This document shows, one piece after another, positions 1 through 64,000 of a stretch of 64,000 bases of DNA; the first letter of the stretch is position 1, and every line of letters starts with the position of its first letter. The position numbers and the translations under genes are program-made. Origin of the DNA: Candidatus Tectimicrobiota bacterium (lineage in GTDB: Bacteria; JACPUC01); contig JACPUC010000019.1 of NCBI GenBank assembly GCA_016192455.1, positions 253,285 through 317,284 on the forward strand. Reading direction: 5' to 3'. The notes beneath the pieces were generated by a model that was not told the origin of the DNA, made no database searches, and saw only the letters and a list, made by a program, of their open reading frames with translations.

Positions 1-312
1 CTTCATGATACCCATCGCACCGCTATGATCCAGATGTGGGAGCAGTTCTCCGACGCGCAACGGGCCATGGAAGACTTGCTCCTCCGCGACAATCCCGACC
101 AGACGACCGTCACGGCCGGAATTGCCGAGGTCAACCGCCTGCGCGACAAGCTGGCGACCTCACACGTCAACACCTGCCTTCAGGTGTTGCAAACGATCCT
201 GACGCCTGAGCAGCGCGCGCGACTCCATGAGCGCCGCCAGGCGTGGCATGATCAGCGAGGAGTAAATGAATCGGCAGTCTGCGGCTTCGAGAGCCACTCT
301 GCCGCCCCCTGA
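1..312 (+). CDS. Spy/CpxP-like periplasmic protein, 3' part only
   Basis: The reading frame is open to the left edge of the window, so the N-terminus is missing. The visible part is a helical Spy/CpxP-type segment (SDAQRAMEDLLL, then an LTPEQRARL motif) followed by a short tail. It aligns over its whole length with the next gene (shared pattern: SDAQ, PDQ, EVxRLR, ILTPEQR, ERRQ), so the two are tandem paralogs. Spy/CpxP proteins are periplasmic chaperones or metal/stress sensors. That role is family knowledge; metal binding is not shown in this fragment. An internal ATG at 25 could be taken as the start, but the homology begins upstream of it. Confidence 0.6.
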   Translation, partial: LHDTHRTAMIQMWEQFSDAQRAMEDLLLRDNPDQTTVTAGIAEVNRLRDKLATSHVNTCLQVLQTILTPEQRARLHERRQAWHDQRGVNESAVCGFESHSAAP

Positions 313-519
313 ATGTGGAGGAACCTCTGTCGAAGAACCCTCAACCCGGCCCGACACGCCGACCCGTAGCCAGTGAGGCTTCCCGCCTCCGTCAGCAGAT
401 GCGGCGGCGCCTTGATGCGGCTGACCGCCAGTTACGAGAAACGAGTCGCCAGGCGGGTGCCGGAACAATCACTTGCGCCGCCACTCCGACCCGTGTGACT
501 TAACCGAAGGAGAGAAACG

Positions 520-1173
520 ATGCAGACGACAAAGAAAACCCAGAGCACCAGTGGACGCTGGCTTGTCATCGGCCTGGCCGCCCTGCTCATCCTTGGTGTG
601 GCCACCTACGCCAGCGCCCAGCGCGGCGGTCGCGGCTATGGCTACGGCATGATGGGCGGTGGCATGGGCGGTCCGGGCATGATGGGTGGTGGCTCCGGTG
701 GCCGGGCCATGATGGGTGGTGGCATGGGCGGTCCGGGCATGATGGGGCCGGGCATGATGGGCGGCGGGGGCTTCGGCGGCCTTAACCTCACCGACGAGCA
801 GCGCCAGGCTCTCGACGATCTCCGTACCAGCCAGCTCACCGCCATGACTCAGACCCGGCAGCAGCTTTCCGACGCCCAACAGGCCCTGCAGGAGCTGCTC
901 CTGGCCGAAACTCCCGACCAGGCGGCCATCGACGCCGCTGTCACCGAGGTCAGCCGCTTGCGCACCGAGCTGATGCGCGCCCAGATCAACGCGCGGCTGC
1001 GTATCCTGCGGGAGATCCTGACCCCTGAGCAGCGCACGGAACTCCGTGAGCGCCGCCAGGAGTGGCTCGACGAGTATGCGACCCAGGAAGCCGTCCCCGG
1101 CCGGCGCGGCGGGGGCCCTGGCTTCGGCATGGGGCATATGGGTGGCGGCCCCGGCTGGATGCACGGCTTCTGA
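520..1173 (+). CDS. Spy/CpxP-like periplasmic protein with Met/Gly repeats
   Basis: 217 residues. An AAGGAGAG ribosome site sits 6 nt before the ATG. Residues 1-34 form a signal peptide (hydrophobic WLVIGLAALLILGVATYASA, cleavage after ASA). Residues about 35-85 are low-complexity GMMGGG/GPGMMG repeats. Residues about 86-190 form the Spy-like helical domain with two LTxEQR motifs (LTDEQR, LTPEQR). The C-terminal tail is rich in Gly, Met and His (GMGHMGGGPGWMHGF). Spy-family proteins act as periplasmic chaperones or metal-stress sensors. The dense Met pairs suggest soft-metal (Cu/Ag) binding, which is inference. It follows a truncated paralog and is closed by a strong terminator at 1218-1258. 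Confidence 0.75.
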   Translation: MQTTKKTQSTSGRWLVIGLAALLILGVATYASAQRGGRGYGYGMMGGGMGGPGMMGGGSGGRAMMGGGMGGPGMMGPGMMGGGGFGGLNLTDEQRQALDDLRTSQLTAMTQTRQQLSDAQQALQELLLAETPDQAAIDAAVTEVSRLRTELMRAQINARLRILREILTPEQRTELRERRQEWLDEYATQEAVPGRRGGGPGFGMGHMGGGPGWMHGF

Positions 1174-1217
1174 ACCGGCGCCACGCCGCTTCCAGGAGGC
1201 GCTTTGAAGAGCGCCAG

Positions 1218-1258
1218 ACGCAACAAGGCAGCCGCACCGGCTGCCTTGTTGCGTTTCG
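1218..1258 (+). terminator. Intrinsic terminator after the Spy-like gene
   Basis: A perfect 17-bp inverted repeat (1218-1234 with 1238-1254) has a 3-nt loop and is followed by TTTCGCT. It lies 45 bp after the stop of the Spy-like gene. The opposite side has no T-tract, so it serves plus-strand transcription. Confidence 0.85.
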
Positions 1259-1384
1259 CTCGCCGCCGCGCAGCGGCAGCCTCGCCGAGGAGGGATCCGA
1301 AGAGCCTCAGGGGGAGACTGGGAACGGGAGCTACCGGGCGCCCTTCGGACCAATGCAGACTGCGTAGCCCCTCTCCCCGCCGGT

Positions 1385-3061
1385 CTACTTGGCGTTCAGG
1401 TCATACACTTTATCCAGCTCGCTGTTGGGCACGTCGAAGACCATCTTGTTCGTGGGGATCGGCTCCACCTTCATGAACTCCGGCAGGTGGTCCGCGGCGC
1501 GGGTGTAACCGGCGTCGCGGTTGAAGGCCCACTCGTCCTGCAGAATCTCCCAGCCCATGTTGCGCAGGTCATCCTTGCTGATGGTCTCGCCCAGGCAGGC
1601 GCTGTAGAAACCGGCGATCGCCTCCATCGGCGGCTCCTGGAACTGACAAAAGCCGCTGGAGTCGACCACGGCGTTGTAGATCTGCGACTCGCGCGACTTC
1701 ACGGCCAGCCCTTCCCAGCTCTTCGTGCCGCCGAACACCAGGCCGGCGGTGTGGTCCGCTCCCATCGGGCTGGTGCAGTAAGTGATGCCGGTGGCGCGCA
1801 GAGTCCGCGGCTCCCAGGCGGGCACGGCCTGCCCCTTGACGACCGGGATGCGCTCGACGTTGAAGGCCCGCCCGGTGACCGCCGCGCCGCTGCCGATAAT
1901 GCGCCCCAGCGGCGTGCCCTTCTCCATCTCCGCAAAGAGGTTGCGCATACCGGCCACGTCGCCGAACGGCAGCACGCCGCCGTCCATGGCCACCGCGATG
2001 GCCGCCCCGGTCTCGATGGTGTCCATCCCCAGCTCGTCGCAGAGGCGGTCGAACTCGGCGATGGCGTCGAGGTCATCAACGCCGCAGTTGGCGCCGAGGA
2101 GCGCCAGAGTCTCGAACTCGAGGGCCGAGGTGACGTACTCCTTCTTCTCGTTGTAGATGGTGTTCGAGCACTGCACGATGCAGCCGGCCAGGCAGTTGTG
2201 CATGCCGCCGCCGCGCGTCTCGAAGGTGGCGAAGATGGCGTCGGCGTTGATCTTGCTGTGCCCCTCGAAGGAGCCGCTGCGGCGGTTGCGGGTGGGCAGG
2301 TTGCCCCACTCGCTCGCCATGTCCACGACGATGGCGGTGCCCTTGGCGTAAGCGTTCTTCTTGCCGCGCCAAGTGGTGACGAAGTCGCTGATCTTCTTCC
2401 GGTAGTCGTCATTCTCCTCGGCCTTCAGGGCGATGGTGCCATGGTCGTCGATGATGACGGCCTTCAGGCCCTTCGTTCCCATCACCGCGCCGAGGCCGCC
2501 GCGCGCTGCGTGGCGGGTGGGGTAGCGGTTGTCGAGGTCGGTGATGGCGACGCTGGCGTTGCCGTAGCCCAGCTCGCCGGCGGGACCGACCATAAGGAAG
2601 GCGGCGCGCTTGTCGGCGTTCTTGCCGAGCTGCTCGGCGCAGGCGTAAGTGCGCATGAGGCGCAGCTCATCGGCGCGGATCAGTTCGGGACCCTTGGAGG
2701 TGATGGTGAGGACGTAGGTCCCCCGATCCTTCGTGCGCCCCTCGACGATCACCGCCCGGTAGCCGAGGCGCCGCAGCTTCTGGCCGAACTGTCCGCCGGC
2801 GTTCGCCTCCTTGATGCCGTTCGTCAGCGGGCTCTTGCCACCGACGGAGGTGCGCCCCGAGGTCGGGGCCGCCGTGCCGGTGAGGACGCCGGGCGCCAGG
2901 ATGAGCTTGTTGAACTCCCCCATCGGATCGCAGTTCCCCGGCACCTCCCTGCGCAGAATCTTGGCGCTGAGGCCGCGACCACCGAAGCGTTCCCACTCCT
3001 TCGGGAATTCATCCTCGCGCACCGTGTGGTCCGTCATGTTGACTCGCAGCAGCTTAGCCAT
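1385..3061 (-). CDS. Aldehyde:ferredoxin oxidoreductase family (tungstopterin enzyme)
   Basis: 558 residues, slightly shorter than the usual roughly 600. The start is supported by GAAAGGGTG upstream. The N-terminal AOR domain carries the pterin-binding glycine-rich stretches (FGGRGL near residue 27, GGKSPLTNG near 74-82, AARGGLGAVMG near 185-195). The cluster ligands appear as C290-x3-C294-x3-C298, with a fourth Cys in the SSGFCQF segment near the C-terminus. Archaeal AORs have a CX2CX3C spacing, so the extra residue is slightly atypical. The family oxidises aldehydes or reduces carboxylic acids with ferredoxin. It is the last gene of the formate dehydrogenase operon, 160 bp after fdhD. The substrate cannot be told from sequence. 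Confidence 0.88.
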   Translation of the reverse strand: MAKLLRVNMTDHTVREDEFPKEWERFGGRGLSAKILRREVPGNCDPMGEFNKLILAPGVLTGTAAPTSGRTSVGGKSPLTNGIKEANAGGQFGQKLRRLGYRAVIVEGRTKDRGTYVLTITSKGPELIRADELRLMRTYACAEQLGKNADKRAAFLMVGPAGELGYGNASVAITDLDNRYPTRHAARGGLGAVMGTKGLKAVIIDDHGTIALKAEENDDYRKKISDFVTTWRGKKNAYAKGTAIVVDMASEWGNLPTRNRRSGSFEGHSKINADAIFATFETRGGGMHNCLAGCIVQCSNTIYNEKKEYVTSALEFETLALLGANCGVDDLDAIAEFDRLCDELGMDTIETGAAIAVAMDGGVLPFGDVAGMRNLFAEMEKGTPLGRIIGSGAAVTGRAFNVERIPVVKGQAVPAWEPRTLRATGITYCTSPMGADHTAGLVFGGTKSWEGLAVKSRESQIYNAVVDSSGFCQFQEPPMEAIAGFYSACLGETISKDDLRNMGWEILQDEWAFNRDAGYTRAADHLPEFMKVEPIPTNKMVFDVPNSELDKVYDLNAK

Positions 3062-3221
3062 GGCATCACCCTTTCAGTTCGCGTTCGGCCGAAGCCGCGC
3101 CGCCCTGTGAACATTGCCAACGGTGCCCACCCCAGACGCTCCTCCCCGGCCTGCGGAACTCGCCGACCAGCCCGCCTTGCGTCCCCCGTCTCCCCAGACC
3201 AGCTCCGAGCGCAAACCCAGC

Positions 3222-4115
3222 TCAGCCGGCGAGCTGCGCGGCTCTCTGGGGTAGATTCCGCACCCGCTCCGGATGGGTATAGATATTGAATGCCTCGCCG
3301 CGCAGAAAACCGATGAGGGTCAGGTTCGATTGCAACGCCAGCTCGACGGCCAGGCTGGTCGGCGCGGAGACCGCCGCGATCACCGGGATGCGCGCCATGA
3401 GAGCCTTCTGCACGATCTCGAAGCTGATCCGCCCGCTCACCATGAGGAGGCAGGAATCGAGGGGGAGGCGATCCCGCAGCAGCATCGAGCCGATCACCTT
3501 GTCGACCGCGTTGTGGCGCCCCACGTCCTCGCGCAGGAGAAGGAGCCGCCCGGCACTCGTGAAGAGCGCCGCCGCGTGCAGCCCGCCGGTCTGCGCGAAG
3601 AGTTCCTGCGCCTGACGCATCCGGCGGTCCAGCAGCCGCAGCGTGCGCGCCTCGAGGCAGGTGGCGGAGGTCACGGGGGGCGCCGTGGTCATCACCGCCT
3701 CGATGCTGGTCTTGCCGCACACCCCGCAGCTCGACGAGGTGTAGAAGTGGCGGTGCAGCCGTAGCAGGTCCGGACGCCGCTCCATTGCGGTGGCGAGGCT
3801 GACGCTGTTGCGCTGCTCAGGATCCTCGCTGGACTGACAGAAGGAGAGGGCAACGAGATCATCGACCCCCTTCAAGATGCCCTCGCCAAAGAGGAAGCCG
3901 ACCGCCAGTTCATCGTCATGTCCCGGCGTGCGCATGGTGATCGAGACCGTCTCCCCATCGAGGCGAATCTCAAGGGGTTCCTCGACGACGAGGGAATCGG
4001 GCGCGGCGTTGCTGGTGGAGCGCTCGACGTGCAGCAGCGCTCCTGGCGTAGCGCCCGCCGCGCGCCGCGGCGCCGGCCCTTGCGCCTCCTGACGCTGTCG
4101 CACGATGTCGCGCAT
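3222..4115 (-). CDS. fdhD: FdhD, formate dehydrogenase sulfurtransferase
   Basis: 297 residues. FdhD moves sulfur from a cysteine desulfurase to the Mo/W-bis-MGD cofactor, which formate dehydrogenase needs for activity. The signature YTSSSCGVCGKTS near residues 126-137 holds the redox pair C130 and C133. Other family blocks are visible: EEPLEIRLDG near 45, TPGHDDELAVGFLFGEGI near 63-80, and REDVGRHNAVDKVIG. It lies 75 bp after fdhA in the same direction, the expected partner. Confidence 0.95.
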   Translation of the reverse strand: MRDIVRQRQEAQGPAPRRAAGATPGALLHVERSTSNAAPDSLVVEEPLEIRLDGETVSITMRTPGHDDELAVGFLFGEGILKGVDDLVALSFCQSSEDPEQRNSVSLATAMERRPDLLRLHRHFYTSSSCGVCGKTSIEAVMTTAPPVTSATCLEARTLRLLDRRMRQAQELFAQTGGLHAAALFTSAGRLLLLREDVGRHNAVDKVIGSMLLRDRLPLDSCLLMVSGRISFEIVQKALMARIPVIAAVSAPTSLAVELALQSNLTLIGFLRGEAFNIYTHPERVRNLPQRAAQLAG

Positions 4116-4190
4116 GCTGCTCCCTGCGCCGTGGGCGTGCTATCCCGCGCCTCTCCCGTGACAAGCCGCCGCCGGCCCCCCTTGCCCCTA

Positions 4191-6893
4191 TTATGCGGTG
4201 CTTGCCGCCGTTCTGGCAACCTTGCGCAGCCTCACCGCCGACACCTTGTACTCCGGGCACTTGGTGACGCCGTCGGCATGCTGGCTGGTGAGGATGTTCG
4301 TGCGCACCTCGGGGAAATGGAAGGACATGAAGACCTCGCCCGGCGCCACGCGGCGGGAGACGACCGCCGGCGCCCTGACGCTTCCCCGGCGGCTCTCGAT
4401 CTCCAGGAGGTCACCCGCCTCGATCTCCAGGAGACGCGCGTCGCGCGGGTGAATCTCGATGCCGTCGAAGGCCTGCAGCTCGAGGTTGCCGGTGCGGCGG
4501 GTCATCGTCGCCGAGTTGTAGTGGTAGAGCTGCCGTCCGGTCACGAGGAGGTAGGGATACTCCTCATCCGGCTCCTCCTCCGGCGGATTGAAGTCGGCGA
4601 TCGCCAGGTTGGCTTTGCCCGATGGGGTGCGGAAGTGCTGCTCGTAGAGAATCTCGGTGTCCGGCGCTGTGGGAGTGAGGACGGGCCACTGCAGCCCCTT
4701 GCGCTCCAGCCGGGCGAGGGAGACGCCGGCGAGGTCCGGGCTAAGGGAGGCTACCTCCTCCATCACCGCCGCGGCGTCGGCGTAGCGCATCGGATAACCC
4801 ATGGCCTCGGCGAGGAGCATGATGATGTCGCCATCCGCCTTGGCGTTGCCGACCGGCTCGATCACCCTGCGCACCATCTGGATGCGCCGCTCGGCGTTCG
4901 TAAAGGTGCCGCTCTTCTCGAGGAAACTCGACCCCGGCAGCACGACGTGCGCGTACTTCGCCGTCTCGTTCAGGAAGATGTCCTGCACCACCAGGAACTC
5001 GAGGCCCTCCAGGGCCTTGATGACGTGCAGGGTGTTCGGATCGGTCTGCGCCACGTCCTCCGCCATGATGTACATCGACTTCAGCGTGCCGGCGATGGCG
5101 GCGTTGAACATGTCGGGAATCATGTGGCCCGGCTGGCGCTTCATGCTGACGCCCCAGGCGCGCTCGTAGCGCTGCATGACCTCCTCGTCCGCCACCTTCT
5201 GGTACATGGTGAGGGTGCTGGGGAGGGCCCCCATGTCGCTGGCGCCCTGCACGTTGTTCTGGCCGCGCAGCGGGTTGACGCCGCCCCCCGGCTTGCCGAG
5301 GTTGCCGGTGAGGATGGCGAGGTTCGTAAGCGCCCGCACGCCGTCGCTGCCGTGGCTGTGCTCGGTAATGCCGAGGCCGTAGAAGATGCCGGCGGCGCCG
5401 CGCGTGGCATAGAGCCGCGCCGCCTTGCGCAACGTCTCGGCGGGCACGCCGGAAACACGCTCAACGTACTCCGGGGTGAACTTCTGGATGTGCCCGAGGA
5501 AGTGTTCGAACCCCTCGACGCGCTGCTCGAGGAACTCCTCGTCGGCCAGCCCCTCGTTGACGATGACGTGCGCCAGGCCGTTGAAGACCGCCACGTTTGT
5601 CCCCGGCTTGAGCTGCACGAAGACGTCCGCCCAGCGCCTCAGCTCGATGGCGCGCGGATCGAGGACGATGAGCGCCGCGCCCCGGAAGACCGCCTGCTTG
5701 ATGCGGGCGCCCACCACGGGATGCGCCTCGGTGGGGTTGGCGCCGGTCACCAGGATGCAGTCGCTGCGGTCGATGTCCACGAAGGAGTTCGTGCCGCCGC
5801 TCAGGCCGAGGGAGGCGTTCAGCCCGTAGGCCGAGGGCGAGTGGCAGACGCGCGAGCAGTTGTCGATGTTGTGCGTGCCCAGCGCCGCCCGGGTGAACTT
5901 CTGCATCAGGAAGTTCTCCTCGTTCGTGCAGCGCGACGAGGAGATGACAGCGATGGCGTCCGGACCGTGTTCGGCCTTAATACGCTTCCAGTGCGAGGCG
6001 ATGAGGGCGATGGCCTCCTCCCAGGTGGCGGTCTCGAACCTGCCGTGGCGCTTGATGAGGGGATCGGTGAGACGATCGGGCGAGTGCGCGAACTGGTGCG
6101 CGAAGCGTCCCTTCACGCAGGTGTGGCCGCGGTTCGCCGGGCCGTCCATGGCCGGCTCGATGGCGATCACCCGCTCGTCGCGCACCTGCACGTCGAGGCT
6201 GCAGCCGACGCCGCAGTACGAGCAGGTGGTGGTGACCGTGCGGTCGATGCGCGGCGAGTCGCGGAAGGCCTCCTCCGTCAAGGCATTGGTGGGGCAGGTG
6301 GAGACGCAGGCGCCGCAGCTCACGCAGTCCGAGGTCTGGAACGGCTCATCGAACCCCGCCGCAATCTTCGTCTCGAAGCCGCGCCCGCTGTAGGTGAGGG
6401 CGAAGGTCCCCTGCAGCTCATCGCAGATGCGCACGCAGCGCCCGCAGACGATGCACTCGTTGAGATTCACCTTGATATAAGGGTGGCTGTCATCCGGTGC
6501 GTAGCTGTGGCGCGCCCCGGCATAGCGGCTTTCGCGCACCCCCACGTAGTCGGCCACCCGCTTCAGCTCGTTGCGGCCGTCGGCCCGGGCTAGGGCCTCC
6601 GGTGGGTAGTCGGAGAGGACCAGCTCGACGATATTGCGCACCGCCTTTTTGACCGTGGGGTCCTGGGTGGAGATCACCATGTTGGGGGCGACCGGGGTGG
6701 TGCAGGAGGCGACCGGGTTCTTCGCCCCCTCGAGGCGCACCAGGCAGACGCGGCAGGCGCCGTAGGCTTCCAGGCGCTCGTCGTAGCAGAGCGTCGGCAC
6801 GTACTGCCCGCGCTCGCGCAGCACCTCCAGAATCGTCTGACCAGGGCGCGCTGCAACCTGCGCGCCATCTATCGTCATGGGAACCGTCTGCAT
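4191..6893 (-). CDS. fdhA: NAD-linked formate dehydrogenase, catalytic alpha subunit (cysteine type)
   Basis: 900 residues. Domain order: an N-terminal 2Fe-2S domain (C36, C47, C50, C64), two 4Fe-4S ferredoxin motifs (C147/150/153/157 and C190/193/196/200), then the molybdopterin oxidoreductase domain with its own 4Fe-4S site (C224, C227, C231, C259). The catalytic position is Cys350 followed by His351 (RVCHSPSAYGL), so it is a cysteine rather than selenocysteine enzyme. The His/Cys cluster site usual after the 2Fe-2S domain in NuoG-like subunits looks lost (DYPPEALARAD). It oxidises formate or reduces CO2, passing electrons to the NuoEF-like subunit encoded 70 bp upstream. Confidence 0.93.
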   Translation of the reverse strand: MQTVPMTIDGAQVAARPGQTILEVLRERGQYVPTLCYDERLEAYGACRVCLVRLEGAKNPVASCTTPVAPNMVISTQDPTVKKAVRNIVELVLSDYPPEALARADGRNELKRVADYVGVRESRYAGARHSYAPDDSHPYIKVNLNECIVCGRCVRICDELQGTFALTYSGRGFETKIAAGFDEPFQTSDCVSCGACVSTCPTNALTEEAFRDSPRIDRTVTTTCSYCGVGCSLDVQVRDERVIAIEPAMDGPANRGHTCVKGRFAHQFAHSPDRLTDPLIKRHGRFETATWEEAIALIASHWKRIKAEHGPDAIAVISSSRCTNEENFLMQKFTRAALGTHNIDNCSRVCHSPSAYGLNASLGLSGGTNSFVDIDRSDCILVTGANPTEAHPVVGARIKQAVFRGAALIVLDPRAIELRRWADVFVQLKPGTNVAVFNGLAHVIVNEGLADEEFLEQRVEGFEHFLGHIQKFTPEYVERVSGVPAETLRKAARLYATRGAAGIFYGLGITEHSHGSDGVRALTNLAILTGNLGKPGGGVNPLRGQNNVQGASDMGALPSTLTMYQKVADEEVMQRYERAWGVSMKRQPGHMIPDMFNAAIAGTLKSMYIMAEDVAQTDPNTLHVIKALEGLEFLVVQDIFLNETAKYAHVVLPGSSFLEKSGTFTNAERRIQMVRRVIEPVGNAKADGDIIMLLAEAMGYPMRYADAAAVMEEVASLSPDLAGVSLARLERKGLQWPVLTPTAPDTEILYEQHFRTPSGKANLAIADFNPPEEEPDEEYPYLLVTGRQLYHYNSATMTRRTGNLELQAFDGIEIHPRDARLLEIEAGDLLEIESRRGSVRAPAVVSRRVAPGEVFMSFHFPEVRTNILTSQHADGVTKCPEYKVSAVRLRKVARTAASTA

Positions 6894-6963
6894 CGAGGTT
6901 CACTCCCTACCGCGCGACGGGAACACCGCTGGTGCGCGAAAGCACCCCTCCTCCGCCACCGCC

Positions 6964-8697
6964 TCAGGACACCAGCAGCTCCTCCCGGAAATGCCGCATG
7001 ATGCTCTGGATCGGCGCCGGGATGCCGCCGCCGTGGGCGCAAAGGCTGCCGAGGCGCATCGTGTCGCAGAGATCGTCGAGGAGCTGGAGGTCGCCCTGCC
7101 GCCCCTGGCCGGCCAGGAACTTCTCCGCCAGCTCGACGCCGCGCCGCGAGCCAATGCGGCAGGGGAAGCACTTGCCGCAGGACTCCTGCTCGCAGAAGAA
7201 GAAGAGGTGCCGCGCCACCTCGCGCATGTCCATCGAGGTGTCGAAGGCGACGATGCCGCCGTGCCCGAGGAGGCCGCCCACCGCGTCCAGCTCCTCAAAC
7301 CCGAGACGGGTGTCGAGGAGGCTGGCTGGGATGATGCCGCCAAGCGGTCCGCCGATCTGCAAGGCTTTCAGCTCCCTGCCCTCCTTCAGGCCGCCGCCGA
7401 TCTCTTCGACGATGCTGCGCAGGGTGACCCCCAGCGGCACCTCGTAGAGACCCGGGCGCTCGAACAGTTCGTTGAGCGAGATCGCCTTCGTGCCGCGGCT
7501 GCGGTTATGGCCGATGGCGGCGTACGCCCCGCCGCCGTTGGCGAGAATCCACGGGACCGTCTGCAGGGTCTCGACGTTATTGACCACCGTCGGCTTGCCG
7601 TAGAGGCCCTGCTGCGTCGGGAAGGGGGGACGCGCCGAAACCATGCCGCGCACCCCCTCGATGGAGCGCAGCATCGCCGTCTCCTCGCCGCAGATGTAGG
7701 AGCCGGCCCCCTCGACGACGCTCACCTCGAAGTTGAATCCACTCCCCTGGATGTTGCGGCCCAGCAGCCCCGCCGCGCTGGCGTCCTCGACCGCCTGCGC
7801 CAGGCTGCGGATCGCCGCCGGGTACTCCGCCCGCACATAGACGTAGCCGCGCTCCGCGCCGATGGCGAAGCCGCACAGGGCCATGCCTTCGAGGATGCTG
7901 TGCGGGTCCTGCTCCATCAGGTACTTGTCGATGTAGGCGCCGGGGTCCCCCTCGTCGCCGTTGCAGCAGACGTACTTCGGCGTCGCCGGTTCGGCGGCGC
8001 AGACCTTCCACTTGGTGCCGGTGGGGAAGCCGGCGCCGCCGCGGCCGCGAAGCTGCGAGGCGACCACCTGGTCGATCACCTGGGTGGGAGTCATGCGAGC
8101 GAGGGCGAAGAGCAGGGCGTCGTAGACGCCGCGGACGCGCGCCTCGGCCAGACGCGGCGCGCCGCCGCCGAGGAGGTTGCGGAGCACGATGGGCTGCTCC
8201 GCCGTGCAGCCGAGCGCCAGCGGGACGGACTCCGCCGGCTCGCCGCCGGCGCGTAGGTCGTCGACCAGCGCCCGCACCGATTCCTCGTCCATGCCACCGT
8301 ACACGCTGTCGTTGACGCGCACCGACGGAGAGACGTTGCACAGCCCCAGGCAGTAGACCGGCTCCAGCGTGGCGAAACCGTCCGCGCTCGTCTCGCCCAG
8401 TTTCACCCCCAGCGCCTGCTCCAGGCTTCTCACGGTGCGCTCGCAGCCGGAGGCGAGGCAAGCGGTTCCCTGGCACACCCGCACGTGGTAGCGGCCATGG
8501 GGGGTGAACTTCAGGTCGTCGTAGAACGTCGCCACGCCGTAGACGAACGCTTTCGGAACGTAGGTCTCCAGGGCAATCCGCTCGATATCCTCGTTGGTGA
8601 TCCGCCCGCCGCGCGCTTTCACCTGCCGGAGCTTCACCAGGGTTGACGGCTCCTCCCCGGCGTAGCGCTGGTTGATCCGGACAACGTTCTTGGACAT
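6964..8697 (-). CDS. Fused NuoE-NuoF diaphorase subunit of the formate dehydrogenase
   Basis: 577 residues in two parts. Residues 1-155 are a NuoE-like thioredoxin-fold 2Fe-2S domain with C75, C80, C116 and C120. Residues about 175-577 are NuoF-like: the NADH/FMN motif GRGGAGFPTGTKW (218-230), CNGDEGDPGAY (245-255) and a C-terminal 4Fe-4S site CGKCFPC (C507, C510, C513) with C553. Such subunits transfer electrons between NAD(H) and the FdhA iron-sulfur chain. It is the first gene of the fdh operon, about 75 nt after a near-consensus promoter. A bifurcating role with ferredoxin is possible but cannot be read from sequence. Confidence 0.92.
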   Translation of the reverse strand: MSKNVVRINQRYAGEEPSTLVKLRQVKARGGRITNEDIERIALETYVPKAFVYGVATFYDDLKFTPHGRYHVRVCQGTACLASGCERTVRSLEQALGVKLGETSADGFATLEPVYCLGLCNVSPSVRVNDSVYGGMDEESVRALVDDLRAGGEPAESVPLALGCTAEQPIVLRNLLGGGAPRLAEARVRGVYDALLFALARMTPTQVIDQVVASQLRGRGGAGFPTGTKWKVCAAEPATPKYVCCNGDEGDPGAYIDKYLMEQDPHSILEGMALCGFAIGAERGYVYVRAEYPAAIRSLAQAVEDASAAGLLGRNIQGSGFNFEVSVVEGAGSYICGEETAMLRSIEGVRGMVSARPPFPTQQGLYGKPTVVNNVETLQTVPWILANGGGAYAAIGHNRSRGTKAISLNELFERPGLYEVPLGVTLRSIVEEIGGGLKEGRELKALQIGGPLGGIIPASLLDTRLGFEELDAVGGLLGHGGIVAFDTSMDMREVARHLFFFCEQESCGKCFPCRIGSRRGVELAEKFLAGQGRQGDLQLLDDLCDTMRLGSLCAHGGGIPAPIQSIMRHFREELLVS

Positions 8698-8779
8698 GCA
8701 CCCTCACCCATCGCGCCCATGGGAGAACCGCCCACCTGGACGACGGACACCCCCGACCCCGACCTCCGCTTGTAGGCTG

Positions 8780-8808
8780 ATTATAGAAACGCCGCCGCCT
8801 TCGCTCAA
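8780..8808 (-). promoter_or_regulatory. Sigma-70-type promoter of the fdh-AOR operon
   Basis: On the minus strand TTGAGC (8808-8803) and TATAAT (8785-8780) are separated by exactly 17 bp. The predicted start near 8773 leaves a leader of about 75 nt before the NuoEF gene. The gap 8698-9015 holds this promoter and nothing else recognisable. Confidence 0.7.
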
Positions 8809-9015
8809 GGGGTAAGCGCCGGGCCGCGCTCTCGCCCGCCGAGAGCGGCGCCGGCGCCGCGGAGCGGGGCGCGGCGCTCGTGCCGCGGCCGCGGTAGTGC
8901 GTTTCGCAGCCACAGCAACAGCGTCTCACGGCAAGCCGCCAGCCTTCCTATACTGGCAGGGAAGGTAGAGGCGACGCGGGGAGCGCCGAGCGGCAAACCT
9001 TAAGGAGGGCAGGAG

Positions 9016-9372
9016 ATGGACCGCTACGCAGCGGCGCCCGTTCCCACCGAGATCAAGCGGGCGGACACCACAAAGCTCAGGGTGCGGTGGAACGACGGGC
9101 ATGTGAGTGACTATGGCGGCGCGGCCCTGCGGCGGGCCTGCCGCTGCGCCGGCTGCGTCGATGAGTGGAGCGGGGCGGCGTTGCTCGACCCCAAGACGGT
9201 GCCGGAGGACATCTCGGCGGCGAACGTCAGGCTGGTCGGTCGCTACGGCATCAACATCGAGTGGAGCGACGGCCACGCCAGCGGCATCTACGATTTCCGC
9301 CGCCTCCGCAGCCTCTGCCCCTGCGAGGCATGCCGGCGGGACAACGCCCTGCCCAGCGCCTCTGAAGCGTGA
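9016..9372 (+). CDS. DUF971 family protein (GBBH-like N-terminal domain)
   Basis: 118 residues with an ideal AAGGAGG site 7 nt before the ATG. It matches the DUF971 fold also found at the N-terminus of gamma-butyrobetaine hydroxylases: two similar halves, each with a W(N/S)DGH motif (RVRWNDGHVSDYG, NIEWSDGHASGIYDF), each followed by a Cys pair (CRCAGC near residue 38, CPCEAC near 107). The four-Cys arrangement suggests a metal site. Stand-alone DUF971 proteins are often linked to Fe-S or Mrp/ApbC functions; that link is family context and not visible here. Confidence 0.8.
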   Translation: MDRYAAAPVPTEIKRADTTKLRVRWNDGHVSDYGGAALRRACRCAGCVDEWSGAALLDPKTVPEDISAANVRLVGRYGINIEWSDGHASGIYDFRRLRSLCPCEACRRDNALPSASEA

Positions 9373-9425
9373 GCGAGGAGAGCGCGCCCCTCCGCGCCGC
9401 CGCCAGGGGGCCCCCGTCCGCCGCG

Positions 9426-11918
9426 TCACGCCTCTCCGGCCACCCCCTCACCTTCCGCCGGCGCCGTGGCGCGCTCCACGCAGAGCCCCCCGACCAGGGC
9501 GCGCCCGACGGCTGCCACGATCCCTGCGGCCAAGAGCACCAGAACATGCCCATGGAGGACGATGAGCCGCACGTACTCTTCCCAGGGGTAGACCTGCGAG
9601 GACGTGCCCACCAGCACCCCCAGCCGCAGGCCGATCGCCAGGACGGCGGGGAGGAGCGCCGCGGCGATGATCGGCAGGAGGCCCGGCGAGCCTGACGCCA
9701 GCCTCAGCCCCCCCACGAGCACGGCGACGGGGAGGATCTGGCGCGCCGCAATGACGCTCACCGTCTTCCAGACCTCTGCCGCCGTCGTCGAACCGATGAT
9801 GAACTGGTCCGTCAGATCGAGCAGGCGCAGATCGAAGGAGTTGCCGGGAAGGAAGTAGAGCGCCCAGGCGGCAAGGAGGAGGAGGGAGGCGCGGACTGTT
9901 GCCGAGGCGCCGCGCGCCGCGGCCCAGGCGGCGGCAAGGAGCGGCAGCGCCACCAGGTGCGTGGCGTGGTTGATGCTGCTCGAGGTGCCGAGGTAGAAGG
10001 CCACCACCCAAAAGGCGAGCCACACCTCGCGGGCCGCCTGCAGGCGCCGGCTGGCAACATCCAGGGGAAGCAGCGCCAAGCCGAGGAACAGCGCCCGCAG
10101 CTCCACCCCCAGGGGCAAGGCAACGAGGAGCACCAGGGGCAGACCCAGCAGGGCCGCGGTGGCGCCGTCCCGTACGCAGCCCGGCGCGCCGCGGTGGGCG
10201 CGTTGCGAGCGCCAAAGCTGATACGCCAGCGTCACGAGGAAGAGCGCCAGGAGCAGCATCCAGCGCGCGCCGATGCTGACCTCCATGAAGGTGGTGTAGA
10301 ACTTCAGCCTGCGCACCGCGAGACCCAGCGCGAAGGCGCCGAGCAGGACCAGCCAGGCGGAGCGGCGGCTGCTTCCCCAGGCCACCAGCGGGGCGCCAAG
10401 GAGCAGCCAATTGAGGGGATGGTACGGGCTTGGCGCTAGGTACACCACCGCGAACGCGACGACCACCACGGCGAGGTGGAGATACCCCTGCTCGCTCGGC
10501 GCCCAGCGTACCAGGGCTCGCCACAGGATGGCGGCGGCGGCGGCAAGCAGGATGAGCGCCAGCGGCACGCCGAAGGGATGAGAGAGGATGAAGTTAGCGC
10601 TGAACGGCAAATCATTCGACAGGTAATCGAGGAGGCCAAGCCAGAGCGCCCCTCCCAGGATCACGACGAGCAGGCCGAGGGACGCGAGGAGACGCAAGAG
10701 ACGCAGCAGCCTGGAAGGTCCCGCCGGGCCGCCGGGCGCGCGGGCAGCGACAGCGAAGAAGGCCGCCCCGAAGATCACCAGCACAAAGGCGAGGATACCC
10801 GAAACGGGGGCCGCCTGCTTGCCTAGATGGGCGCGCCGCAGCGCTTGCACCTCCTCCCACGCGGGGGACGGGGCGGCGGCGGAAGCGCCGCCGAAGAGGC
10901 GCGCGTAAGCGCGGGCCAGCGACGCTCTCTGCTCGCCGGAGAGCTGCACCAGCTCCACGGCCGGCAGCGCCGGCGTGGGGTAGAACGGCGAAAGGCCCGC
11001 CAGCAGCGACAGCGTCGGCGCCCAATCGATCTGCAGCACCCGCAGCGGACCCGTTGCCCTCACCCCGGGCCCCAGCAGCACGAACGGCGTCTCCACCACC
11101 AGCTCCGAGGCATCGGTGTGGAACCCTCGGTCATCCATGCCATGCTCGGAGCTGATGAAGACGACGTCCTGCTCGGTTGTGAGGCTAACGAGCTCCCGCA
11201 CGTAGCCGTCGAGCTGCCGCAGCAGGGAAGGGTACTTCTCCGAGTGGGGCGTCTCCAGGTGACCGAGGTGATCCGCCGAGTAGAACGGCACCACAGCGAG
11301 GTCCCAGCGCTCGTTCTTCAGGAAGCGGTACGCCTGCTGGAAGACGTACTCCCCCTCCTCGCGATACTGGGCGAAGAGGAAGTGCTTCGGTCGGTAGGCG
11401 CTGAGATCGCTGTACACCCCGTAGGCGAGACGCAGGGAGTTCCCAAAGATGACCACGCGTCCGCCCCGCTGCTGCATCCGGCGGAAGAGGTTCTCCTTGC
11501 CGACGGTCGCCGGTTGGAAGTCCTCTAGGAAGGCGAAGAGATCGGCCGGGGCGCCCATAAACAGGGCGTTGGCGCCGGAGATGGAGAGCGGGAAGCCGAG
11601 AACCTCGGAGATGCCCCACACCCCCTTCCGCCGCAGGCTGGCAAGGAACGGCATGCGCTCGCTGAAGAGGAAGTCCTTGCGCCCGGAGTCGATGAGGAGG
11701 ATGAGGAGGCGGCCGGTTCGCGGCAGCGGCGCCGGCTCCCGCGCCAGGGCGGCGGCCGTCTCGTCGCCCTCCCTGCCGGAGAGTGCGCCCCCTCCAAGCA
11801 GCGCCGAGCCCGCCACGGCCAGGGCGGCGAACATGAGCATGAGCGCCAAGGCAAAGGCGCCGCCCCGCAGGCTGCGGTTTGTCGGCGCCGCGCCCGCTGG
11901 GGTCTCAGGGTGTGTCAT
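9426..11918 (-). CDS. Membrane protein of the alkaline phosphatase superfamily (PIG-N/PIG-O-like)
   Basis: About 830 residues from the ATG at 11918 (AGGACC upstream); an ATG at 11942 would add 8 residues. After one N-terminal membrane helix (GGAFALALMLMFAALAVAGS) comes an extracytoplasmic alkaline-phosphatase-type domain: LLILLIDSGRKD, a possible Ser nucleophile in LSISGAN, YSADHLGH, and SSEHGMDD. The last has Glu where family members usually have Asp. The second half is a row of about ten or more hydrophobic helices. The layout resembles GPI-ethanolamine-phosphate transferases and bacterial phosphoethanolamine/phosphoglycerol transferases, so a role in modifying envelope glycans or lipids is plausible. 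The substrate is unknown. Confidence 0.65.
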   Translation of the reverse strand: MTHPETPAGAAPTNRSLRGGAFALALMLMFAALAVAGSALLGGGALSGREGDETAAALAREPAPLPRTGRLLILLIDSGRKDFLFSERMPFLASLRRKGVWGISEVLGFPLSISGANALFMGAPADLFAFLEDFQPATVGKENLFRRMQQRGGRVVIFGNSLRLAYGVYSDLSAYRPKHFLFAQYREEGEYVFQQAYRFLKNERWDLAVVPFYSADHLGHLETPHSEKYPSLLRQLDGYVRELVSLTTEQDVVFISSEHGMDDRGFHTDASELVVETPFVLLGPGVRATGPLRVLQIDWAPTLSLLAGLSPFYPTPALPAVELVQLSGEQRASLARAYARLFGGASAAAPSPAWEEVQALRRAHLGKQAAPVSGILAFVLVIFGAAFFAVAARAPGGPAGPSRLLRLLRLLASLGLLVVILGGALWLGLLDYLSNDLPFSANFILSHPFGVPLALILLAAAAAILWRALVRWAPSEQGYLHLAVVVVAFAVVYLAPSPYHPLNWLLLGAPLVAWGSSRRSAWLVLLGAFALGLAVRRLKFYTTFMEVSIGARWMLLLALFLVTLAYQLWRSQRAHRGAPGCVRDGATAALLGLPLVLLVALPLGVELRALFLGLALLPLDVASRRLQAAREVWLAFWVVAFYLGTSSSINHATHLVALPLLAAAWAAARGASATVRASLLLLAAWALYFLPGNSFDLRLLDLTDQFIIGSTTAAEVWKTVSVIAARQILPVAVLVGGLRLASGSPGLLPIIAAALLPAVLAIGLRLGVLVGTSSQVYPWEEYVRLIVLHGHVLVLLAAGIVAAVGRALVGGLCVERATAPAEGEGVAGEA

Positions 11919-12103
11919 GCGTGAGGTCCTGCTCGTGAACAATGCCGCCGCTCAGAGATATGCGGCGCCTGCGCCCCTGGTGGCACGCAACTCCCCTCGT
12001 GGGAACGGGCAGAGAAATGAGACACCCCCGATCACAGCACGGGTGGTAGGAGACCTGGTCGCCGCCACCTCACGCCGGCACCCCCGCGCGCCAGCTCCCT
12101 GCG

Positions 12104-13192
12104 CTAGGACGCCCTCGTCAGGGCCTGCCTGAGGAGCTGACGGGCAGCCTCGTACACCGGCTCCACCTGGAGGTGCACCATGCAGCTATGGTGCGAGCAT
12201 GTCGCCAGGGCGCAGGGAGCGCACTCCACTTCGTGGCGCAGCACGCGCACGCGTTCCGCCGGCAGCGCGGGACGAAAGCGGTTCAGCTCGCCCGGACCGA
12301 AGAGCGCCACGGTGGGACGCTGCAAGGCCGCGGCGATGTGCATCGGACCGGTGTCGTTGGTGATGAAGAGGTCCACGCGCTGGAGGAGCGCCACGAGCTG
12401 ACGCAGCGTCGTGCTGCCGCAGGCGACGACGGCATGCCGCAACCCCTGCTCCAGGAGCGCCGCCGCCAGAGGCGCGTCATCCGGCCCCCCGCTGATGAGG
12501 AAATCGCAGGCGAACTCCTCCTGCAGGCGCCGGGCCACCTCGGCGAAGCGCTCCAGGGGCCAGCGATGCGTCAACCGCACGGCGCCCGGCTGCAACCCCA
12601 CGAGCGGCGCGGCCGGCCGCCTGCCGTGGCGGCTGAGGAACGCCTCGGCCCAGCGCGCCGCTGCGGGATCAGGCTCCAGCCGCGGCAGCTCCTGCGCGTC
12701 AACCTTGACCTCGAGGGCTTCGCCGAGGAGGCGGAAGAGCTCCAGCTCGTGGCGCGGGTCGTACTCACGCTCCTCGATGGGATGGTCGAAGAAGCTGCCG
12801 CGCCCATCGGTGTTGCGCCCGATGCTCCGCGCCGCTCCGACGAGCCGCGTCAGGAGCCAGATGAGCAGGCGCCCGCGCGACGAGGAGATCGTCTTCAAGC
12901 TGACAAAGTAATGAAACCGCCGCCGGCGCAGCCTCAGCCCCAGGAGCACATAGGCCCAGGCGCTGCGCAGCAGGCCGCCGGGGCTGGAGGCGTCCGCCGG
13001 CGCCGGCGCCAGGTGGACGGCGCTGAACCACCCGCACAGCTCGGCCAGGTCCGCGACGCGCGCATGGGTGAGGATTTCAAGCCTGCTGCCAGGATAGGTG
13101 CGGCGAAAGGCGTTGACCAGCGGCAGGGAGAGGACGAAATCACCGATCCCGGCTATCTGCACGAACAGCGCTGAACGATCAGGGGAGGACAT
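12104..13192 (-). CDS. Glycosyltransferase family 9 (heptosyltransferase-like)
   Basis: 362 residues from the ATG at 13192 (MSSPDRSALFVQIAGIGDFVL). The frame continues upstream but without homology. GT9 features: the N-terminal GIGDFVLSLPLVNAFRRTYP block, the LQPGAVRLTHRWPLERFAEVARRL sugar-nucleotide block, and the C-terminal FITNDTGPMHIAAALQRPTVALFG motif. GT9 enzymes add heptose or related sugars to LPS core on the cytoplasmic face, which points to a Gram-negative envelope. A C-terminal cluster CAPCALATCSHHSC resembles the Cys motif seen in some ADP-heptose:LPS transferases. The preceding promoter is at 13266-13294. Confidence 0.85.
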   Translation of the reverse strand: MSSPDRSALFVQIAGIGDFVLSLPLVNAFRRTYPGSRLEILTHARVADLAELCGWFSAVHLAPAPADASSPGGLLRSAWAYVLLGLRLRRRRFHYFVSLKTISSSRGRLLIWLLTRLVGAARSIGRNTDGRGSFFDHPIEEREYDPRHELELFRLLGEALEVKVDAQELPRLEPDPAAARWAEAFLSRHGRRPAAPLVGLQPGAVRLTHRWPLERFAEVARRLQEEFACDFLISGGPDDAPLAAALLEQGLRHAVVACGSTTLRQLVALLQRVDLFITNDTGPMHIAAALQRPTVALFGPGELNRFRPALPAERVRVLRHEVECAPCALATCSHHSCMVHLQVEPVYEAARQLLRQALTRAS

Positions 13193-13265
13193 GGGAACGT
13201 CTGCATACGCGCGCGACGGTGTCGCCGCCACCCGTGCCGCACCTTCCTTCGAGAGGGACAGTGCG

Positions 13266-13294
13266 ACTATAGCGGCAGGGTGGAGCCAGCGCAA
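13266..13294 (-). promoter_or_regulatory. Promoter of the GT9 gene
   Basis: Minus strand: TTGCGC (13294-13289), a 17-bp spacer and TATAGT (13271-13266). It lies about 75 nt before the ATG at 13192. The 493-bp gap 13193-13685 contains this and the divergent trxA promoter, with no gene seen. Confidence 0.5.
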
Positions 13295-13546
13295 GCATCC
13301 TCGCATGGCGTAGCTCGTCGCTGGAGAACCCCCTGGTCTGGGGGCACCAAGGAGCGGCGTCACCACGCGGGCGGAGCGCGCCGCAACCCGGGCTGGCGAT
13401 TCCAGCCATCGCGGCACAACGGTCAGCCGGTGGCGTCCTGGGTGGTCATCCCGCTCAACTTCCGCCTTGGCCCGGCAACTCCGGCCCCATGAACGACCTG
13501 CGCCGGAGCGCGTCGCGGCAGCAGGAAGACGTGGTCGCGGCCCGGC

Positions 13547-13575
13547 TTGATTTTCCCGGCCACGCTGCTTATATA
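13547..13575 (+). promoter_or_regulatory. Promoter of trxA
   Basis: TTGATT (13547-13552), a 17-bp spacer and TATATA (13570-13575). The expected start near 13582 gives a leader of about 100 nt before trxA. Confidence 0.55.
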
Positions 13576-13685
13576 GTAGGGACGATTTGCGCTGCGAGCG
13601 CGGTAATCCAGGCGTCGTTCCAACTTGCGCGCATCCTGTTGGCTTCGCTTGCTGCTTTGCTCTCCTGCTCCATGGAGTGTGAACG

Positions 13686-14015
13686 ATGGCCGAGCATATC
13701 ATCACGTTGAATGATACCAACTTCGATGAGGAAGTCGTCCACTCGAGCCTTCCCGCTCTCGTCGATTTCTGGGCTGCCTGGTGCGGCCCGTGCAAGATGA
13801 TTGCCCCAACCATCGAGGAGCTTGCCGCCGAGTATGCGGGGAAGGTGAAGATCGGCAAGGTGGACGTCGACCACAACCCGCAGACCGCCTCGCGCTACAG
13901 CATCCGCAGCATCCCTTCCCTCCTCCTGTTCAAGAACGGCAACGTGCTGGAACAGCTCGTCGGAGTGAAGCCGAAAGCAGAGATCAAGAAGGCGTTGGAG
14001 CGCTCGATCGCGTGA
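13686..14015 (+). CDS. trxA: Thioredoxin
   Basis: 109 residues, the normal length for a classic thioredoxin. The active site WCGPC (C33, C36) follows the [14 protein letters not shown] block. The cis-proline loop [12 protein letters not shown] is present. GGAGTG lies 8 nt before the ATG. It reduces cytoplasmic protein disulfides. It is probably transcribed alone from the TTGATT/TATATA promoter, or together with the MBL gene that follows. Confidence 0.95.
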
Positions 14016-14150
14016 CGCGTCGCGCCCGGCGCTCGACTTGGCCCTGCCTCGGCGGCGGCTCCCGCGCGGCTCCTCCTGCGTGAGGCGACGCCGCGCGGAC
14101 GTGCGGCGCCCTCGGTCTCCCTCCCCGCATTGTCTCGAAAGCAGCGTGAC

Positions 14151-15134
14151 GTGGCCCAACCAGTTCCTGAGATGCTGAAGATCGAGTTGCCAACGCCCTT
14201 TGCCGTTGGTCCCGTCAACGTCTACTTTTTCCCCCAGGACGAGCCAACGCTGATGGACACGGGGCCGATGGGGGAGGACTCGCTGGCGGCGCTGCGCCGG
14301 GCCCTGCGGGAGATCGGCTTCGACATCCCGGACATCAAGAAAATCTACATCAGCCACGGGCACCTCGACCACTTCGGGCAGGGCGCCCTGCTGCGCGAGA
14401 TGAGCGGGGCGACGGTCTACGCGCACCCGGGCGAGTACGTGCGCATCGAGCATGATCCCGGCGGGCGCCTCTCGGCGCAGAAAGAGATCACGTATCCGCT
14501 CCTGCGGGACTTCGGCCTGCCGGAGGCCGTCATCGAGGGCATGGCTGACTTCTCGAAGGTCTTTCGGCGCTATGCGCGCGTCCTGCTGAACACGGTGCCG
14601 CTGGAGGAAGGGGAGGTGCATCGCTTCGGCAACCTGGAGATGGAGGTCATTCACTGCCCAGGCCATGCACGGGGCCTCGTCTGCTTTTACAACCGCGCCC
14701 GCGGCTTCCTGATGGCCAACGACCACCTCATCAAGCACATCACCCCCAACCCGGTCATGGAGCTGCCCAGCGAGCCGGGGGGAGAGCGGCCGAAGTCGCT
14801 CTGGACCTACCTCCGATCGCTCCGCAAGGTGCGGAAGCTGAAGCCGCGGCTCGTCTACTCCGGACATGGGGTCGAGATCGATGATGCGGATGCGCTCATC
14901 GAGTTCTACTTCCAGCACCACCAGCGCCGCCAGCAGCACATTCTCGCCCACCTGCAGAACGGCGGCAAATCGGTCTACGAGCTGTGCACCCTCCTGTTTC
15001 CGAAGCTCGAGACCGGCAGCCTTTACCTCGGTCTCTCGGAGATCATCGGCCACCTCGATATTCTCGAGATGCAGGGGATGGTCCAGAAGGTGTCGGGCAA
15101 AGGTTCCAGCCGCTACCTGCCCATCGCAGCCTGA
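14151..15134 (+). CDS. Metallo-beta-lactamase fold hydrolase with C-terminal winged-helix part (LACTB2-like)
   Basis: About 327 residues. The zinc motif ISHGHLDHFGQG (HxHxDH) lies in the first third. Further ligands are in IHCPGHARG, FLMANDHLI and YSGHG, all typical of hydrolytic MBL proteins. The last roughly 80 residues look like the winged-helix segment of LACTB2-type proteins (ILAHLQNGGKSVYELC... GHLDILEMQGMV). Substrates in this group range from RNA to thioesters, so function is open. The start is uncertain: GTG 14151 is used, with TTG 14130 and ATG 14172 as alternatives, none with a strong ribosome site. Confidence 0.75.
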   Translation: MAQPVPEMLKIELPTPFAVGPVNVYFFPQDEPTLMDTGPMGEDSLAALRRALREIGFDIPDIKKIYISHGHLDHFGQGALLREMSGATVYAHPGEYVRIEHDPGGRLSAQKEITYPLLRDFGLPEAVIEGMADFSKVFRRYARVLLNTVPLEEGEVHRFGNLEMEVIHCPGHARGLVCFYNRARGFLMANDHLIKHITPNPVMELPSEPGGERPKSLWTYLRSLRKVRKLKPRLVYSGHGVEIDDADALIEFYFQHHQRRQQHILAHLQNGGKSVYELCTLLFPKLETGSLYLGLSEIIGHLDILEMQGMVQKVSGKGSSRYLPIAA

Positions 15135-15198
15135 GCTCGCGGCCCCTTTCCCGCCCTGCTTCCCAGGCTCCGACGGCGCTCCCTCCACCTCTTCCTCA

Positions 15199-16206
15199 TC
15201 ACCCCTTCAGAACACGCTCCTCGAACATGGCGAAGAAACGCGCCGCATCCACCTCGACGCAGACGCGCGCCTGCGGCGCCGCCGCGGCCGCCTGCGAGGC
15301 ACGGCGTGGGCGAAGATCAGCAATGGTCTGGCCGGCGGTGTACTCCCCTTTCGTCTCCACCAGGACGCGCGTCTCCACCGCGCGCGCCATCTCCGGGACG
15401 CAGGCGACCGCCACCGCCAGGGGATCGTGCATCGTGCAGCCGGGTTGCCCGCGACGCTCGGCTTCGTAGGCCATCACCACCCCGGTGATCTCCCTGACGA
15501 AGGCGGCCAGCGCCCCGCCACCACCGCCCGCCGCCTCGGAGCCTGCCGCGACGCCAAGGTGCGGCTCCAGCATGGCCGGCGTCAGAACCACCCGGTTCGT
15601 CGCATCGAGGGGCACGAACGTGGCGGGAATGCCAAGCTCTAGAACCCTCCGCGCCGCCTCCGGATCGACGCGCATGTTGAACTCGGCCGTTAGCGTCACG
15701 TTCCCGTAGGTCTCGAAGGCGCCCCCCATGATGATGATCTCCTTCGCGCGGCGCATGCCGCCGTCGTCACGCTCGGCGGCGCGCGCCAAGTTCGTCAAGG
15801 GGCCGAGCGTGATGAGACTGATCTCGCCCGGATTGGCACGCACGATCTCCAGGATCAGCTCATCCCCCCGCTGCTTCAGGAGCGGACGCCGCAGCGGCGG
15901 ATAGAGGGGCTCGCCGTCGGCGCCGCGCCGCAGGGTGGCATTGCCGAAGCCATCCCGGCCGTGCACGTGCCGCGCCGTGCGCAGCGGTCGCAGAAGCGGC
16001 GCCTCCGCCCCCGCCGCCACGGGGGGATGCGGCCCCTCGCCAAGGAGCCGCAGCGTGCGCAGCACGTTGCTCGTTGCCTGCTCCAGCGCGACGTTGCCGC
16101 ACACCGTGGTGATGGCCTCCACCCGCAGCTCCGGCGAGCGCAGCGCCAGCAGCAGGGCCATGGCGTCGTCGGTTCCCCCGTCCGTATCGATGATGACGCG
16201 TTTCAT
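15199..16206 (-). CDS. Inosine-uridine-preferring nucleoside hydrolase family
   Basis: 335 residues from the ATG at 16206, preceded by GGGAG 8 nt away; an upstream in-frame ATG at 16233 is less likely. The calcium-binding signature DTDGGTDDAMALLLAL is at the N-terminus. ITLGPLTNLARA and the NVTLTAEFNMRVDPEAA block complete the family pattern, with a late HDPLAV motif. These enzymes hydrolyse the N-glycosidic bond of ribonucleosides for salvage. It lies 23 bp after the TPR membrane gene on the same strand, so they may be cotranscribed. Confidence 0.88.
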   Translation of the reverse strand: MKRVIIDTDGGTDDAMALLLALRSPELRVEAITTVCGNVALEQATSNVLRTLRLLGEGPHPPVAAGAEAPLLRPLRTARHVHGRDGFGNATLRRGADGEPLYPPLRRPLLKQRGDELILEIVRANPGEISLITLGPLTNLARAAERDDGGMRRAKEIIIMGGAFETYGNVTLTAEFNMRVDPEAARRVLELGIPATFVPLDATNRVVLTPAMLEPHLGVAAGSEAAGGGGGALAAFVREITGVVMAYEAERRGQPGCTMHDPLAVAVACVPEMARAVETRVLVETKGEYTAGQTIADLRPRRASQAAAAAPQARVCVEVDAARFFAMFEERVLKG

Positions 16207-16229
16207 GCTTTCGCTCCCGGAGCTGCCAA

Positions 16230-18344
16230 TCACTTGGGCGCCAGCCGTTCGGTCTCGCTGCTGGCTTGCCGGCGCTGTGCCGCCGTCCCTCCTCCGGCGG
16301 CGAGGAAGGCCGCGAGGCGCCGCGCCGCCTGCTGCCTGGCGCCGACCGCGAGGAGGGCCATGCCGAGCTTGAAGTCGAGGTCGGACGGCGACGATGGCAG
16401 GCGCAGCGCCGCCGAGAACTCGGCGATCGCCCGCGTCGGCTGCTTCAGCCAGTACCAGACGACGCCCAGCGCGGCGTGGCTGGGCGCATGTTCGGGATGC
16501 GCGCGCAGAATCGCCCGGTAGCGCGCCGCGGCGTCGCGGAGGCGTCCTTGGCGCTGGGCAAGGGCGCCGAGGTTGTAGCGGGTGGGGAGGCTGTCGGGCT
16601 GCAGGCGCAGCGCCTCCTGGTACTGCGCCAGGGCTTTATCGACGACGCCGAGGCGGTACCACGTCGAGCCCAGGGCGTTGATGGCGGAGGCATCCGTTGG
16701 CGCTCTCGCCACAAGCTGTCGCTGCACACCCAGCAGGGCAAGCGGACGGCCGCGGAGCGGCGCCGCCCCAACCATGGCCTCAAGGAACGGGCGAGACTCG
16801 TAGGCGATGTAGCGCCCCTGCTGCCAGGCCAGGATGGCGGCATCCCAGCTTCCGATCTCGCCGAGGTACTGCCCGTAGAGCAGCCGATTGGCCAGGTGCT
16901 CGGGATCGAGGGTGAGCGCCGTGCGCAGCCAGCGCGCGGCGCGATCGGGGCGCTCGCGGGCCGCCTCGAGGAGCGCCAGGTTGCGCAGCGGATCGGCATA
17001 CCGCGCCTCCAACCAAGCCGCGACGCGATAGGCGTAAGCGGCGCGCGCGACCTGCTCACGGCGCCAGGCAATGACGCCGTAGTTGTTCCAGGGCCGCGCC
17101 TTGCCGGGAGAGCGCCGCAGCGCATCGCTCCAGAGGGCGGCGTCGCTGCGCCAGACGAAGCTGCGCTGGCGGGTGAGGGCCGCCGTGCCGAGGAGCGTCA
17201 GCGCCAGACAGGCCAGAAGGGCGACACGCCAGCGGCGTTGGAGGGCTTCCCACAACCTCCAGAGCCCGGCGCCCGACGCCAGGGCGAAACCGATGCCGGG
17301 GAAGTAGAGGTAGCGGTCGGCCAGGGGATTCTCGAGCGGCACCACATTCATCACCGGCAGGAGGGCCAGCGCGAACCAAGCCAGGCCAACGGCGACGAGC
17401 GCCTGCCGGCGGCGGCTCCAGAGCAACACCAGCGCCAAGCCACCCAGGACCGCCAAGCTGACGACGAGGGGGGCAAGCGCACTGCCGGGCGTCGCGTAGT
17501 CGGCATTCTGCCACAGCGGCAGAACGAGGCTCTGCACGTAGAACGCCAACACGCGGATCATCACCCCGACGCCGGCAGCCAGCGAACCGGCGAGGGGGGC
17601 GATGGGCTTGGCCGCGGGCGGGGTCATGACGACGAAGCGCACGACCCCATAGGCAAGCGTGGTGAAGAGGAACGCCCCCAGCATCCCCCAGGCTCGGCGC
17701 CGCGGTCTGCCGTCCAGCAGCACCACCGCCGCGCCGAAGAGCAACGGCAGGGTGAGCACCATCTCTTTGGAGAACAGGGCGACGAGGTAGAGGAGGCAGG
17801 CCAGCGCGGCGCGCCCCGTCGCCGAGCGTTGACGCAGCGGCGGCCCGCTCTCCGCGCGCGCCAGCCTCAGCCCGCCGAGGGCGACGCGCAGCGCCAGGAC
17901 ACCTCCCAGGGCGGCGAGGAGGTCCTCGCGAAAGCCAACCGCGTTGACCGCCTCGCTCAACGATGGGTGCCAGGCGAGCAGGAGTGGCGGCAGGCAGGCG
18001 GCGCCGTCGCCGAAAAGCCGGCGCGCCAACCAGAAGATCGCGGCGAGCACCCCCAAGTGCAGGAGCAGGTTGGTAAGGTGGAAGAGGCCGGCGCGATCCG
18101 GCCAGAGCGCTTGCTCGAGGGCGTAGCTCAAGGTCACCACGGGACGGTAGCTGTACTCTCGGGAGAGCGGAAAGTAGGAACGCGTGAGGAGGTGCGGCAG
18201 GTTGCGCCAGTCGCGCACCAGCTCCGACTCACCGATCACCACCACATCATCGAAGACGAAGGAGTGGGAGAGCACCGGCAGGTAAACGAGGAAGGTGGCG
18301 CAGAGGAGGACGGGAAGAAACCAGAATGGTGGTGCTGATCTCAT
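16230..18344 (-). CDS. Membrane protein with C-terminal TPR repeats (TMTC-like)
   Basis: 704 residues from the ATG at 18344. The N-terminal roughly 400 residues hold about ten hydrophobic segments. An early luminal-type loop (SHSFVFDDVVVIGES, RDWRNLPHLLTRSYFP, YSYRPVVTLSYALEQALW) is characteristic of TMTC/PMT-like proteins. The C-terminal roughly 280 residues carry TPR repeats, for example NALGSTWYRLGVVDKALAQYQEALRLQPD and the following units. Animal TMTC proteins are O-mannosyltransferases; bacterial relatives are mostly uncharacterised. A glycosyltransferase activity using lipid-linked sugar is plausible but unproven. Confidence 0.7.
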   Translation of the reverse strand: MRSAPPFWFLPVLLCATFLVYLPVLSHSFVFDDVVVIGESELVRDWRNLPHLLTRSYFPLSREYSYRPVVTLSYALEQALWPDRAGLFHLTNLLLHLGVLAAIFWLARRLFGDGAACLPPLLLAWHPSLSEAVNAVGFREDLLAALGGVLALRVALGGLRLARAESGPPLRQRSATGRAALACLLYLVALFSKEMVLTLPLLFGAAVVLLDGRPRRRAWGMLGAFLFTTLAYGVVRFVVMTPPAAKPIAPLAGSLAAGVGVMIRVLAFYVQSLVLPLWQNADYATPGSALAPLVVSLAVLGGLALVLLWSRRRQALVAVGLAWFALALLPVMNVVPLENPLADRYLYFPGIGFALASGAGLWRLWEALQRRWRVALLACLALTLLGTAALTRQRSFVWRSDAALWSDALRRSPGKARPWNNYGVIAWRREQVARAAYAYRVAAWLEARYADPLRNLALLEAARERPDRAARWLRTALTLDPEHLANRLLYGQYLGEIGSWDAAILAWQQGRYIAYESRPFLEAMVGAAPLRGRPLALLGVQRQLVARAPTDASAINALGSTWYRLGVVDKALAQYQEALRLQPDSLPTRYNLGALAQRQGRLRDAAARYRAILRAHPEHAPSHAALGVVWYWLKQPTRAIAEFSAALRLPSSPSDLDFKLGMALLAVGARQQAARRLAAFLAAGGGTAAQRRQASSETERLAPK

Positions 18345-18755
18345 TGCGTCGTCATCGACAAAGTATGGCGCGCGGCAGGTCCGCGGCTGCCCCGGGCGGC
18401 GCTCGCCGCACCGCCGCGCGTGGTCAGGGAACACCTGAGGGGACTGCTCGGCTGGGCGGCTGGCGCTCCGCCTGCGCGATGCGAGTGCGGCCTCAACCGT
18501 GAAGGTACGGGAAGCCCGGCGGCGCCGTCAACGCCAGCGGCCCGGCGGGCGCGGCCATCTCCTCGGCGCCTCTCCGCGGCCAGGAAGCAACCCCGCGGGC
18601 CAGGACATCGTACCCCTGCCGTGGTGGTCGCACCGATGGTTTGCGCAGAGGCCGCCCTGGGTACCTCAGCATGGTAGTGAGAATCGCATGGCTATGCTAG
18701 GATACGAGCGGAAGGCGCCACCCAGCATCGGCATGGAGAGGAAGGCACCGCGCAG
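18345..18755. other. 411-bp intergenic region between divergent genes
   Basis: It separates the TPR membrane gene (minus) from cvpA (plus). No coding frame with homology is seen. TATGCT and TAGGAT near 18693-18703 could be -10 elements for cvpA, but no convincing -35 lies at the right distance. Confidence 0.5.
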
Positions 18756-19460
18756 ATGAACTGGCTTGATCTCATCATCCTTGCGCTGCTGCTCATCACC
18801 ACCATCTTCGGCTGGATCAACGGCATGGTGCGGGCGCTCTTCGGCTTTGCGGCGCTCATGCTCGGCGTGCTGGCGGCAAACCGCGGGGCCACGGCCGCCG
18901 GGCAGCTCGTGGTGGCTTACCTCACCAGCCCCACGGCGCGCACGGCGTTCTTCTATATCATCATCTTCCTGCTCGTCGCCTTCCTCACCATGATGGTGGG
19001 CAAGACCGTCACCAACCTGGTGAAGAAGGCCGGCCTGTCTCGCTTCGACCGCTTTTTGGGGGCCTTCTTCGGCTTGGCGAAGGGCTATGCGTTGGCCGCC
19101 CTGATCGTCATGCTGATCATGAGCGGCTTCGAGGACGGCAAGGCGATCGCCCGCCACTCCCGCCTGGCCCCGGTGTTGCAATCGGCCACCTTGTGGTTCC
19201 TAACGAATCTCCCGGAGGACCTCCGGCAGTTGCTCCCCCACGACGTGGTGGGGTTGACTCCCTCTCCTCGAATGGGAACGAACCCCGACAGCGAATACCG
19301 CGAGGCGCTGCAACGCCTACGTAGCTTCTTTGGCGTCCGCGATGCGCCACAGGAAGCCGAGTCGGCGGCGCCTGCAGTATCAAAGAGTCCCGGCGGTTCG
19401 AGTCGCTACTCGGAGCAGGGCCGCCGCGAACTCGATCAATCGATCGAGCGGAACGACTAA
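18756..19460 (+). CDS. cvpA: CvpA family membrane protein
   Basis: 234 residues. Four hydrophobic helices in the first roughly 130 residues match the CvpA/colicin V production family, opening with the typical MNWLDLIILALLL...GWINGMVRALFGF and containing FDRFLGAFFGLAKGYALAALIVML. The C-terminal roughly 100 residues are polar and variable. CvpA proteins are inner-membrane proteins tied to envelope stress resistance and, in enterics, colicin V export and the purF locus. GAGAGGAAGG lies about 10 nt before the ATG. Neighbours give no further hint of function. Confidence 0.85.
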   Translation: MNWLDLIILALLLITTIFGWINGMVRALFGFAALMLGVLAANRGATAAGQLVVAYLTSPTARTAFFYIIIFLLVAFLTMMVGKTVTNLVKKAGLSRFDRFLGAFFGLAKGYALAALIVMLIMSGFEDGKAIARHSRLAPVLQSATLWFLTNLPEDLRQLLPHDVVGLTPSPRMGTNPDSEYREALQRLRSFFGVRDAPQEAESAAPAVSKSPGGSSRYSEQGRRELDQSIERND

Positions 19461-19585
19461 GGCCCCCCTCCCGCACGTCCCGCGGCGCCGCGCTGCCTGG
19501 CTGACGGAGCGGCGCGGCAGCCGCCCTTGCTGCGTCGCGGTCGCCGCGCCGTAGCTCCCACCCCGGCTTGCGGAAGTGCTCCCTC

Positions 19586-20467
19586 ATGCAGTTCGCCGTC
19601 GAGCTGTGGCCCCGCGCCCCCGCCGCCGACATCGCTTTCCACGCCCGCCAGGCGGAGTACTGCGGCTTCTCGCGCCTCTGGGTGCGCGACATGCTGAGCG
19701 TGCCGTGGGAGGTGTGGACCGCGGTGAGCACCTGCCTGAGCGCCACCGAGCGCATCCGCCTCGGCGTCGACGTGACCAACCCCTACTCGCGCTCGCCGCT
19801 GGTCAGCGCCCACGCAGCCGCGACGCTCCATGAAACCTCGCGGGGGCGACTCGATCTCGGGCTGGGGAGAGGGATCGCCGGATTGCTGAGCCGCATGGGC
19901 TACGCCATGCGCGACGAGGCGCTGGGCGACTGCCTCGTGGCAATCCGCAGACTGCTGCGCGGAGAGAGCGTGACCCTGGAGAGCGCCGCCTTCCGCTTGA
20001 AGGATGCGAAGCTGCCCGTGGCAGCCGGCGCGGCGGGCCTGCCGATCTACTTGGCGGCGATGGAAGAAGAGGTGTTCCGTTTGGCCGCGGAGCAGGCCGA
20101 TGGGGCGCTGACGATCTCGTCAAACCCCGCGCTGCTGCGCAAGGCGCTCCTCTGGCTTCGCCAGGACGGCAAGGCGCGTCCGCTCTCGACGTGGCTCCCC
20201 TACAGCCTCTCCCGGGAGGCCCTCGAGGCGAAGATGGGGAACCTGCTGACGCGCCTGCCGCCGCAGCTTCTGGAACTCATGGAGATTGATCCGGCCCGCG
20301 ACTCCAACGAAGCGCTGCTGCGCCAGTGCACCATCTGCGGTCTGGACGAGCTGGCGCAGCGGAGCGCCGAGCTGGAGTCCCTGGGCGTCAACGAGATCAT
20401 CCTCGAGTACCACGAGCTGGATGATCTCCGCGGCCTGCGCGAGTTCATCGCCGCCCACGCATCGTAG
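19586..20467 (+). CDS. Luciferase-like (LLM class) F420- or flavin-dependent oxidoreductase
   Basis: 293 residues from the ATG at 19586 (MQFAVELWPRAP); a TTG at 19568 would add six. The TIM-barrel luciferase-like pattern is clear: AEYCGFSRLWVRDML, ERIRLGVDVTNPYSRSPLVSAHAAATLHE and RLDLGLGRG. The combination resembles F420-dependent methylene-H4MPT reductase-like members, but cofactor choice (FMN or F420) cannot be decided by eye. The substrate is unknown and the neighbours do not form a clear pathway with it. Confidence 0.8.
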   Translation: MQFAVELWPRAPAADIAFHARQAEYCGFSRLWVRDMLSVPWEVWTAVSTCLSATERIRLGVDVTNPYSRSPLVSAHAAATLHETSRGRLDLGLGRGIAGLLSRMGYAMRDEALGDCLVAIRRLLRGESVTLESAAFRLKDAKLPVAAGAAGLPIYLAAMEEEVFRLAAEQADGALTISSNPALLRKALLWLRQDGKARPLSTWLPYSLSREALEAKMGNLLTRLPPQLLELMEIDPARDSNEALLRQCTICGLDELAQRSAELESLGVNEIILEYHELDDLRGLREFIAAHAS

Positions 20468-20576
20468 CCGGGCTGCTCTGACGCGGTGCTCATGTTGCCG
20501 AGGTGGGCCGAGGCGAAGGGAGAATGCGCCGGCAGGGGATCAGCGCGCGCCGCGCCTGGAATGGAGGATTGACTGA

Positions 20577-21215
20577 CTACTGGTAGTACTCCCACTGGTC
20601 CGGTTTGCCGTCATTGTTCGTATCGATCTCAACCCGTTCGAGGCGGCCCTGCTCGTTGAAGTGCTGAACGCGGTCGAAGCTGCCGTCGTGGTTCGTATCG
20701 ATCTCGCTGCGCAGCAGAACGCGGTTGGCACGAAAATACTGGCGTTGGTCGATCTTCTTATCCTTGTTGGTGTCGAACTCGACGCGGAGAAGCTTGTCCT
20801 CGCCGTCGTAGTACTGGATTTGTTCGGGGATGCCGTCCTGGTCCTCATCAAGCTCAACGCGCACGAGCTTGCCCCCCTTCTCAAAATACTGCCGCTGGTC
20901 GATGATGCCGTCGAAGTTACTGTCGATCTCGAGGCGCACGAAGTTTGGTTCGGCGACCTGCTTCGGCGCCGCTTTCACGGCGGCGCCGGCCTTGCCGCCC
21001 TCCGGCGCGGGCGCCGGCGCCGCAGGTTGGGTCTGAGCCCTCGCCGACGAAGGGGGGAGCAGGCAGCCGGTCACCAGCAGCGCCATCCCCAACAGAACCC
21101 CCATGCCGGAGCAACCCCCGCCACGGCGCCCCCAGCCGCCCTTTCGCCTGCAGCCCGCCGCGCGCGCTTTGGCGGCCTCGCCACCCCGCTCAGCTCGCTC
21201 GTTCACACCGCTCAT
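20577..21215 (-). CDS. Putative lipoprotein with five DxNxDGxxD repeats
   Basis: 212 residues from the ATG at 21215, chosen because AAAGGTGG lies 8 nt upstream. A later ATG at 21104 would begin directly at the signal sequence. The hydrophobic stretch LLGMALLVTGC ends in a lipobox (LVTGC). A Pro/Ala linker follows. The C-terminal roughly 115 residues consist of five repeats of about 23 residues with consensus E-x-D-x-N-x-D-G-x-x-D-x-x-Q-Y-F...L-x-R-V. The Asp/Asn spacing is that of a calcium-binding loop (thrombospondin-3/EF-hand-like). Predicted surface or periplasmic lipoprotein; function unknown. It is 225 bp after the ChuX-like gene on the same strand. Confidence 0.6.
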   Translation of the reverse strand: MSGVNERAERGGEAAKARAAGCRRKGGWGRRGGGCSGMGVLLGMALLVTGCLLPPSSARAQTQPAAPAPAPEGGKAGAAVKAAPKQVAEPNFVRLEIDSNFDGIIDQRQYFEKGGKLVRVELDEDQDGIPEQIQYYDGEDKLLRVEFDTNKDKKIDQRQYFRANRVLLRSEIDTNHDGSFDRVQHFNEQGRLERVEIDTNNDGKPDQWEYYQ

Positions 21216-21440
21216 AAGCCGATCCACCTTTGTCGATGCCAGCCTGGACCCAACTCCCGGAATCCACCTCCTGGCCCCCAACCCCTGCAACCCAGCCTGG
21301 GCGCAGCTTCGTTCAACCGCGCCGCGGGGAAGCGATGTCTGGATTCCCCGCTCCGCTGGCGGCACGGCGGCCGGCGCAGGCGCGCCTGACTCCCCGCCGA
21401 CGGGCGAGGGCGCCAACCCGGGCGACGGCATCGCCGCCCC

Positions 21441-21812
21441 CTAGCGGCCATACCTCGCTTTCAACGCCTCGTAGCGCGCGTGCTTCTCGCGGTCAAGTGT
21501 TCCCGCGGCGTCGTAGAGCTTGCTGAACGTGAAGCGCACGACGGGCTGGTCTTCGGCATCGAGGTAGTGAATGCCGTAGCTGATCTTGCCGCCGAGGCAG
21601 AAGCTCGGCGCCTCGACGAAGCGGACCGATCGCACCGCTTCCCACTGGAAGTGGATGTGCCAGGAGCCGTTCTCTATCGTCGCCCAGCCACCCGCCTCCT
21701 CGTACTTCACCTCGTCCGCGTTGACGAATCCTTCCGAGATGGCGCGGCTGTCACCGATGATACAGCAGATGTCCGGCATTGCCAGCAGATCACGAAGGAG
21801 ATCCTGTTTCAT
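21441..21812 (-). CDS. Small protein resembling the ChuX/HutX heme-utilisation fold
   Basis: 123 residues. Its ATG overlaps the stop of the cbiA gene by 4 nt (ATGA), so translation is coupled. The second half follows the ChuX/HemS pattern: GGWATIENGSWHIHF, then VRFVEAP...GIHYLDAEDQPVVRFTF...REKHARYEALKARYG, equivalent to the ERKFMG...FNKEG...LKIFLGRD...FHTL region of ChuX. The match is by pattern only and the N-terminus is shorter than in ChuX. Given its coupling to a cobalamin gene, tetrapyrrole binding is a reasonable guess but is inference. Confidence 0.45.
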   Translation of the reverse strand: MKQDLLRDLLAMPDICCIIGDSRAISEGFVNADEVKYEEAGGWATIENGSWHIHFQWEAVRSVRFVEAPSFCLGGKISYGIHYLDAEDQPVVRFTFSKLYDAAGTLDREKHARYEALKARYGR

Positions 21813-23245
21813 AGCGAGAATCCCTTCCCACGGCCGGCGCAGGAGGCCACGAATCCGTGGGCAAACTGTGGGTTCGAGCTGAAGTGCAGGTGGACATAGC
21901 CACCCAGGCAGCGGCCGATCTGATACCCTTCGGCGCGGGGGGCGGCGCTTCGCTCCTCGCGCCCGCTGCGCAGGCGGTAGGCGCGCGGCACGCTCGCCGG
22001 CATGTCGAGCAGCTCGGAGTAATGGAACTCATGCCCGCGCGCGCGCATCCCCGCCGGCGCCAGGATGGTCGGCGCCGTCTGCTCCACCTCGACGTAGCCG
22101 ATGGCGCTCAGGCGCGGCACCATGCGGGTGCGGCCGGGGAAGACGCCCACCATCTCGTGCTCCGCCCCCGCCGCGTCGATGATCGCCTCGCAGAGGTACA
22201 TGAATCCGCCGCACTCCGCGTAGATGGGCTGCTGCGCCGCGGCAAATTGTGTGATGGCCAGGCGCATGCCGCCATTGGCCTCCAGGCGCGCCGCGAACAC
22301 CTCGGGGTAGCCGCCCCCCAGGTAGAGGCCCTGGAGGCCGGGGGGCAGGGTGGCGTCCCGCAGCGGGCTAAAGAGCACCAGCTCGGCCCCCAGCCGGCGC
22401 AGCAACTCCAGGTTCTCCTCATAGTAGAAGCAGAAGACCTCGTCGAAGGCAACCCCAATTCGGGGCCGAGCCTGGCCCCTGGGCACGGCAGCCCACCGGG
22501 GATCGCCATCCGTGCCGGCCACGTCGGTCGAGGAGCCGGCGGGCGCCGGGGGGTAGCGACGCGCCAGCGCCAGGAGTCGATCGAGGTCCACGTGCGCCTC
22601 GACGGCGGCGGCGAGCCGCGCGAAGAACTCCGGCGGCAGGCTCAGCTCGGCGCTCGTCACCAGCCCGAGGTGGCGTTCCGGCATGCTGATCGCGTCATTC
22701 TGGAGGACGTAGCCGAGCGCCGAGGAGCGACAGCGCGACCGCATCGCCTCGTCGAGGTAGCGGTAGTGTCCTTCACCCCCAACGCGGTTGAAGATGACGC
22801 CGGCCAGGGCAAGGTCTGGATCGAACTGCTCGAAGCCGAGCACCACGGCGGCGCCGCTGCGGGCCATGCTGCCGGCATCGACGACAAGCACCACCGGCGC
22901 GCCGAGGCGCTTGGCGATCTGCGCCGTGCTCCCCTCCTCGCTCAGGCCGCTGGAACCGTCGAAGAGGCCCATCACCCCCTCGATGAGGCAGACCTCGGCC
23001 TCTCTGGAATACCTGGCGTAGAGCCGGGCAAGGGCTGGCGGCGAGAGCATCCAGCTATCGAGGTTGTGCGAGGGCACGCCGGCCGCGCTGCGGTGGTGGC
23101 CGGGATCGATGAAGTCCGGCCCGGCCTTGAAGGGCTGCACGCGCACCCCTCGTTTGCGGAGCGCCGCCAGCAGACCGAGGGTGATCGTCGTCTTGCCGAC
23201 GCCGCTGTGGGTCCCCGCGATGACCAGCGACCCGGAAGCCGCCAC
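21809..23245 (-). CDS. cbiA: Cobyrinic acid a,c-diamide synthase
   Basis: 478 residues from a GTG at 23245 with GGAAGGGAG just upstream. It has an N-terminal P-loop amidoligase domain (LVIAGTHSGVGKTTITLGLLAALRKRG, FKAGPDFIDPGHH, EGVMGLFDG) and a C-terminal type-1 glutaminase domain with the nucleophile in AECGGFMYLCE and a later His in GGYVHLHFSSNP. It amidates the a and c side chains of cobyrinate using glutamine and ATP in cobalamin synthesis. It lies in the order cobD, cbiB, cbiA on the minus strand and overlaps the ChuX-like gene by 4 nt. CobB, the hydrogenobyrinate enzyme of the aerobic route, is the close alternative. Confidence 0.93.
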   Translation of the reverse strand: MAASGSLVIAGTHSGVGKTTITLGLLAALRKRGVRVQPFKAGPDFIDPGHHRSAAGVPSHNLDSWMLSPPALARLYARYSREAEVCLIEGVMGLFDGSSGLSEEGSTAQIAKRLGAPVVLVVDAGSMARSGAAVVLGFEQFDPDLALAGVIFNRVGGEGHYRYLDEAMRSRCRSSALGYVLQNDAISMPERHLGLVTSAELSLPPEFFARLAAAVEAHVDLDRLLALARRYPPAPAGSSTDVAGTDGDPRWAAVPRGQARPRIGVAFDEVFCFYYEENLELLRRLGAELVLFSPLRDATLPPGLQGLYLGGGYPEVFAARLEANGGMRLAITQFAAAQQPIYAECGGFMYLCEAIIDAAGAEHEMVGVFPGRTRMVPRLSAIGYVEVEQTAPTILAPAGMRARGHEFHYSELLDMPASVPRAYRLRSGREERSAAPRAEGYQIGRCLGGYVHLHFSSNPQFAHGFVASCAGRGKGFSL

Positions 23246-23396
23246 CGTTGCTCCCTTCCACGCTCGGCCTGGAGGGCCGGGCAGCAGCCCAGCCTTGCAG
23301 GCCCCAGGCAGGTGGTGCAGGCTTACCTCCGCGGCTCGGAGACCACCTGCAAGGCACGAGCTGCGCGCACACTCGAAGAGGGAGCGCCCGCCGCTC

Positions 23397-24359
23397 TTAC
23401 CAGTTTCCCGACCACCGCGCGAGGAGGAGGCGCAAGAGCACGCCGGCGGCACTGCCGCACGCGGTCATGATGAGGACGAGCCGGTTGGCGGCTCGGATGT
23501 CGCTCCGTGCCAACGGACGCTCCTGGTCGCCGAGGCTGGGCTTGCAGGAAGGAACTCCCTGATAGGCGCTTGGCCCGCCGAGCCGCACGCCGAGGGCGCC
23601 GGCCACGGCGGCCTCGGGCACGCCGGCGTTGGGGCTCGGGTGGCGGGCATGATCGCGTCGGACGATGCGCCAGGCCGCGGCGCCGCGCCGCAACGAGAAC
23701 GAGGCGGCAAGGACGAGGAGCCCGGCGGCGAGCCGCGCCGGCAGGTAGTTTAGCACATCATCGAGGCGCGCCGCAGCCCAACCGAAACGCTCGTACCGCG
23801 GGGTGCGGTACCCCACCATGGAATCGAGGGTGTTCACCGCTTTGTAGGCGAGCGCCCACGGAGCACCGCCGACCAGGGCATAGCAGATCGGCGCGAGAAC
23901 CCCGTCCACGCCGTTCTCCGCAACCGACTCCACCGCCGCCCGTATCACTTCCTGCTCGGAGAGCTGCGCGGCATCCCGTCCGACGATCATCCCCACGGCG
24001 GCGCGGGCCGCCTCGAGGTCGCCGCGCGCCAGGGCCGCTTCGACGCGCAGGCTCTCCTGCCACAGGCTGCGCGCCGCGAAGGTGGTAAAGAGGAGCCAGA
24101 CCTCGAGCGCCCACGCGACGGAGGCCCCGAACGCCGCCGCCAGGCGCTGCAGAGCCACCGTCGCCGCAACGGTTCCCCCCACCGTGAGGAGCACGAGAAG
24201 GATGCCGGCGGCGCGCTGCGTGCCGCGGCGGCCGTAGAGGCGCCGCTCCAGGAGCCGGATGAGCCGGCCGAGGCCGCGAACCGGGTGCGGCATCGCCCGG
24301 GGATCGCCGAGCAGCGCATCGAGGAGCAGCGCCGCGAGGAACGCCGAGATGAGCCACAT
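23397..24359 (-). CDS. cbiB: Adenosylcobinamide-phosphate synthase CbiB
   Basis: 320 residues. This integral membrane enzyme attaches aminopropanol or its phosphate to adenosylcobyric acid. Family motifs are all visible: LLDALLGDPRAMPHPVRGLGRLI at the N-terminus, AAVESVAENGVDGVLAPICYALVGGAPWALAYKAVNTLDSMVGY, then HPSPNAGVPEAAVAGALGVRLGGP. Several hydrophobic helices are present. No strong ribosome site is seen before the ATG. It sits between cobD (129 bp upstream) and cbiA (151 bp downstream). Confidence 0.95.
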   Translation of the reverse strand: MWLISAFLAALLLDALLGDPRAMPHPVRGLGRLIRLLERRLYGRRGTQRAAGILLVLLTVGGTVAATVALQRLAAAFGASVAWALEVWLLFTTFAARSLWQESLRVEAALARGDLEAARAAVGMIVGRDAAQLSEQEVIRAAVESVAENGVDGVLAPICYALVGGAPWALAYKAVNTLDSMVGYRTPRYERFGWAAARLDDVLNYLPARLAAGLLVLAASFSLRRGAAAWRIVRRDHARHPSPNAGVPEAAVAGALGVRLGGPSAYQGVPSCKPSLGDQERPLARSDIRAANRLVLIMTACGSAAGVLLRLLLARWSGNW

Positions 24360-24488
24360 GGCACAGGGCAGAGCCGGGAAGGGGGAGTCGGCGGCACATG
24401 GGGCGGCCGGTGAGCCGCCATCCTTCGGCCGACAGCGAGATGGGTCGGCCGAACCAGAGCGCCGCAGGGGCGCGCCTGCAGTATCAGC

Positions 24489-25607
24489 TCAGGGGGGTGC
24501 GGCGCAGCCGTCCTCGTCGAGGAGGTGCCGCAAGGCCGCCAGCAGCCGCTGGTTGTCGCCCGGCTGGCGCACGGCGATGCGGACGTACCGCTCGCCCAGC
24601 CCGCGCACCGTCGTGCAATCCCGCACCAGCAGCCCCCGGGCCGCCAGGCGGGCGCAAAGCTGGCCGGCGCTGAGGTGGGTCCCCTCGAGTTTCACCAGGA
24701 GGAAGTTTGCCTGGCTCGGCAAGGGGCGCAGGGCGGCGAACGAGCTGAGCTGGGCGAACAGGTTCCGCCGCTCCTCGGCAACGAAGAGCCGCGTCTGCTG
24801 CGCAAATCCGTCGGCGCCGAGCATCGCCAGCCCGGCCACCTGGGCCAGGGTATTGACGGACCAGGGCGGCTGGGCCTCCTGCAAGCGCGCCACCGTGGCC
24901 GGCTGCCCGACCAGGTAGCCGAGCCGCAGCCCGGGGATGGCGTAGAGCTTCGTGAACGAGCGCACCAGGAGGAGCTGGGGGTGCGCCGCCGCCTGCCGGA
25001 CCAACCGGCTCACCTCCACGCCGGCGGCAAAATCGGCGAAGACCGCGTCGAGCGCCAGGATGGTGCGCGAGTCCTCGCACGCTTCGAGCACCTCCTGGAG
25101 AGCGGCCGGGGAGAGCATCGACCCCGTGGGGCTGTGTGGATGACCGAGGAAGAGGAGATCGACCTTGGGGACCTGCCTGACAAGCTCCTGGTGATCGAGG
25201 GTAAAGTCCTCCTCGCGGGCGATGAGGAAGGTGACGGTGGCGCCGACTCGACAGGCGACCGCCTCATACTCACTGAAGGCGGGTACGGGAATGAGGACGC
25301 GGCGCGGGCGCAGGGCCGTGCCGAGCAGATGCAAAAGTTCGCACGAGCCGTTGCCGACGAGAATGGCCTCGGAGCCGACGCCGTACTCTGCCGCGAGACG
25401 CTCCCGCAGGCTCTCCGCCCGCGGTTCGGGGTAGTGCCGCACCAGGCCCGGCGCCTGGGCGAGCACCGTTTCGAGCTGCGCGGGTGGGCCGAGGGGATTG
25501 AGGCTGGCACTGAAATCGAGGATGGCATCGGGATCGAGAGCCTGCTCCCGCGCGGCACGCCAGATATTGCCGCCATGAACATCCCGCATAGGATCTCGGC
25601 GAGGCAT
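24489..25607 (-). CDS. cobD: L-threonine-O-3-phosphate decarboxylase CobD (HisC-like aminotransferase)
   Basis: 372 residues, a fold-type I PLP enzyme. VHGGNIW near the N-terminus and DFSASLNPLGPP match CobD. The PLP lysine is in LVRSFTKLYAIPGLRLGYLVG, and VRDCTTVRGLGERYVRIAVR closes the family pattern. It makes (R)-1-amino-2-propanol phosphate for the cobalamin lower linker, the substrate of CbiB encoded next. Its ATG follows the stop of the FlK-like thioesterase by 3 nt. Histidinol-phosphate aminotransferase is the alternative, but the cobalamin neighbours favour CobD. Confidence 0.9.
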   Translation of the reverse strand: MPRRDPMRDVHGGNIWRAAREQALDPDAILDFSASLNPLGPPAQLETVLAQAPGLVRHYPEPRAESLRERLAAEYGVGSEAILVGNGSCELLHLLGTALRPRRVLIPVPAFSEYEAVACRVGATVTFLIAREEDFTLDHQELVRQVPKVDLLFLGHPHSPTGSMLSPAALQEVLEACEDSRTILALDAVFADFAAGVEVSRLVRQAAAHPQLLLVRSFTKLYAIPGLRLGYLVGQPATVARLQEAQPPWSVNTLAQVAGLAMLGADGFAQQTRLFVAEERRNLFAQLSSFAALRPLPSQANFLLVKLEGTHLSAGQLCARLAARGLLVRDCTTVRGLGERYVRIAVRQPGDNQRLLAALRHLLDEDGCAAPP

Positions 25608-25610
25608 CTC

Positions 25611-26036
25611 TCAGCGCCCGCGCGCCTCACCGCGAAAGCGCTGCTCGACGTTGGCGAGGAAGCGGTCGCTCCGCACCCAGACGCGCTCGTGCGTTCCTTC
25701 ACCGATGAGGCCAGCCTCGTCATGCGCCTCGACCGTGAAGACGATGCGCCGCCCATCGAAAAAGCGCGTCGTCGCCCGCACCACGACGTCGCGCCCGGGG
25801 GGAGTGGCGGCGAGGTGCTTGACGTGGACCGCCACGCCGACCGTCATCGAACCGTCCGGCAGCGTAGGCGCCAAGGCCCGCAGCGAGGCCTGCTCCATCA
25901 GGCCGATCATCACCGGCGTGGCCAGGACGCTGGCGCCGTTGTTCCCCATATCGTCGGCGGTATGTTTCGATTCCACACGCAGCCGCACCTCTCCCGCCAT
26001 GCCGAGCGCGAATGGCGTCTGATTGCCGTTTACCAC
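25611..26036 (-). CDS. Thioesterase of the fluoroacetyl-CoA thioesterase (FlK) type
   Basis: 141 residues from a GTG at 26036 (AGAGGA about 4 nt upstream); the ATG at 26000 would remove the conserved start of the hotdog domain. It follows FlK block by block: VLATPVMIGLMEQASLRALAP, VHVKHLAATPPG, then GLIGEGTHERVWV. The three FlK catalytic residues have equivalents: Thr in LATP, Glu in GLMEQ and His in VKHLAATPP. FlK-like proteins hydrolyse short acyl-CoA esters; fluoroacetyl-CoA is only one member's substrate. Here the gene is coupled to cobD (3-nt gap), so the natural substrate is open. Confidence 0.75.
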   Translation of the reverse strand: MVNGNQTPFALGMAGEVRLRVESKHTADDMGNNGASVLATPVMIGLMEQASLRALAPTLPDGSMTVGVAVHVKHLAATPPGRDVVVRATTRFFDGRRIVFTVEAHDEAGLIGEGTHERVWVRSDRFLANVEQRFRGEARGR

Positions 26037-26142
26037 CCCGTCCTCTGAAGCTGTGCGAGAAACCCGGCGGCGGCGCGCTCCCGGCAGCCAGCCTTCCCCC
26101 CGGCACCACCCCGGCGCTGCTGCTGACGCGGCGCCTCGAGTC

Positions 26143-26442
26143 TCAGCTCTTGAACGCTTTCGTGGCGGCAACGAGCCCCGGCTGCCCGCCCATCAGGTAG
26201 GCGACCTGCACGGTCTCCCGCACCTCCGCCTCCGAGGCGCCCGCTTCACGAGCCTGGTCCGCCAGCACCGCAACGCCGGTCTCATGGTTCAGGATCGCAT
26301 CGACGAGCATCATCATGAGAATCTTCACCCGCTTCGGCAGGGCGGCATCCCGTAGGACGAGTCCATGAAGGTCCTGCAGCTTTCCGAGCAGCTCCGTGTC
26401 GTTGTTCTCCAGCGCAATAATAAATGGTGACTTCCTGACCAT
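26143..26442 (-). CDS. Carboxymuconolactone decarboxylase-like (AhpD fold) protein without active-site Cys
   Basis: 99 residues. AGAGGG lies 6 nt before the ATG. The sequence follows the CMD/AhpD pattern (KRVKILMMMLVDAILNHETGVAVLADQAREAGASEAEVRETVQVAYLMGGQPGL), but there is no cysteine, so the peroxidase-type CxxC chemistry of AhpD is excluded. It lies 106 bp upstream of the FlK-like gene on the same strand and is the first gene of the minus-strand cobalamin group. The function of this Cys-less subgroup is unknown. Confidence 0.7.
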   Translation of the reverse strand: MVRKSPFIIALENNDTELLGKLQDLHGLVLRDAALPKRVKILMMMLVDAILNHETGVAVLADQAREAGASEAEVRETVQVAYLMGGQPGLVAATKAFKS

Positions 26443-26736
26443 TGCAGACCCTCTTAGGCGGCGCCTGAGCCTCTTCGCTCCCTCAGCCGAGAAGGAAGCC
26501 GTGGAAGAACGACCGCGGCAGGCAGGCTACCAGGTCTCCCCAGCGCCGTCAACGGCGCGCCCGGTTGCTCAGCGGTTCGCAGCGGCTCGCGCACGCCTCT
26601 GGGCGCGGGCCGTGACGCCGACGCCGGTGCCAGTCGCCGCCAGCTTGGGGAAACGAGCCGGTCTCAGCGCCTGCCCAGTCTCACGAGCTGGCGGCGGGCC
26701 GAGGGGAGAGGCCTGGCGCCTGTCTCAGCCCTCCCC

Positions 26737-26764
26737 TTGTCACCAGGCTCGAATCAACTATACT
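26737..26764 (+). promoter_or_regulatory. Promoter upstream of the IspH-UbiA gene
   Basis: TTGTCA (26737-26742), a 16-bp spacer and TATACT (26759-26764). It lies in the 542-bp gap 26443-26984, which shows no gene. The leader to the ATG at 26985 would be about 215 nt. Confidence 0.5.
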
Positions 26765-26984
26765 TTCAGTCGAAAGCGTGCGGCTTCAGGCAGCAAATCA
26801 GTGAGGGTCAGCAGGCCACGGCCCCAGGAGCTCGCGGGCGTGTTGCCGGCATTTCCTGGGGCGAGACGGAAGAAGGAGCTGCTTCCATGCCCTGCATCCT
26901 CCCCTGCCGAGCCTGAGCACGGCGCGCGGCAGGTATCAGGAGTGAGCGGAAAGCAGAGAAGCGTAGGCGAGAAGAGGCAGGAAG

Positions 26985-28763
26985 ATGCCCGTTAAGGTTG
27001 GCAAGACGGCCGGGTTCTGCTGGGGCGTGCGGCGCGCCATGGACATCGTGCTGGACGTGGCAAACCTCCAGGAGGACGAGCTCTACACGGTGGGGCCGAT
27101 CATCCACAACCACCAGGTCACCGAGATGCTCGCCAGCAAGCGGGTGAGCATCAGGGAGGAGTTCGATGCTTCGTCCCCGGCGACGGCGGTGGTGCGCACG
27201 CACGGCATCACCCCCCAGAAGCGCCGGCTTCTGCAAGAGGAGAGCGTCACCCTCCACGACGCCACCTGCCCGTACGTGCTGCGCATTCATGGGATCATCC
27301 GCAAGTACCAGAGCAGGGGCTGGGATATCGTCATCGTGGGTGATCGCGGCCATGCCGAGGTGAACGGACTCTACGGCACTTCGAATGAGCGGGCCTACAT
27401 CGTGGAGAGCGAAGCCGAGGCCGACCGCCTGCCGCCTCTCACACAGGTGTGCATCGTGGCCCAAACGACGCACAACCAGCAGCGCTTCGCGCGCATCGTC
27501 GAGCGGGTGCAGAAGAAGGCGCCAACCTCCGAGGTCTTCAACACCATTTGCGACGACACCGAGGAGCGTCAGAGCGAGCTGGCGGCCCTGTGCGAGGAGG
27601 TGGACGCCATGGTCATCATCGGCGGCTCGCACAGCGCCAACACGGCCCGCCTGGCGTCCATCGCGCAGGACAGCGGGCGGCCGACGGTGAAGATCGAGAC
27701 AGAGGCGGATCTCGATGCGAGTTGGGTGCGGCGGTATGGGACCATCGGGGTGATGGCCGGCGCCTCGACCCCCACTTGGGTGATCCGCAACATCGTGGAT
27801 GCCCTCGAAAGCCTCCAGCAGGCGTCACGGTCCTGGACTTTCCGCGCCCTCCACCGCCTGGCGCGCCTCGCCACCGCCAGTTACGGCGCCAACGCCGTGG
27901 GGGCCCTCTGCCTCGCCGCCGCCATCTCAATCTGGTTGGGAGCGCCGATCAGCGGCCCCAGTCTGGCGCTCGCTTTTTGCCTCATCTTCAGCTTGCTCGT
28001 CCTCTCCCACCTCGCGGAAGGCTACGATCCCGAGTTCGACGATCCGGTGCGGCGCAGCCTCTTCCGGCATCGGCTCGGCCTGCAGGGCGTGGCCGGCGCG
28101 GCGGCTGTGGCGGCGCTCCTCCTCGCCAGCCCGCTCGGCTGGCAGGGCGGCGCCTGGGGGAGCGTGGGCGTCGTCCTCATCCTCTTCGCCCTGGGGCACG
28201 TCGGCCATCCCCAGCGGCGCGGCTTGCGTTCGCTCAGCCGGGGGCGGGCCAAGCGCGCCTGGGGTCTGGTCTACCGTTCCCTCATCCTCGGCAGCGCCTG
28301 GTGGTGCGCCGGCAGCCTCCTTCCCTGGCTGGCCCAGCGGGCGTTGGCGGCCCGGGCAGGGGTGAGCCTTAGCATAGTTCCGGCCACGTCGACAACGTTC
28401 GGGCTGGCGTCGCTGGCGGCCTTCGGCCTGCCGTTCCTCACGGCGCTGCTCCTCGACCTCGGCGATCGGGAGGCGGACCGCATCGGTGGACGTCCCTCCC
28501 TGCCGATCCTCCTGGGTGAGGTGGCGGGTGAACGGCTCCTGCACCTCGGCAATGCGGTGATCCTCGCGGCCACCGCCGCTGGTGTGGCCGCCGGCTCGCT
28601 GCCGGCCGCGGCCCTGGCGGTCATCGCCCCCCTGGCGGCGCTGTCGGCCCTGCGACTGGCGCAGCGGCGCCGTCTCTACTTCTCCCGCAGCACCGAGGAG
28701 ATGCTGGCTGCCGGAGTTCTGCCGCTCTTTGCCGCCGCAACCCTCCTGGCCGCCGTTCTATAG
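26985..28763 (+). CDS. ispH: IspH (HMBPP reductase) fused to a UbiA-type prenyltransferase domain
   Basis: 592 residues in two parts. Residues 1-275 are IspH/LytB: cluster ligands C12, C95 and C189, with H41 (GPIIHN), H74 (RTHG), H123/E125 (GDRGHAEVNG), TT at 161-162 and GGSHSANT at 213-220. It makes IPP and DMAPP from HMBPP in the MEP pathway. Residues about 290-592 are membrane-embedded with about seven helices. A clear second UbiA Asp-rich motif DLGDREADR (491-499) precedes GGRPSLPILLGE; the first Asp motif appears degenerate (EGYDPEFDDP, 345-353). Normal IspH proteins end near residue 300, so the C-terminal half is an added domain. The acceptor is unknown. Confidence 0.85.
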   Translation: MPVKVGKTAGFCWGVRRAMDIVLDVANLQEDELYTVGPIIHNHQVTEMLASKRVSIREEFDASSPATAVVRTHGITPQKRRLLQEESVTLHDATCPYVLRIHGIIRKYQSRGWDIVIVGDRGHAEVNGLYGTSNERAYIVESEAEADRLPPLTQVCIVAQTTHNQQRFARIVERVQKKAPTSEVFNTICDDTEERQSELAALCEEVDAMVIIGGSHSANTARLASIAQDSGRPTVKIETEADLDASWVRRYGTIGVMAGASTPTWVIRNIVDALESLQQASRSWTFRALHRLARLATASYGANAVGALCLAAAISIWLGAPISGPSLALAFCLIFSLLVLSHLAEGYDPEFDDPVRRSLFRHRLGLQGVAGAAAVAALLLASPLGWQGGAWGSVGVVLILFALGHVGHPQRRGLRSLSRGRAKRAWGLVYRSLILGSAWWCAGSLLPWLAQRALAARAGVSLSIVPATSTTFGLASLAAFGLPFLTALLLDLGDREADRIGGRPSLPILLGEVAGERLLHLGNAVILAATAAGVAAGSLPAAALAVIAPLAALSALRLAQRRRLYFSRSTEEMLAAGVLPLFAAATLLAAVL

Positions 28764-29056
28764 ACGTCCGGTCCGCCCACGCTTCGGCCACGCCCGGCCT
28801 GGAGGAGAGCGCCGCTTCCACCGCAGACGCGGCGGGCGTCGACGGTTTCCATATCGCCTTTTCACTTGATCCAATAGCCCTGGATGTACGACAATTCGTG
28901 GCAGACGATGCTTGACCGTGGTACCCGGTGAGCCCGGCGTCGCCGGATGAACCGCGCAGTCGGCAAGGATGCCGAAGATACTTGTGCGCGCCACGTTCTG
29001 GTCCCCTGACGAGCTGTGCCTGGCTCCGCCATCCCCTCCCCTGAGGAGTGCGCCGA

Positions 29057-31201
29057 ATGGCCCGGCTGCGAGCCACTGAAATCCTCCGCGGCTCGATTCT
29101 CGTCGAGGGGACGCAGGCCGGGAACATCCTCTTCGGCGTCCCCCTCGAGGTCGTTAAGCGCTTCCTCCAGCTCGGCTTGTCGGTGCCGCGCATCCTGGTC
29201 AAACCCGAACGGGCGCTGGTTCGCGGCATTCCCCAGTTTGCGGTGGAGTACCCGCTCTACTATAACCTCTTCGTCTTGGGGAACACCGGCAGAGAGAAGC
29301 GCCTGCAACTCGTCTGCGATGCCGCCGACCAGCAGCCGATCTCCGAGGCGCTGCGTCACACCCTGCTGGGGCCGAACGCAGAGGACTATCGGCGGTACGC
29401 CCTCGAGCCGCGCATCGCCCAACAACTCCTGCGTGAAAGCCACTACTTTGCGCTGAAGTCAGCCGCCGGGGTGCCCCTGGGGACCCCCGACCTGGTGCGC
29501 TTCCACTGTTACAACGAGCAGCGCCAAGTGGAGCTGGATGAGGGGGTCATCATCCAGCGCTTGGAGGATCAGGCCTTCCTGATCATCGATCCCCAGGCCG
29601 GCGAGCTGACGGTGCACCTGGGCTTCGGAACCCAGACCCCTCCCCTGCCGCTCTATGATCCGCAACGCGTCGACGAAGCTCCCACCTTTGGGTACCGGGT
29701 GCTGGGGTCCCTGTCGGGCTTCGATCCGAAGGGCTACACCACCGGGTACCTCCTCTACATCAACGGTGTGCCGGTGCTCGTCGACGGCCCCGCCTGGCTT
29801 GACGAGCACCTGCTGCGCTGGGGCGTGGAGCACAACGAGATCTACGCCCACATCGTCACCCACTGCCACGATGACCATGCCGGCTGCTTCGCCTCGACCG
29901 TCATGCGCCAGCGGAAGATCACCCTCCTGACGACGCGGGAGATCGCCGAATCGCTCGTCGTGAAGCTCCTTGGAAGCGGCGATGGCTTGAGCGCCGAGGA
30001 TATCCGCACGTTCATCTCCTTCCAGTACGTTGACGCGGCGCTCGATGCTCGCGCGGCGCCATTCCGCTTCCTGGGCGCCGACTGGCGCTTCCACTACAGC
30101 GTCCACTCCATTCCCTGCATCGGCTTCGAGGTCTCGATCGGCGACGCCAGCCTCTTCATCTCGGGCGACTCCGCCAGCCTCTCACGGCTGCGCGTCATGC
30201 GCGACGAGGCCATCCTCGACGAGCGGCGCTACCGCTACGTCGTTCAGGAGCTCTCCACGCCGCGCACCGTCCGCCTCATCGACGGCGGCGGCGGCGAAAT
30301 CCACTTCGACCCGCGCGAGTTCTCTCCCAGCCGTGACCTCTACTTCGGACACGTGAGCTCGGAGTTGCTCGTCACCAGCGGCTACCAGCTTCTGCGCACG
30401 GGAGACACCCAGGACCTCATCGTCGCCGAACGCCACACGGTGGAGACCATCCAGGCGGTGGCTGACGCGCTGGAGCAGTTCAAGGTGCCGCTCGGCGACC
30501 CCTGGAAACGCATCCTCTTCGCGCAGGGGCGGGCGCTGGCCCTGAAGGAGAGCCACCCCGTCGTGGTGCAGGGGGAGGAGGCTGACGACGTCTACTTCGT
30601 TCTCAAGGGGCGGGTGCGCGTCTTCGTCGATGGCGAGCTGCGCGCCGAGATGGGCGCCGGCTGGTTCTTCGGCGAGCAAGGGGTGCTTGGCAACACGGCG
30701 CGCAATGCCACCATCATCACCGCCTCGAACACCCTCCTCTTCGCCATTCCCGGCCAGATTTTCCGTGAGTTCGTTGACACCCACCAGCTCAGCAGCGCCT
30801 TTGAGACCGTCACCGACAGGCGGGCCAGCTTCCTCTCGGTGGCGGAACTGCGCGACCTGCCGGCCGAGCGCCAGATTGCGCTGTCGCAGCACGCGACGAA
30901 ACGTCGCTTTGTGGCCGGCAGCGTCATCGCCCGAGAAGGCTCTCCCGGCCACGATCTCTTCATCATCACCCACGGCTCGGTGCGCATCGAGCGCAACGGC
31001 GAGCTCATCGCCATGGTGCGCGAGAACCAGCTCGTGGGGGAGCGGGCCGTCTCGAGTTCGACGCGCGTTCGCAATGCGGATATCATTGCCGACGAGGATG
31101 TCGAGCTGTTGGCCATCAATGGCCAGCAATTCCTCGAGGTGCTCAAAGACTGTCCGCTGGCCGAGTACAAGCTGGCGCTCCTCTATCGCAGCCGCAGCTA
31201 G
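29057..31201 (+). CDS. Metallo-beta-lactamase protein with two C-terminal cyclic-nucleotide-binding domains
   Basis: 714 residues from the ATG at 29057 (GAGGAG 8 nt upstream; a GTG at 29048 is possible). Residues 1-190 form an N-terminal region I do not recognise. Residues about 220-440 are an MBL domain with THCHDDHAG (H269, H271, D273, H274) and ISGDSAS as the distal Asp region. Residues about 505-580 and 615-700 are two cNMP-binding folds (VVVQGEEADDVYFVLKGRVRVFVDGE...GEQGVLGN; VIAREGSPGHDLFIITHGSVRIERNGE...GERAVSS). No DNA-binding HTH is seen. Regulation of a hydrolase or flavodiiron-like core by a cyclic nucleotide is plausible. The UbiD gene follows 82 bp later. Confidence 0.75.
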   Translation: MARLRATEILRGSILVEGTQAGNILFGVPLEVVKRFLQLGLSVPRILVKPERALVRGIPQFAVEYPLYYNLFVLGNTGREKRLQLVCDAADQQPISEALRHTLLGPNAEDYRRYALEPRIAQQLLRESHYFALKSAAGVPLGTPDLVRFHCYNEQRQVELDEGVIIQRLEDQAFLIIDPQAGELTVHLGFGTQTPPLPLYDPQRVDEAPTFGYRVLGSLSGFDPKGYTTGYLLYINGVPVLVDGPAWLDEHLLRWGVEHNEIYAHIVTHCHDDHAGCFASTVMRQRKITLLTTREIAESLVVKLLGSGDGLSAEDIRTFISFQYVDAALDARAAPFRFLGADWRFHYSVHSIPCIGFEVSIGDASLFISGDSASLSRLRVMRDEAILDERRYRYVVQELSTPRTVRLIDGGGGEIHFDPREFSPSRDLYFGHVSSELLVTSGYQLLRTGDTQDLIVAERHTVETIQAVADALEQFKVPLGDPWKRILFAQGRALALKESHPVVVQGEEADDVYFVLKGRVRVFVDGELRAEMGAGWFFGEQGVLGNTARNATIITASNTLLFAIPGQIFREFVDTHQLSSAFETVTDRRASFLSVAELRDLPAERQIALSQHATKRRFVAGSVIAREGSPGHDLFIITHGSVRIERNGELIAMVRENQLVGERAVSSSTRVRNADIIADEDVELLAINGQQFLEVLKDCPLAEYKLALLYRSRS

Positions 31202-31283
31202 GCGTCCGGCCTGCTCGCCGCGGGCGCTCTCGCGGGTGTCCGCCGGCGCATCCCTGGCCTCAGCTCATGAACGGGGCAGCACC

Positions 31284-32732
31284 ATGGCATTCTACGATCT
31301 GCGTGAGTTCATCGATGCGGCCCGCAAGCTCGACGACGTCCTCGAGGTGCGCGGGGCGCACTGGGACCTGGAGATCGGCGGCCTCATGGAGGTCTTCGCC
31401 GGCCGGGCCAGCTTTCCGCTTCTCCTCTTCGACGACATTCCCGACTACCCCCGGGGCTGGCGCATCGCGGCGAACTTCGTGAATGATGCGCGGCGCGCGG
31501 CGCTCGCCTTGGGGCTGCCCCCCGATCTGCCGAAGGTGGAGCTGCTGCGGCGCTGGAAGGAGCGCCTGCCGCACGTCCGCCCCATCCCTCCGCGCCAGAT
31601 CAGCAACGGCCCCCTCTTCGAGAACGTGCAGACGGGGGAGGATGTCAACGTCCTCGCTTTCCCCGTGCCGCGCTGGCACGAGCTCGACGGCGGGCGCTAC
31701 ATCGGCACGGCCTGCTGCGTGGTGACGCGCGATCCCGACGAGGGGTGGGTGAACGTCGGCATCTACCGGGTGCAGGTGCACGACGAGCGCACCCTCGGCC
31801 TCTACATCTCACCGGGCCATCACGGGCGCATCATGCGCGAGAAGTACTGGGCCAAGGGGAAGAGCTGCCCGGTGGCCATCAGCTTTGGGCAGGAGCCCGC
31901 GATGTGGATGGCCGCGGGCCACTCCATCGCCTACGGCGCCTCGGAGTACGAGTTCGCCGGCTGGGTGCGCGACGAGCCGGTGGAGATCGTGACCGGCCCG
32001 GTCACCGGCCTGCCGCTGCCGGCCACGGCGGAGATCGCCATCGAAGGCGACGTGCCGCCGCCGAGCGAGGAGGCCCGCGTCGAGGGGCCGTTCGGCGAGT
32101 GGCCCGGGTACTACGGCCACGGTGCCCGGGTTGAGCCGATCGTGCGGCTGCAGGCCTGTTACCACCGCAACGAACCGATCCTCGCCGGGGCGCCGCCGCT
32201 GAAGCCGCCGATCTTGAACTTCGGCATCCCCTTCGGCGCCGCCGCCATCTGGCAGTACCTCGAGAAGGCCGATGTGCCGGATATCCGCGGCGTGTGGTGT
32301 TTCGCGGGCGGCAACGCGCCGGGAGGAGGCGCGCCGTTCCTCGTCGTCTCGCTGACGCAACGTTACAACGGCCACGCCCAGCAGGCGGCGCTGGCCGCCC
32401 TCGGCTGCCGGGGCGGCGCGTACCACGGGCGCTTCGTCGTGGTGGTCGATGACGACATCGACCCGGCGGACCTCAACGAGGTGATCTGGGCCATCTCCAC
32501 CCGCTGCGACCCGAAGACCGCCATGACGATCATCGATGACTGCTGGAGCACGCCCCTCGATCCCGTCATGCATCCCGATAAAAAAGAGGCGGGCGATTTC
32601 ACCAACTCGCGGGCGATCATCAATGCCTGCCGGCCCTATGCCTGGAAGGACCGCTTCCCGCCGGTCAACGTCATCAGCCCCGAGCTGCGCGACAAGCTGA
32701 CGACGAAGTGGAAGCGCCTGCTGGAGCGCTAG
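31284..32732 (+). CDS. UbiD family (de)carboxylase
   Basis: 482 residues from the ATG at 31284 (MAFYDLREFIDAARKLDDVLEV). Typical UbiD blocks: the N-terminal DLREFI and GRASFPLLLFDDIPDYPRGWRI, the prFMN/Mn-binding central part (GRYIGTACCVVTRDP, NVGIYRVQVHDERTLGLYISPGHHGR), FGEWPGYYGHG with the catalytic Glu region, and the C-terminal VVVVDDDIDPADLNEVIWAISTRCDP. These enzymes use prenylated FMN to (de)carboxylate aromatic or unsaturated acids. No UbiX partner is in the window. The close upstream MBL-cNMP gene may be in the same operon; the substrate is unknown. Confidence 0.9.
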   Translation: MAFYDLREFIDAARKLDDVLEVRGAHWDLEIGGLMEVFAGRASFPLLLFDDIPDYPRGWRIAANFVNDARRAALALGLPPDLPKVELLRRWKERLPHVRPIPPRQISNGPLFENVQTGEDVNVLAFPVPRWHELDGGRYIGTACCVVTRDPDEGWVNVGIYRVQVHDERTLGLYISPGHHGRIMREKYWAKGKSCPVAISFGQEPAMWMAAGHSIAYGASEYEFAGWVRDEPVEIVTGPVTGLPLPATAEIAIEGDVPPPSEEARVEGPFGEWPGYYGHGARVEPIVRLQACYHRNEPILAGAPPLKPPILNFGIPFGAAAIWQYLEKADVPDIRGVWCFAGGNAPGGGAPFLVVSLTQRYNGHAQQAALAALGCRGGAYHGRFVVVVDDDIDPADLNEVIWAISTRCDPKTAMTIIDDCWSTPLDPVMHPDKKEAGDFTNSRAIINACRPYAWKDRFPPVNVISPELRDKLTTKWKRLLER

Positions 32733-32947
32733 GCGGGGTGCCGGCGGAAGATTACCTCTGGGACAGCCTTCAGGGGGGACGTGCACAGACCTCATGGGGG
32801 GAAACGGTTGCGCCAGGGGGGGGAGGTCTGCGCCGCCGCGCGGGGCAGACCCCCCGACGGTTCTGAGGAGGGTTACGCCACCTGCGTGGGGAGCGCCGTC
32901 CCGCCGCGCTGAGCCGCGCCGGCACCAGCCCTCCTACCTGCCTTCGC

Positions 32948-35239
32948 TTACTTAATGGCCACCGCTTTCACCTGCTTCACATCGGTGTCGCCCTTCAGGG
33001 CCTTCAGCAGGCCATCCTGCAGCAGGGTGGCCATCCCCTCCTTAATTGCAAGGCTCTCGATCTCCGCCATGGTGCAGTGCTTCTGGATGAGCGCCTTGGT
33101 CGTTTTGCTGCCGATGAGGAGCTCGTGGATGCCGGTTCGTCCCTTGTAGCCCGACTGCCCGCAAACGTCGCAGCCTTTGCCGCGATAGAGGAGGAAGTTC
33201 TCGTCATAGGGGACGCCGAGCTTCTCCCACGTCTCACTGCCGTAGGCGTGCATGATCTCTTCATACTCCTCTTCGCTGGCTTGATATGGCTCCTTGCACT
33301 TCTTGCAGAGCGTCTTGACGAGACGCTGCGCCAGCACGCCGAGAAGGGCGTCCGCGAAGTTGAAGGGATCGAGGCCCATGTCGAGGAGGCGGGTGAGCGT
33401 TTCCACCGCGCTGTTGGTGTGCAGGGTGCTGAAGACGAGGTGTCCTGTGAGGGAGGCTTCGATGCCCATGCCCGCGGTCTCCTGGTCGCGCATCTCGCCG
33501 ATCATGATGACATCGGGATCGGCGCGCAGGAAGGCGCGCATGGCGGCGGCGAAGGTGAAGCCGATCTTCGGCTGCACCTGCACCTGGCGCAGGCCGTACT
33601 GGGTGATCTCCACCGGGTCCTCGGCGGTCCAGATCTTCCGCTCCGGGGTATTGATGTAGCCGAGGGCGGAGTGCAGGGTGGTGGTTTTTCCGGAGCCGGT
33701 CGGTCCCACCACCAGCACGATGCCGTAAGGCTTCGAAATCATTGCGATGAACTCGCGCAGGTTGCGCTCTGACATGTTCATCTTCTGCAGGGGGATGGGC
33801 TCGCTGGCGGCGAGGATGCGCATGACCACGTCCTCGTTGCCGCCGGTGGTCGGGATGGTGGCGATGCGCAACTCGATGTCGCGGCCCGGCATGTGGAACT
33901 TGATCTTGCCGTCCTGGGGCTTGCGGCGCTCGGCGATGTCGAGGGAGGACATGATCTTCAGGCGGGAGACCAGGGCGCGTTTGTAGTTCGCCGGCACGCG
34001 CTGGTACTCCCGGCAGCTCCCATCGGTGCGGAAGCGGATCACCGTGTCGCTCTTGCCGAAGTAAGGCTCGATGTGGATATCCGAGGCGCCCATCTGGTAC
34101 GCATCGATGATGATCTGGTTGGCGAGCTTCACAATCGTGCTGTCCTGCTCGTCCAGGGTGTCGGCGGGCTCGTCTTCTTGCTCTTCGACCTCGCTCTCCA
34201 GTTCGCCGATGAGGGACTGGATGGAGGCCGCGGGGTGCCCCTCGCCGCGCGCCGCCTCGAGGAAGCGCAAAATCTCTTCGCGCAGGCTGACGCAGAAGGT
34301 GAACTCCTGCCCTTTCAGGATGCGGCGAATGTCCTCCACCTTGTTGAAGTCGTGCGGATTGTCGATGAGGATGACGATCTTGCCGTTCTCGCGCTTCAGC
34401 GGCAGCCAGAGATTCTTCTTCAGGTAGTTGATGCTCTGGTTCGAGAGTAGGTCGGGGGGGATGATGATCTTCGGATCGAACTCGACGAAGGGGCACTTGT
34501 AGAAAGCGCTGAGGGCTTTCCCCACCTGCTCCTTGGGAATGCGGAGCTTGCTGATGAGCAGGCTCTCCACCGGCACATTGCGCTGCCGGGCTTCCGCGAG
34601 AACCTTCTCCAAGTCATGCTGGGAGAGGAGGTTCTGCTCCATGAGGTAGCTGAACTTGGTAGGACCTTTCCCTTGGCGCGCCAAGCGATGCTGGTTGTAG
34701 AAGGCGACGCCGAGGATCTTCGCCACCGCCTGGGCATACTTTACGTCCTGCTCGGAGAACGCACCCCCGGAGCGCTTGTTGATGAGTTCCAGAACACCCA
34801 GGATGTACTTCTCTTCAAAGAGGATCGGCGTGGCGATGATGGCGCGGGTGCGGAAGCCGTTCTTCTGGTCCCAGGAGCTGTCGAAACGCAGGTTTGGCCC
34901 ATAGCGGCGCAGCTCGGCGCTGTCATACGCATCAACGATATTCAGCGTGCGGCGATAGCGGGCTGAGAAGCCGGCGATGCTCTGATCAGAGATGGGGACG
35001 CGGATTTCACCCATGCGGTCATAGATGAGCACCTTCGAGTAGAGCTCCTTCGTCTCTCGATCCACGGCGAAGATGCTCACCTGCACGCTGTCAAAGAGAT
35101 GCAGCAGGTCATCCTTCATGTCGACAAGGATGCTGTCGAGGTCCTTCGCGGCGTTCAGGCGGTTGACGATGGAAATGAACTCTTCACTGGCGAGCATTTC
35201 CAGGCCGCCTCGCAGTGAAGGTGTGGCAACATCATTCAT
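32948..35239 (-). CDS. PilB/GspE-type secretion ATPase with N-terminal GAF domain
   Basis: 763 residues. Order: GAF-like sensor (about 20-185), an MshEN-like segment (about 195-330), then the T2SS/T4P assembly ATPase with GASDIHIEP, Walker A GPTGSGKTTT (512-521), the Asp box AEDPVEI, Walker B DPDVIMIGEMRD, the His box GHLVFSTLHTN and a four-Cys zinc site (C645, C648, C690, C693). It powers pilus assembly or type II secretion at the inner membrane. A GAF domain in front is unusual for PilB and suggests control by a small molecule. No other pilus gene is nearby. AAGGT lies before the ATG. Confidence 0.88.
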   Translation of the reverse strand: MNDVATPSLRGGLEMLASEEFISIVNRLNAAKDLDSILVDMKDDLLHLFDSVQVSIFAVDRETKELYSKVLIYDRMGEIRVPISDQSIAGFSARYRRTLNIVDAYDSAELRRYGPNLRFDSSWDQKNGFRTRAIIATPILFEEKYILGVLELINKRSGGAFSEQDVKYAQAVAKILGVAFYNQHRLARQGKGPTKFSYLMEQNLLSQHDLEKVLAEARQRNVPVESLLISKLRIPKEQVGKALSAFYKCPFVEFDPKIIIPPDLLSNQSINYLKKNLWLPLKRENGKIVILIDNPHDFNKVEDIRRILKGQEFTFCVSLREEILRFLEAARGEGHPAASIQSLIGELESEVEEQEDEPADTLDEQDSTIVKLANQIIIDAYQMGASDIHIEPYFGKSDTVIRFRTDGSCREYQRVPANYKRALVSRLKIMSSLDIAERRKPQDGKIKFHMPGRDIELRIATIPTTGGNEDVVMRILAASEPIPLQKMNMSERNLREFIAMISKPYGIVLVVGPTGSGKTTTLHSALGYINTPERKIWTAEDPVEITQYGLRQVQVQPKIGFTFAAAMRAFLRADPDVIMIGEMRDQETAGMGIEASLTGHLVFSTLHTNSAVETLTRLLDMGLDPFNFADALLGVLAQRLVKTLCKKCKEPYQASEEEYEEIMHAYGSETWEKLGVPYDENFLLYRGKGCDVCGQSGYKGRTGIHELLIGSKTTKALIQKHCTMAEIESLAIKEGMATLLQDGLLKALKGDTDVKQVKAVAIK

Positions 35240-35583
35240 AGTTCCGGACCTTCAAGAAAAAAGCACCCCACCGAGCCCTCGCGACCAGGCTCCTCGCGAG
35301 GGTGGGAACGCCTTCCCCTCGGCTCCTCCTGTTGTTCGCAGCGCAGCCACCGCGCCTAGCGAGGAGTCCCTGGGCGCCGGATGGGCCAAGCCCGCGGGCC
35401 CCGCTCTGCCTCATCACCCCCGCAAGCATCGGCAGGAGCTGCCGGCGTTTCCCTCAAGGTATTCTCTCCCAGTTTTATTTGTACCAGTTTTCGCGCAAAA
35501 TCAATAGATGAAACTGCCGCCCCCCTGCGAGGGCAGCTTGGCGACCTGGGAGCACTGTTAATACAGCTCCGCCAGGGGCTTCC

Positions 35584-35612
35584 TTGAGCCGGTCGCAACT
35601 TCGCTCTATACT
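35584..35612 (+). promoter_or_regulatory. Promoter of the small gene at 35819
   Basis: TTGAGC (35584-35589), a 17-bp spacer and TATACT (35607-35612). The leader would be about 200 nt. The 579-bp gap 35240-35818 separates the divergent pilB-like gene and otherwise shows nothing recognisable. Confidence 0.6.
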
Positions 35613-35818
35613 TGGGCGAGAGGAGAGCGGAGCGCCAGGGCGGGAGCCACGGGGCGCCGCTTCCAAAAGGAGACCCCGGCGGCAGCCGCCCGCTTCTCCA
35701 CCACCCGCCAGGACGGGACGGCCGGCCGCGCCGACGAGGCGCCGCCCACGAGGGGCGAGAGTGGCTCTCCCCGCGCCGCGGCCCCGCTATCAGCCGCGCT
35801 CAGGCTTCGAAGGACGCC

Positions 35819-36130
35819 ATGGGGATCGACGTCAATCCACAGGACGAGGGTGTGCTCTTCTTTTTCGCCTTTCTCCGCAGGCTCGTGGAACTGATGGACA
35901 GCACCGCACTCAACGACCGCATGGAGGCGTTCTCGCTTGCCAAGCAGTTCGACATCCAGCAGCATGACACGAAGGTGACGTCGTTCGTCAAGGGTTTGAA
36001 GGATGATGTCTTCCGCTCGCGCGTGCGGGAGCTGCTCAACGGCACTCCCCACGACGTCATCCAGCGCATCAATCAGGTTCTTCTCGCCCCCGATCCGCCG
36101 ACCAACCCCTCAGGCGAGCCCTCGCCATAG
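35819..36130 (+). CDS. Small conserved-looking protein of unknown function
   Basis: 103 residues from an ATG with GAAGGA close upstream. The sequence is mainly helical with an aromatic patch (GVLFFFAFLRRLVELMDSTALNDRMEAFSLAKQFDIQQHDTKVTSFVKGLKDDVF) and a Pro-rich tail. No signal peptide or catalytic motif is seen and I do not recognise the family. Support comes from the upstream promoter, the ribosome site and protein-like composition. Confidence 0.5.
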   Translation: MGIDVNPQDEGVLFFFAFLRRLVELMDSTALNDRMEAFSLAKQFDIQQHDTKVTSFVKGLKDDVFRSRVRELLNGTPHDVIQRINQVLLAPDPPTNPSGEPSP

Positions 36131-36366
36131 AGGAGAATACCCCCGCCGCAGCCCGCCGTTCTTTACCTTTCCCCTGTCTGGCCTGTCAGAACAGAGGACG
36201 GGGAGGGGGCAGACGTGCGAAGCTGCTCGCGTGCCTGCAAGATGTTTGCTCCGCGCGCCACCGCTCAGGCAGGCGCAGATGGAGGCGAGGCGCCATGCTC
36301 CCCTGCCAGATGCTCCGCAACCCAACGGCACTCCGTCCTGTTGCGGGGAGCGTCCAGGACAGCACC

Positions 36367-37170
36367 CTAATGGCCCAGCATTTCCAACATCTGCTCCCGC
36401 TGCTCAGGGTTTAAGATCGACCAGACCGAGCGCAGGTAGCCGATGCGCGCCAGCTCGATCTCGCTGCGCAGCGCCTCGGCCTTGCGGACGAGCGCTGTCA
36501 CCTTGCCGGCCTCGTAAGGTTCAGCGAACGCCGCTTGGTGCAGCTCGACCTCTGCAAGGCTCAGCGCGGCGCGTTGCGGGATCATCGCCTTCCAATGCTC
36601 GATGCCGCTCTGCCGGAGCTTCTGCCGCTGCTCCGGCGTCACCCCAAGCTGCGTGGCGAGCATCTGGAAACGGCGCAGGGGTGAGCCAGCCATGGAGCCG
36701 CCGCCCATCATCCCAGGCCCCATCATACCGGCACCCATCATGCCGCCACCCATCATGCCGCCACCCATCATGCCGCCACTCATCATGCCGCCACCCATCA
36801 TGCCGGGGCCCATCATCCCAGGCCCCATCATGCCCGGGCCCATCATGCCGTAGCCCTGGAGACTCCTCCCCTGCATGCCAGGGCTTGCCGCTCCAGGAGA
36901 CATGGCCCGCGACCCCGCACTGGCGCCCATCCCTTCGCTGCCCATGCTCCCCGTGCCGGCGCTGCCCGGCACCATCATCCCCGGGGCCATCCCGCCGGGC
37001 TGTGCCGACCCACGCTGCTCGCGTCCCGCCGCCTGCGCCCAGGCGGAGCCCACGGCGCCCCCGACGCCTGCCGCCAGAAGCGCTGCAAACGCAAGGAGGT
37101 AGGCCCATCGAACGCGGACATGCCGGCCCCAGCTCCACGGCTCATCCTGATGTCGAAATGCTCGCTTCAT
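36367..37170 (-). CDS. Spy/CpxP-like protein with a ten-copy MM-pentapeptide repeat
   Basis: 267 residues from the ATG at 37170 (AAGGAG 5 nt upstream). Signal peptide at about 20-46 (YLLAFAALLAAGVGGAVGSAWAQA). A Met/Gly-rich region at about 50-160 includes ten consecutive MMxxG pentapeptides. The Spy-like helical domain at the C-terminus has LGVTPEQRQKL and ILNPEQREQML. It has the same architecture as the gene at 520-1173, but the repeats are on a different scale and the core is only distantly alike. A periplasmic metal-linked chaperone or sensor role is inferred. Confidence 0.7.
   Translation of the reverse strand: MKRAFRHQDEPWSWGRHVRVRWAYLLAFAALLAAGVGGAVGSAWAQAAGREQRGSAQPGGMAPGMMVPGSAGTGSMGSEGMGASAGSRAMSPGAASPGMQGRSLQGYGMMGPGMMGPGMMGPGMMGGGMMSGGMMGGGMMGGGMMGAGMMGPGMMGGGSMAGSPLRRFQMLATQLGVTPEQRQKLRQSGIEHWKAMIPQRAALSLAEVELHQAAFAEPYEAGKVTALVRKAEALRSEIELARIGYLRSVWSILNPEQREQMLEMLGH
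36706..36855 (-). repeat. Tandem 15-bp repeat coding MMxxG pentapeptides
   Basis: Ten units begin with CATCAT (plus strand) at 36706 and every 15 bp up to 36841 without any phase slip. On the minus strand each unit starts ATGATG (Met-Met), followed by Gly, Pro, Ala or Ser codons. The exact periodicity shows expansion by unequal exchange or slippage within the Spy-like gene. Confidence 0.9.
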
Positions 37171-37615
37171 CACTACTCCTTTCCGGAGTGTCCCTGCGCC
37201 CATCGTTGCGCCTTGCTGCGAGACCCGCAGCTCACGGAGTGGTCAGGCGCGGCCCCGCCCCAGCTCCGCTGCGGATGCTGGCTGGCTTTCTTTGGAGCCG
37301 CCTGGCGGAAGGGCTACGCGTAGGCTCCCAGCAACGATCTTCCTGATCATCCCCCGGAGCTGACAGCGCCGGAGACCTCCTTGGCGCTGGTTTTCAATTA
37401 TATCAGATTGTGTTAGAGTGAGCCTTAAAGGATAAAGGAAAGTCTCTCCGCGGTTCTCCTGAGCTGCACCTTCGCGACCTCCGGGTCAATCCCGGCCGAG
37501 GCGTGGAGATGCACGCGATCAGGGAACCCTGGTACGGATATCCCTGCCTGGCGCCGCGGCTCAGGCAGGATTTGCCGCCACTCGCTGCCTCGCCGGATGT
37601 GGAGGAGATGAAGCG
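37171..37615. other. 445-bp divergent intergenic region
   Basis: It separates the Spy-like gene (minus) and the substrate-binding protein (plus). A perfect TATAAT on the minus strand near 37401-37396 could be a -10 for the Spy-like gene, but no good -35 precedes it. No gene is seen. Confidence 0.4.
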
Positions 37616-38770
37616 ATGAAACGTCCAGTTGGTGCTTTGCTCTCTCTTCTTGCCGTCACGATAGCCTTTGTTCTCCCCTCGTTGTCCGCCCGCGCCGCCG
37701 AACCGATCAAGATCGGCTTCTACGGCCCGCTCACCGGTCCCCTTGCCGTGGCTTGCCTGCCGGCGAAGCGCGCGGTGGAACTGGCAGTGAAGCAGGTCAA
37801 TGAGAAGGGAGGGGTGCTGGGAAGACCGATCGAAGTCATCTATGCCGATACGAAGTTCGACAACAACGAGTCCATCCGCATCGTCAACCGCTTCATCCGC
37901 TCGGATAAGGTGGCTGCCGTGCTGGGCGATTTCACCAGCACCGGAACGATGGCCACGCTGAGCATCACCCAGCGCGCCAATATCCCCCACATGGACTACA
38001 ATGCCAACTCCACCGCCATCACGAACTCCGGCTACAACCACATCTTCCGCCTGGTGGTGAACTCGCACCAGCTTTACAGCGGCCTGGCCTCGTACGCCCA
38101 GAAAAAGTTGGGGGTGAAGCGCGTCGCCATCATGGGATGGGATGACGACTTTGGACGAGCGAACGTGGACGCCTTCACGAAGTACCAGAAAACCAGCAAA
38201 GCTTTCGAGATCGTGGCGCTTGAGTGGTACAACGTGAATACGAAGGAGTTCAAAGGCTTGTTGAGCAAGGTGCTGGCGCAGAAGCCCGACAGCATCATCT
38301 TGACGGGGGCGATCGGCGACTCGGCGCTTATCGTGAAGCAGGCCAGAGAGCTGGGCTATCAGGGCATGTTCCTGGGCGACGGCGGCCAATCGATCCTGCC
38401 GTTCCGCAACATCGCCGGGCCGAGCGCCGATGGCACGGTCGTGGCCACGCAGTACGTTCCCCACTACTATAAAAACCCCCTCGCCGTGGCGTTCGACAAG
38501 CAATGGGCCGAGATGAAATACGAGTCGGACCCGTGGTCCTCGCACGCCTATGACGCGTTCATGCTGCTCCTGGATGCCGTGCAGCGCGCCGGCACGACGG
38601 ACGGCCCGAAGGTCATTGCGGCCCTGCGGGCGACGAAGGACTGGCAAGGGGTCACCGGCACGACGAACTTCTACCCGGATGGGGATGTTGAGAAGCCGGT
38701 GTTCATGCAGAAGTGGGTGGATGGCAAGCTGACCCCCCTGGAGCCGGTGCAGGCCCCATTCAGGAACTAG
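37616..38770 (+). CDS. Periplasmic substrate-binding protein, branched-chain amino acid (LivK-like) type
   Basis: 384 residues with GGAGGAG 8 nt before the ATG. Signal peptide residues 1-27 (LLSLLAVTIAFVLPSLSARA, cleavage before AEPIKIG). The type I periplasmic-binding fold is typical: IGFYGPLTGPLA, AVELAVKQVNEKGGVLGRPIEVIYADTK and LDAVQRAG near the end. It probably feeds the LivHMGF transporter encoded from 40956, although a second binding protein lies between. The ligand (amino acid, urea, aromatic acid or other) cannot be assigned. Confidence 0.88.
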   Translation: MKRPVGALLSLLAVTIAFVLPSLSARAAEPIKIGFYGPLTGPLAVACLPAKRAVELAVKQVNEKGGVLGRPIEVIYADTKFDNNESIRIVNRFIRSDKVAAVLGDFTSTGTMATLSITQRANIPHMDYNANSTAITNSGYNHIFRLVVNSHQLYSGLASYAQKKLGVKRVAIMGWDDDFGRANVDAFTKYQKTSKAFEIVALEWYNVNTKEFKGLLSKVLAQKPDSIILTGAIGDSALIVKQARELGYQGMFLGDGGQSILPFRNIAGPSADGTVVATQYVPHYYKNPLAVAFDKQWAEMKYESDPWSSHAYDAFMLLLDAVQRAGTTDGPKVIAALRATKDWQGVTGTTNFYPDGDVEKPVFMQKWVDGKLTPLEPVQAPFRN

Positions 38771-39063
38771 GCATCCACCGCCCATACCTGTGGTGCGATG
38801 GTAAGCCGCGAGGCGGCGGCGGCTGAACGAGGGCTGAGATGCCGCCACCTCGGGCCGGAGATCCAAGAGCGGGACCTATCGGTGTTAGCCCGTCTACGCC
38901 TGCCTGGGCTACCACGACAGACAGGTGCGACGCCGGGGGAGGTAGGGGGGCGCTCTGCTTCATGGCACGACCTGCATCGACGAGCGGATGCCCCCGGCCC
39001 CTGCGGCGTTCGGACCCAAGCTGGCGCCGGGGTTTGTCCAGGCCGCCGCCGAGAACAACCGTG

Positions 39064-39152
39064 GCCGCACCCGCGCGGGCGCGCAAGCCGCCTGACAGAA
39101 ACCCAGCTCGCACTCAACCTATCCGCCGCACCCGCGCGGGCGCGCAAGCCGC
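39064..39152. repeat. Two 28-bp direct repeats in a 748-bp intergenic region
   Basis: An identical 28-bp sequence starting GCCGCACCCGCGCGGGCG occurs at 39064-39091 and 39125-39152, 61 bp apart. Each contains a 10-bp palindrome CCCGCGCGGG, so each can form a small hairpin. The surrounding gap 38771-39518 shows no convincing gene. Confidence 0.75.
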
Positions 39153-39518
39153 AGCGAGGGAGCTTGGACGATGGCTTGGGCAATGCACCTTGCGGCTCAG
39201 CCTGGCTGCCAAGCAACTGCGCGCGAACGGCTGAAGGCGGAGAGGTCGAAACGATCTTGCCCTGCGCGAGGTGGTGGTGAAACAGCCCCTTGCAAGGGTG
39301 GGAAGGATGGCCTTGCGTCGGGGCGCGATTCATGCCATGCTCAGGTCCCTCCTTGAGAATGGCGCGGCGGGTGGGGGCGAGGCGATTTCCGCTGCTCCCG
39401 CGGCCTACCGGCCTGCGTCCGCGCAGCCGAGAGGGTAGCTCTGTCGAGGCAGGAATCGTTCCGGCTCGTACCTTGGTGATGAACCTTGTGGAGGTTCTGG
39501 GGAAAAGGGGGTCTACCA

Positions 39519-40742
39519 ATGCACCAACGTAAACCCGCTTGTTGGACAATGTGGTTCTTGGCCGTGGCATCTCTCCTCCTGGTCATTCTTGCCGCCTTCC
39601 ACGTTGCCGAGGCGCAAAAACAGAACGTTCCGGAAAAAATCCGCATCGGCTACACAGTCTCGCTCAGTGGGCGTTTCACGCCCATGGTCGGCACCTTCAA
39701 GAAGCTGGGTGATAGCTGGGCTGAGCTGGTCAACCAGCGCGGCGGCATCTACATGAAGGAGTACGGCAAGAAGCTGCCGGTCGAGTTCGTGGTCTATGAC
39801 GACAAGAGTGATCCGGCTGTCTCCACAAAGTTCTACGAACGCCTCATCACGCAGGACAAGGTTGATTTCCTGCTCGGCCCGTTTTCAAGCCACATCTCCT
39901 TCGCCGCCAGCACCGTGGCTGAAAAACATAAGGTCCCCATGATCCTTATTTGCGCCAATGACCTGAAAATCTTTGAGCGCAACTACAAGTACAGCGCCAC
40001 CAATCTTGCGGAGGCCAACCAAGAGTTTTACCGTTACCTCGAGATTCTCAAGTCTGAAGGCAAGGCAAAGACCTTGGCGATGATCGCCGAGGATACGCTC
40101 CATTCAACGGGCGTCCTAACGGGTGGCGAGGCAAAGGCGAAGGAGCTGGGACTGCAAGTCGTGTTCAAGGAGATCATGCCGGCGACGACCCGCGACTTCA
40201 CGGCCATCATCACGCGGCTGAAGGCGTTGAATCCCGACGTGGTCATGGTCGAAGCCTTCCCGGCCTTTGAGATTCCCTTTGGGAAACAGGCCTACGAGCT
40301 GAAACTTCAACCGAAGGAACTCTACTTCGGTCATATCACGAAGGCTGTGGTGAACGCCCTGGGGCCTTCGGCTGAAAACCTTGCCAGCACCACCTATTGG
40401 GCCGAGGAATGGAAAGACAACGCCGGCGTGGCTGACTACATGGCCATCCTCGAAAAGACCGGCATCAAGTGGGATGAGTATATGGAATCCGCCATCCGCA
40501 TGGCGGCCTATCAAAGACTGCAAGCCGTGCTTGAGAAGGTTGGCTCGCTGGATCGTGAAAAAATCCGCACGGCGATGTGGGAAACTACCGTGCCAACGAT
40601 CAGCGGCAATGTTTCCATCAACCAGCAGGGCCTCGGCACCCTCGTCGGCAGCCCAGTCCAAGTGCGCGGCGGGCGTTTCATCTCCATCTATCCAGTGGAG
40701 AACGCCAAGAAGAATCACATTTTCCCGAACCCTTGGAAGTGA
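39519..40742 (+). CDS. Second periplasmic substrate-binding protein (LivK-like)
   Basis: 407 residues from the ATG at 39519 (AAAGGGGG upstream; a TTG at 39486 is less likely). Signal peptide (WFLAVASLLLVILAAFHVAEAQ). It has the type I periplasmic-binding fold: IRIGYTVSLSGRF, ELVNQRGGIYMKEYGKKLPVEFVVYDDKSDP and LGPFSSHISFAASTVAEKHKVPMI. Only distantly similar to the binding protein at 37616, so probably different ligand specificity. Base composition looks slightly richer in A/T than neighbours. It immediately precedes livH. Confidence 0.87.
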   Translation: MHQRKPACWTMWFLAVASLLLVILAAFHVAEAQKQNVPEKIRIGYTVSLSGRFTPMVGTFKKLGDSWAELVNQRGGIYMKEYGKKLPVEFVVYDDKSDPAVSTKFYERLITQDKVDFLLGPFSSHISFAASTVAEKHKVPMILICANDLKIFERNYKYSATNLAEANQEFYRYLEILKSEGKAKTLAMIAEDTLHSTGVLTGGEAKAKELGLQVVFKEIMPATTRDFTAIITRLKALNPDVVMVEAFPAFEIPFGKQAYELKLQPKELYFGHITKAVVNALGPSAENLASTTYWAEEWKDNAGVADYMAILEKTGIKWDEYMESAIRMAAYQRLQAVLEKVGSLDREKIRTAMWETTVPTISGNVSINQQGLGTLVGSPVQVRGGRFISIYPVENAKKNHIFPNPWK

Positions 40743-40955
40743 GAAGGCGGTCACGCCGCGTGGCAGGCCCTCTCCTCTGTGATGGAGGTCCCCGTACAAC
40801 CGGGAGAGGCAGGCGTTCGCCGCAGGCTCCCGGTTGAAGCGATGGCGCGAGGGGACGCGTGTCCCCTCGCCTTCCTCTGTCTGGCAGCCGTCGCGTCGAA
40901 CCCATCGCCGCCACGGCTCAGCGATCGTGGCGGTCGCGCCCGGGGTGGAAGGAAC

Positions 40956-41828
40956 ATGCTGCTCGGACAGATCGTCTACGGACTGGTGATCGGCTCGATT
41001 TACAGCCTCATTGCGATCGGCTTCAGCATGGTGTTCCAGGCGATCGGGCTGCTGAACTTCGCGCACCAGGAGTTCATGATGCTCGGCGGCCTCATCGGCT
41101 ACACGCTCGCCGTCACGCTGAACTTGCCCGCGCCTCTGGTCGTGCTCCTTGCCGGGCTAGGGGCGGGCTGCATCGCGGTGGCGATTGAGAAGGTTGGCAT
41201 CAGCCCCATCCGGCACCGCGGCGGGGCGGAGATCAACCTCATCATCGCGACCATCGGCTGGGGCATCATCCTCAGCAACGCCGCCATGCTGACGTGGGAT
41301 GCCTACCCCCTTGGCTATCCGCAAAGGTTTCAAGGCAAACCCCTCAACCTCGGCGGCATCTCCATCGTGCCCCAGAACCTGGTGATTCTCGGCGCCGGCA
41401 TTCTCCTCATGATCCTCTTGCAGCTCTTCTTCAAGCGCACCTGGACAGGCCAGTCGATGCGCGCCGCCGCGGAGGACTCGCCCACCGCCGCGCTGATGGG
41501 CATCGACACGGACCGCACGGTGTCGTGGACCTTCTTTATCAGCGGCGCGCTCGGCGGCATCGCCGGGGTCTTCGTTTCCTCGATCTTCTACGCCTCCTTC
41601 GAGATGGGGCTCATCGGTCTGCGCTGCTTTGCGGCGGCGGTGCTCGGCGGCTTCGGCAACATCGTAGGCGCCATGTTCGGCGGCCTCATCCTCGGCATCA
41701 TCGAAACCCTCGGGGCGACGTACATCTCCTCCGCCTACAAGGACGTGATCGCCTACGGCATTGTCATCGTCATCCTGCTGATTCGGCCAACCGGCATCTT
41801 CGCAGCGCGCCGAACCGGGCTTACCTGA
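40956..41828 (+). CDS. livH: ABC transporter permease LivH
   Basis: 290 residues from the ATG at 40956 (GGAAGGAAC directly upstream). It opens with the family pattern QIVYGLVIGSIYSLIAIGFSMVFQAIGLLNFAHQEFMMLGG and has about eight hydrophobic helices. The coupling loop MRAAAEDSPTAALMGID, which contacts the ATPase, is present. It is one half of the membrane channel for branched-chain amino acids or related ligands and forms an operon with livMGF. Confidence 0.93.
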   Translation: MLLGQIVYGLVIGSIYSLIAIGFSMVFQAIGLLNFAHQEFMMLGGLIGYTLAVTLNLPAPLVVLLAGLGAGCIAVAIEKVGISPIRHRGGAEINLIIATIGWGIILSNAAMLTWDAYPLGYPQRFQGKPLNLGGISIVPQNLVILGAGILLMILLQLFFKRTWTGQSMRAAAEDSPTAALMGIDTDRTVSWTFFISGALGGIAGVFVSSIFYASFEMGLIGLRCFAAAVLGGFGNIVGAMFGGLILGIIETLGATYISSAYKDVIAYGIVIVILLIRPTGIFAARRTGLT

Positions 41829-41849
41829 GTCGCAGATACGGACGCCGCA

Positions 41850-42869
41850 ATGAGGCCACGGTTCACCTACGGCGGGGAGCTCTTCCTGTGGCGCTGGCTG
41901 CGCCTGACGATGGCAAACCGCTACGTCATCTCCCCCTTCGCCATCATCACCATGCTGGCGGCCCTGCTGCTGCCATTGCTGCTGGACCCCTTCGGCTTCT
42001 TGATCCTCTTCCTTGATAACATCCTGGTCTTCGTGCTCCTGACGCTCGGCCTGCAGCTCATTCTCGGTTACGCGGGCATCCTCAACCTCGGTCATGCGGC
42101 GTTCTTCGGGCTCGGCGCCTACACCTCCGCCATCCTCACGAAGACGCTCGGCGTTCCGTTCCCTCTGGCGTTCCTCGCCTCCACTCTCATGGGCCTGCTG
42201 GGCGGCCTGCTCATGTGCCCGATCATTCGGCTCCGCGATGTCTACTTCGCCATGGCCTCCTTTGCGTTCGGCATCGTCGCCTACGTCGTCTTCAGTGAGT
42301 GGCGCGAGCTCACCAACGGCCACATCGGCATCCGCGCCATCCCGCCCGCCCGCCTCGCCGGCATCGATTTTACCAGCTCGTTGAACTTCTACTACCTCGT
42401 CCTGCCCTGCGTCATCGTGCTCTACCTCGTCTTCCGGCTCCTCCTCATCTCGCCGTTCGGCACCTCGCTCAACGCCATTCGCCAGAGCGAGCTGGCGGCG
42501 CGCAGCGTGGGCATGCACCTCGCCGCCATCAAGGTCAAGACGATCCTCATCGGCGCCGCGGCCGCGGGCGCGGCAGGCAGCCTCATCACCCATCTGCAAG
42601 GATTTGTCAGCCCCGAGTTGTTTAACTGGCCGCAATCGATCACCCTCGTCACGATGATGGTCATCGGCGGTATCGGCAGCTTTCCGGGAGCGATCATCGG
42701 CACCTTTGCGATCCAGTTCATGTCGGAGTACCTGCGTTTCCTCGTCGAGTATAAGATGCTCATCTACGGGGGCGTTCTGGTCTTCTTCATGATCTTCCTG
42801 CCCAAGGGGATTGCCGGGGTGGTCCGCGCCCTGGTGGTTGCGGCCCTGGAGCGCAGATCGGCACGGTAG
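41850..42869 (+). CDS. livM: ABC transporter permease LivM
   Basis: 339 residues, about nine helices. It has the pattern LGLQLILGYAGILNLGHAAFFGLGAYTSAIL and the coupling loop NAIRQSELAARSVGMHLAAIKVKTI. Second permease of the Liv-type transporter, 21 bp after livH. No strong ribosome site is visible, so it may depend on coupling to livH. Confidence 0.93.
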   Translation: MRPRFTYGGELFLWRWLRLTMANRYVISPFAIITMLAALLLPLLLDPFGFLILFLDNILVFVLLTLGLQLILGYAGILNLGHAAFFGLGAYTSAILTKTLGVPFPLAFLASTLMGLLGGLLMCPIIRLRDVYFAMASFAFGIVAYVVFSEWRELTNGHIGIRAIPPARLAGIDFTSSLNFYYLVLPCVIVLYLVFRLLLISPFGTSLNAIRQSELAARSVGMHLAAIKVKTILIGAAAAGAAGSLITHLQGFVSPELFNWPQSITLVTMMVIGGIGSFPGAIIGTFAIQFMSEYLRFLVEYKMLIYGGVLVFFMIFLPKGIAGVVRALVVAALERRSAR

Positions 42870-42895
42870 ACCGGTAGGTGGCGGAGCCAGACGCC

Positions 42896-43750
42896 ATGGG
42901 AGTGCTGACGACACGGCAGGTAGTGAAGCGCTTCGCGGGGCTGGTCGCCGTCGACCACGTCGATCTCGAGGTGCAGGAGGGTGAGGTGCGCGGCATCGTC
43001 GGCCCCAACGGCGCCGGCAAAACCACCCTCTTCAACCTGATCTCCGGCTTCTATCCTGTAACGTCCGGGCGCATCGAGTTTCTCGGCAAGGATATTACCA
43101 CCACCTCGGCCCACCGACGGGCCGGCCTCGGCATCGGCCGGACCTTCCAGGCAACGCAGCTCTTCTCAGAGATGACCGTGCTCGAGAACGTGGCGACTGG
43201 GCGTCATACCAGCACCAGGAACGGCGCCTGGGCGGCCGTATTACGCAGCCGCGCCTTTCGCCGCAGCCTGCAGCGCGACCGCGAGCTGGCTGAGGAGATC
43301 ATTGACTTCGTGGGATTGCGCGGCACCGGAAGCCTGCTGGCGAGCAGCCTGCCCTATGGCCAGCAGCGCCTGGTGGAGATCGCCCGCGCCATCGTGAACC
43401 AACCGCAGCTCCTCCTCCTCGACGAGCCGGCCGCGGGCATGAACCTGCACGAGATCGAGGCGCTCAATGAACTGATCCGGAAGATCAACGAGACGAGGAT
43501 CAACGGCACGCGCGTGACCATCCTCGTCGTCGAACACAACATGCGCGTCATCATGAACATCTCGCACCGCATCTCGGTCCTCGATTTCGGGGAAAAGATC
43601 GCCGAGGGTCCGCCGAAGGAGATTCAGCAGAACGAGCGCGTCATCGCAGCCTATTTGGGAAGTACCACCGGCGGCAACGCCAGCTTGGGGAGCAGCACAG
43701 GTCTCGCGGCGGCGGGCGGCAGCAGCGGGGGAGGAAGGGCTGGTGCTTGA
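42896..43750 (+). CDS. livG: ABC transporter ATPase LivG
   Basis: 284 residues from the ATG at 42896; a GTG at 42878 is possible. Walker A GPNGAGKTT, LivG-type insert GIGRTFQATQLFSEMTVLENV, signature LPYGQQRLVEIARAI (YGQQR in place of the usual SGGQQ) and Walker B LLLLDEPAAGMN are all visible. The C-terminal 25 residues are Gly/Ser/Ala rich. It overlaps livF by 8 bp. Confidence 0.93.
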   Translation: MGVLTTRQVVKRFAGLVAVDHVDLEVQEGEVRGIVGPNGAGKTTLFNLISGFYPVTSGRIEFLGKDITTTSAHRRAGLGIGRTFQATQLFSEMTVLENVATGRHTSTRNGAWAAVLRSRAFRRSLQRDRELAEEIIDFVGLRGTGSLLASSLPYGQQRLVEIARAIVNQPQLLLLDEPAAGMNLHEIEALNELIRKINETRINGTRVTILVVEHNMRVIMNISHRISVLDFGEKIAEGPPKEIQQNERVIAAYLGSTTGGNASLGSSTGLAAAGGSSGGGRAGA

Positions 43751-44450
43751 GCTGCGGGGCGTCGAGGTTGGCTACGGCAGGGTGCCGGTGCTGAAGGGTA
43801 TCTCCCTCGAACTCCCCGAAGGGCAGATCGTCACGCTCATTGGCTCCAACGGGGCCGGCAAAACCACCACCCTGAAGACGATCACCGGCATCCTGCGCCC
43901 GCACGCCGGCACCATCCTCTTCGATGGTCGCCCGATCAACGGCATCAGCCCCGTTGAAGCAGTCTCCCGCGGCATCGCCCTGGTGCCGGAAGGGCGGCGC
44001 ATCTTCGCCTCGCTGTCCGTGCAGGAAAACCTGCGCATGGGCGCCTTCAGCCGCGCCGACCGAAAGCAGGCGTGGATGAGGCAGCTCGACGGGATGTTCG
44101 AGCTCTTTCCCCACCTCGCGCAGCGCCGGCATCAGCTCGGCGGCACCTTGAGCGGCGGCGAGCAACAGATGCTGGCCATCGCCCGCGCCCTCATGTCGAA
44201 CCCCAGGCTCCTCCTCCTCGACGAGCCTTCCATGGGACTGGCCCCCCTCCTCGTAGAGCAGATATTCGCCATCATCAGGGACCTGAATCGCCGCGGCGCC
44301 ACCGTGCTCCTGGTGGAGCAGAACGCCCGCATGGCCCTGTCCGTTGCAAGTGTTGGCTACGTCATGGAGATCGGCTCCATCGTCCTGCACGACACCGCCC
44401 GGCGCCTCCTTGATAACCCCCAAGTGCAAGCGGCCTACCTTGGCATCTGA
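43743..44450 (+). CDS. livF: ABC transporter ATPase LivF
   Basis: 235 residues starting with GTG inside the end of livG. Walker A GSNGAGKTTTLKTI, signature TLSGGEQQMLAIARALM, Walker B LLLLDEPSMGLAP and the H-loop region VLLVEQNARMAL are present. Second ATPase of the Liv-type transporter and last gene of the operon. It converges on the glucan phosphorylase gene. Confidence 0.93.
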   Translation: MLELRGVEVGYGRVPVLKGISLELPEGQIVTLIGSNGAGKTTTLKTITGILRPHAGTILFDGRPINGISPVEAVSRGIALVPEGRRIFASLSVQENLRMGAFSRADRKQAWMRQLDGMFELFPHLAQRRHQLGGTLSGGEQQMLAIARALMSNPRLLLLDEPSMGLAPLLVEQIFAIIRDLNRRGATVLLVEQNARMALSVASVGYVMEIGSIVLHDTARRLLDNPQVQAAYLGI

Positions 44451-44521
44451 GCCGGTTCACCCGGGCGCCTGGCGGGCCGACCGGCTGCGCCATCTTCCCC
44501 TCCCTTGCTTCCCGGCGCCTT

Positions 44522-46213
44522 TCAGAGGTAGGCCTTCAGGACGTACTGCTGGATCATGCGGTGCGTGTTGAAGAACGACCCGTTGAGCGCGATGGCGTGC
44601 CGCATGATGTCGAGGTAGCGCGGCAGGTTCTGGTAGAACATCGGCATCACCACGTACTGGAGCTTATCGTAGAGCGCCGAAGCGTCCCGCTTCCTGCCGG
44701 CCTCGCTGCCATCCGATTGCTCGCTCTCCCCGAACGACCAGCCCGTCAGCCCTTCGATGCACCCCTCGATCCACCAGCCGTCCAGCGTGCTGAGGGAGGG
44801 CACGCCGTTGAGGGCTGCCTTCATGCCGCTGGTGCCGGAAGCCTCCAACGGCGGTTGCGGATTGTTCAGCCAGACATCGGAGCCCGCCGTGATGAGCTTG
44901 CCGAACTCAATGTCGTAGTTCGGCACGAAGACCACGCGGATAACATCCTTCAGCGCCTCCTTGGCCCAGTAAATGTGCTGAATCAACTCCTTGCCGGAGG
45001 TGTCGTGGGGATGCGCCTTGCCGGCAAAGATGATCTGGAACGGACCGGCGTTGCTGGCGATGAGGCGCAAACGGTCGAGGTCGGAGAAGAAGAGGTCCGG
45101 ACGCTTGTAGGCTGTCATGCGTCGCGCGAAGCCGATGGTGAAGACGTCTGTCTCCATGCCGGCATTGGTCAGCCGGTTGACGAACTGGAGAAGGTCGCGC
45201 TTAGCGGCTTGGTGTGCTTGCCACACCTCTTCGGCCGGAATGCTCAGGGCGTAGCGGAGGCTGTAGTTCTCCTCGCGCCAGGTCGGCAGATGCTGGTCGA
45301 AGAGGCGGGCCATGGCCGGGGAAACCCAGGTGCCGGCGTGCACGCCGTTCGTGATCGAATCGATCGTGTACTTCGCAAAGAGGTACTTCGCCACCTCCGC
45401 GTGGCGTTTGGCTACCCCGTTAATGTAGTGGCTAAGGTTCAGCGCCAGGTAGGTCATGTTGAAGTTGTCATCGAAACAACAGAGTTCAAGGGTGTCAGCC
45501 ACGGCGTGGCGTCCGAGCACCCGGTTCACGAGTTCGATCGGAAACCGGTCGTGTCCTGACGTCACGGGAGTGTGCGTCGTAAATACACACTGGTGCCGAA
45601 CGGCATCGAGATCCTTCGGCAGAACCGTCTGCCGCTCCTCCTTTCGCAGTTCCTCGTTGAGCAGCGCCAGCGTCAGGAAGCTGGCGTGTCCCTCGTTCAT
45701 ATGAAAGCGTTCGATGCCTTGGTAGCCCAGCGCCCGCAGCATGCGCACGCCGCCGTACCCCAGGATAATCTCCTGGGCCAGGCGGTAACGCTGATCGCCG
45801 CCATAGAGGGTGTCGGTGAAGTTCCGATCTTCCGGCGAGTTTTCGCTCAGGTTGGTATCGAGGAAGTAGACCGGCACGACGAAGTTCTTGATGCCGCGCA
45901 CGTCAAAACGCCAAGCCGCAACGTTCACCTGGCGGCCTTCGATCGTCACCGTCACGTGATTGTCCATCTTCACCAACTGGTCCTCGACCACCCATTCCGC
46001 CGCTGACTCGTTTTGCCAGCCTCTGCCGTCGAGCGCTTGGTAGAAGTAGCCCTTGCGATGCAGCAGGGTGACCCCCACCATCGGGATCGACAGGTCCGCC
46101 GCGGCCCGGATCGTATCCCCCGCCAGGATGCCGAGACCGCCGCTGTACGTCGGAATATCCGCAAGAAGCCCAACTTCCATCGAGAAATAGGCAATACCTC
46201 TGTCGCTGTTCAT
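44522..46213 (-). CDS. glgP: Alpha-glucan phosphorylase, short bacterial type (GT35)
   Basis: 563 residues, shorter than the roughly 800-residue E. coli type but typical of the short GlgP subfamily. It opens with [27 protein letters not shown] and has [30 protein letters not shown] and the PLP-binding [25 protein letters not shown]. It releases glucose-1-phosphate from glycogen or maltodextrin with inorganic phosphate. It stands alone; no other glycogen gene is in the window. Confidence 0.93.
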
Positions 46214-46854
46214 AACTCGGTCCTGCTCTCTCGTCGCTTCAGTTAGTTCACCCGAAACACCGCGCGCCTCATGGCGCCCACGTCTCGTTCCGGCCGCGGG
46301 TTCTCAAGGTCATTACAAGGACGCACCAGCACTTCGTTGCAAACGAGCGGTTCGCGCCTCGATCGTGGGGCTGCCGCGGAGGAATCCTCTCCCTTGCCGC
46401 ACCCCATCCGCCTCGACGCGGCCCCTGCCGCCCGGCGCTGACGGAATGCAGTCTATCACAAACAGGAAGGTTGCGAGACGGCAAGGCAGCCGCAGGCACC
46501 ACGGAGGGGCATGGGAACATCGCGCCGCCGGCGCCTTCGGTCGCCTCCCGCGCCCCGTACCACGTGCACCGGGGCGCATTCTCCCTTGTCCTCAGGGTTG
46601 AACATGGGAGAGAATGGGGCCGTCCCAGGGCGCGTCCCGCTCGGCTCAGCGGTGCAGGAGGCCGCGGCGCCGCGCGCGGCAGCGCTCCTGCCGCTGCGGC
46701 GCGGGCGCGGGGTTTGCCGATCGTTACAGCCAGGAGCCTGCAGGCGGACGCACTCTCTCAAGCAGGGCCGTCATCTTCCCCCGTCATGCTCCCCGGCCCA
46801 GACGCCTGGACGAGCATGGCGAAGAGCGATAGACCGAGCGTGAGGAGAAGAGCA
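46214..46854. other. 641-bp divergent intergenic region
   Basis: It lies between glgP (minus) and the DUF3891 gene (plus). Open frames extend in from both sides but have no protein-like homology. No clear promoter or repeat was found. Confidence 0.4.
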
Positions 46855-47676
46855 ATGATCATCCACGACTGGAACGGCGACCTCATGGTCATCTACCAGA
46901 TGGATCACGGTGATCTGGCCGCCCAGTTCGAGCGGTCCTGGGGGAACACCACCTTCGCCCCAGCCGAGCCCAGCCAGGCGATGGCCCATGCCACCTCCTG
47001 GCACGACAACGGCTGGATCGAGTACGACGCGAAGCCCCGCGTCAATCCACAGACGCGCCGCCCTTACCGGCTGCATGAGGTGCCGGCCACCGAGCACTTG
47101 GAGTTCTACAAGGCGGGCATCGGCAAGGTGATCCGTGAGGATGCGTACGCGGGCCTCCTGGTGAGCATGCACCTGACGGGCCTCTACCAGCAGCGCTACG
47201 GGCTCGACGGCGGCATGCCGAGCTTCATCGAGCGCGCCGCCCCGGAGGCGCGGGAAAACGTGCGCGCCTTCATCGCCCAGCTCGAGCGCGAGCAGGCCGA
47301 GCTGCGCGCCCGCCTGCAGCACAACCCTGCGTATGCCGCCGCCGTGGAGGACCGCTGGCTGTGGACGAACTACCGCCTCCTGCAGGTGTTCGACCAGATC
47401 TCGCTCTTCTTCTGCTTCTTTCGTCCCGGCGCGACACGCACGATCAAGGCCGCGCCCCGCACCTACGACGGCGCGGAGGTGACCCTTCGGGTCACGGCCC
47501 TGGATGCCTCGCGCGTCGTCGTCGTCCCGTTCCCGTTCGCCCATGCCGAAACCGAGGTGACGCTGCGCGTCAAACGGCTCCCCAATCGCACCTATGCCGA
47601 TGACGACGACGTGCGAGCCACGCTAAACGCGGCTCCATTCCAGGCGCTCCGATATATCCTCGCGGCCGTGGCGTGA
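46855..47676 (+). CDS. DUF3891 family protein
   Basis: 273 residues from the ATG at 46855, chosen because GAGGAGAAG precedes it; the open frame extends 384 nt upstream without homology. It shows the DUF3891 pattern: MIIHDWNGDLMVIYQMDHGDLAAQFERSWGN, a HATSWHDNGW motif and a Tyr/Arg/Pro-rich middle (RRPYRLHEVPATEHLEFY). Conserved His residues suggest a metal or nucleotide-binding site. The family is uncharacterised. It is probably a monocistronic cytoplasmic protein. Confidence 0.7.
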   Translation: MIIHDWNGDLMVIYQMDHGDLAAQFERSWGNTTFAPAEPSQAMAHATSWHDNGWIEYDAKPRVNPQTRRPYRLHEVPATEHLEFYKAGIGKVIREDAYAGLLVSMHLTGLYQQRYGLDGGMPSFIERAAPEARENVRAFIAQLEREQAELRARLQHNPAYAAAVEDRWLWTNYRLLQVFDQISLFFCFFRPGATRTIKAAPRTYDGAEVTLRVTALDASRVVVVPFPFAHAETEVTLRVKRLPNRTYADDDDVRATLNAAPFQALRYILAAVA

Positions 47677-47861
47677 GCGCCTCCCCGGGCGTTCGAACGA
47701 CAAGGGAAAGCAGGCAAGGAGCATCCCGTTCCTCGGCAGGAGACGAGGAGCAGGCGCCGGCGGCTCAGGCACAGGTTGCCCGTGCGTCTCGCACTCTCAC
47801 CGCGGCCGGCGACAATGATACCTCGAGATCTCCAACCACTCGCTGAGAGGAGCGTTCCACT

Positions 47862-48794
47862 ATGACTGTACTCGTGGTCGGCTGCGGCTCCCTGGGGGGG
47901 CTCTACGCGGCCGCGCTCACCCGCGTCGGCGAGGTGTGGGCGTTGGATGCCTCCCAGGAACACGTTGCCGCCATCAACGCCGGGGGTCTGCGCCTCCGCG
48001 GCCTCGAGGAGATGACGGCGCCGGTGCGCGCCACGGCGGACCCCGCCTCCCTCGCCGGAGAGCGCTTCGAGCTCGTCATCGTGGCGGTGAAGTCGACCGC
48101 CACGCGCGCCGCCGTGCGGGCGGTCGCCTCCTACCTCAAGGGCGCGCCGGTTCTCTCCATCCAGAACGGTCTCGGCAATGAAGAGATCATCCGCGAGGAG
48201 GTTGAGGGACCGGTCCTGCAGGGTGTGTCGTTGCTGGCCGCGCTGCTGACCGGGCCGGGGGAGGTGAAGAAGAACCTCGATGGCCTCACCTACATCGGAC
48301 CGTTCATGAGCGACAGCGGCCTTCAGGCGACGCGCGCCCAGGCGGACGAAGCCGGCGCCTTGCTGCGCGCCGCCGGCATGGAGGTGGAGGTCCGCGACGA
48401 TATCCGCGACGTGGTGTGGACGAAGTTGATCATGAACTCGACGATCATGCCGATGCGCATGCTCACCCGGCTCGACAGCGTGGGCCTCGTCAGCGTCGCC
48501 CCGGTGCGCGCCCTCATCGAGGAGATGGCGACGGAGGGCACGGCCGTGATGGCGAAGATGGGGTTGCGCCCCGTCTTCGATCCGCTCTACGTCCTGCAGC
48601 GGGCGGCCAAGGAGCGCACCTCGCCCCATGCCGGCTCGATGAGCCGCGATGTGGCCGCCGGCGTGCAGACGGAGATTGACTTCCTGACCGGCGCCATGGT
48701 CGCCGCGGGCGAGCGGCTGGGGGTGCCGATGCCGAAGTCGAAAGCGTTCTACCAAATCTTCAAGGGCTTTGAGGCTTCGTTCCTGAAAGGTTGA
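47862..48794 (+). CDS. 2-dehydropantoate 2-reductase family (PanE/ApbA-like)
   Basis: 310 residues with GAGAGGAG 9 nt upstream. The NADPH-binding GCGSLGGLYAAAL motif is N-terminal; SIQNGLGNEEIIREE and a C-terminal helical domain with VVWTKLIMNSTIMPMRMLTRL complete the ketopantoate reductase pattern. PanE makes pantoate for coenzyme A, but many paralogs act on other keto acids and no other CoA gene is near. Its last 46 bp overlap the end of comEC on the opposite strand. Confidence 0.82.
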   Translation: MTVLVVGCGSLGGLYAAALTRVGEVWALDASQEHVAAINAGGLRLRGLEEMTAPVRATADPASLAGERFELVIVAVKSTATRAAVRAVASYLKGAPVLSIQNGLGNEEIIREEVEGPVLQGVSLLAALLTGPGEVKKNLDGLTYIGPFMSDSGLQATRAQADEAGALLRAAGMEVEVRDDIRDVVWTKLIMNSTIMPMRMLTRLDSVGLVSVAPVRALIEEMATEGTAVMAKMGLRPVFDPLYVLQRAAKERTSPHAGSMSRDVAAGVQTEIDFLTGAMVAAGERLGVPMPKSKAFYQIFKGFEASFLKG

Positions 48795-51481
48795 GGGCCC
48801 TGCCGCGCCGCGGGCGCCAGCGTTCGCCCCAGGGAGCTGCCCGGCTCTCCTGCCACGACCAGGGGCTCCCGTGTCTGCGGCCTGCGTTCCAGAACCTCCA
48901 CCTGCGGCGCGGCGCGGGGAACGGTGGGGAGCAGTCGCAGGGTGCGTCCATCCGTCTCCACGACAATGGCGCCTTGCGCCGCCGTCGTGTAGAGCGGGAT
49001 GCCATGCTCCGCGTAGCGGCGCACCACGCTCGGCGCTGGATGGCCATAGCGGTTGTAGAGGCCCGCCGAGACGACCGCCGCCCGCGGACGCACGACGTCG
49101 AGAAACGCCGCCGTGCTGGAGGTGCGGCTGCCATGGTGCGGCACCTTCAGGATCGTGCTGGCAAGGTCGGCGGAGGAGGCCAGCAGCCACCTCTCGGTCT
49201 CCGCTCCGATATCGCTCGTGAAGAGCACGCTCGCCCCCCCGAAGACGAGACGCAACACCAGGGAACGATGGTTCTCGTCGGAGAGGCGTCGCCTGTCATG
49301 GGGGGGCGGAGTCTCGCCGGCGCTGAGGACCGCAACATACGTCGCCTCACCGAGGGGGATGCGCATCCCCGCCCGCAGCGCCCCAAGCCGCGCGCCCGCC
49401 TGTCGGGCGGCCACTTCCAGCTCGGAGGTGTCGAAGCTGCGCGGCGCCGCCGTGTTGGTCCACACCTCCCGCACCCCATAGCGCTCGATGAGGAAGGGCA
49501 GCCCGCCGGTATGGTCGCCATCGCGGTGCGTGGCCACCGCCACGTCGAGGCGTCGAATGCCGCGCGCCCGCAGGTACGGGGCGACGATGGCGGCGCCGGC
49601 ATCGTCGCCGCCCTTCCAGCGACTGCCGGCGTCGACGAGGAGGACGCGTCCATCCGGCAGCTCCGCCACGGCGGCATCCCCCTGCCCCACGTTGAGGAAG
49701 GCCACCCTGAGGAGCCCCGTCGCCCGACGCGGCAGGTAGGGCGGCAGCGCCAGCAGCAGCATGGCGGCGAGGGCTGCAACCCCGCCGCAGCGCAGCATGC
49801 GCGCCGCTCTCCCCGCGGCAACCCAAGCCGCGCTCAGCAACCCCAGGCCCAGGTACGCCAGCGCCAGAACCGCCAGCGAGGGCGTGACGACGTGGAGCAC
49901 CGCCCCAGGCAGCGCTGGCGCCAGCTCGCTCACCTTCAGGAGCAGCGTGGTGCACAAGGCGCTGGCCTGCAACGGCAGCCACGCGGCGCTTGGCGAGAGG
50001 AGCCCCACCATAGCGCCCAGGAGACCGCTCGGAACGGCAAGCGAGGCCAGGGGAACCGCCAGGAGGTTGGCAGGCAAGCTCCAAGGATAGACGACGCCGA
50101 AGTGGTAGGCGAGGATCGGCAGGGTGGCGAGCCAGGCCGCCAGCGAGACGAGGAAGGAGAGCATCAGCTTCCGGCTCCACCACCGGGGTTGCTCCAGCCC
50201 GGCCTGCCGAAACGGGTTCCGCGCCTCTCGCAGGCGCAGCAACCGCAGCGCCACGGCAATCCCCGCCACGGCCCCAAAGGAGAGCTGGAATCCCGCCTCA
50301 TAAACGGAGCCTGGCATCCACAGCAGCACCACCAGCCCGGCAAGCGCCAGGCTATGGAAGACGTAGCGCTGTCGATCCACCACATGCGCCCCGTAGAAGG
50401 CGGCTCCCATGAGGAGCGCGCGCGTGGTGGAAACTTGAAACCCGACCAGCGCGGCGTAGAAGAGCATCGGCCAGAGCGCCGCGAATGCCGCCACCCGCCG
50501 GGAGCTGACGCACCAGGCCCAGCGCCGCACCAGGCAGCCGTTCAGCAGCGCCAGGAACAGACGTACCACGCCGTAGCTGGCCACGCCGACGAAGCCGACG
50601 TGCAAGCCGGAAACGGCCAGGAGATGGGCGAGGCCGCTCTTCGTCAGGTTCTCCTCGTGGGTGCGGGTGAGCTGCCCGCGATCACTGAAAAGGATCGCCC
50701 GCATCACCCCCGCCGTCGGCCGCGCCACCTGCCAACTGAGGAGCTGCTCAATGCGTCGCCTCGCGGCTGCCAGGAACAGGCCGAGCTGCGTCCCCTGGCC
50801 GCGCTCGAGGAGGTCCACCCGCAGCCACGAGGTGGCCCCACCCCGCACGAAGATGCCGCGTGTTCCCAGGTAGCGCTGATAGTTGAACTCGCCCGGGTTA
50901 TGAGAGCGGTACGTCTTGCGCAGCATGACGCCGCGCACCACGATGCGATCGCCGTAGTGAACATACGCCCAGGTCTCGTAGACCTTGAGGAGGACGCGGC
51001 CGCTCACCGGCAGGTCGACGCTGGGGAGGTACGACTTTCCCTCGTAGACCAGGCGCTCGGCCTCGAGTGTCACCAGGACCGCCTCGCGGCGTTGCGTCGG
51101 CGGCGCGACGACGCGGCCATAGAGATCAGCGCGGGCGTCGCGGAGATGGTGCAGGAGATGCTGCCGTGAACGGGGAGCGGCGGTCCACCAGCTTCGGCTG
51201 CCGCCCAGCAGAGCCGCGCCGCTGGCGAGGAGGATGAGGAGGGCCAGCGGGCGCCGCCACGGCGGCGTGGCGCGGCGCCCCCCCAGCAGAGCCGGCAGCA
51301 GGGCGAGAGCGGGAATGGCCAGCCACCACAGCGCCACGCCGGCCAAGAGGATTCCCGCAACCACTCCGCCCAGCACGGCCAGCATCCGCGCCAGGGGCCC
51401 TTGCAGCGCGCGTGCCATGACCTCCCCTGGCGGCGTCGCGTTCACAGCTACCACGGCCTGCTCGGAGTCCAGCCTCACCAT
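48749..51481 (-). CDS. comEC: ComEC/Rec2 DNA uptake channel
   Basis: About 910 residues from the ATG at 51481 (GAGGA 5 nt upstream); the ATG at 51418 (MARALQGPLARM) is an alternative. Domain order is classic: a DUF4131/OB-type N-terminal part (to about residue 220), the Competence channel with SGLAHLLAVSGLHVGFVG and about ten helices, then a C-terminal MBL nuclease-like domain (FLNVGQGDAAVAELPDGRVLLVDAG, ATHRDGDHTGGLPF, SDENHRSLVLRLVFGGASVLFTSDI, VPHHGSRTS). It carries single-stranded DNA across the inner membrane. In the His motif the first HxH position is replaced (THRDGDH). Confidence 0.9.
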   Translation of the reverse strand: MVRLDSEQAVVAVNATPPGEVMARALQGPLARMLAVLGGVVAGILLAGVALWWLAIPALALLPALLGGRRATPPWRRPLALLILLASGAALLGGSRSWWTAAPRSRQHLLHHLRDARADLYGRVVAPPTQRREAVLVTLEAERLVYEGKSYLPSVDLPVSGRVLLKVYETWAYVHYGDRIVVRGVMLRKTYRSHNPGEFNYQRYLGTRGIFVRGGATSWLRVDLLERGQGTQLGLFLAAARRRIEQLLSWQVARPTAGVMRAILFSDRGQLTRTHEENLTKSGLAHLLAVSGLHVGFVGVASYGVVRLFLALLNGCLVRRWAWCVSSRRVAAFAALWPMLFYAALVGFQVSTTRALLMGAAFYGAHVVDRQRYVFHSLALAGLVVLLWMPGSVYEAGFQLSFGAVAGIAVALRLLRLREARNPFRQAGLEQPRWWSRKLMLSFLVSLAAWLATLPILAYHFGVVYPWSLPANLLAVPLASLAVPSGLLGAMVGLLSPSAAWLPLQASALCTTLLLKVSELAPALPGAVLHVVTPSLAVLALAYLGLGLLSAAWVAAGRAARMLRCGGVAALAAMLLLALPPYLPRRATGLLRVAFLNVGQGDAAVAELPDGRVLLVDAGSRWKGGDDAGAAIVAPYLRARGIRRLDVAVATHRDGDHTGGLPFLIERYGVREVWTNTAAPRSFDTSELEVAARQAGARLGALRAGMRIPLGEATYVAVLSAGETPPPHDRRRLSDENHRSLVLRLVFGGASVLFTSDIGAETERWLLASSADLASTILKVPHHGSRTSSTAAFLDVVRPRAAVVSAGLYNRYGHPAPSVVRRYAEHGIPLYTTAAQGAIVVETDGRTLRLLPTVPRAAPQVEVLERRPQTREPLVVAGEPGSSLGRTLAPAARQGPQPFRNEASKPLKIW

Positions 51482-51551
51482 GGATGTCCTCGGCCAGCAC
51501 ACCAAGAACTGGAGGGAATGCTTGACATGGTACGCAAAATGTTAAAAGCAG

Positions 51552-51610
51552 CAAGCGAAAAATGTTCGCTTGTCCTTTTCTTGACCAGCCGCCGCGCGGG
51601 GTGCTATAGT
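51552..51610 (+). promoter_or_regulatory. Promoter of mtnP preceded by a hairpin
   Basis: TTGACC (51581-51586), an 18-bp spacer and TATAGT (51605-51610) sit about 165 nt before mtnP. Just upstream, a perfect 8-bp inverted repeat (51552-51559 with 51565-51572, loop AAATG) is followed by TCCTTTTC. It could end transcripts entering from the left. Confidence 0.55.
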
Positions 51611-51778
51611 TAAGACCGTGATGGACGCAGCCGCGCGCCGCGAGGCTCGTGCCGCCGCCGCATGGGAGAAGGATGGAACCGCTGGCGTGCCTCCGTGCGG
51701 CACGCTGACGGTGGGAGCGAGGCGGCGGGCGCCGCGGCGATCGGCCACAGAAACAGCCACCCAGGCCAGGGCAAGGAG

Positions 51779-52660
51779 ATGCGAGGCGTGCGGGTGGGCG
51801 TACTGGGAGGGAGTGGACTCTACGACCTGCCTGGCTTGTCGGAGACCGAGCAGGTGCCGGTGACGACGCCGTTCGGCGATCCCTCGGATGTCTACGTAAG
51901 AGGGAACCTGGGCGGGGTGGAGGTCTTCTTCCTGGCGCGTCATGGCCGCGGCCACCGCCTCATGCCGACCGAGCTGAACTACCGCGCCAACATCTACGGC
52001 TTCAAGCAGCTCGGCGTGGAGTGGGTCATCGCGGTGAGCGCCGTCGGCAGCCTGCGCGAGGACCTGGCGCCGGGACACCTCTGCATCCCCGACCAGTTTT
52101 ACGATAATACCCGACACCGCCCCCTCACCTTTTACGGCGAAGGCGTGGTGGTGCATGTCGCCATGGCTGACCCCGTCTGCCCGCACCTCTGCGACCTCCT
52201 CGCCAGCAGCGCCGAGCGGCTTGGCGCAACGGTCCGCAAGGGGGGCACCTACCTGTGCATCGAGGGGCCGCAGTTCTCCACGCGGAGCGAATCGCTCATT
52301 TACCGCCAGTGGGGCGTTGATGTCATCGGCATGACGAACATGCCCGAGGCCAAGCTGGCGCGCGAGGCCGAGATTTGCTACGCGACGCTGGCCATGGTCA
52401 CGGACTACGACTGCTGGCACGAGTCGGAAGCGAGCGTGGACGTCGATCAGATCCTGCGGGTCCTGCAGCAGAACGCCATGACAGCCCAGGCGATCATCGC
52501 CGAGATGCTGCCCCGCATCAAACCGTTGCGCACCTGCCCCTGCGCCCGCGCCTTGGAGAATGCCATCCTCACCAATCCGGCGAGCATCCCGTTCGTGCGG
52601 CGACAGCAACTCGACCTGCTGCTCGGCCCCTACCTGCGTACGCGCGAGGGAGACCGCTAG
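51779..52660 (+). CDS. mtnP: S-methyl-5'-thioadenosine phosphorylase
   Basis: 293 residues from the ATG at 51779. AAGGAG touches this ATG, so the in-frame GTG at 51788 (9 nt spacing) may be the true start. Family blocks: [78 protein letters not shown] and [31 protein letters not shown]. It phosphorolyses methylthioadenosine for methionine salvage. Some members act on purine nucleosides or aminofutalosine. hemL starts 1 nt after its stop. Confidence 0.92.
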
Positions 52661-52661
52661 C

Positions 52662-53942
52662 GTGCCTTCATCTCACGAGCTCTTCGCTGAAGCCCAACGC
52701 TGCCTCGTCGGCGGCGTCAACAGTCCGGTGCGGGCCTACCGCGCCGTGGGTGGCCAGCCGCCGTTCATCGCCCGGGCCGCCGGCGCGCGCATCGAGGACG
52801 TGGAGGGGAAGAGCTACATCGACTACGTGGGAACGTGGGGCCCGGCGATCCTCGGCCACGCCCACCCCGAGGTGGTGACGGCCATCCAGAAGGCGGCGGA
52901 GCAGGGCACGAGCTTCGGCGCCCCAACCGCTCTCGAAGTGGAGATGGCCTCCCTGCTCATCGAGGCGGTGCCCTCCATCGAGCGCGTGCGCATGGTGAAC
53001 TCCGGCACCGAAGCCACCATGGCCGCCGTACGCCTGGCCCGCGGGTTTACCGGGCGGGACAAGATCATCAAGCTTGCAGGCTGCTACCACGGGCATGCCG
53101 ACAGCCTCCTCGTCAAGGCGGGTTCGGGGGTGCTTACCTTCGGCACCCCTGACAGCGCCGGCGTGCCGGCCGACGTCGCCCGCTCCACCATCATCCTGCC
53201 CTTCAACGATGCCGCCGCCGCGCGCCGCGTCTTCGAAGCCGAGGGGAGCAGCATCGCCGGCCTCATCATCGAGCCTGTCGCGGGCAACATGGGCGTGATT
53301 CCCCCCCGCGACGGCTACCTGGCGGAGCTGCGCGAGATCACCCGCCGGCACGACGCCCTGCTCATCTTCGATGAGGTGATGACCGGGTTCCGCGTCGCCT
53401 ACGGCGGGGCGCAGGAGCTTTACGGGGTGCGGCCCGACCTCACCTGCCTCGGCAAAATCATCGGCGGGGGATTGCCGGTCGGCGCCTTCGGCGGGCGGCG
53501 TGACATCATGGAGAAGCTGGCCCCGCTCGGTCCGGTGTATCAAGCGGGAACCCTGTCGGGCAACCCGCTCGCTATGACGGCGGGGATCACGACCTTGCGC
53601 CTGTTGCGCCGCGGTGGGGTCTACACGCAGCTCGAAGCCACCTCCGCGGCCCTCGCCGAGGGCTTGGCCGCGGCCGCGAAGGACGCCGGCATCCCCTGCC
53701 AGCTCACCCGGGTCGGCTCGATGCTCTGCTGCTTCTTCACGGCCGCCCCAGTGCGCAATTACGACGAGGCGCGGCAGAGCGACACAAAGAGGTTCGAGCG
53801 CTTCTTCCGCAGCATGCTCGGGTCGGGAGTCTACCTAGCACCCTCACAGTTCGAGGCCTGGTTCGTCTCCCTCGCCCACAGCATGGACGACATCGCGGCC
53901 ACGGCTGCGGCGGCCCGCAAAGCGCTCAAGGGCCTGCGCTAG
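52662..53942 (+). CDS. hemL: Glutamate-1-semialdehyde 2,1-aminomutase
   Basis: 426 residues from a GTG at 52662, 1 nt after the mtnP stop, with GAGGGAG 9 nt upstream inside mtnP. It has [63 protein letters not shown], the PLP lysine in [16 protein letters not shown] and [14 protein letters not shown]. It makes 5-aminolevulinate from glutamate-1-semialdehyde, the C5 entry to heme and cobalamin. It links functionally, not physically, with the B12 genes at 21-26 kb. Confidence 0.96.
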
Positions 53943-53961
53943 GTGGGAGTGCCAGATCGCC

Positions 53962-54318
53962 ATGAGAGAACGTTGGCAAGACCAAGAGAGCACGTATGGC
54001 AACGGGTCGCGGCGGCGCTGGGCCTCGCTCCTCCTCTGGATCAGCGCCGCCTTCTTCGTCGGCATGGCGGTGCTCGCCACGGTCAGCGACAACGGCTTCC
54101 TGGAGTGGCTCCATCTGCGGGCACGGTACGCCCAGCTTGAACAACTCATTCAACGCACCGAAGAGCAGAACGCCAGGCTCGCCGAAGAGATCCATGCCCT
54201 GAAGACCAACTACGCCAGCATTGAACGGTACGCGCGCGAAGAGTTGGGGTGGGTCAAGGACGGCGAGACCGTCTACCTCCTTCCGCATGGAGAACGGAAT
54301 GACAGCGCTGTCCGGTAA
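53962..54318 (+). CDS. FtsB/DivIC-like septum formation initiator
   Basis: 118 residues. One N-terminal membrane helix (WASLLLWISAAFFVGMAVLATV, about 20-41) is followed by a coiled coil (ARYAQLEQLIQRTEEQNARLAEEIHALKTNYASIERYAREELGWVKDGETVYLL), with the typical FtsB ending E-x-x-Y-x-L/P. It is part of the FtsQLB divisome complex across the inner membrane. It starts 20 nt after hemL and is probably cotranscribed. Confidence 0.85.
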   Translation: MRERWQDQESTYGNGSRRRWASLLLWISAAFFVGMAVLATVSDNGFLEWLHLRARYAQLEQLIQRTEEQNARLAEEIHALKTNYASIERYAREELGWVKDGETVYLLPHGERNDSAVR

Positions 54319-54526
54319 GCTCGCGAGCTTTCTTCTGCAAGAGGATGCCGTCGTGAGATCGCGGGCGTGATGCTGCGTTGAACGCCGGAGCTCCGCTAAC
54401 CGGGGCTGGGCTGTCGGAGGTCTCGGAACAGTCCCTCCACGTGCCGCTGTGGCGGCTCACACTTCTTTGCCAGGAGTCGAAGCCGCGGCGGCGGACGGCG
54501 GCTGGCCAGCGCGGGCATGCTGCCAT

Positions 54527-54558
54527 AAAAAAACGCCGCGCAAGCACGCTGCGAGGCG
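54527..54558 (-). terminator. Minus-strand terminator upstream of the tRNA
   Basis: On the minus strand CGCC-T-CGCA, a 7-nt loop and TGCG-C-GGCG (54558-54534) are followed by seven T residues (54533-54527). It faces transcripts leaving the integrase gene that have passed antisense through the tRNA gene. Confidence 0.75.
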
Positions 54559-54566
54559 CTTCCACC

Positions 54567-54595
54567 TTGACGCGCGAGATAGATTGCTCTAAGAT
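54567..54595 (+). promoter_or_regulatory. Promoter of tRNA-fMet
   Basis: TTGACG (54567-54572), a 17-bp spacer and TAAGAT (54590-54595), placing the start near 54602, 17 nt before the mature tRNA end. The 300-bp gap 54319-54618 contains only this and the opposing terminator. Confidence 0.7.
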
Positions 54596-54618
54596 AATCT
54601 TGCAACAGAGAGGCATGG

Positions 54619-54695
<77 letters not shown>

Positions 54696-54701
54696 ATACA
54701 A

Positions 54702-55817
54702 TCAATGGGTTGCGGCCTCGCCGTGACCCATTTTTTCATGGATTGTCCGAAAATTGTCCGAATTCTGTCCGCGCAGGTAGTTCTGCATGCGCCTCATTGC
54801 GTCGCGGAGATCACGCTCGTTGGTGATGTCGTAGCGGTCGAAAACGCTCCGCGTGCGGTGGCCGCTTACCGCCATCGCCACCGTTTCCGGCACCCCTGCC
54901 CGCACCATGTTGCGTACCGCCGTACGGCGCAGGTCATGGAAGAGCTTTCCCGGCACCCCAGCCTCCCGGCAGGCGTTCCGCCAGGATTTGCGAAACTCGC
55001 GGATCATGCGACCGTCGCAATGAAAGACGTATTCTGCTAGGAACGTGGTCTTCCCCGCCTTCACTCGTCGCGCTGCCCAACACCGCTCAATCAACTCCCA
55101 GAGGTCCCCCTCAAGGCTGAGGGTGCGTCCCCGCTCATTCTTGGACGCCTCAGGCTTCAGGTGCGCCACACGACCCCCACGGTCAATATCAGACCATGTA
55201 AGCGAGGCGATCTCCCCTTTCCGCCAGCCAGTCAGGTAGGCGAAACGGGTGAAATCCCGCAGGTAGGCAGGGAGTTCTCTCACCACTGGCTCTAATTCGG
55301 CATGCTCAAAATACCCTTGCCTCGCATTCCTTTCGGGAAGCCTTCGTATCCGCGGGCAAGAAGAGACGCGGCCCCGCTCCATCGCAAGCTTGAACGCCTG
55401 CCCCAGAAGCTGCGTCTCCCGGTTGATGGTAGCAGGCTTTCGCCCAGCCTCTAACCGCTGAAGGATATAGCGGTCAACGTCCTCCGCCGTCACATCTACG
55501 ACCCGTCGTTGCCCGAAGCTGTCTTCAATAGCGCGGAGATGTGACCGAAACTGTGCTGCACCCTTCCCACCTTGCAGCTCGTAATGCTGCCGAAGAGCTT
55601 GAAACAACTCACTCACCAGAATGCGCTCTTGCTCAGGGCCTATGAACTGTCGAGCACCAAGCTGATCTGCTGCCACCTCGCGGAGCCTCTTGCGCAGGAA
55701 GCGCTCCGCCTCCCTACGATCCTCCGAGCCGCTGCTCTCGCGGTATTCCTGGCCACGGAGGCAGTAGGAAATCCACCACCTCCGGCCTCGTCGGAATACC
55801 CGGCCTTGACCATGCAT
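54702..55817 (-). CDS. int: Tyrosine recombinase/phage integrase
   Basis: 371 residues. Order: a short N-terminal arm-binding region (GRVFRRGRRWWISYCLRGQEYRES), a core-binding SAM-like domain (about 65-165), then the catalytic domain with Arg in YLTGWRKGEIASLTW, HDLRRTA (H-x-x-R), SGHRT and the nucleophile Tyr in FDRYDIT. It catalyses integration and excision. The gene points toward and ends next to the tRNA used as attachment site, the classic layout. It starts 3 nt after the Xis-like gene stop. Confidence 0.95.
   Translation of the reverse strand: MHGQGRVFRRGRRWWISYCLRGQEYRESSGSEDRREAERFLRKRLREVAADQLGARQFIGPEQERILVSELFQALRQHYELQGGKGAAQFRSHLRAIEDSFGQRRVVDVTAEDVDRYILQRLEAGRKPATINRETQLLGQAFKLAMERGRVSSCPRIRRLPERNARQGYFEHAELEPVVRELPAYLRDFTRFAYLTGWRKGEIASLTWSDIDRGGRVAHLKPEASKNERGRTLSLEGDLWELIERCWAARRVKAGKTTFLAEYVFHCDGRMIREFRKSWRNACREAGVPGKLFHDLRRTAVRNMVRAGVPETVAMAVSGHRTRSVFDRYDITNERDLRDAMRRMQNYLRGQNSDNFRTIHEKMGHGEAATH
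54704..54736 (+). terminator. Terminator of tRNA-fMet located inside the integrase gene
   Basis: AATGGGT (54704-54710) pairs with ACCCATT (54726-54732). The intervening GCGG/CCGT extends the stem around a CCTCG loop, and six T residues follow (54731-54736). It starts 9 bp after the tRNA CCA and lies within the last codons of the integrase gene on the other strand. Confidence 0.8.
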
Positions 55818-55820
55818 ATG

Positions 55821-56171
55821 TCACGCCCTCCTCTGCTGCTGGCGAATGAAGCGTTCGATCCCCAGGGTCGAGAACCGAACGAACTTCCCCTGCCGCACCA
55901 CGAACGGCAGGCTACGGGTACGACGGTAGAGCCAGTCCACCGTCACACACAATTTCGCCGCAGCGTCTTCCACAGTCAAGAGGCGGTCCTCGGCAGGGCC
56001 TCCCACGGCATGCCTGCCATCGGCCTGGAGCGCCAGCAGCCGGCCCATGAGCGCGCCCTGGGCGACGGTGAGCTTCGCCAGCAGCGCTGTTGCCGCTTCC
56101 GGCGACAAGGCAGTGACCTGTGCTGGGTCGCCTGCGATGTCATCGAGAGATGGAACCGGTACAAGACCCAT
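55821..56171 (-). CDS. Excisionase-like helix-turn-helix protein
   Basis: 116 residues. The C-terminal half is a MerR/Xis-type winged HTH (LLTVEDAAAKLCVTVDWLYRRTRSLPFVVRQGKFVRFSTLGIERFIRQ), as in helix-turn-helix domain 17 proteins. The N-terminal half is helical (EAATALLAKLTVAQGALMGRLLALQADGR). Lying directly upstream of the integrase (3-nt gap) it is the likely directionality factor or an integrase regulator. Confidence 0.75.
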   Translation of the reverse strand: MGLVPVPSLDDIAGDPAQVTALSPEAATALLAKLTVAQGALMGRLLALQADGRHAVGGPAEDRLLTVEDAAAKLCVTVDWLYRRTRSLPFVVRQGKFVRFSTLGIERFIRQQQRRA

Positions 56172-56338
56172 CTGTTACCGCTCAGGCCCTCTGGACAAAG
56201 GAGGGCCATGATTTCACCCTACGCGATCTACATGAACAACCTGCAAGCTCTCATCGAAACGTCCATGTACAGAACCTACTCTTGGGATGAGCGTTTACCA
56301 GGAGGCTTACCCCCGATCTACGTGAGCCGTGCAGCTTG

Positions 56339-56758
56339 TTACTCACTGCCTTCGGGTTCAATCTCCTCGATAGTGCCATCGACGTGCTTTTTTGCAGAGT
56401 GAACGATCCTCAGAGCCTCTGCCCCAAGGTTGGCGGCGCCAAGCCTGCATACCTCGTTGGCGGTGTAAGTCACCAAGCCCTCAGGCACCAACCGCTTCGC
56501 CTCCTCCTTAGCCACCAGCGCCACCTTCTCGTTGAGCACCCCGGACCAGATGATGACGACGCTCTTCCCGGCGCGAAAGCGCTCCTCCGCCTCCTCTACC
56601 TGGAGTCGTCGCACGATCTCCTGCTTGTGCTCGCGCAGGGTGGCGCGCAGCTCTTCAGAGACGGCGCCGGGCGGCGCATTGAGGCGGAGTTTCTCCCCAC
56701 ACACCTCATACTCCACGCCCAGGTCGCGCAGTCTTGCCAACAGTTCGGTCGCCATCAT
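56339..56758 (-). CDS. Small protein with a TubC_N-like docking domain
   Basis: 139 residues. Residues 1-55 (MMATELLARLRDLGVEYEVCGEKLRLNAPPGAVSEELRATLREHKQEIVRRL) match the TubC N-terminal docking fold, known from NRPS/PKS systems and also seen in mobile-element proteins. The rest contains a mixed alpha/beta part (KSVVIIWSGVLNEKVALVAKEEAKRLVPEGLVTYTANEVCRLG). It overlaps the primase stop by 4 nt (ATGA), suggesting it works with the primase. Exact role unknown. Confidence 0.55.
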   Translation of the reverse strand: MMATELLARLRDLGVEYEVCGEKLRLNAPPGAVSEELRATLREHKQEIVRRLQVEEAEERFRAGKSVVIIWSGVLNEKVALVAKEEAKRLVPEGLVTYTANEVCRLGAANLGAEALRIVHSAKKHVDGTIEEIEPEGSE

Positions 56759-59199
56759 ATCTCGATGATCTCCCGATCCTCTTCATCGTTCTCTGCGTCC
56801 TCCCCGTCTCCGCCGTGAGTCCTCAAGGTTAAGTCCCGCAAATCGCCGTCACCTCTGTCACCGCCGTCATCGTCTTGTGAATTCAATGAGTTACAGGTGA
56901 CACCCTGGAGTGCCGGTGACTGGGCGCAGGCCGTCTCTACCGCCTCGTCGTCACCTTCGCCGTCACCGCTAAGTTGTTGATGTTTTTGGCGCTTTGTTGA
57001 GTCGTGCTGCCGGGTGACGCGGGTGACGGCGTTTCGCGCCTCTTTGCGAATAATGATGCTACGGCGCTTCTTCGAGCGATCCCACTCAACGCTGATCCCC
57101 ACTTGGCGCAAGCCAGGGGCGAGACGCCGCAGGCGCTGCGCAAGGGTGCTGGCATTTCTTGGCCAGCCGCGCCGCTTGGTAAGCGATTCTTTCCCCTGAT
57201 CCCCCAGCATCCCTTCGAGGGCGCCCAGAAGCTCGGTCGCCATCCCGAGCCATTCGGAATCCCGTTTTTCCATAAACTCCTCAAGCACCAGAGCGACCTC
57301 ATCGACCTGCAGCAGCTCCTCCACGGCACCTCTCCGGTTGCCCTCGTATGCTTGGAGGAATTCGCCGCTCTTCCAGGGCAGGGCTTCCTCGGCTGCGGCG
57401 ACCCACCGGGCCACGTCTGCCATGCGCGGTAACCGTGTCAGGTGGGTGCTTCGCAGATTCCGCAACGCGGCGCACACTGCATCGAGGAGCGCGCCCAGTA
57501 TTCTGGGCTGTGCCTGTTCGAACCCAAGCCACAGCTCGTCTTCCGTGGTCCGGGCCGTATCGCTCAGATGCGGGAGTTCGACGAAGATCGATCGGTCGGC
57601 AAGGTCCTGACGCTGGGCCGGGTTGTTGATGGCATTGAGCAGCACCGGCCGAGTCGCCTCGAAGATGATCTCGTCGGCATCGGTGTAAAGCTTGCGCGTC
57701 CCCAACCCGCCGCCTGTCGCCATGCGGCAGAGCGCGTCCGAGAGCCACGGGGCGATGGTTCCCAGGTTGTCGAACCCTAGAATCCATGCCTGGGATGCCG
57801 ACACCACCAGATCTCGCTCTTCGCGGGGTGCGGAGCGAGCTGGCGCGGCGTTTGGGTCCACGAGCGCACGCAGCAACCTGGCGGTGGTCGATTTGGCGCT
57901 TCCCTGCTCACCCGTGAGGACGAGCACTGGATATGGTCCCATGCCCCTCAACACCGCCAGGAGCCAGCCGACCACTAGCCTGAAGTCATCCTCGCCTGAG
58001 AGGTTCAAGAATCCCCGCAGCTCCATGATGGAGCCGCCACGAAGCGGGGCTAGAAGAGGACGCATCCCGCCACCGCGGGTGAACTTCACCGGAGGACTCG
58101 TGACCAGCCGCCACCCCTCCGCGGTGAGTTCGACGGCCCGCCATTCTGCATCGCAGAGGTCCAAGTAGATGACGCCCTCTTTCCGCGCAACGCGCAGGAA
58201 GACGGACTCCTCGCGCCCCTCGAACTGGGCCTGCGCCTCCAGCGTGGCCAACGCCTCCTGAAGCGCGGCGGCATTCGCCGACCTTCGCCCTTGGCTGTAA
58301 AACCGGTACCGCAACCACCGCTCAAAACCGTTACTTCGGATCAGCCACGTTTCTCGGTGCTCGCCGCTCGATAGGCTGGCGTAGGCCCTGCCATCCTTGT
58401 CGTGGAAGAGGTTTGCCTCGCGCGCCAGCTCGACGAGCATCTGAGCCTGGGATGGGTTGCCGCCCTGGTCCTTCGTCTCTTCTTCAGACGCCTCATCCTG
58501 AGCATCAGTGATCCTCGCACCGTGTGCAGCTTGCGGCATCTTTGGATCGAAGGGGGCCGTTGCCTCAATGAGCTGGAGCAGGTCATCCACAGTTGCCCCC
58601 TGGTTGAGGAAGTCGCTGACATCTCCCCCGGTTGCTTCCAGCGGCAGCAAGACGTTCTTCACTTCCGCGGCAACACGTCTCAGCGCCTTGCAGACCTTGA
58701 CCGCCCCAACTTGGCCCTTGTCATCTGGGTCATTCACGTCGTAGATCACCACCACCCTCTTACCAACAAATTGCGGCGTCCACCCCTTCTTCCACGTGCC
58801 GGCTCCACCTGTGCTCGTCACGGCAGGTAGCCCGACATCCAGGAGCTTCATCCAATCCCATTCCCCCTCACATAGAATTAGGCGATCATGCGAAGTATCA
58901 CCCAAAAGGAACGCCTTCGAGCCCCGGCTGAAGCTCCAGCGTCTGGCCTTGTCCTTCTCCCTGAACCGGTAGCAGTGCTGGCTCTTGCCGTCGGAAGAGG
59001 TGAAAGCGATGCATGGTTCGCCCCCGATGGTGCCACTGCGCGCGCCCGCTTGCTTCAACGTCTCCAGTTGGTAGCTCTTGCCGTTTCGGTGCAACCACTC
59101 AAGCGCTTCCCCGTCGAGCTGACGCAGACGCTCCACCTGCCAGCCTGAAGTGGTCCGCTGGCTGTAATAGCTGCGGGATTCTTTAGCCGTGAGACTCAT
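56755..59199 (-). CDS. TOPRIM primase/P-loop helicase-like replication protein
   Basis: 814 residues. Residues 1-100 have a CHC2-like remnant without a clear zinc site. A TOPRIM domain follows (LILCEGEWDWMKLL with E111; VVVIYDVNDPDD near 149-160; GGDVSDFL near 191). Residues about 395-600 form a P-loop ATPase with LTGEQGSAKST (Walker A, 429-438) and ILGFDNLG (Walker B, D477). The tail is very rich in Asp, Glu and Gly. It probably starts replication of the excised element. Its leader shows terminator and promoter features at 59221-59370. Confidence 0.8.
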   Translation of the reverse strand: MSLTAKESRSYYSQRTTSGWQVERLRQLDGEALEWLHRNGKSYQLETLKQAGARSGTIGGEPCIAFTSSDGKSQHCYRFREKDKARRWSFSRGSKAFLLGDTSHDRLILCEGEWDWMKLLDVGLPAVTSTGGAGTWKKGWTPQFVGKRVVVIYDVNDPDDKGQVGAVKVCKALRRVAAEVKNVLLPLEATGGDVSDFLNQGATVDDLLQLIEATAPFDPKMPQAAHGARITDAQDEASEEETKDQGGNPSQAQMLVELAREANLFHDKDGRAYASLSSGEHRETWLIRSNGFERWLRYRFYSQGRRSANAAALQEALATLEAQAQFEGREESVFLRVARKEGVIYLDLCDAEWRAVELTAEGWRLVTSPPVKFTRGGGMRPLLAPLRGGSIMELRGFLNLSGEDDFRLVVGWLLAVLRGMGPYPVLVLTGEQGSAKSTTARLLRALVDPNAAPARSAPREERDLVVSASQAWILGFDNLGTIAPWLSDALCRMATGGGLGTRKLYTDADEIIFEATRPVLLNAINNPAQRQDLADRSIFVELPHLSDTARTTEDELWLGFEQAQPRILGALLDAVCAALRNLRSTHLTRLPRMADVARWVAAAEEALPWKSGEFLQAYEGNRRGAVEELLQVDEVALVLEEFMEKRDSEWLGMATELLGALEGMLGDQGKESLTKRRGWPRNASTLAQRLRRLAPGLRQVGISVEWDRSKKRRSIIIRKEARNAVTRVTRQHDSTKRQKHQQLSGDGEGDDEAVETACAQSPALQGVTCNSLNSQDDDGGDRGDGDLRDLTLRTHGGDGEDAENDEEDREIIEI

Positions 59200-59220
59200 C
59201 GCGCCTACCTACTTCAAAAC

Positions 59221-59267
59221 AAAAAACCCCAATGCAGTGGCCCGGCAGGAACGGGACCGCATTGGGG
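59221..59267 (-). terminator. Intrinsic terminator just before the primase start codon
   Basis: Minus strand: CCCCAATGC (59267-59259) pairs with GCATTGGGG (59235-59227), with further GC pairing inside, followed by six T residues (59226-59221). Only 21 nt separate its end from the primase ATG at 59199, so primase transcripts coming through it must read past it. This position is typical of an attenuator. Confidence 0.7.
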
Positions 59268-59271
59268 CTTA

Positions 59272-59285
59272 ACACTCGCGAGTGT
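59272..59285. promoter_or_regulatory. 14-bp perfect palindrome in the primase leader
   Basis: ACACTCGCGAGTGT is fully self-complementary. It lies between the candidate promoter and the terminator before the primase, so it could be an operator or, as RNA, a small hairpin. Confidence 0.5.
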
Positions 59286-59341
59286 CGTCCTTGGTGCCCT
59301 TACTGGCCACCCGTTCCTGCGCCGCCCCAGGCGGCACGGGC

Positions 59342-59370
59342 ATAACACCCTTTCATCTATGGAGTTTCAA
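59342..59370 (-). promoter_or_regulatory. Candidate promoter for the primase leader
   Basis: Minus strand: TTGAAA (59370-59365), a 17-bp spacer and TGTTAT (59347-59342). Transcription would begin near 59335 and run through the palindrome and terminator to the primase. The -10 is a moderate match only. Confidence 0.4.
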
Positions 59371-59398
59371 AAATAGGAGGGCACTCTTATTTTTGAAA
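59365..59398. terminator. Long inverted repeat after the AT-rich gene
   Basis: An 11-bp perfect arm (59365-59375 with 59388-59398) continues inward by four more pairs to a 4-nt loop. It lies 21 bp beyond the stop of the gene at 59419. The outer arm is A/T rich (AAAAATA/TATTTTT), so it may act as a terminator in either direction, although no separate T-tract follows. Confidence 0.4.
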
Positions 59399-59418
59399 AG
59401 GCGGGCAGGAACGCTAAG

Positions 59419-60456
59419 TTATTGATTTCCATGGCCTAGCGTGTCAAGTTTCTGGGGGTCAAATAATTGTTCACGTTGCGGTCCTTCCAATTGTTCTAGA
59501 TGTGCAATTAACTCTGGGCATGGCTCCTGGCAATCGCCACCGTGGTCCGGATGCTTTGGGCACGAAGGGCAAAGCTCTTGTTGATCACGGAGCTTCGGCT
59601 GGACTTCACGGGGGTCACGCCGCTGGTATGGTTTTCCGTGAATGAGCTCATAGGCCTTTGCAAAATTAGCATGAACCCATTGAAGAGACTCTCCCGGGAA
59701 TTCTCGATCAACTATTTGCTGATAGGTCAGACGCTCCTCCCTACGCAAATCCCAAATCTTAAAAGCTTTCTGAGCTTCTTCAAAGCGCGTCCTAATATCC
59801 TGTATCTTTATATCGTAAGACTTCATGATCGTTTGCATCTTCTCAATTATCGTTCCAATACGATCTAATAAAACCTTTACAGGAACACGTAGATTAACTT
59901 TAAGAGTTATTTTTGTATGAGGGTAGATATTACGTTTGATCAACTTATTATAACGTCCCTCGCGCATAAGGTTCACTGCTTTTTGCTTTTCTTCTAATGT
60001 TTTGTACTCAAAAAATGCATTCGATATTTCGCTATTCATTGCATCATATTCTTCACAAGTGATGGCTCCATCTAACCAATATTCATTCACATCAAGATGC
60101 AACAATACACCCGGAATTCGTTCCTCAATATTCCAGTCAAGAGATGGAAACACTGGACAGAAAAGACCCCACTTCGACTTAAAGGATTCCATCATACAGG
60201 CCGTAGGTGTCATTTCCGGATAGAATTCATATTCACTCCAATATGGGATATATTCATGATTCTCATCAACATACGGTGAAGGCGGCTGTGGTTTTCCGTT
60301 CATCTGCAGAACCCAACGATAGTGGTATTCATCATTTTCCTTTAGCCATTCCAAGGATTGCTCAAATTCCCAAATATATCTTGGGTTTCTCCTTATCGCT
60401 TGCCAACGAATCCATGCCCTTTTAGCGTACCTATCAGCTTGCTCAGGTATCTCCAT
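59419..60456 (-). CDS. AT-rich gene of unknown function with HTH-like C-terminal segment
   Basis: 345 residues. Its base composition is much richer in A and T than any neighbour, a sign of separate origin. The N-terminus (YAKRAWIRWQAIRRNPRYIWEFEQSLEWLKE) is Trp/Arg-rich and somewhat like the RRNPxY start of DUF6499-type proteobacterial regulators. A segment near 235-285 (RREERLTYQQIVDREFPGESLQWVHANFAKAYELIHG) looks like a helix-turn-helix. A Cys/His patch follows (ELCPSCPKHPDHGGDCQEPCPEL), a possible zinc site. It faces away from ardC across the repeat-bearing region 60457-61012. Confidence 0.6.
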   Translation of the reverse strand: MEIPEQADRYAKRAWIRWQAIRRNPRYIWEFEQSLEWLKENDEYHYRWVLQMNGKPQPPSPYVDENHEYIPYWSEYEFYPEMTPTACMMESFKSKWGLFCPVFPSLDWNIEERIPGVLLHLDVNEYWLDGAITCEEYDAMNSEISNAFFEYKTLEEKQKAVNLMREGRYNKLIKRNIYPHTKITLKVNLRVPVKVLLDRIGTIIEKMQTIMKSYDIKIQDIRTRFEEAQKAFKIWDLRREERLTYQQIVDREFPGESLQWVHANFAKAYELIHGKPYQRRDPREVQPKLRDQQELCPSCPKHPDHGGDCQEPCPELIAHLEQLEGPQREQLFDPQKLDTLGHGNQ

Positions 60457-60480
60457 CGGCTCACCCTCTCAGCAACGCCC

Positions 60481-60509
60481 AATATCACGGAAATGTTACT
60501 GAAAATCAA
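60481..60509 (-). promoter_or_regulatory. Promoter of the AT-rich gene
   Basis: Minus strand: TTGATT (60509-60504), a 17-bp spacer and GATATT (60486-60481), preceded by a T-rich stretch. It lies 25 bp before the ATG at 60456. Confidence 0.5.
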
Positions 60510-60642
60510 AAAATCCGCCCGCCAACCAATTTAATCCCTTCGCCACCCCGCGGGGGAGGACCTCCCCCTACCCCCCCTGGGGTGCCTGCTCCAAGCCTGC
60601 CGTTTCTCGCCCCACCTTCCCGCGCACGCACCACCTCATCAC

Positions 60643-60811
60643 ATCACTCTGATAGCAACACCCCACCATCGCCGGAGCATTCTCCCACCTCAGCACACGC
60701 GCCGTCCATCGCCCCCTCGCTATCAGAATGATAGCAGCATCACCTTGCTTGCGCTGCACCTCCGCCACCTCATCCTACCACGCTCCCACGACTCCGCAGC
60801 ATCATTTTGAT
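60643..60811. promoter_or_regulatory. Three ATCA-N3-TGAT palindromes at exact 79-bp spacing
   Basis: Sites at 60643-60653, 60722-60732 and 60801-60811 share ATCA-NNN-TGAT followed by (A/C)GCA(A/G)C. The middle site extends to a 7-bp arm palindrome (GCTATCA-GAA-TGATAGC). The sequence between sites is not repeated. They lie between the divergent promoters of the AT-rich gene and ardC, the last 56 bp before the ardC -35. Confidence 0.6.
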
Positions 60812-60866
60812 CGCAGCGCTCCCGCCCCCTGCTTCTCTTCCGCACCCTCTTTCTTCCACTTCGATA

Positions 60867-60895
60867 TTGACAGCTAGTCCATGCGCTACTATATT
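60867..60895 (+). promoter_or_regulatory. Strong promoter of the ardC-like gene with embedded motif
   Basis: TTGACA (60867-60872), a 17-bp spacer and TATATT (60890-60895). The spacer begins with GCTAGTCCATGC, nearly the same as in the promoter at 61858. A third partial copy (TGACAACTAG) lies at 60979-60988 in the leader. This suggests a shared operator. Confidence 0.75.
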
Positions 60896-61012
60896 ACCAT
60901 CATCAAGGGCAGGAGAGAAGGAAGCAGCATACACCGCGCTCCTTCTACTCCGCGCAGGCATTTCTTTGCCTGCTCACATGACAACTAGTGCAACTCAGGA
61001 AGGGAGCACGAC

Positions 61013-61828
61013 ATGAGCAGGAGTCAGGAGCACGTCAGGCAAACCTTGCAGACCGTCTTGCAGAAGTTCGAGTCAGGCGACATCGCCCCCGCCGTCGCCG
61101 CCGCCGTCTTCCCGCCGCCTGATCTCCCGATGAATCGCTGGTCTCTCATGAATCGCACCCTCTGCTTCATCGCCGGCACCTCTGACGCCCGCGGCTTCCG
61201 CCAATGGAAGCAGGCAGGCCGCCACGTCAAGAAAGGCGCGCGCGCAATCCACATCCTCGCACCGCGCACCATCAAGGTCGAGAACGACGAGACGGGCGAA
61301 GAAGAGCACCGTCTCATCGGTTTCAACGCTGTTCCGGTCTTCCGCGTCGAGGATACCGACGGCTCACCCCTCACCTATCAAGAGCCGGAGGTGCCGGCAC
61401 ACCCCTTGCTCGACGTGGCGCACGCCTGGGGAGTCAGCATCAGCGCTGAGTTCTGCCAGGGGAAGTACCTGGGATACTTCCGCCCCGCCACGCGGCACAT
61501 CGTCCTTGCCTCGCCCCAAGCCACCGTCTTCTTCCACGAGCTCGCCCACGCCGCCCACGAGCGCGTCCTGCGGGAGCGCGGCGACACCCTCAAGGGTGGC
61601 CAGGACTGGAAGCAGGAGATCGTGGCGGAGCTTTCCGCCACCGTCCTGGGCTTGCTCTACGGCGTCGCCTGGGAGCGCAGCAGCGGCGCCGCCTATCGCT
61701 ACATCGACTCCTACGCGCGCAAAGCGAAGAAAGACGTGCTGAGAGGCTGCGCCGCAGTGCTCGCCGACGTGGAAAAGGTGCTCACCCTCATCGTGCAGAC
61801 AAGCACCGTGAGCAGCATCGTCGCCTGA
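61013..61828 (+). CDS. ArdC-like antirestriction protein (ssDNA-binding plus zinc metallopeptidase fold)
   Basis: 271 residues with GGAAGGGAG upstream. The N-terminal roughly 120 residues follow the ArdC N-terminal ssDNA-binding domain (NRWSLMNRTLCFIAGTSDARGFRQWKQAGRHVKKGARAIHILAP...IGFNAVPVFRVEDTDG). The C-terminal half is a zincin-like domain with HELAHAAH (H175, E176, H179) and a following EIVAELSAT helix as third ligand. ArdC proteins protect incoming element DNA from host restriction, mainly in conjugative plasmids, so this supports transfer as single-stranded DNA. Confidence 0.85.
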   Translation: MSRSQEHVRQTLQTVLQKFESGDIAPAVAAAVFPPPDLPMNRWSLMNRTLCFIAGTSDARGFRQWKQAGRHVKKGARAIHILAPRTIKVENDETGEEEHRLIGFNAVPVFRVEDTDGSPLTYQEPEVPAHPLLDVAHAWGVSISAEFCQGKYLGYFRPATRHIVLASPQATVFFHELAHAAHERVLRERGDTLKGGQDWKQEIVAELSATVLGLLYGVAWERSSGAAYRYIDSYARKAKKDVLRGCAAVLADVEKVLTLIVQTSTVSSIVA

Positions 61829-61833
61829 CGCGG

Positions 61834-61858
61834 AGGGGCATTCATTTGCCCCTTTACT
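61834..61858 (+). terminator. Short terminator after the ardC-like gene
   Basis: AGGGGCA (61834-61840) pairs with TGCCCCT (61847-61853), with a 6-nt loop and TTTACTT following. It ends where the next promoter begins. Confidence 0.55.
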
Positions 61859-61885
61859 TGACATCTAGCACATGCAGCTTATAAT
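61858..61885 (+). promoter_or_regulatory. Near-consensus promoter of the Fis-type regulator gene
   Basis: TTGACA (61858-61863), a 16-bp spacer and TATAAT (61880-61885). The spacer carries TCTAGCACATGC, matching the ardC promoter spacer. The expected start near 61892 is only about 7 nt before the best start codon of the next gene. Confidence 0.75.
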
Positions 61886-61898
61886 GAAGGAGAGCAGC

Positions 61899-62321
61899 GT
61901 GTTGAACCTCTACCAAGCCATCCTCGCCGAAGGGGGAATCAGGAGCTATCGCAACGGCCACCTCAAAGAAGAGTTGCAAGTTATCCCGCTCTGTCTGCGC
62001 CGGCGCCGCGGCTTGCCCCTCGATGAGATGATCGACACCCTGCGCGCCTACGGCTTCTGGTTCGAGTCGGAATCTGATCTGCTCGACGCCATTGCCAGGT
62101 ACAGGAAGACCGCCGAAGACCTGCCCCCCAAGCCGGAGCGCGAGTTCCCGACGCTGCGTGAGGTGCAGCGCCACCACTTGCAGACGGCGCTCGACAAGAC
62201 CGGCGGCAATATCAGGCAGGCCGCCCAGCTCCTCGACGTGCCTTACGTCTCGATGCAGCGGCATGTGAAGCGGTATCGGCTGCGCACGGCAAGCAACAGC
62301 CACGTCGAGGCGCCGTTCTAA
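61899..62321 (+). CDS. Fis-type helix-turn-helix regulator
   Basis: 140 residues from a GTG at 61899 with AAGGAG 6 nt upstream; in-frame ATGs at 61872 and 61884 overlap the promoter and are unlikely. The C-terminal 45 residues are a Fis/HTH_8 motif (LREVQRHHLQTALDKTGGNIRQAAQLLDVPYVSMQRHVKRYRL). The N-terminal part (LYQAILAEGGIRSYRNGHLKEELQVIPLCLRRRRGLPLDEMIDTL) is unrecognised. A DNA-binding regulator of the element is likely. Fis-like proteins can also aid recombination. Confidence 0.7.
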   Translation: MLNLYQAILAEGGIRSYRNGHLKEELQVIPLCLRRRRGLPLDEMIDTLRAYGFWFESESDLLDAIARYRKTAEDLPPKPEREFPTLREVQRHHLQTALDKTGGNIRQAAQLLDVPYVSMQRHVKRYRLRTASNSHVEAPF

Positions 62322-62332
62322 GGGGGGAAGCC

Positions 62333-62560
62333 ATGAGGAAGCAGCACACCATGCCTACCGCCAGGCAGGTCGTCCACCAGCTCCGCCTGGACGGCGAAGG
62401 CGAAGACCTCTACGTCGTGGACCGGAAGGGGCTCATTCATGAGCCTCGCCCACGTGATCTGCAACTCACCCTCTTCGAGGAAGGCCATGCGACGAACACG
62501 CCCGCGCTGGGAGAACCGCATCCGCGAAATCCGCCAAAGCAAGCAGATGACCCAACGTGA
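62333..62560 (+). CDS. Small unknown protein
   Basis: 75 residues with AGGGGGGAAG directly before the ATG. The sequence (ARQVVHQLRLDGEGEDLYVVDRKGLIHEPRPRDLQLTLFEEGH) has no family I know. Its 3' end overlaps the XRE gene in another frame, suggesting coupled translation. Starts 11 bp after the Fis-type gene. Confidence 0.5.
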   Translation: MRKQHTMPTARQVVHQLRLDGEGEDLYVVDRKGLIHEPRPRDLQLTLFEEGHATNTPALGEPHPRNPPKQADDPT

Positions 62561-62714
62561 CCTCGCCCGCATCCTGGGCTTCACGGAGTCCTACGTCTCG
62601 CACCTTGAGTCCGGCAGGGCCGCGCCGACCGCGCCAACGCTCCAGAAGCTCGCCGCCGCCCTCGGCGTCAAGGTCGATGACCTCTTCGTGAAGAGCAAGG
62701 GCGCCAAGTCCTGA
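62487..62714 (+). CDS. XRE-family helix-turn-helix regulator
   Basis: 75 residues from the ATG at 62487 (GAGGAAGG upstream). Almost the whole protein is an HTH_3 domain: RIREIRQSKQMTQRDLARILGFTESYVSHLESGRAAPTAPTLQKLAAALGVKVDDLF. It overlaps the previous gene by 74 bp. It is the best candidate in the window for the repressor acting on the shared promoter motifs at 60867 and 61858. Confidence 0.85.
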   Translation: MRRTRPRWENRIREIRQSKQMTQRDLARILGFTESYVSHLESGRAAPTAPTLQKLAAALGVKVDDLFVKSKGAKS

Positions 62715-63103
62715 GCCGAAGCCGCCAAGCTACCGTTCCCTCTCGCTGCATGGTGGTGGCAAGAGGAAAGCCGTTCCAGCAGCCGGTCTGTTTCCTGTCA
62801 TCTTTAGAAGACAGGTAACTCCGACAGCGCGTTGTGCGAGGTTGAATTCCCTGCCCTTCCGGCGTCGAACCCTGGCAATACTGACAGGTAACACTTCGCC
62901 GCCGCCCGGCATTCATGAGGGTTTACATTCCAAAGCAGGGCGGGCGAGTAATTCGCTGCTCCACGCGACGCAAGGAACCAATGCGCTCCCCTCCCCGCGA
63001 GCTGCGCAGCAGTTCGCGTAAACGGGGTGCGCGAGGGGACACGGTTCCCTCGCAGAATTACGTAATGGAATTCAAGGAGACACGACACTCGGAGGAGCAG
63101 AAC
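62715..63103. promoter_or_regulatory. 389-bp region with CCTGTC/GACAGG repeats before the recombinase
   Basis: CCTGTC-N10-GACAGG forms an inverted repeat at 62794-62815. Its right arm with flank, GACAGGTAAC, recurs at 62883-62892, 73 bp downstream. Three related subsites before a serine recombinase gene resemble a resolution site in layout. No gene is seen in this stretch; the frame of the recombinase extends through part of it without homology. Confidence 0.35.
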
Positions 63104-63733
63104 ATGCCACAAGGGGAGAAACACGCGGCAATCTACCTGCGCGTCTCCAGCGCGGGCCAAAAGCACGCCAGCCAGGAGCCGGAGCTGAAGCGCTGGGTGG
63201 AGAAGGCGGACGAGCCGGTGACCTGGTTCCGCGACACCTTCACCGGGCGCACCATGGACCGCCCCGGCTTCGAGAAGCTCATGGAAGCCGTCCGTTCCGG
63301 CGGCGTCTCGAAGGTCGTCATCTGGCGGCTTGACCGCCTGGGCCGCACCGCCAAGGGCCTCACCCAGCTCTTCGCCGAGCTGCGCCAGCGCAAGATCGAC
63401 CTCGTCAGCCTGCGCGACGGCTTCACCCTCTCCACCGCCGCCGGACGCCTCACCGCCAACATCCTCGCCTCCATGGCCGAGTTCGAGACCGAGGTGCGCG
63501 CCGAGCGCGTGCGCGCCGGCCAAGCCGCCGCCAAGGCCAAGGGCAAGACCTGGGGCGGCAGCCGCACCGGCTGGCACTACCGAAGAACCCAGGCGAAGAT
63601 ACCCGTTATCCTCGACCTCCTCGCCAAAGGCGCCCCCAAGGCCCACATCGCCCGCGCCGTCGGCATCTCCCGCAAGACGGTGTACAGCATCCTGGCGCAG
63701 AACGGCGTCAATGGGAATGGGCAGGGCGCGTGA
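63104..63733 (+). CDS. Small serine recombinase (resolvase/invertase type)
   Basis: 209 residues from the ATG at 63104 (GGAGGAG upstream). The catalytic Ser15 is in IYLRVSSAGQK. Further family motifs: FTGRTMDRPGFEKLMEAVRSGGVSKVVIWRLDRLGRTAKGLTQLF and the long helix TLSTAAGRLTANILASMAEFETEVRAERVRAG. A C-terminal Hin-like HTH follows (ILDLLAKGAPKAHIARAVGISRKTVYSIL). It cuts and rejoins DNA at res/inversion sites. A CRISPR array begins 49 bp after its stop. Confidence 0.9.
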   Translation: MPQGEKHAAIYLRVSSAGQKHASQEPELKRWVEKADEPVTWFRDTFTGRTMDRPGFEKLMEAVRSGGVSKVVIWRLDRLGRTAKGLTQLFAELRQRKIDLVSLRDGFTLSTAAGRLTANILASMAEFETEVRAERVRAGQAAAKAKGKTWGGSRTGWHYRRTQAKIPVILDLLAKGAPKAHIARAVGISRKTVYSILAQNGVNGNGQGA

Positions 63734-63781
63734 AGGTGAACGTTCGCAGTCCGATCCCCGCCCGAACCTGCACCCACCGTC

Positions 63782-64000
63782 GCTTCAATGAGGCCGAGGC
63801 ACTGAGGCCTCGGAAATCTTTCCCCCAGGTGTGGGAGGGGGGGGGTTGCCGCTTCAATGAGGCCGAGGCACTGAGGCCTCGGAAATTTTCTCGGCCTGAT
63901 GATGACGGTAGAGCGGCCGGCAAGGCTTCAATGAGGCCGAGGCACTGAGGCCTCGGAAATTACGTGGGGGTGTCGGCTGTCCCCCCGCGCATGGTGACGC
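63782..64000 (-). CRISPR. CRISPR array, three repeats seen, cut by the window edge
   Basis: Three identical 36-bp repeats at 63782-63817, 63851-63886 and 63925-63960 read, on the plus strand, GCTTCAATGAGGCCGAGG at the start and GAGGCCTCGGAAAT at the end. Spacers are 33 bp (63818-63850) and 38 bp (63887-63924); a third begins at 63961 and has at least 40 bp before the edge. Positions 13-19 and 26-32 of the repeat form a 7-bp hairpin. The complementary strand ends in CATTGAAGC, close to the common ATTGAAA-type 3' tag, so crRNA is probably made from the minus strand with the leader to the right. No cas gene is in the window. Confidence 0.88.

Follow-up and report, generated by a model that had tools for sequence, protein, structure and literature searches.

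Within the window, the whole 64,000-nt stretch of DNA analysed here, an integrative element carries a primase gene that is preceded by an intrinsic terminator. This raises the question of how the gene comes to be transcribed and whether its leader is an attenuator, in which alternative RNA pairings decide between termination and read-through, as an original prediction had proposed.

Genes of the element

The leader is situated on the minus strand between an orphan gene and the gene for a primase/helicase, and further genes of the element follow downstream:

59419-60456, minus strand: orphan gene upstream of the leader, with 42 % GC in an element of 60-65 % GC and a Cys-rich C-terminal region
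56755-59199, minus strand: primase/helicase, with a Toprim-type N-terminal part and a helicase (PHROG DNA primase families phrog_6088, 239 and 849, E 9e-11 to 9e-8)
56339-56758, minus strand: TubC_N-domain protein (PF18563, E 2.6e-12), whose start codon overlaps the primase stop codon
55821-56171, minus strand: AlpA/excisionase-like HTH protein (PF12728, 4e-5; phrog_66, 7e-4)
54702-55817, minus strand: tyrosine integrase (PF00589, 7e-19; phrog_1, 1e-54), beside a tRNA-Met gene (54619-54695)

Gene spacing suggests that the primase and TubC_N genes are co-transcribed and that the same holds for the AlpA-like and integrase genes. As all four genes lie on the same strand beside tRNA-Met, the leader may stand at the start of an operon for replication, excision and integration. 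The 3' end of the tRNA gene, which would be repeated at an attR site, was not found again in the window, and the genome contained no near-identical copy. The orphan gene had no homologues in Pfam, NCBIfam, PHROGs, phages, plasmids, viral contigs or 290 genomes and is possibly a recent cargo gene. At the far end of the window, three CRISPR-DR16 repeats (Rfam RF01330; 63782-63963) adjoin a serine recombinase gene, and the array is truncated by the contig end.

Organization of the leader

Read along the minus strand, the stop codon of the orphan gene (59421-59419) is followed by segment A, an A/T-rich hairpin, a G/C-rich hairpin, segment B and a small hairpin, and then by a palindromic hairpin, the terminator with segment C inside it and the primase ATG (59199). 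The individual features are:

59413-59405, minus strand: segment A, CGTTCCTGC, region 1 or anti-pre-emptor of the proposed switch, beginning 5 nt past the stop codon of the orphan gene
59398-59365, minus strand: A/T-rich hairpin between A and B, with 15-nt arms that are 93 % complementary and a 4-nt loop
59337-59319, minus strand: G/C-rich hairpin
59320-59310, minus strand: segment B, GCAGGAACGGG, region 2 or pre-emptor
59311-59293, minus strand: small hairpin 3' of B
59343-59269, minus strand: putative leader ORF of 24 codons, MPVPPGAAQERVASKGTKDDTREC, which spans B and whose stop codon abuts the terminator
59272-59285: 14-bp palindrome, ACACTCGCGAGTGT, a hairpin in RNA or an operator in DNA
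59268-59221, minus strand: intrinsic terminator, consisting of a hairpin (59268-59226) and a U-tract ending at 59221
59255-59245, minus strand: segment C, CCCGTTCCTGC, region 3

The elements of the original prediction were recovered at their coordinates. The predicted terminator is present as a 17 bp hairpin with a 7-nt loop (-27.9 kcal/mol) and a TTTTTTGTTTT tail, and 21 nt lie between the end of its T-run (59221) and the primase ATG (59199), as had been claimed. The 11-base complementarity of B and C was confirmed in full (11/11), with a predicted duplex energy of -21.3 kcal/mol, and the additional copy, A, is complementary to B at 9/9 positions (-14.7 kcal/mol). A and C form a 10-nt direct repeat (CGTTCCTGCC). 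The predicted 14-bp palindrome was also present, and no second copy of it was found in the 64-kb window. C had been assigned to the upper part of the terminator, which proved correct insofar as it comprises the 5' arm of the upper stem and the entire loop, UUCCUGC, the latter being the last 7 nt of C; the main stem is not involved. In a folded RNA covering 59352-59290, the core of B (AGGAACG) formed the linker between two hairpins and was unpaired with a probability of 0.9-1.0. The A/T-rich hairpin may act as a weak bidirectional terminator for the orphan gene. The 24-codon ORF could be due to chance, since leader ORFs of this length are frequent by chance.

Complementarity of A, B and C compared with chance

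As a null model, the 221-nt leader was shuffled 20,000 times with its dinucleotide composition preserved. Inverted repeats of at least 11 nt occurred in 147 of these shuffles (0.7 %), and one shuffle contained an A-B-A triple with a length of 9 nt or above; no other such triple was present on either strand of the 64-kb window. In a set of 229 terminator-like hairpins from 3.2 million strand-bases (window and homologous loci), the only ones with an 11-nt complement in the preceding 120 nt were this terminator and two iteron arrays, both at Fervidicola/Thermosediminibacteraceae loci (L089 and L096). The complementarity of A, B and C thus exceeds chance expectation. The motif was not enriched in the host genome, where the 9-mer occurred 111 times and the reversed control sequence 113 times, and there were no one-mismatch copies of the 9-mer near the leader.

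Transcription of the leader

The gap between the terminator and the ATG is too short to hold a promoter, so that primase mRNA must read through the terminator. Two candidate promoters were identified further upstream:

59447-59418, minus strand: candidate leader promoter TTGACA-18-AATAAC, matching 10/12 consensus positions, a score reached by 1.2 % of shuffles; its predicted start (about 59414-59411) is at A
59370-59342, minus strand: weaker candidate promoter TTGAAA-17-TGTTAT, downstream of A, matching 9/12 positions

The second of these is apparently the promoter meant in the original prediction, and it does not stand out from chance, its score being reached in 17.6 % of shuffles. By sequence match, TTGACA-18-AATAAC is the better candidate. 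Elsewhere in the element, sigma-70 consensus promoters were found on the plus strand at 61858-61885 (12/12) and 60867-60895 (11/12), near the starts of the genes at 61872 and 61013, respectively, and their presence makes a canonical consensus plausible for the leader promoter. No plus-strand promoter scoring above 8/12 was found in 59151-59470, a weak test as it is based on consensus matching only, and there was no sign of a counter-transcribed RNA.

Folding of the leader RNA

Folding of the growing transcript indicated a succession of pairings. With A present, A:B was optimal once B was complete, B:C had the lowest energy while the 3' end was at 59245-59236, and after release of the 3' arm of the terminator the optimum consisted of the terminator together with A:B. 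The minus-strand folding proposed as a check of the original prediction therefore yielded the order A:B, B:C and terminator, which resembles attenuation. When A was left out, B:C formed immediately, and a transcript starting at 59336 gained about 13 kcal/mol by it. In the folded terminated RNA (59420-59221) the A:B pairing that had been suggested for the third copy had a probability of about 1, with the loop of C open. The terminator always won at equilibrium, which means that antitermination must be kinetic.

The pairings are mutually exclusive only in part, contrary to what had been envisaged. They do compete in the nascent RNA; however, B:C occupies only the loop of the terminator and the top 4 of its 17 bp, and a lower stem of 13 bp is left. 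One would therefore expect partial read-through and no all-or-none response. The lower stem might form as a strained pseudoknot and still terminate. Attenuation as originally proposed is thus partly supported: it is favoured by the sequence features, by nascent-RNA folding and by the need for read-through, and weakened by the partial exclusivity of the pairings and by the lack of the arrangement in the distant primase homologues examined.

Proposed attenuation mechanism

On this basis the leader is tentatively interpreted as a cis-acting transcription attenuator of the pre-emptor type, acting on the replication operon of the element with a 1-2-3-4 logic, at what we consider slightly below an even chance. 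Region 1 (A) would be made first and would capture region 2 (B) upon its synthesis. With B captured, region 3 (C) would be free for the terminator and transcription would stop, so that the default state would be off. If A were missing or masked, B would act as a pre-emptor and pair with C before the 3' arm of the terminator exists; this would weaken the terminator and allow polymerase to continue into the primase, TubC_N, AlpA-like and integrase genes. A might be lost by a transcription start downstream of it or through masking by a protein or another RNA. A ribosome at the stop codon of the upstream gene could be such a masker, with a footprint that, judged by known toeprint distances, would cover about half of A. 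We infer actual termination by RNA polymerase, the presence of A in the transcript and the identity of the masker of A. No convincing signal or sensor for the switch was found in the leader.

Comparison with known RNA switches

In pT181 repC, the terminator directly precedes the start codon, and its 5' arm is the pairing partner of a pre-emptor (PMC5703833). In this system and in pIP501 repR, the pre-emptor in the leader competes for part of the terminator, with the default decision taken in the nascent RNA (PMC5703833, PMC4981023). An antisense RNA from the opposite strand silences the pre-emptor there. The present leader is similar in that its terminator immediately precedes the start codon of a replication gene, here by 21 nt. 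For B as the candidate pre-emptor, B:C is optimal in the nascent RNA but blocks just 4 of 17 bp. The leader differs in that the candidate silencer of B is A, on the same strand and upstream; no opposite-strand promoter above 8/12 was found in the leader. The gene that would be controlled is also different, being the primase/helicase of an integrative element instead of a plasmid Rep.

In attenuators of the trp type, 1:2 and 3:4 pairing leads to termination while 2:3 pairing antiterminates. As in these systems, occupation of region 1 by a ribosome or another factor could change the outcome. Here, however, the overlap of 2:3 with 3:4 is limited to the loop and the uppermost 4 bp, and the leader lacks an amino-acid-rich leader peptide.

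In its arrangement the leader strongly resembles the immunity region of phage P4. The CI RNA of phage P4 pairs with seqA and seqC and thereby causes premature termination (PMC4825925). P4 CI (seqA/seqB/seqC) and the C4 antisense RNAs of P1/P7 (RF01695) have target, antisense and target in this order on the same strand, as does the leader described here. Also shared are the location in the replication-operon leader of an integrative element, the A-hairpin-B-C order and premature termination as the outcome, which is predicted in the present case. In contrast, this leader has neither the homology nor the fold of C4, and it has one complementary segment where those RNAs have two. Its C lies in the loop of an intrinsic terminator whereas theirs overlaps the ribosome-binding site of the first gene, and action in trans is hypothetical here.

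Given its competing folds around a terminator, the leader probably switches copying of the element on and off at the RNA level. If so, RNA-based premature termination would control the replication operon of an integrative element outside plasmids and phages of the P4/P1 type. The segment order would combine the pre-emptor logic of pT181 with the same-strand repeats of P4, a mixture that would suggest repeated origin of such switches. The scan for A-B-A triples also recovers the immunity sites of P4 and could be applied to other elements.

Relatives of the element

The primase family is widespread and little studied, with at least 409 confirmed relatives in a scan of bacterial genomes. In GTDB genomes and IMG/VR, full-length pattern scans detected no relative with more than 51 % primase identity, while an alignment-based scan returned 160 loci with distant primase homologues. 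The A-B-C arrangement was absent from the upstream regions of the homologues examined, whose primases are at most 51 % identical. Neither an A-B-A triple nor a terminator before the start codon was present in any of the 13 folded leaders of homologues with a fused Toprim. Close relatives were not found in GTDB genomes, viral contigs, phages, plasmids or 145 genomes, nor by leader DNA; the 145 genomes, chosen as relatives, share only the domain with the host and include no other member of its phylum. The exact pattern of B followed by C was encountered in two viral contigs. Both matches were rejected, since the first fell within a terminase-like ORF and the second was located where an unrelated gene ends.

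Alternative explanations

Three other accounts of the leader were considered. In immunity of the P4 type, a middle RNA bearing B, either processed or made from its own promoter, would act in trans on A and C, which we consider unlikely; its outcome, early termination by which a resident element silences its own and incoming replication operons, is unlikely to the same degree. The same-strand complementarity of A, B and C flanking an RNA in a replication-operon leader is a feature of P4-type systems that was found here, and the layout follows that of P4, with A, a hairpin with a U-rich arm, a structured RNA exposing the antisense B, and then C close to the ribosome-binding site of the first gene. 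The core of B is predicted to be exposed in the isolated RNA. Pairing of the B-RNA with the A region was predicted at -13.1 kcal/mol, better than with most shuffled targets (11/300), and an 8-mer scan of the P4 leader yielded one triple, TTCACAGG-CCTGTGAA-TTCACAGG, whose B lies within the Rfam C4/CI match. However, the Rfam covariance model for C4 (RF01695) had no match at E<=5 in 59195-59425, compared with 74.9 bits for P4 as the positive control. The middle RNA also lacks the C4 fold, in which a long stem closes the structure and a hairpin loop presents the antisense segment; separate short hairpins are predicted instead, with B in the linker. Transcripts containing A are predicted to have B sequestered by A, and an interaction between the B-RNA and the C hairpin was not predicted without kissing pairing (+0.7). 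Other Rfam near-misses (mir-586, anti-hemB and others) were far below their cut-offs and were discarded. The leader may function in a P4-like manner, yet by the tests run it is no member of the C4 family. P4-like RNA immunity arising independently of that family in an isolated bacterial lineage, in which a small RNA from the leader would force termination of the element's own and incoming copies, carries a slightly lower probability again.

An ordinary terminator that ends the upstream gene, with the primase expressed by leaky read-through and the match of A, B and C a coincidence or relic, is similarly given a small probability. Intergenic terminators are common, the arrangement was absent from every homologue examined, and the window gives many findings, among which a rare coincidence somewhere is possible. 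Set against this, the A-B-A triple arose in one of 20,000 shuffles and has no counterpart elsewhere in the 64 kb. The stop codon of the upstream gene is, moreover, directly followed by another hairpin (59398-59365), 100 nt before the terminator, and an additional accident would be needed for C to match the loop exactly. The least probable account, and one we regard as quite doubtful, is that A, B and C are DNA sites, such as iterons or operators for the primase or an HTH regulator (an HTH protein is encoded at 62439-62714), in or near a replication control region, with RNA pairing as a by-product. The 14-bp palindrome within the leader and the annotated mixed-orientation ori repeats of P4 agree with such a role, as do similar repeat arrays beside the primases of relatives (L019, L089/L096, L164 and others); the occurrence of iteron arrays in many relatives is what keeps DNA sites in contention. 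The leader, by comparison, has just three copies and no degenerate ones nearby where the relatives have many, its palindrome lacks a second copy, and C coincides exactly with the terminator loop and B with the exposed linker. A better candidate for an origin also exists at 60560-60960. Of these readings, we regard the cis-acting attenuator as the likeliest.

Repeat arrays and a candidate origin

Dense arrays of repeats in mixed orientation were observed beside the primase gene in seven relatives (L089, L096, L019, L112, L147, L156 and L164). These arrays, which lie mostly downstream of the primase, are likely to be the iteron origins of the primase family. L164 was the sole homologue with many mixed repeats upstream, in a multi-copy, iteron-like array. 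In the element itself, the intergenic region at 60560-60960 has a strong GC skew (-0.44). It also contains a 14-nt inverted repeat and three repeats of 18 nt at intervals of exactly 79 and 79 bp. These sequence features make it a candidate replication origin of the element, likelier than the leader.
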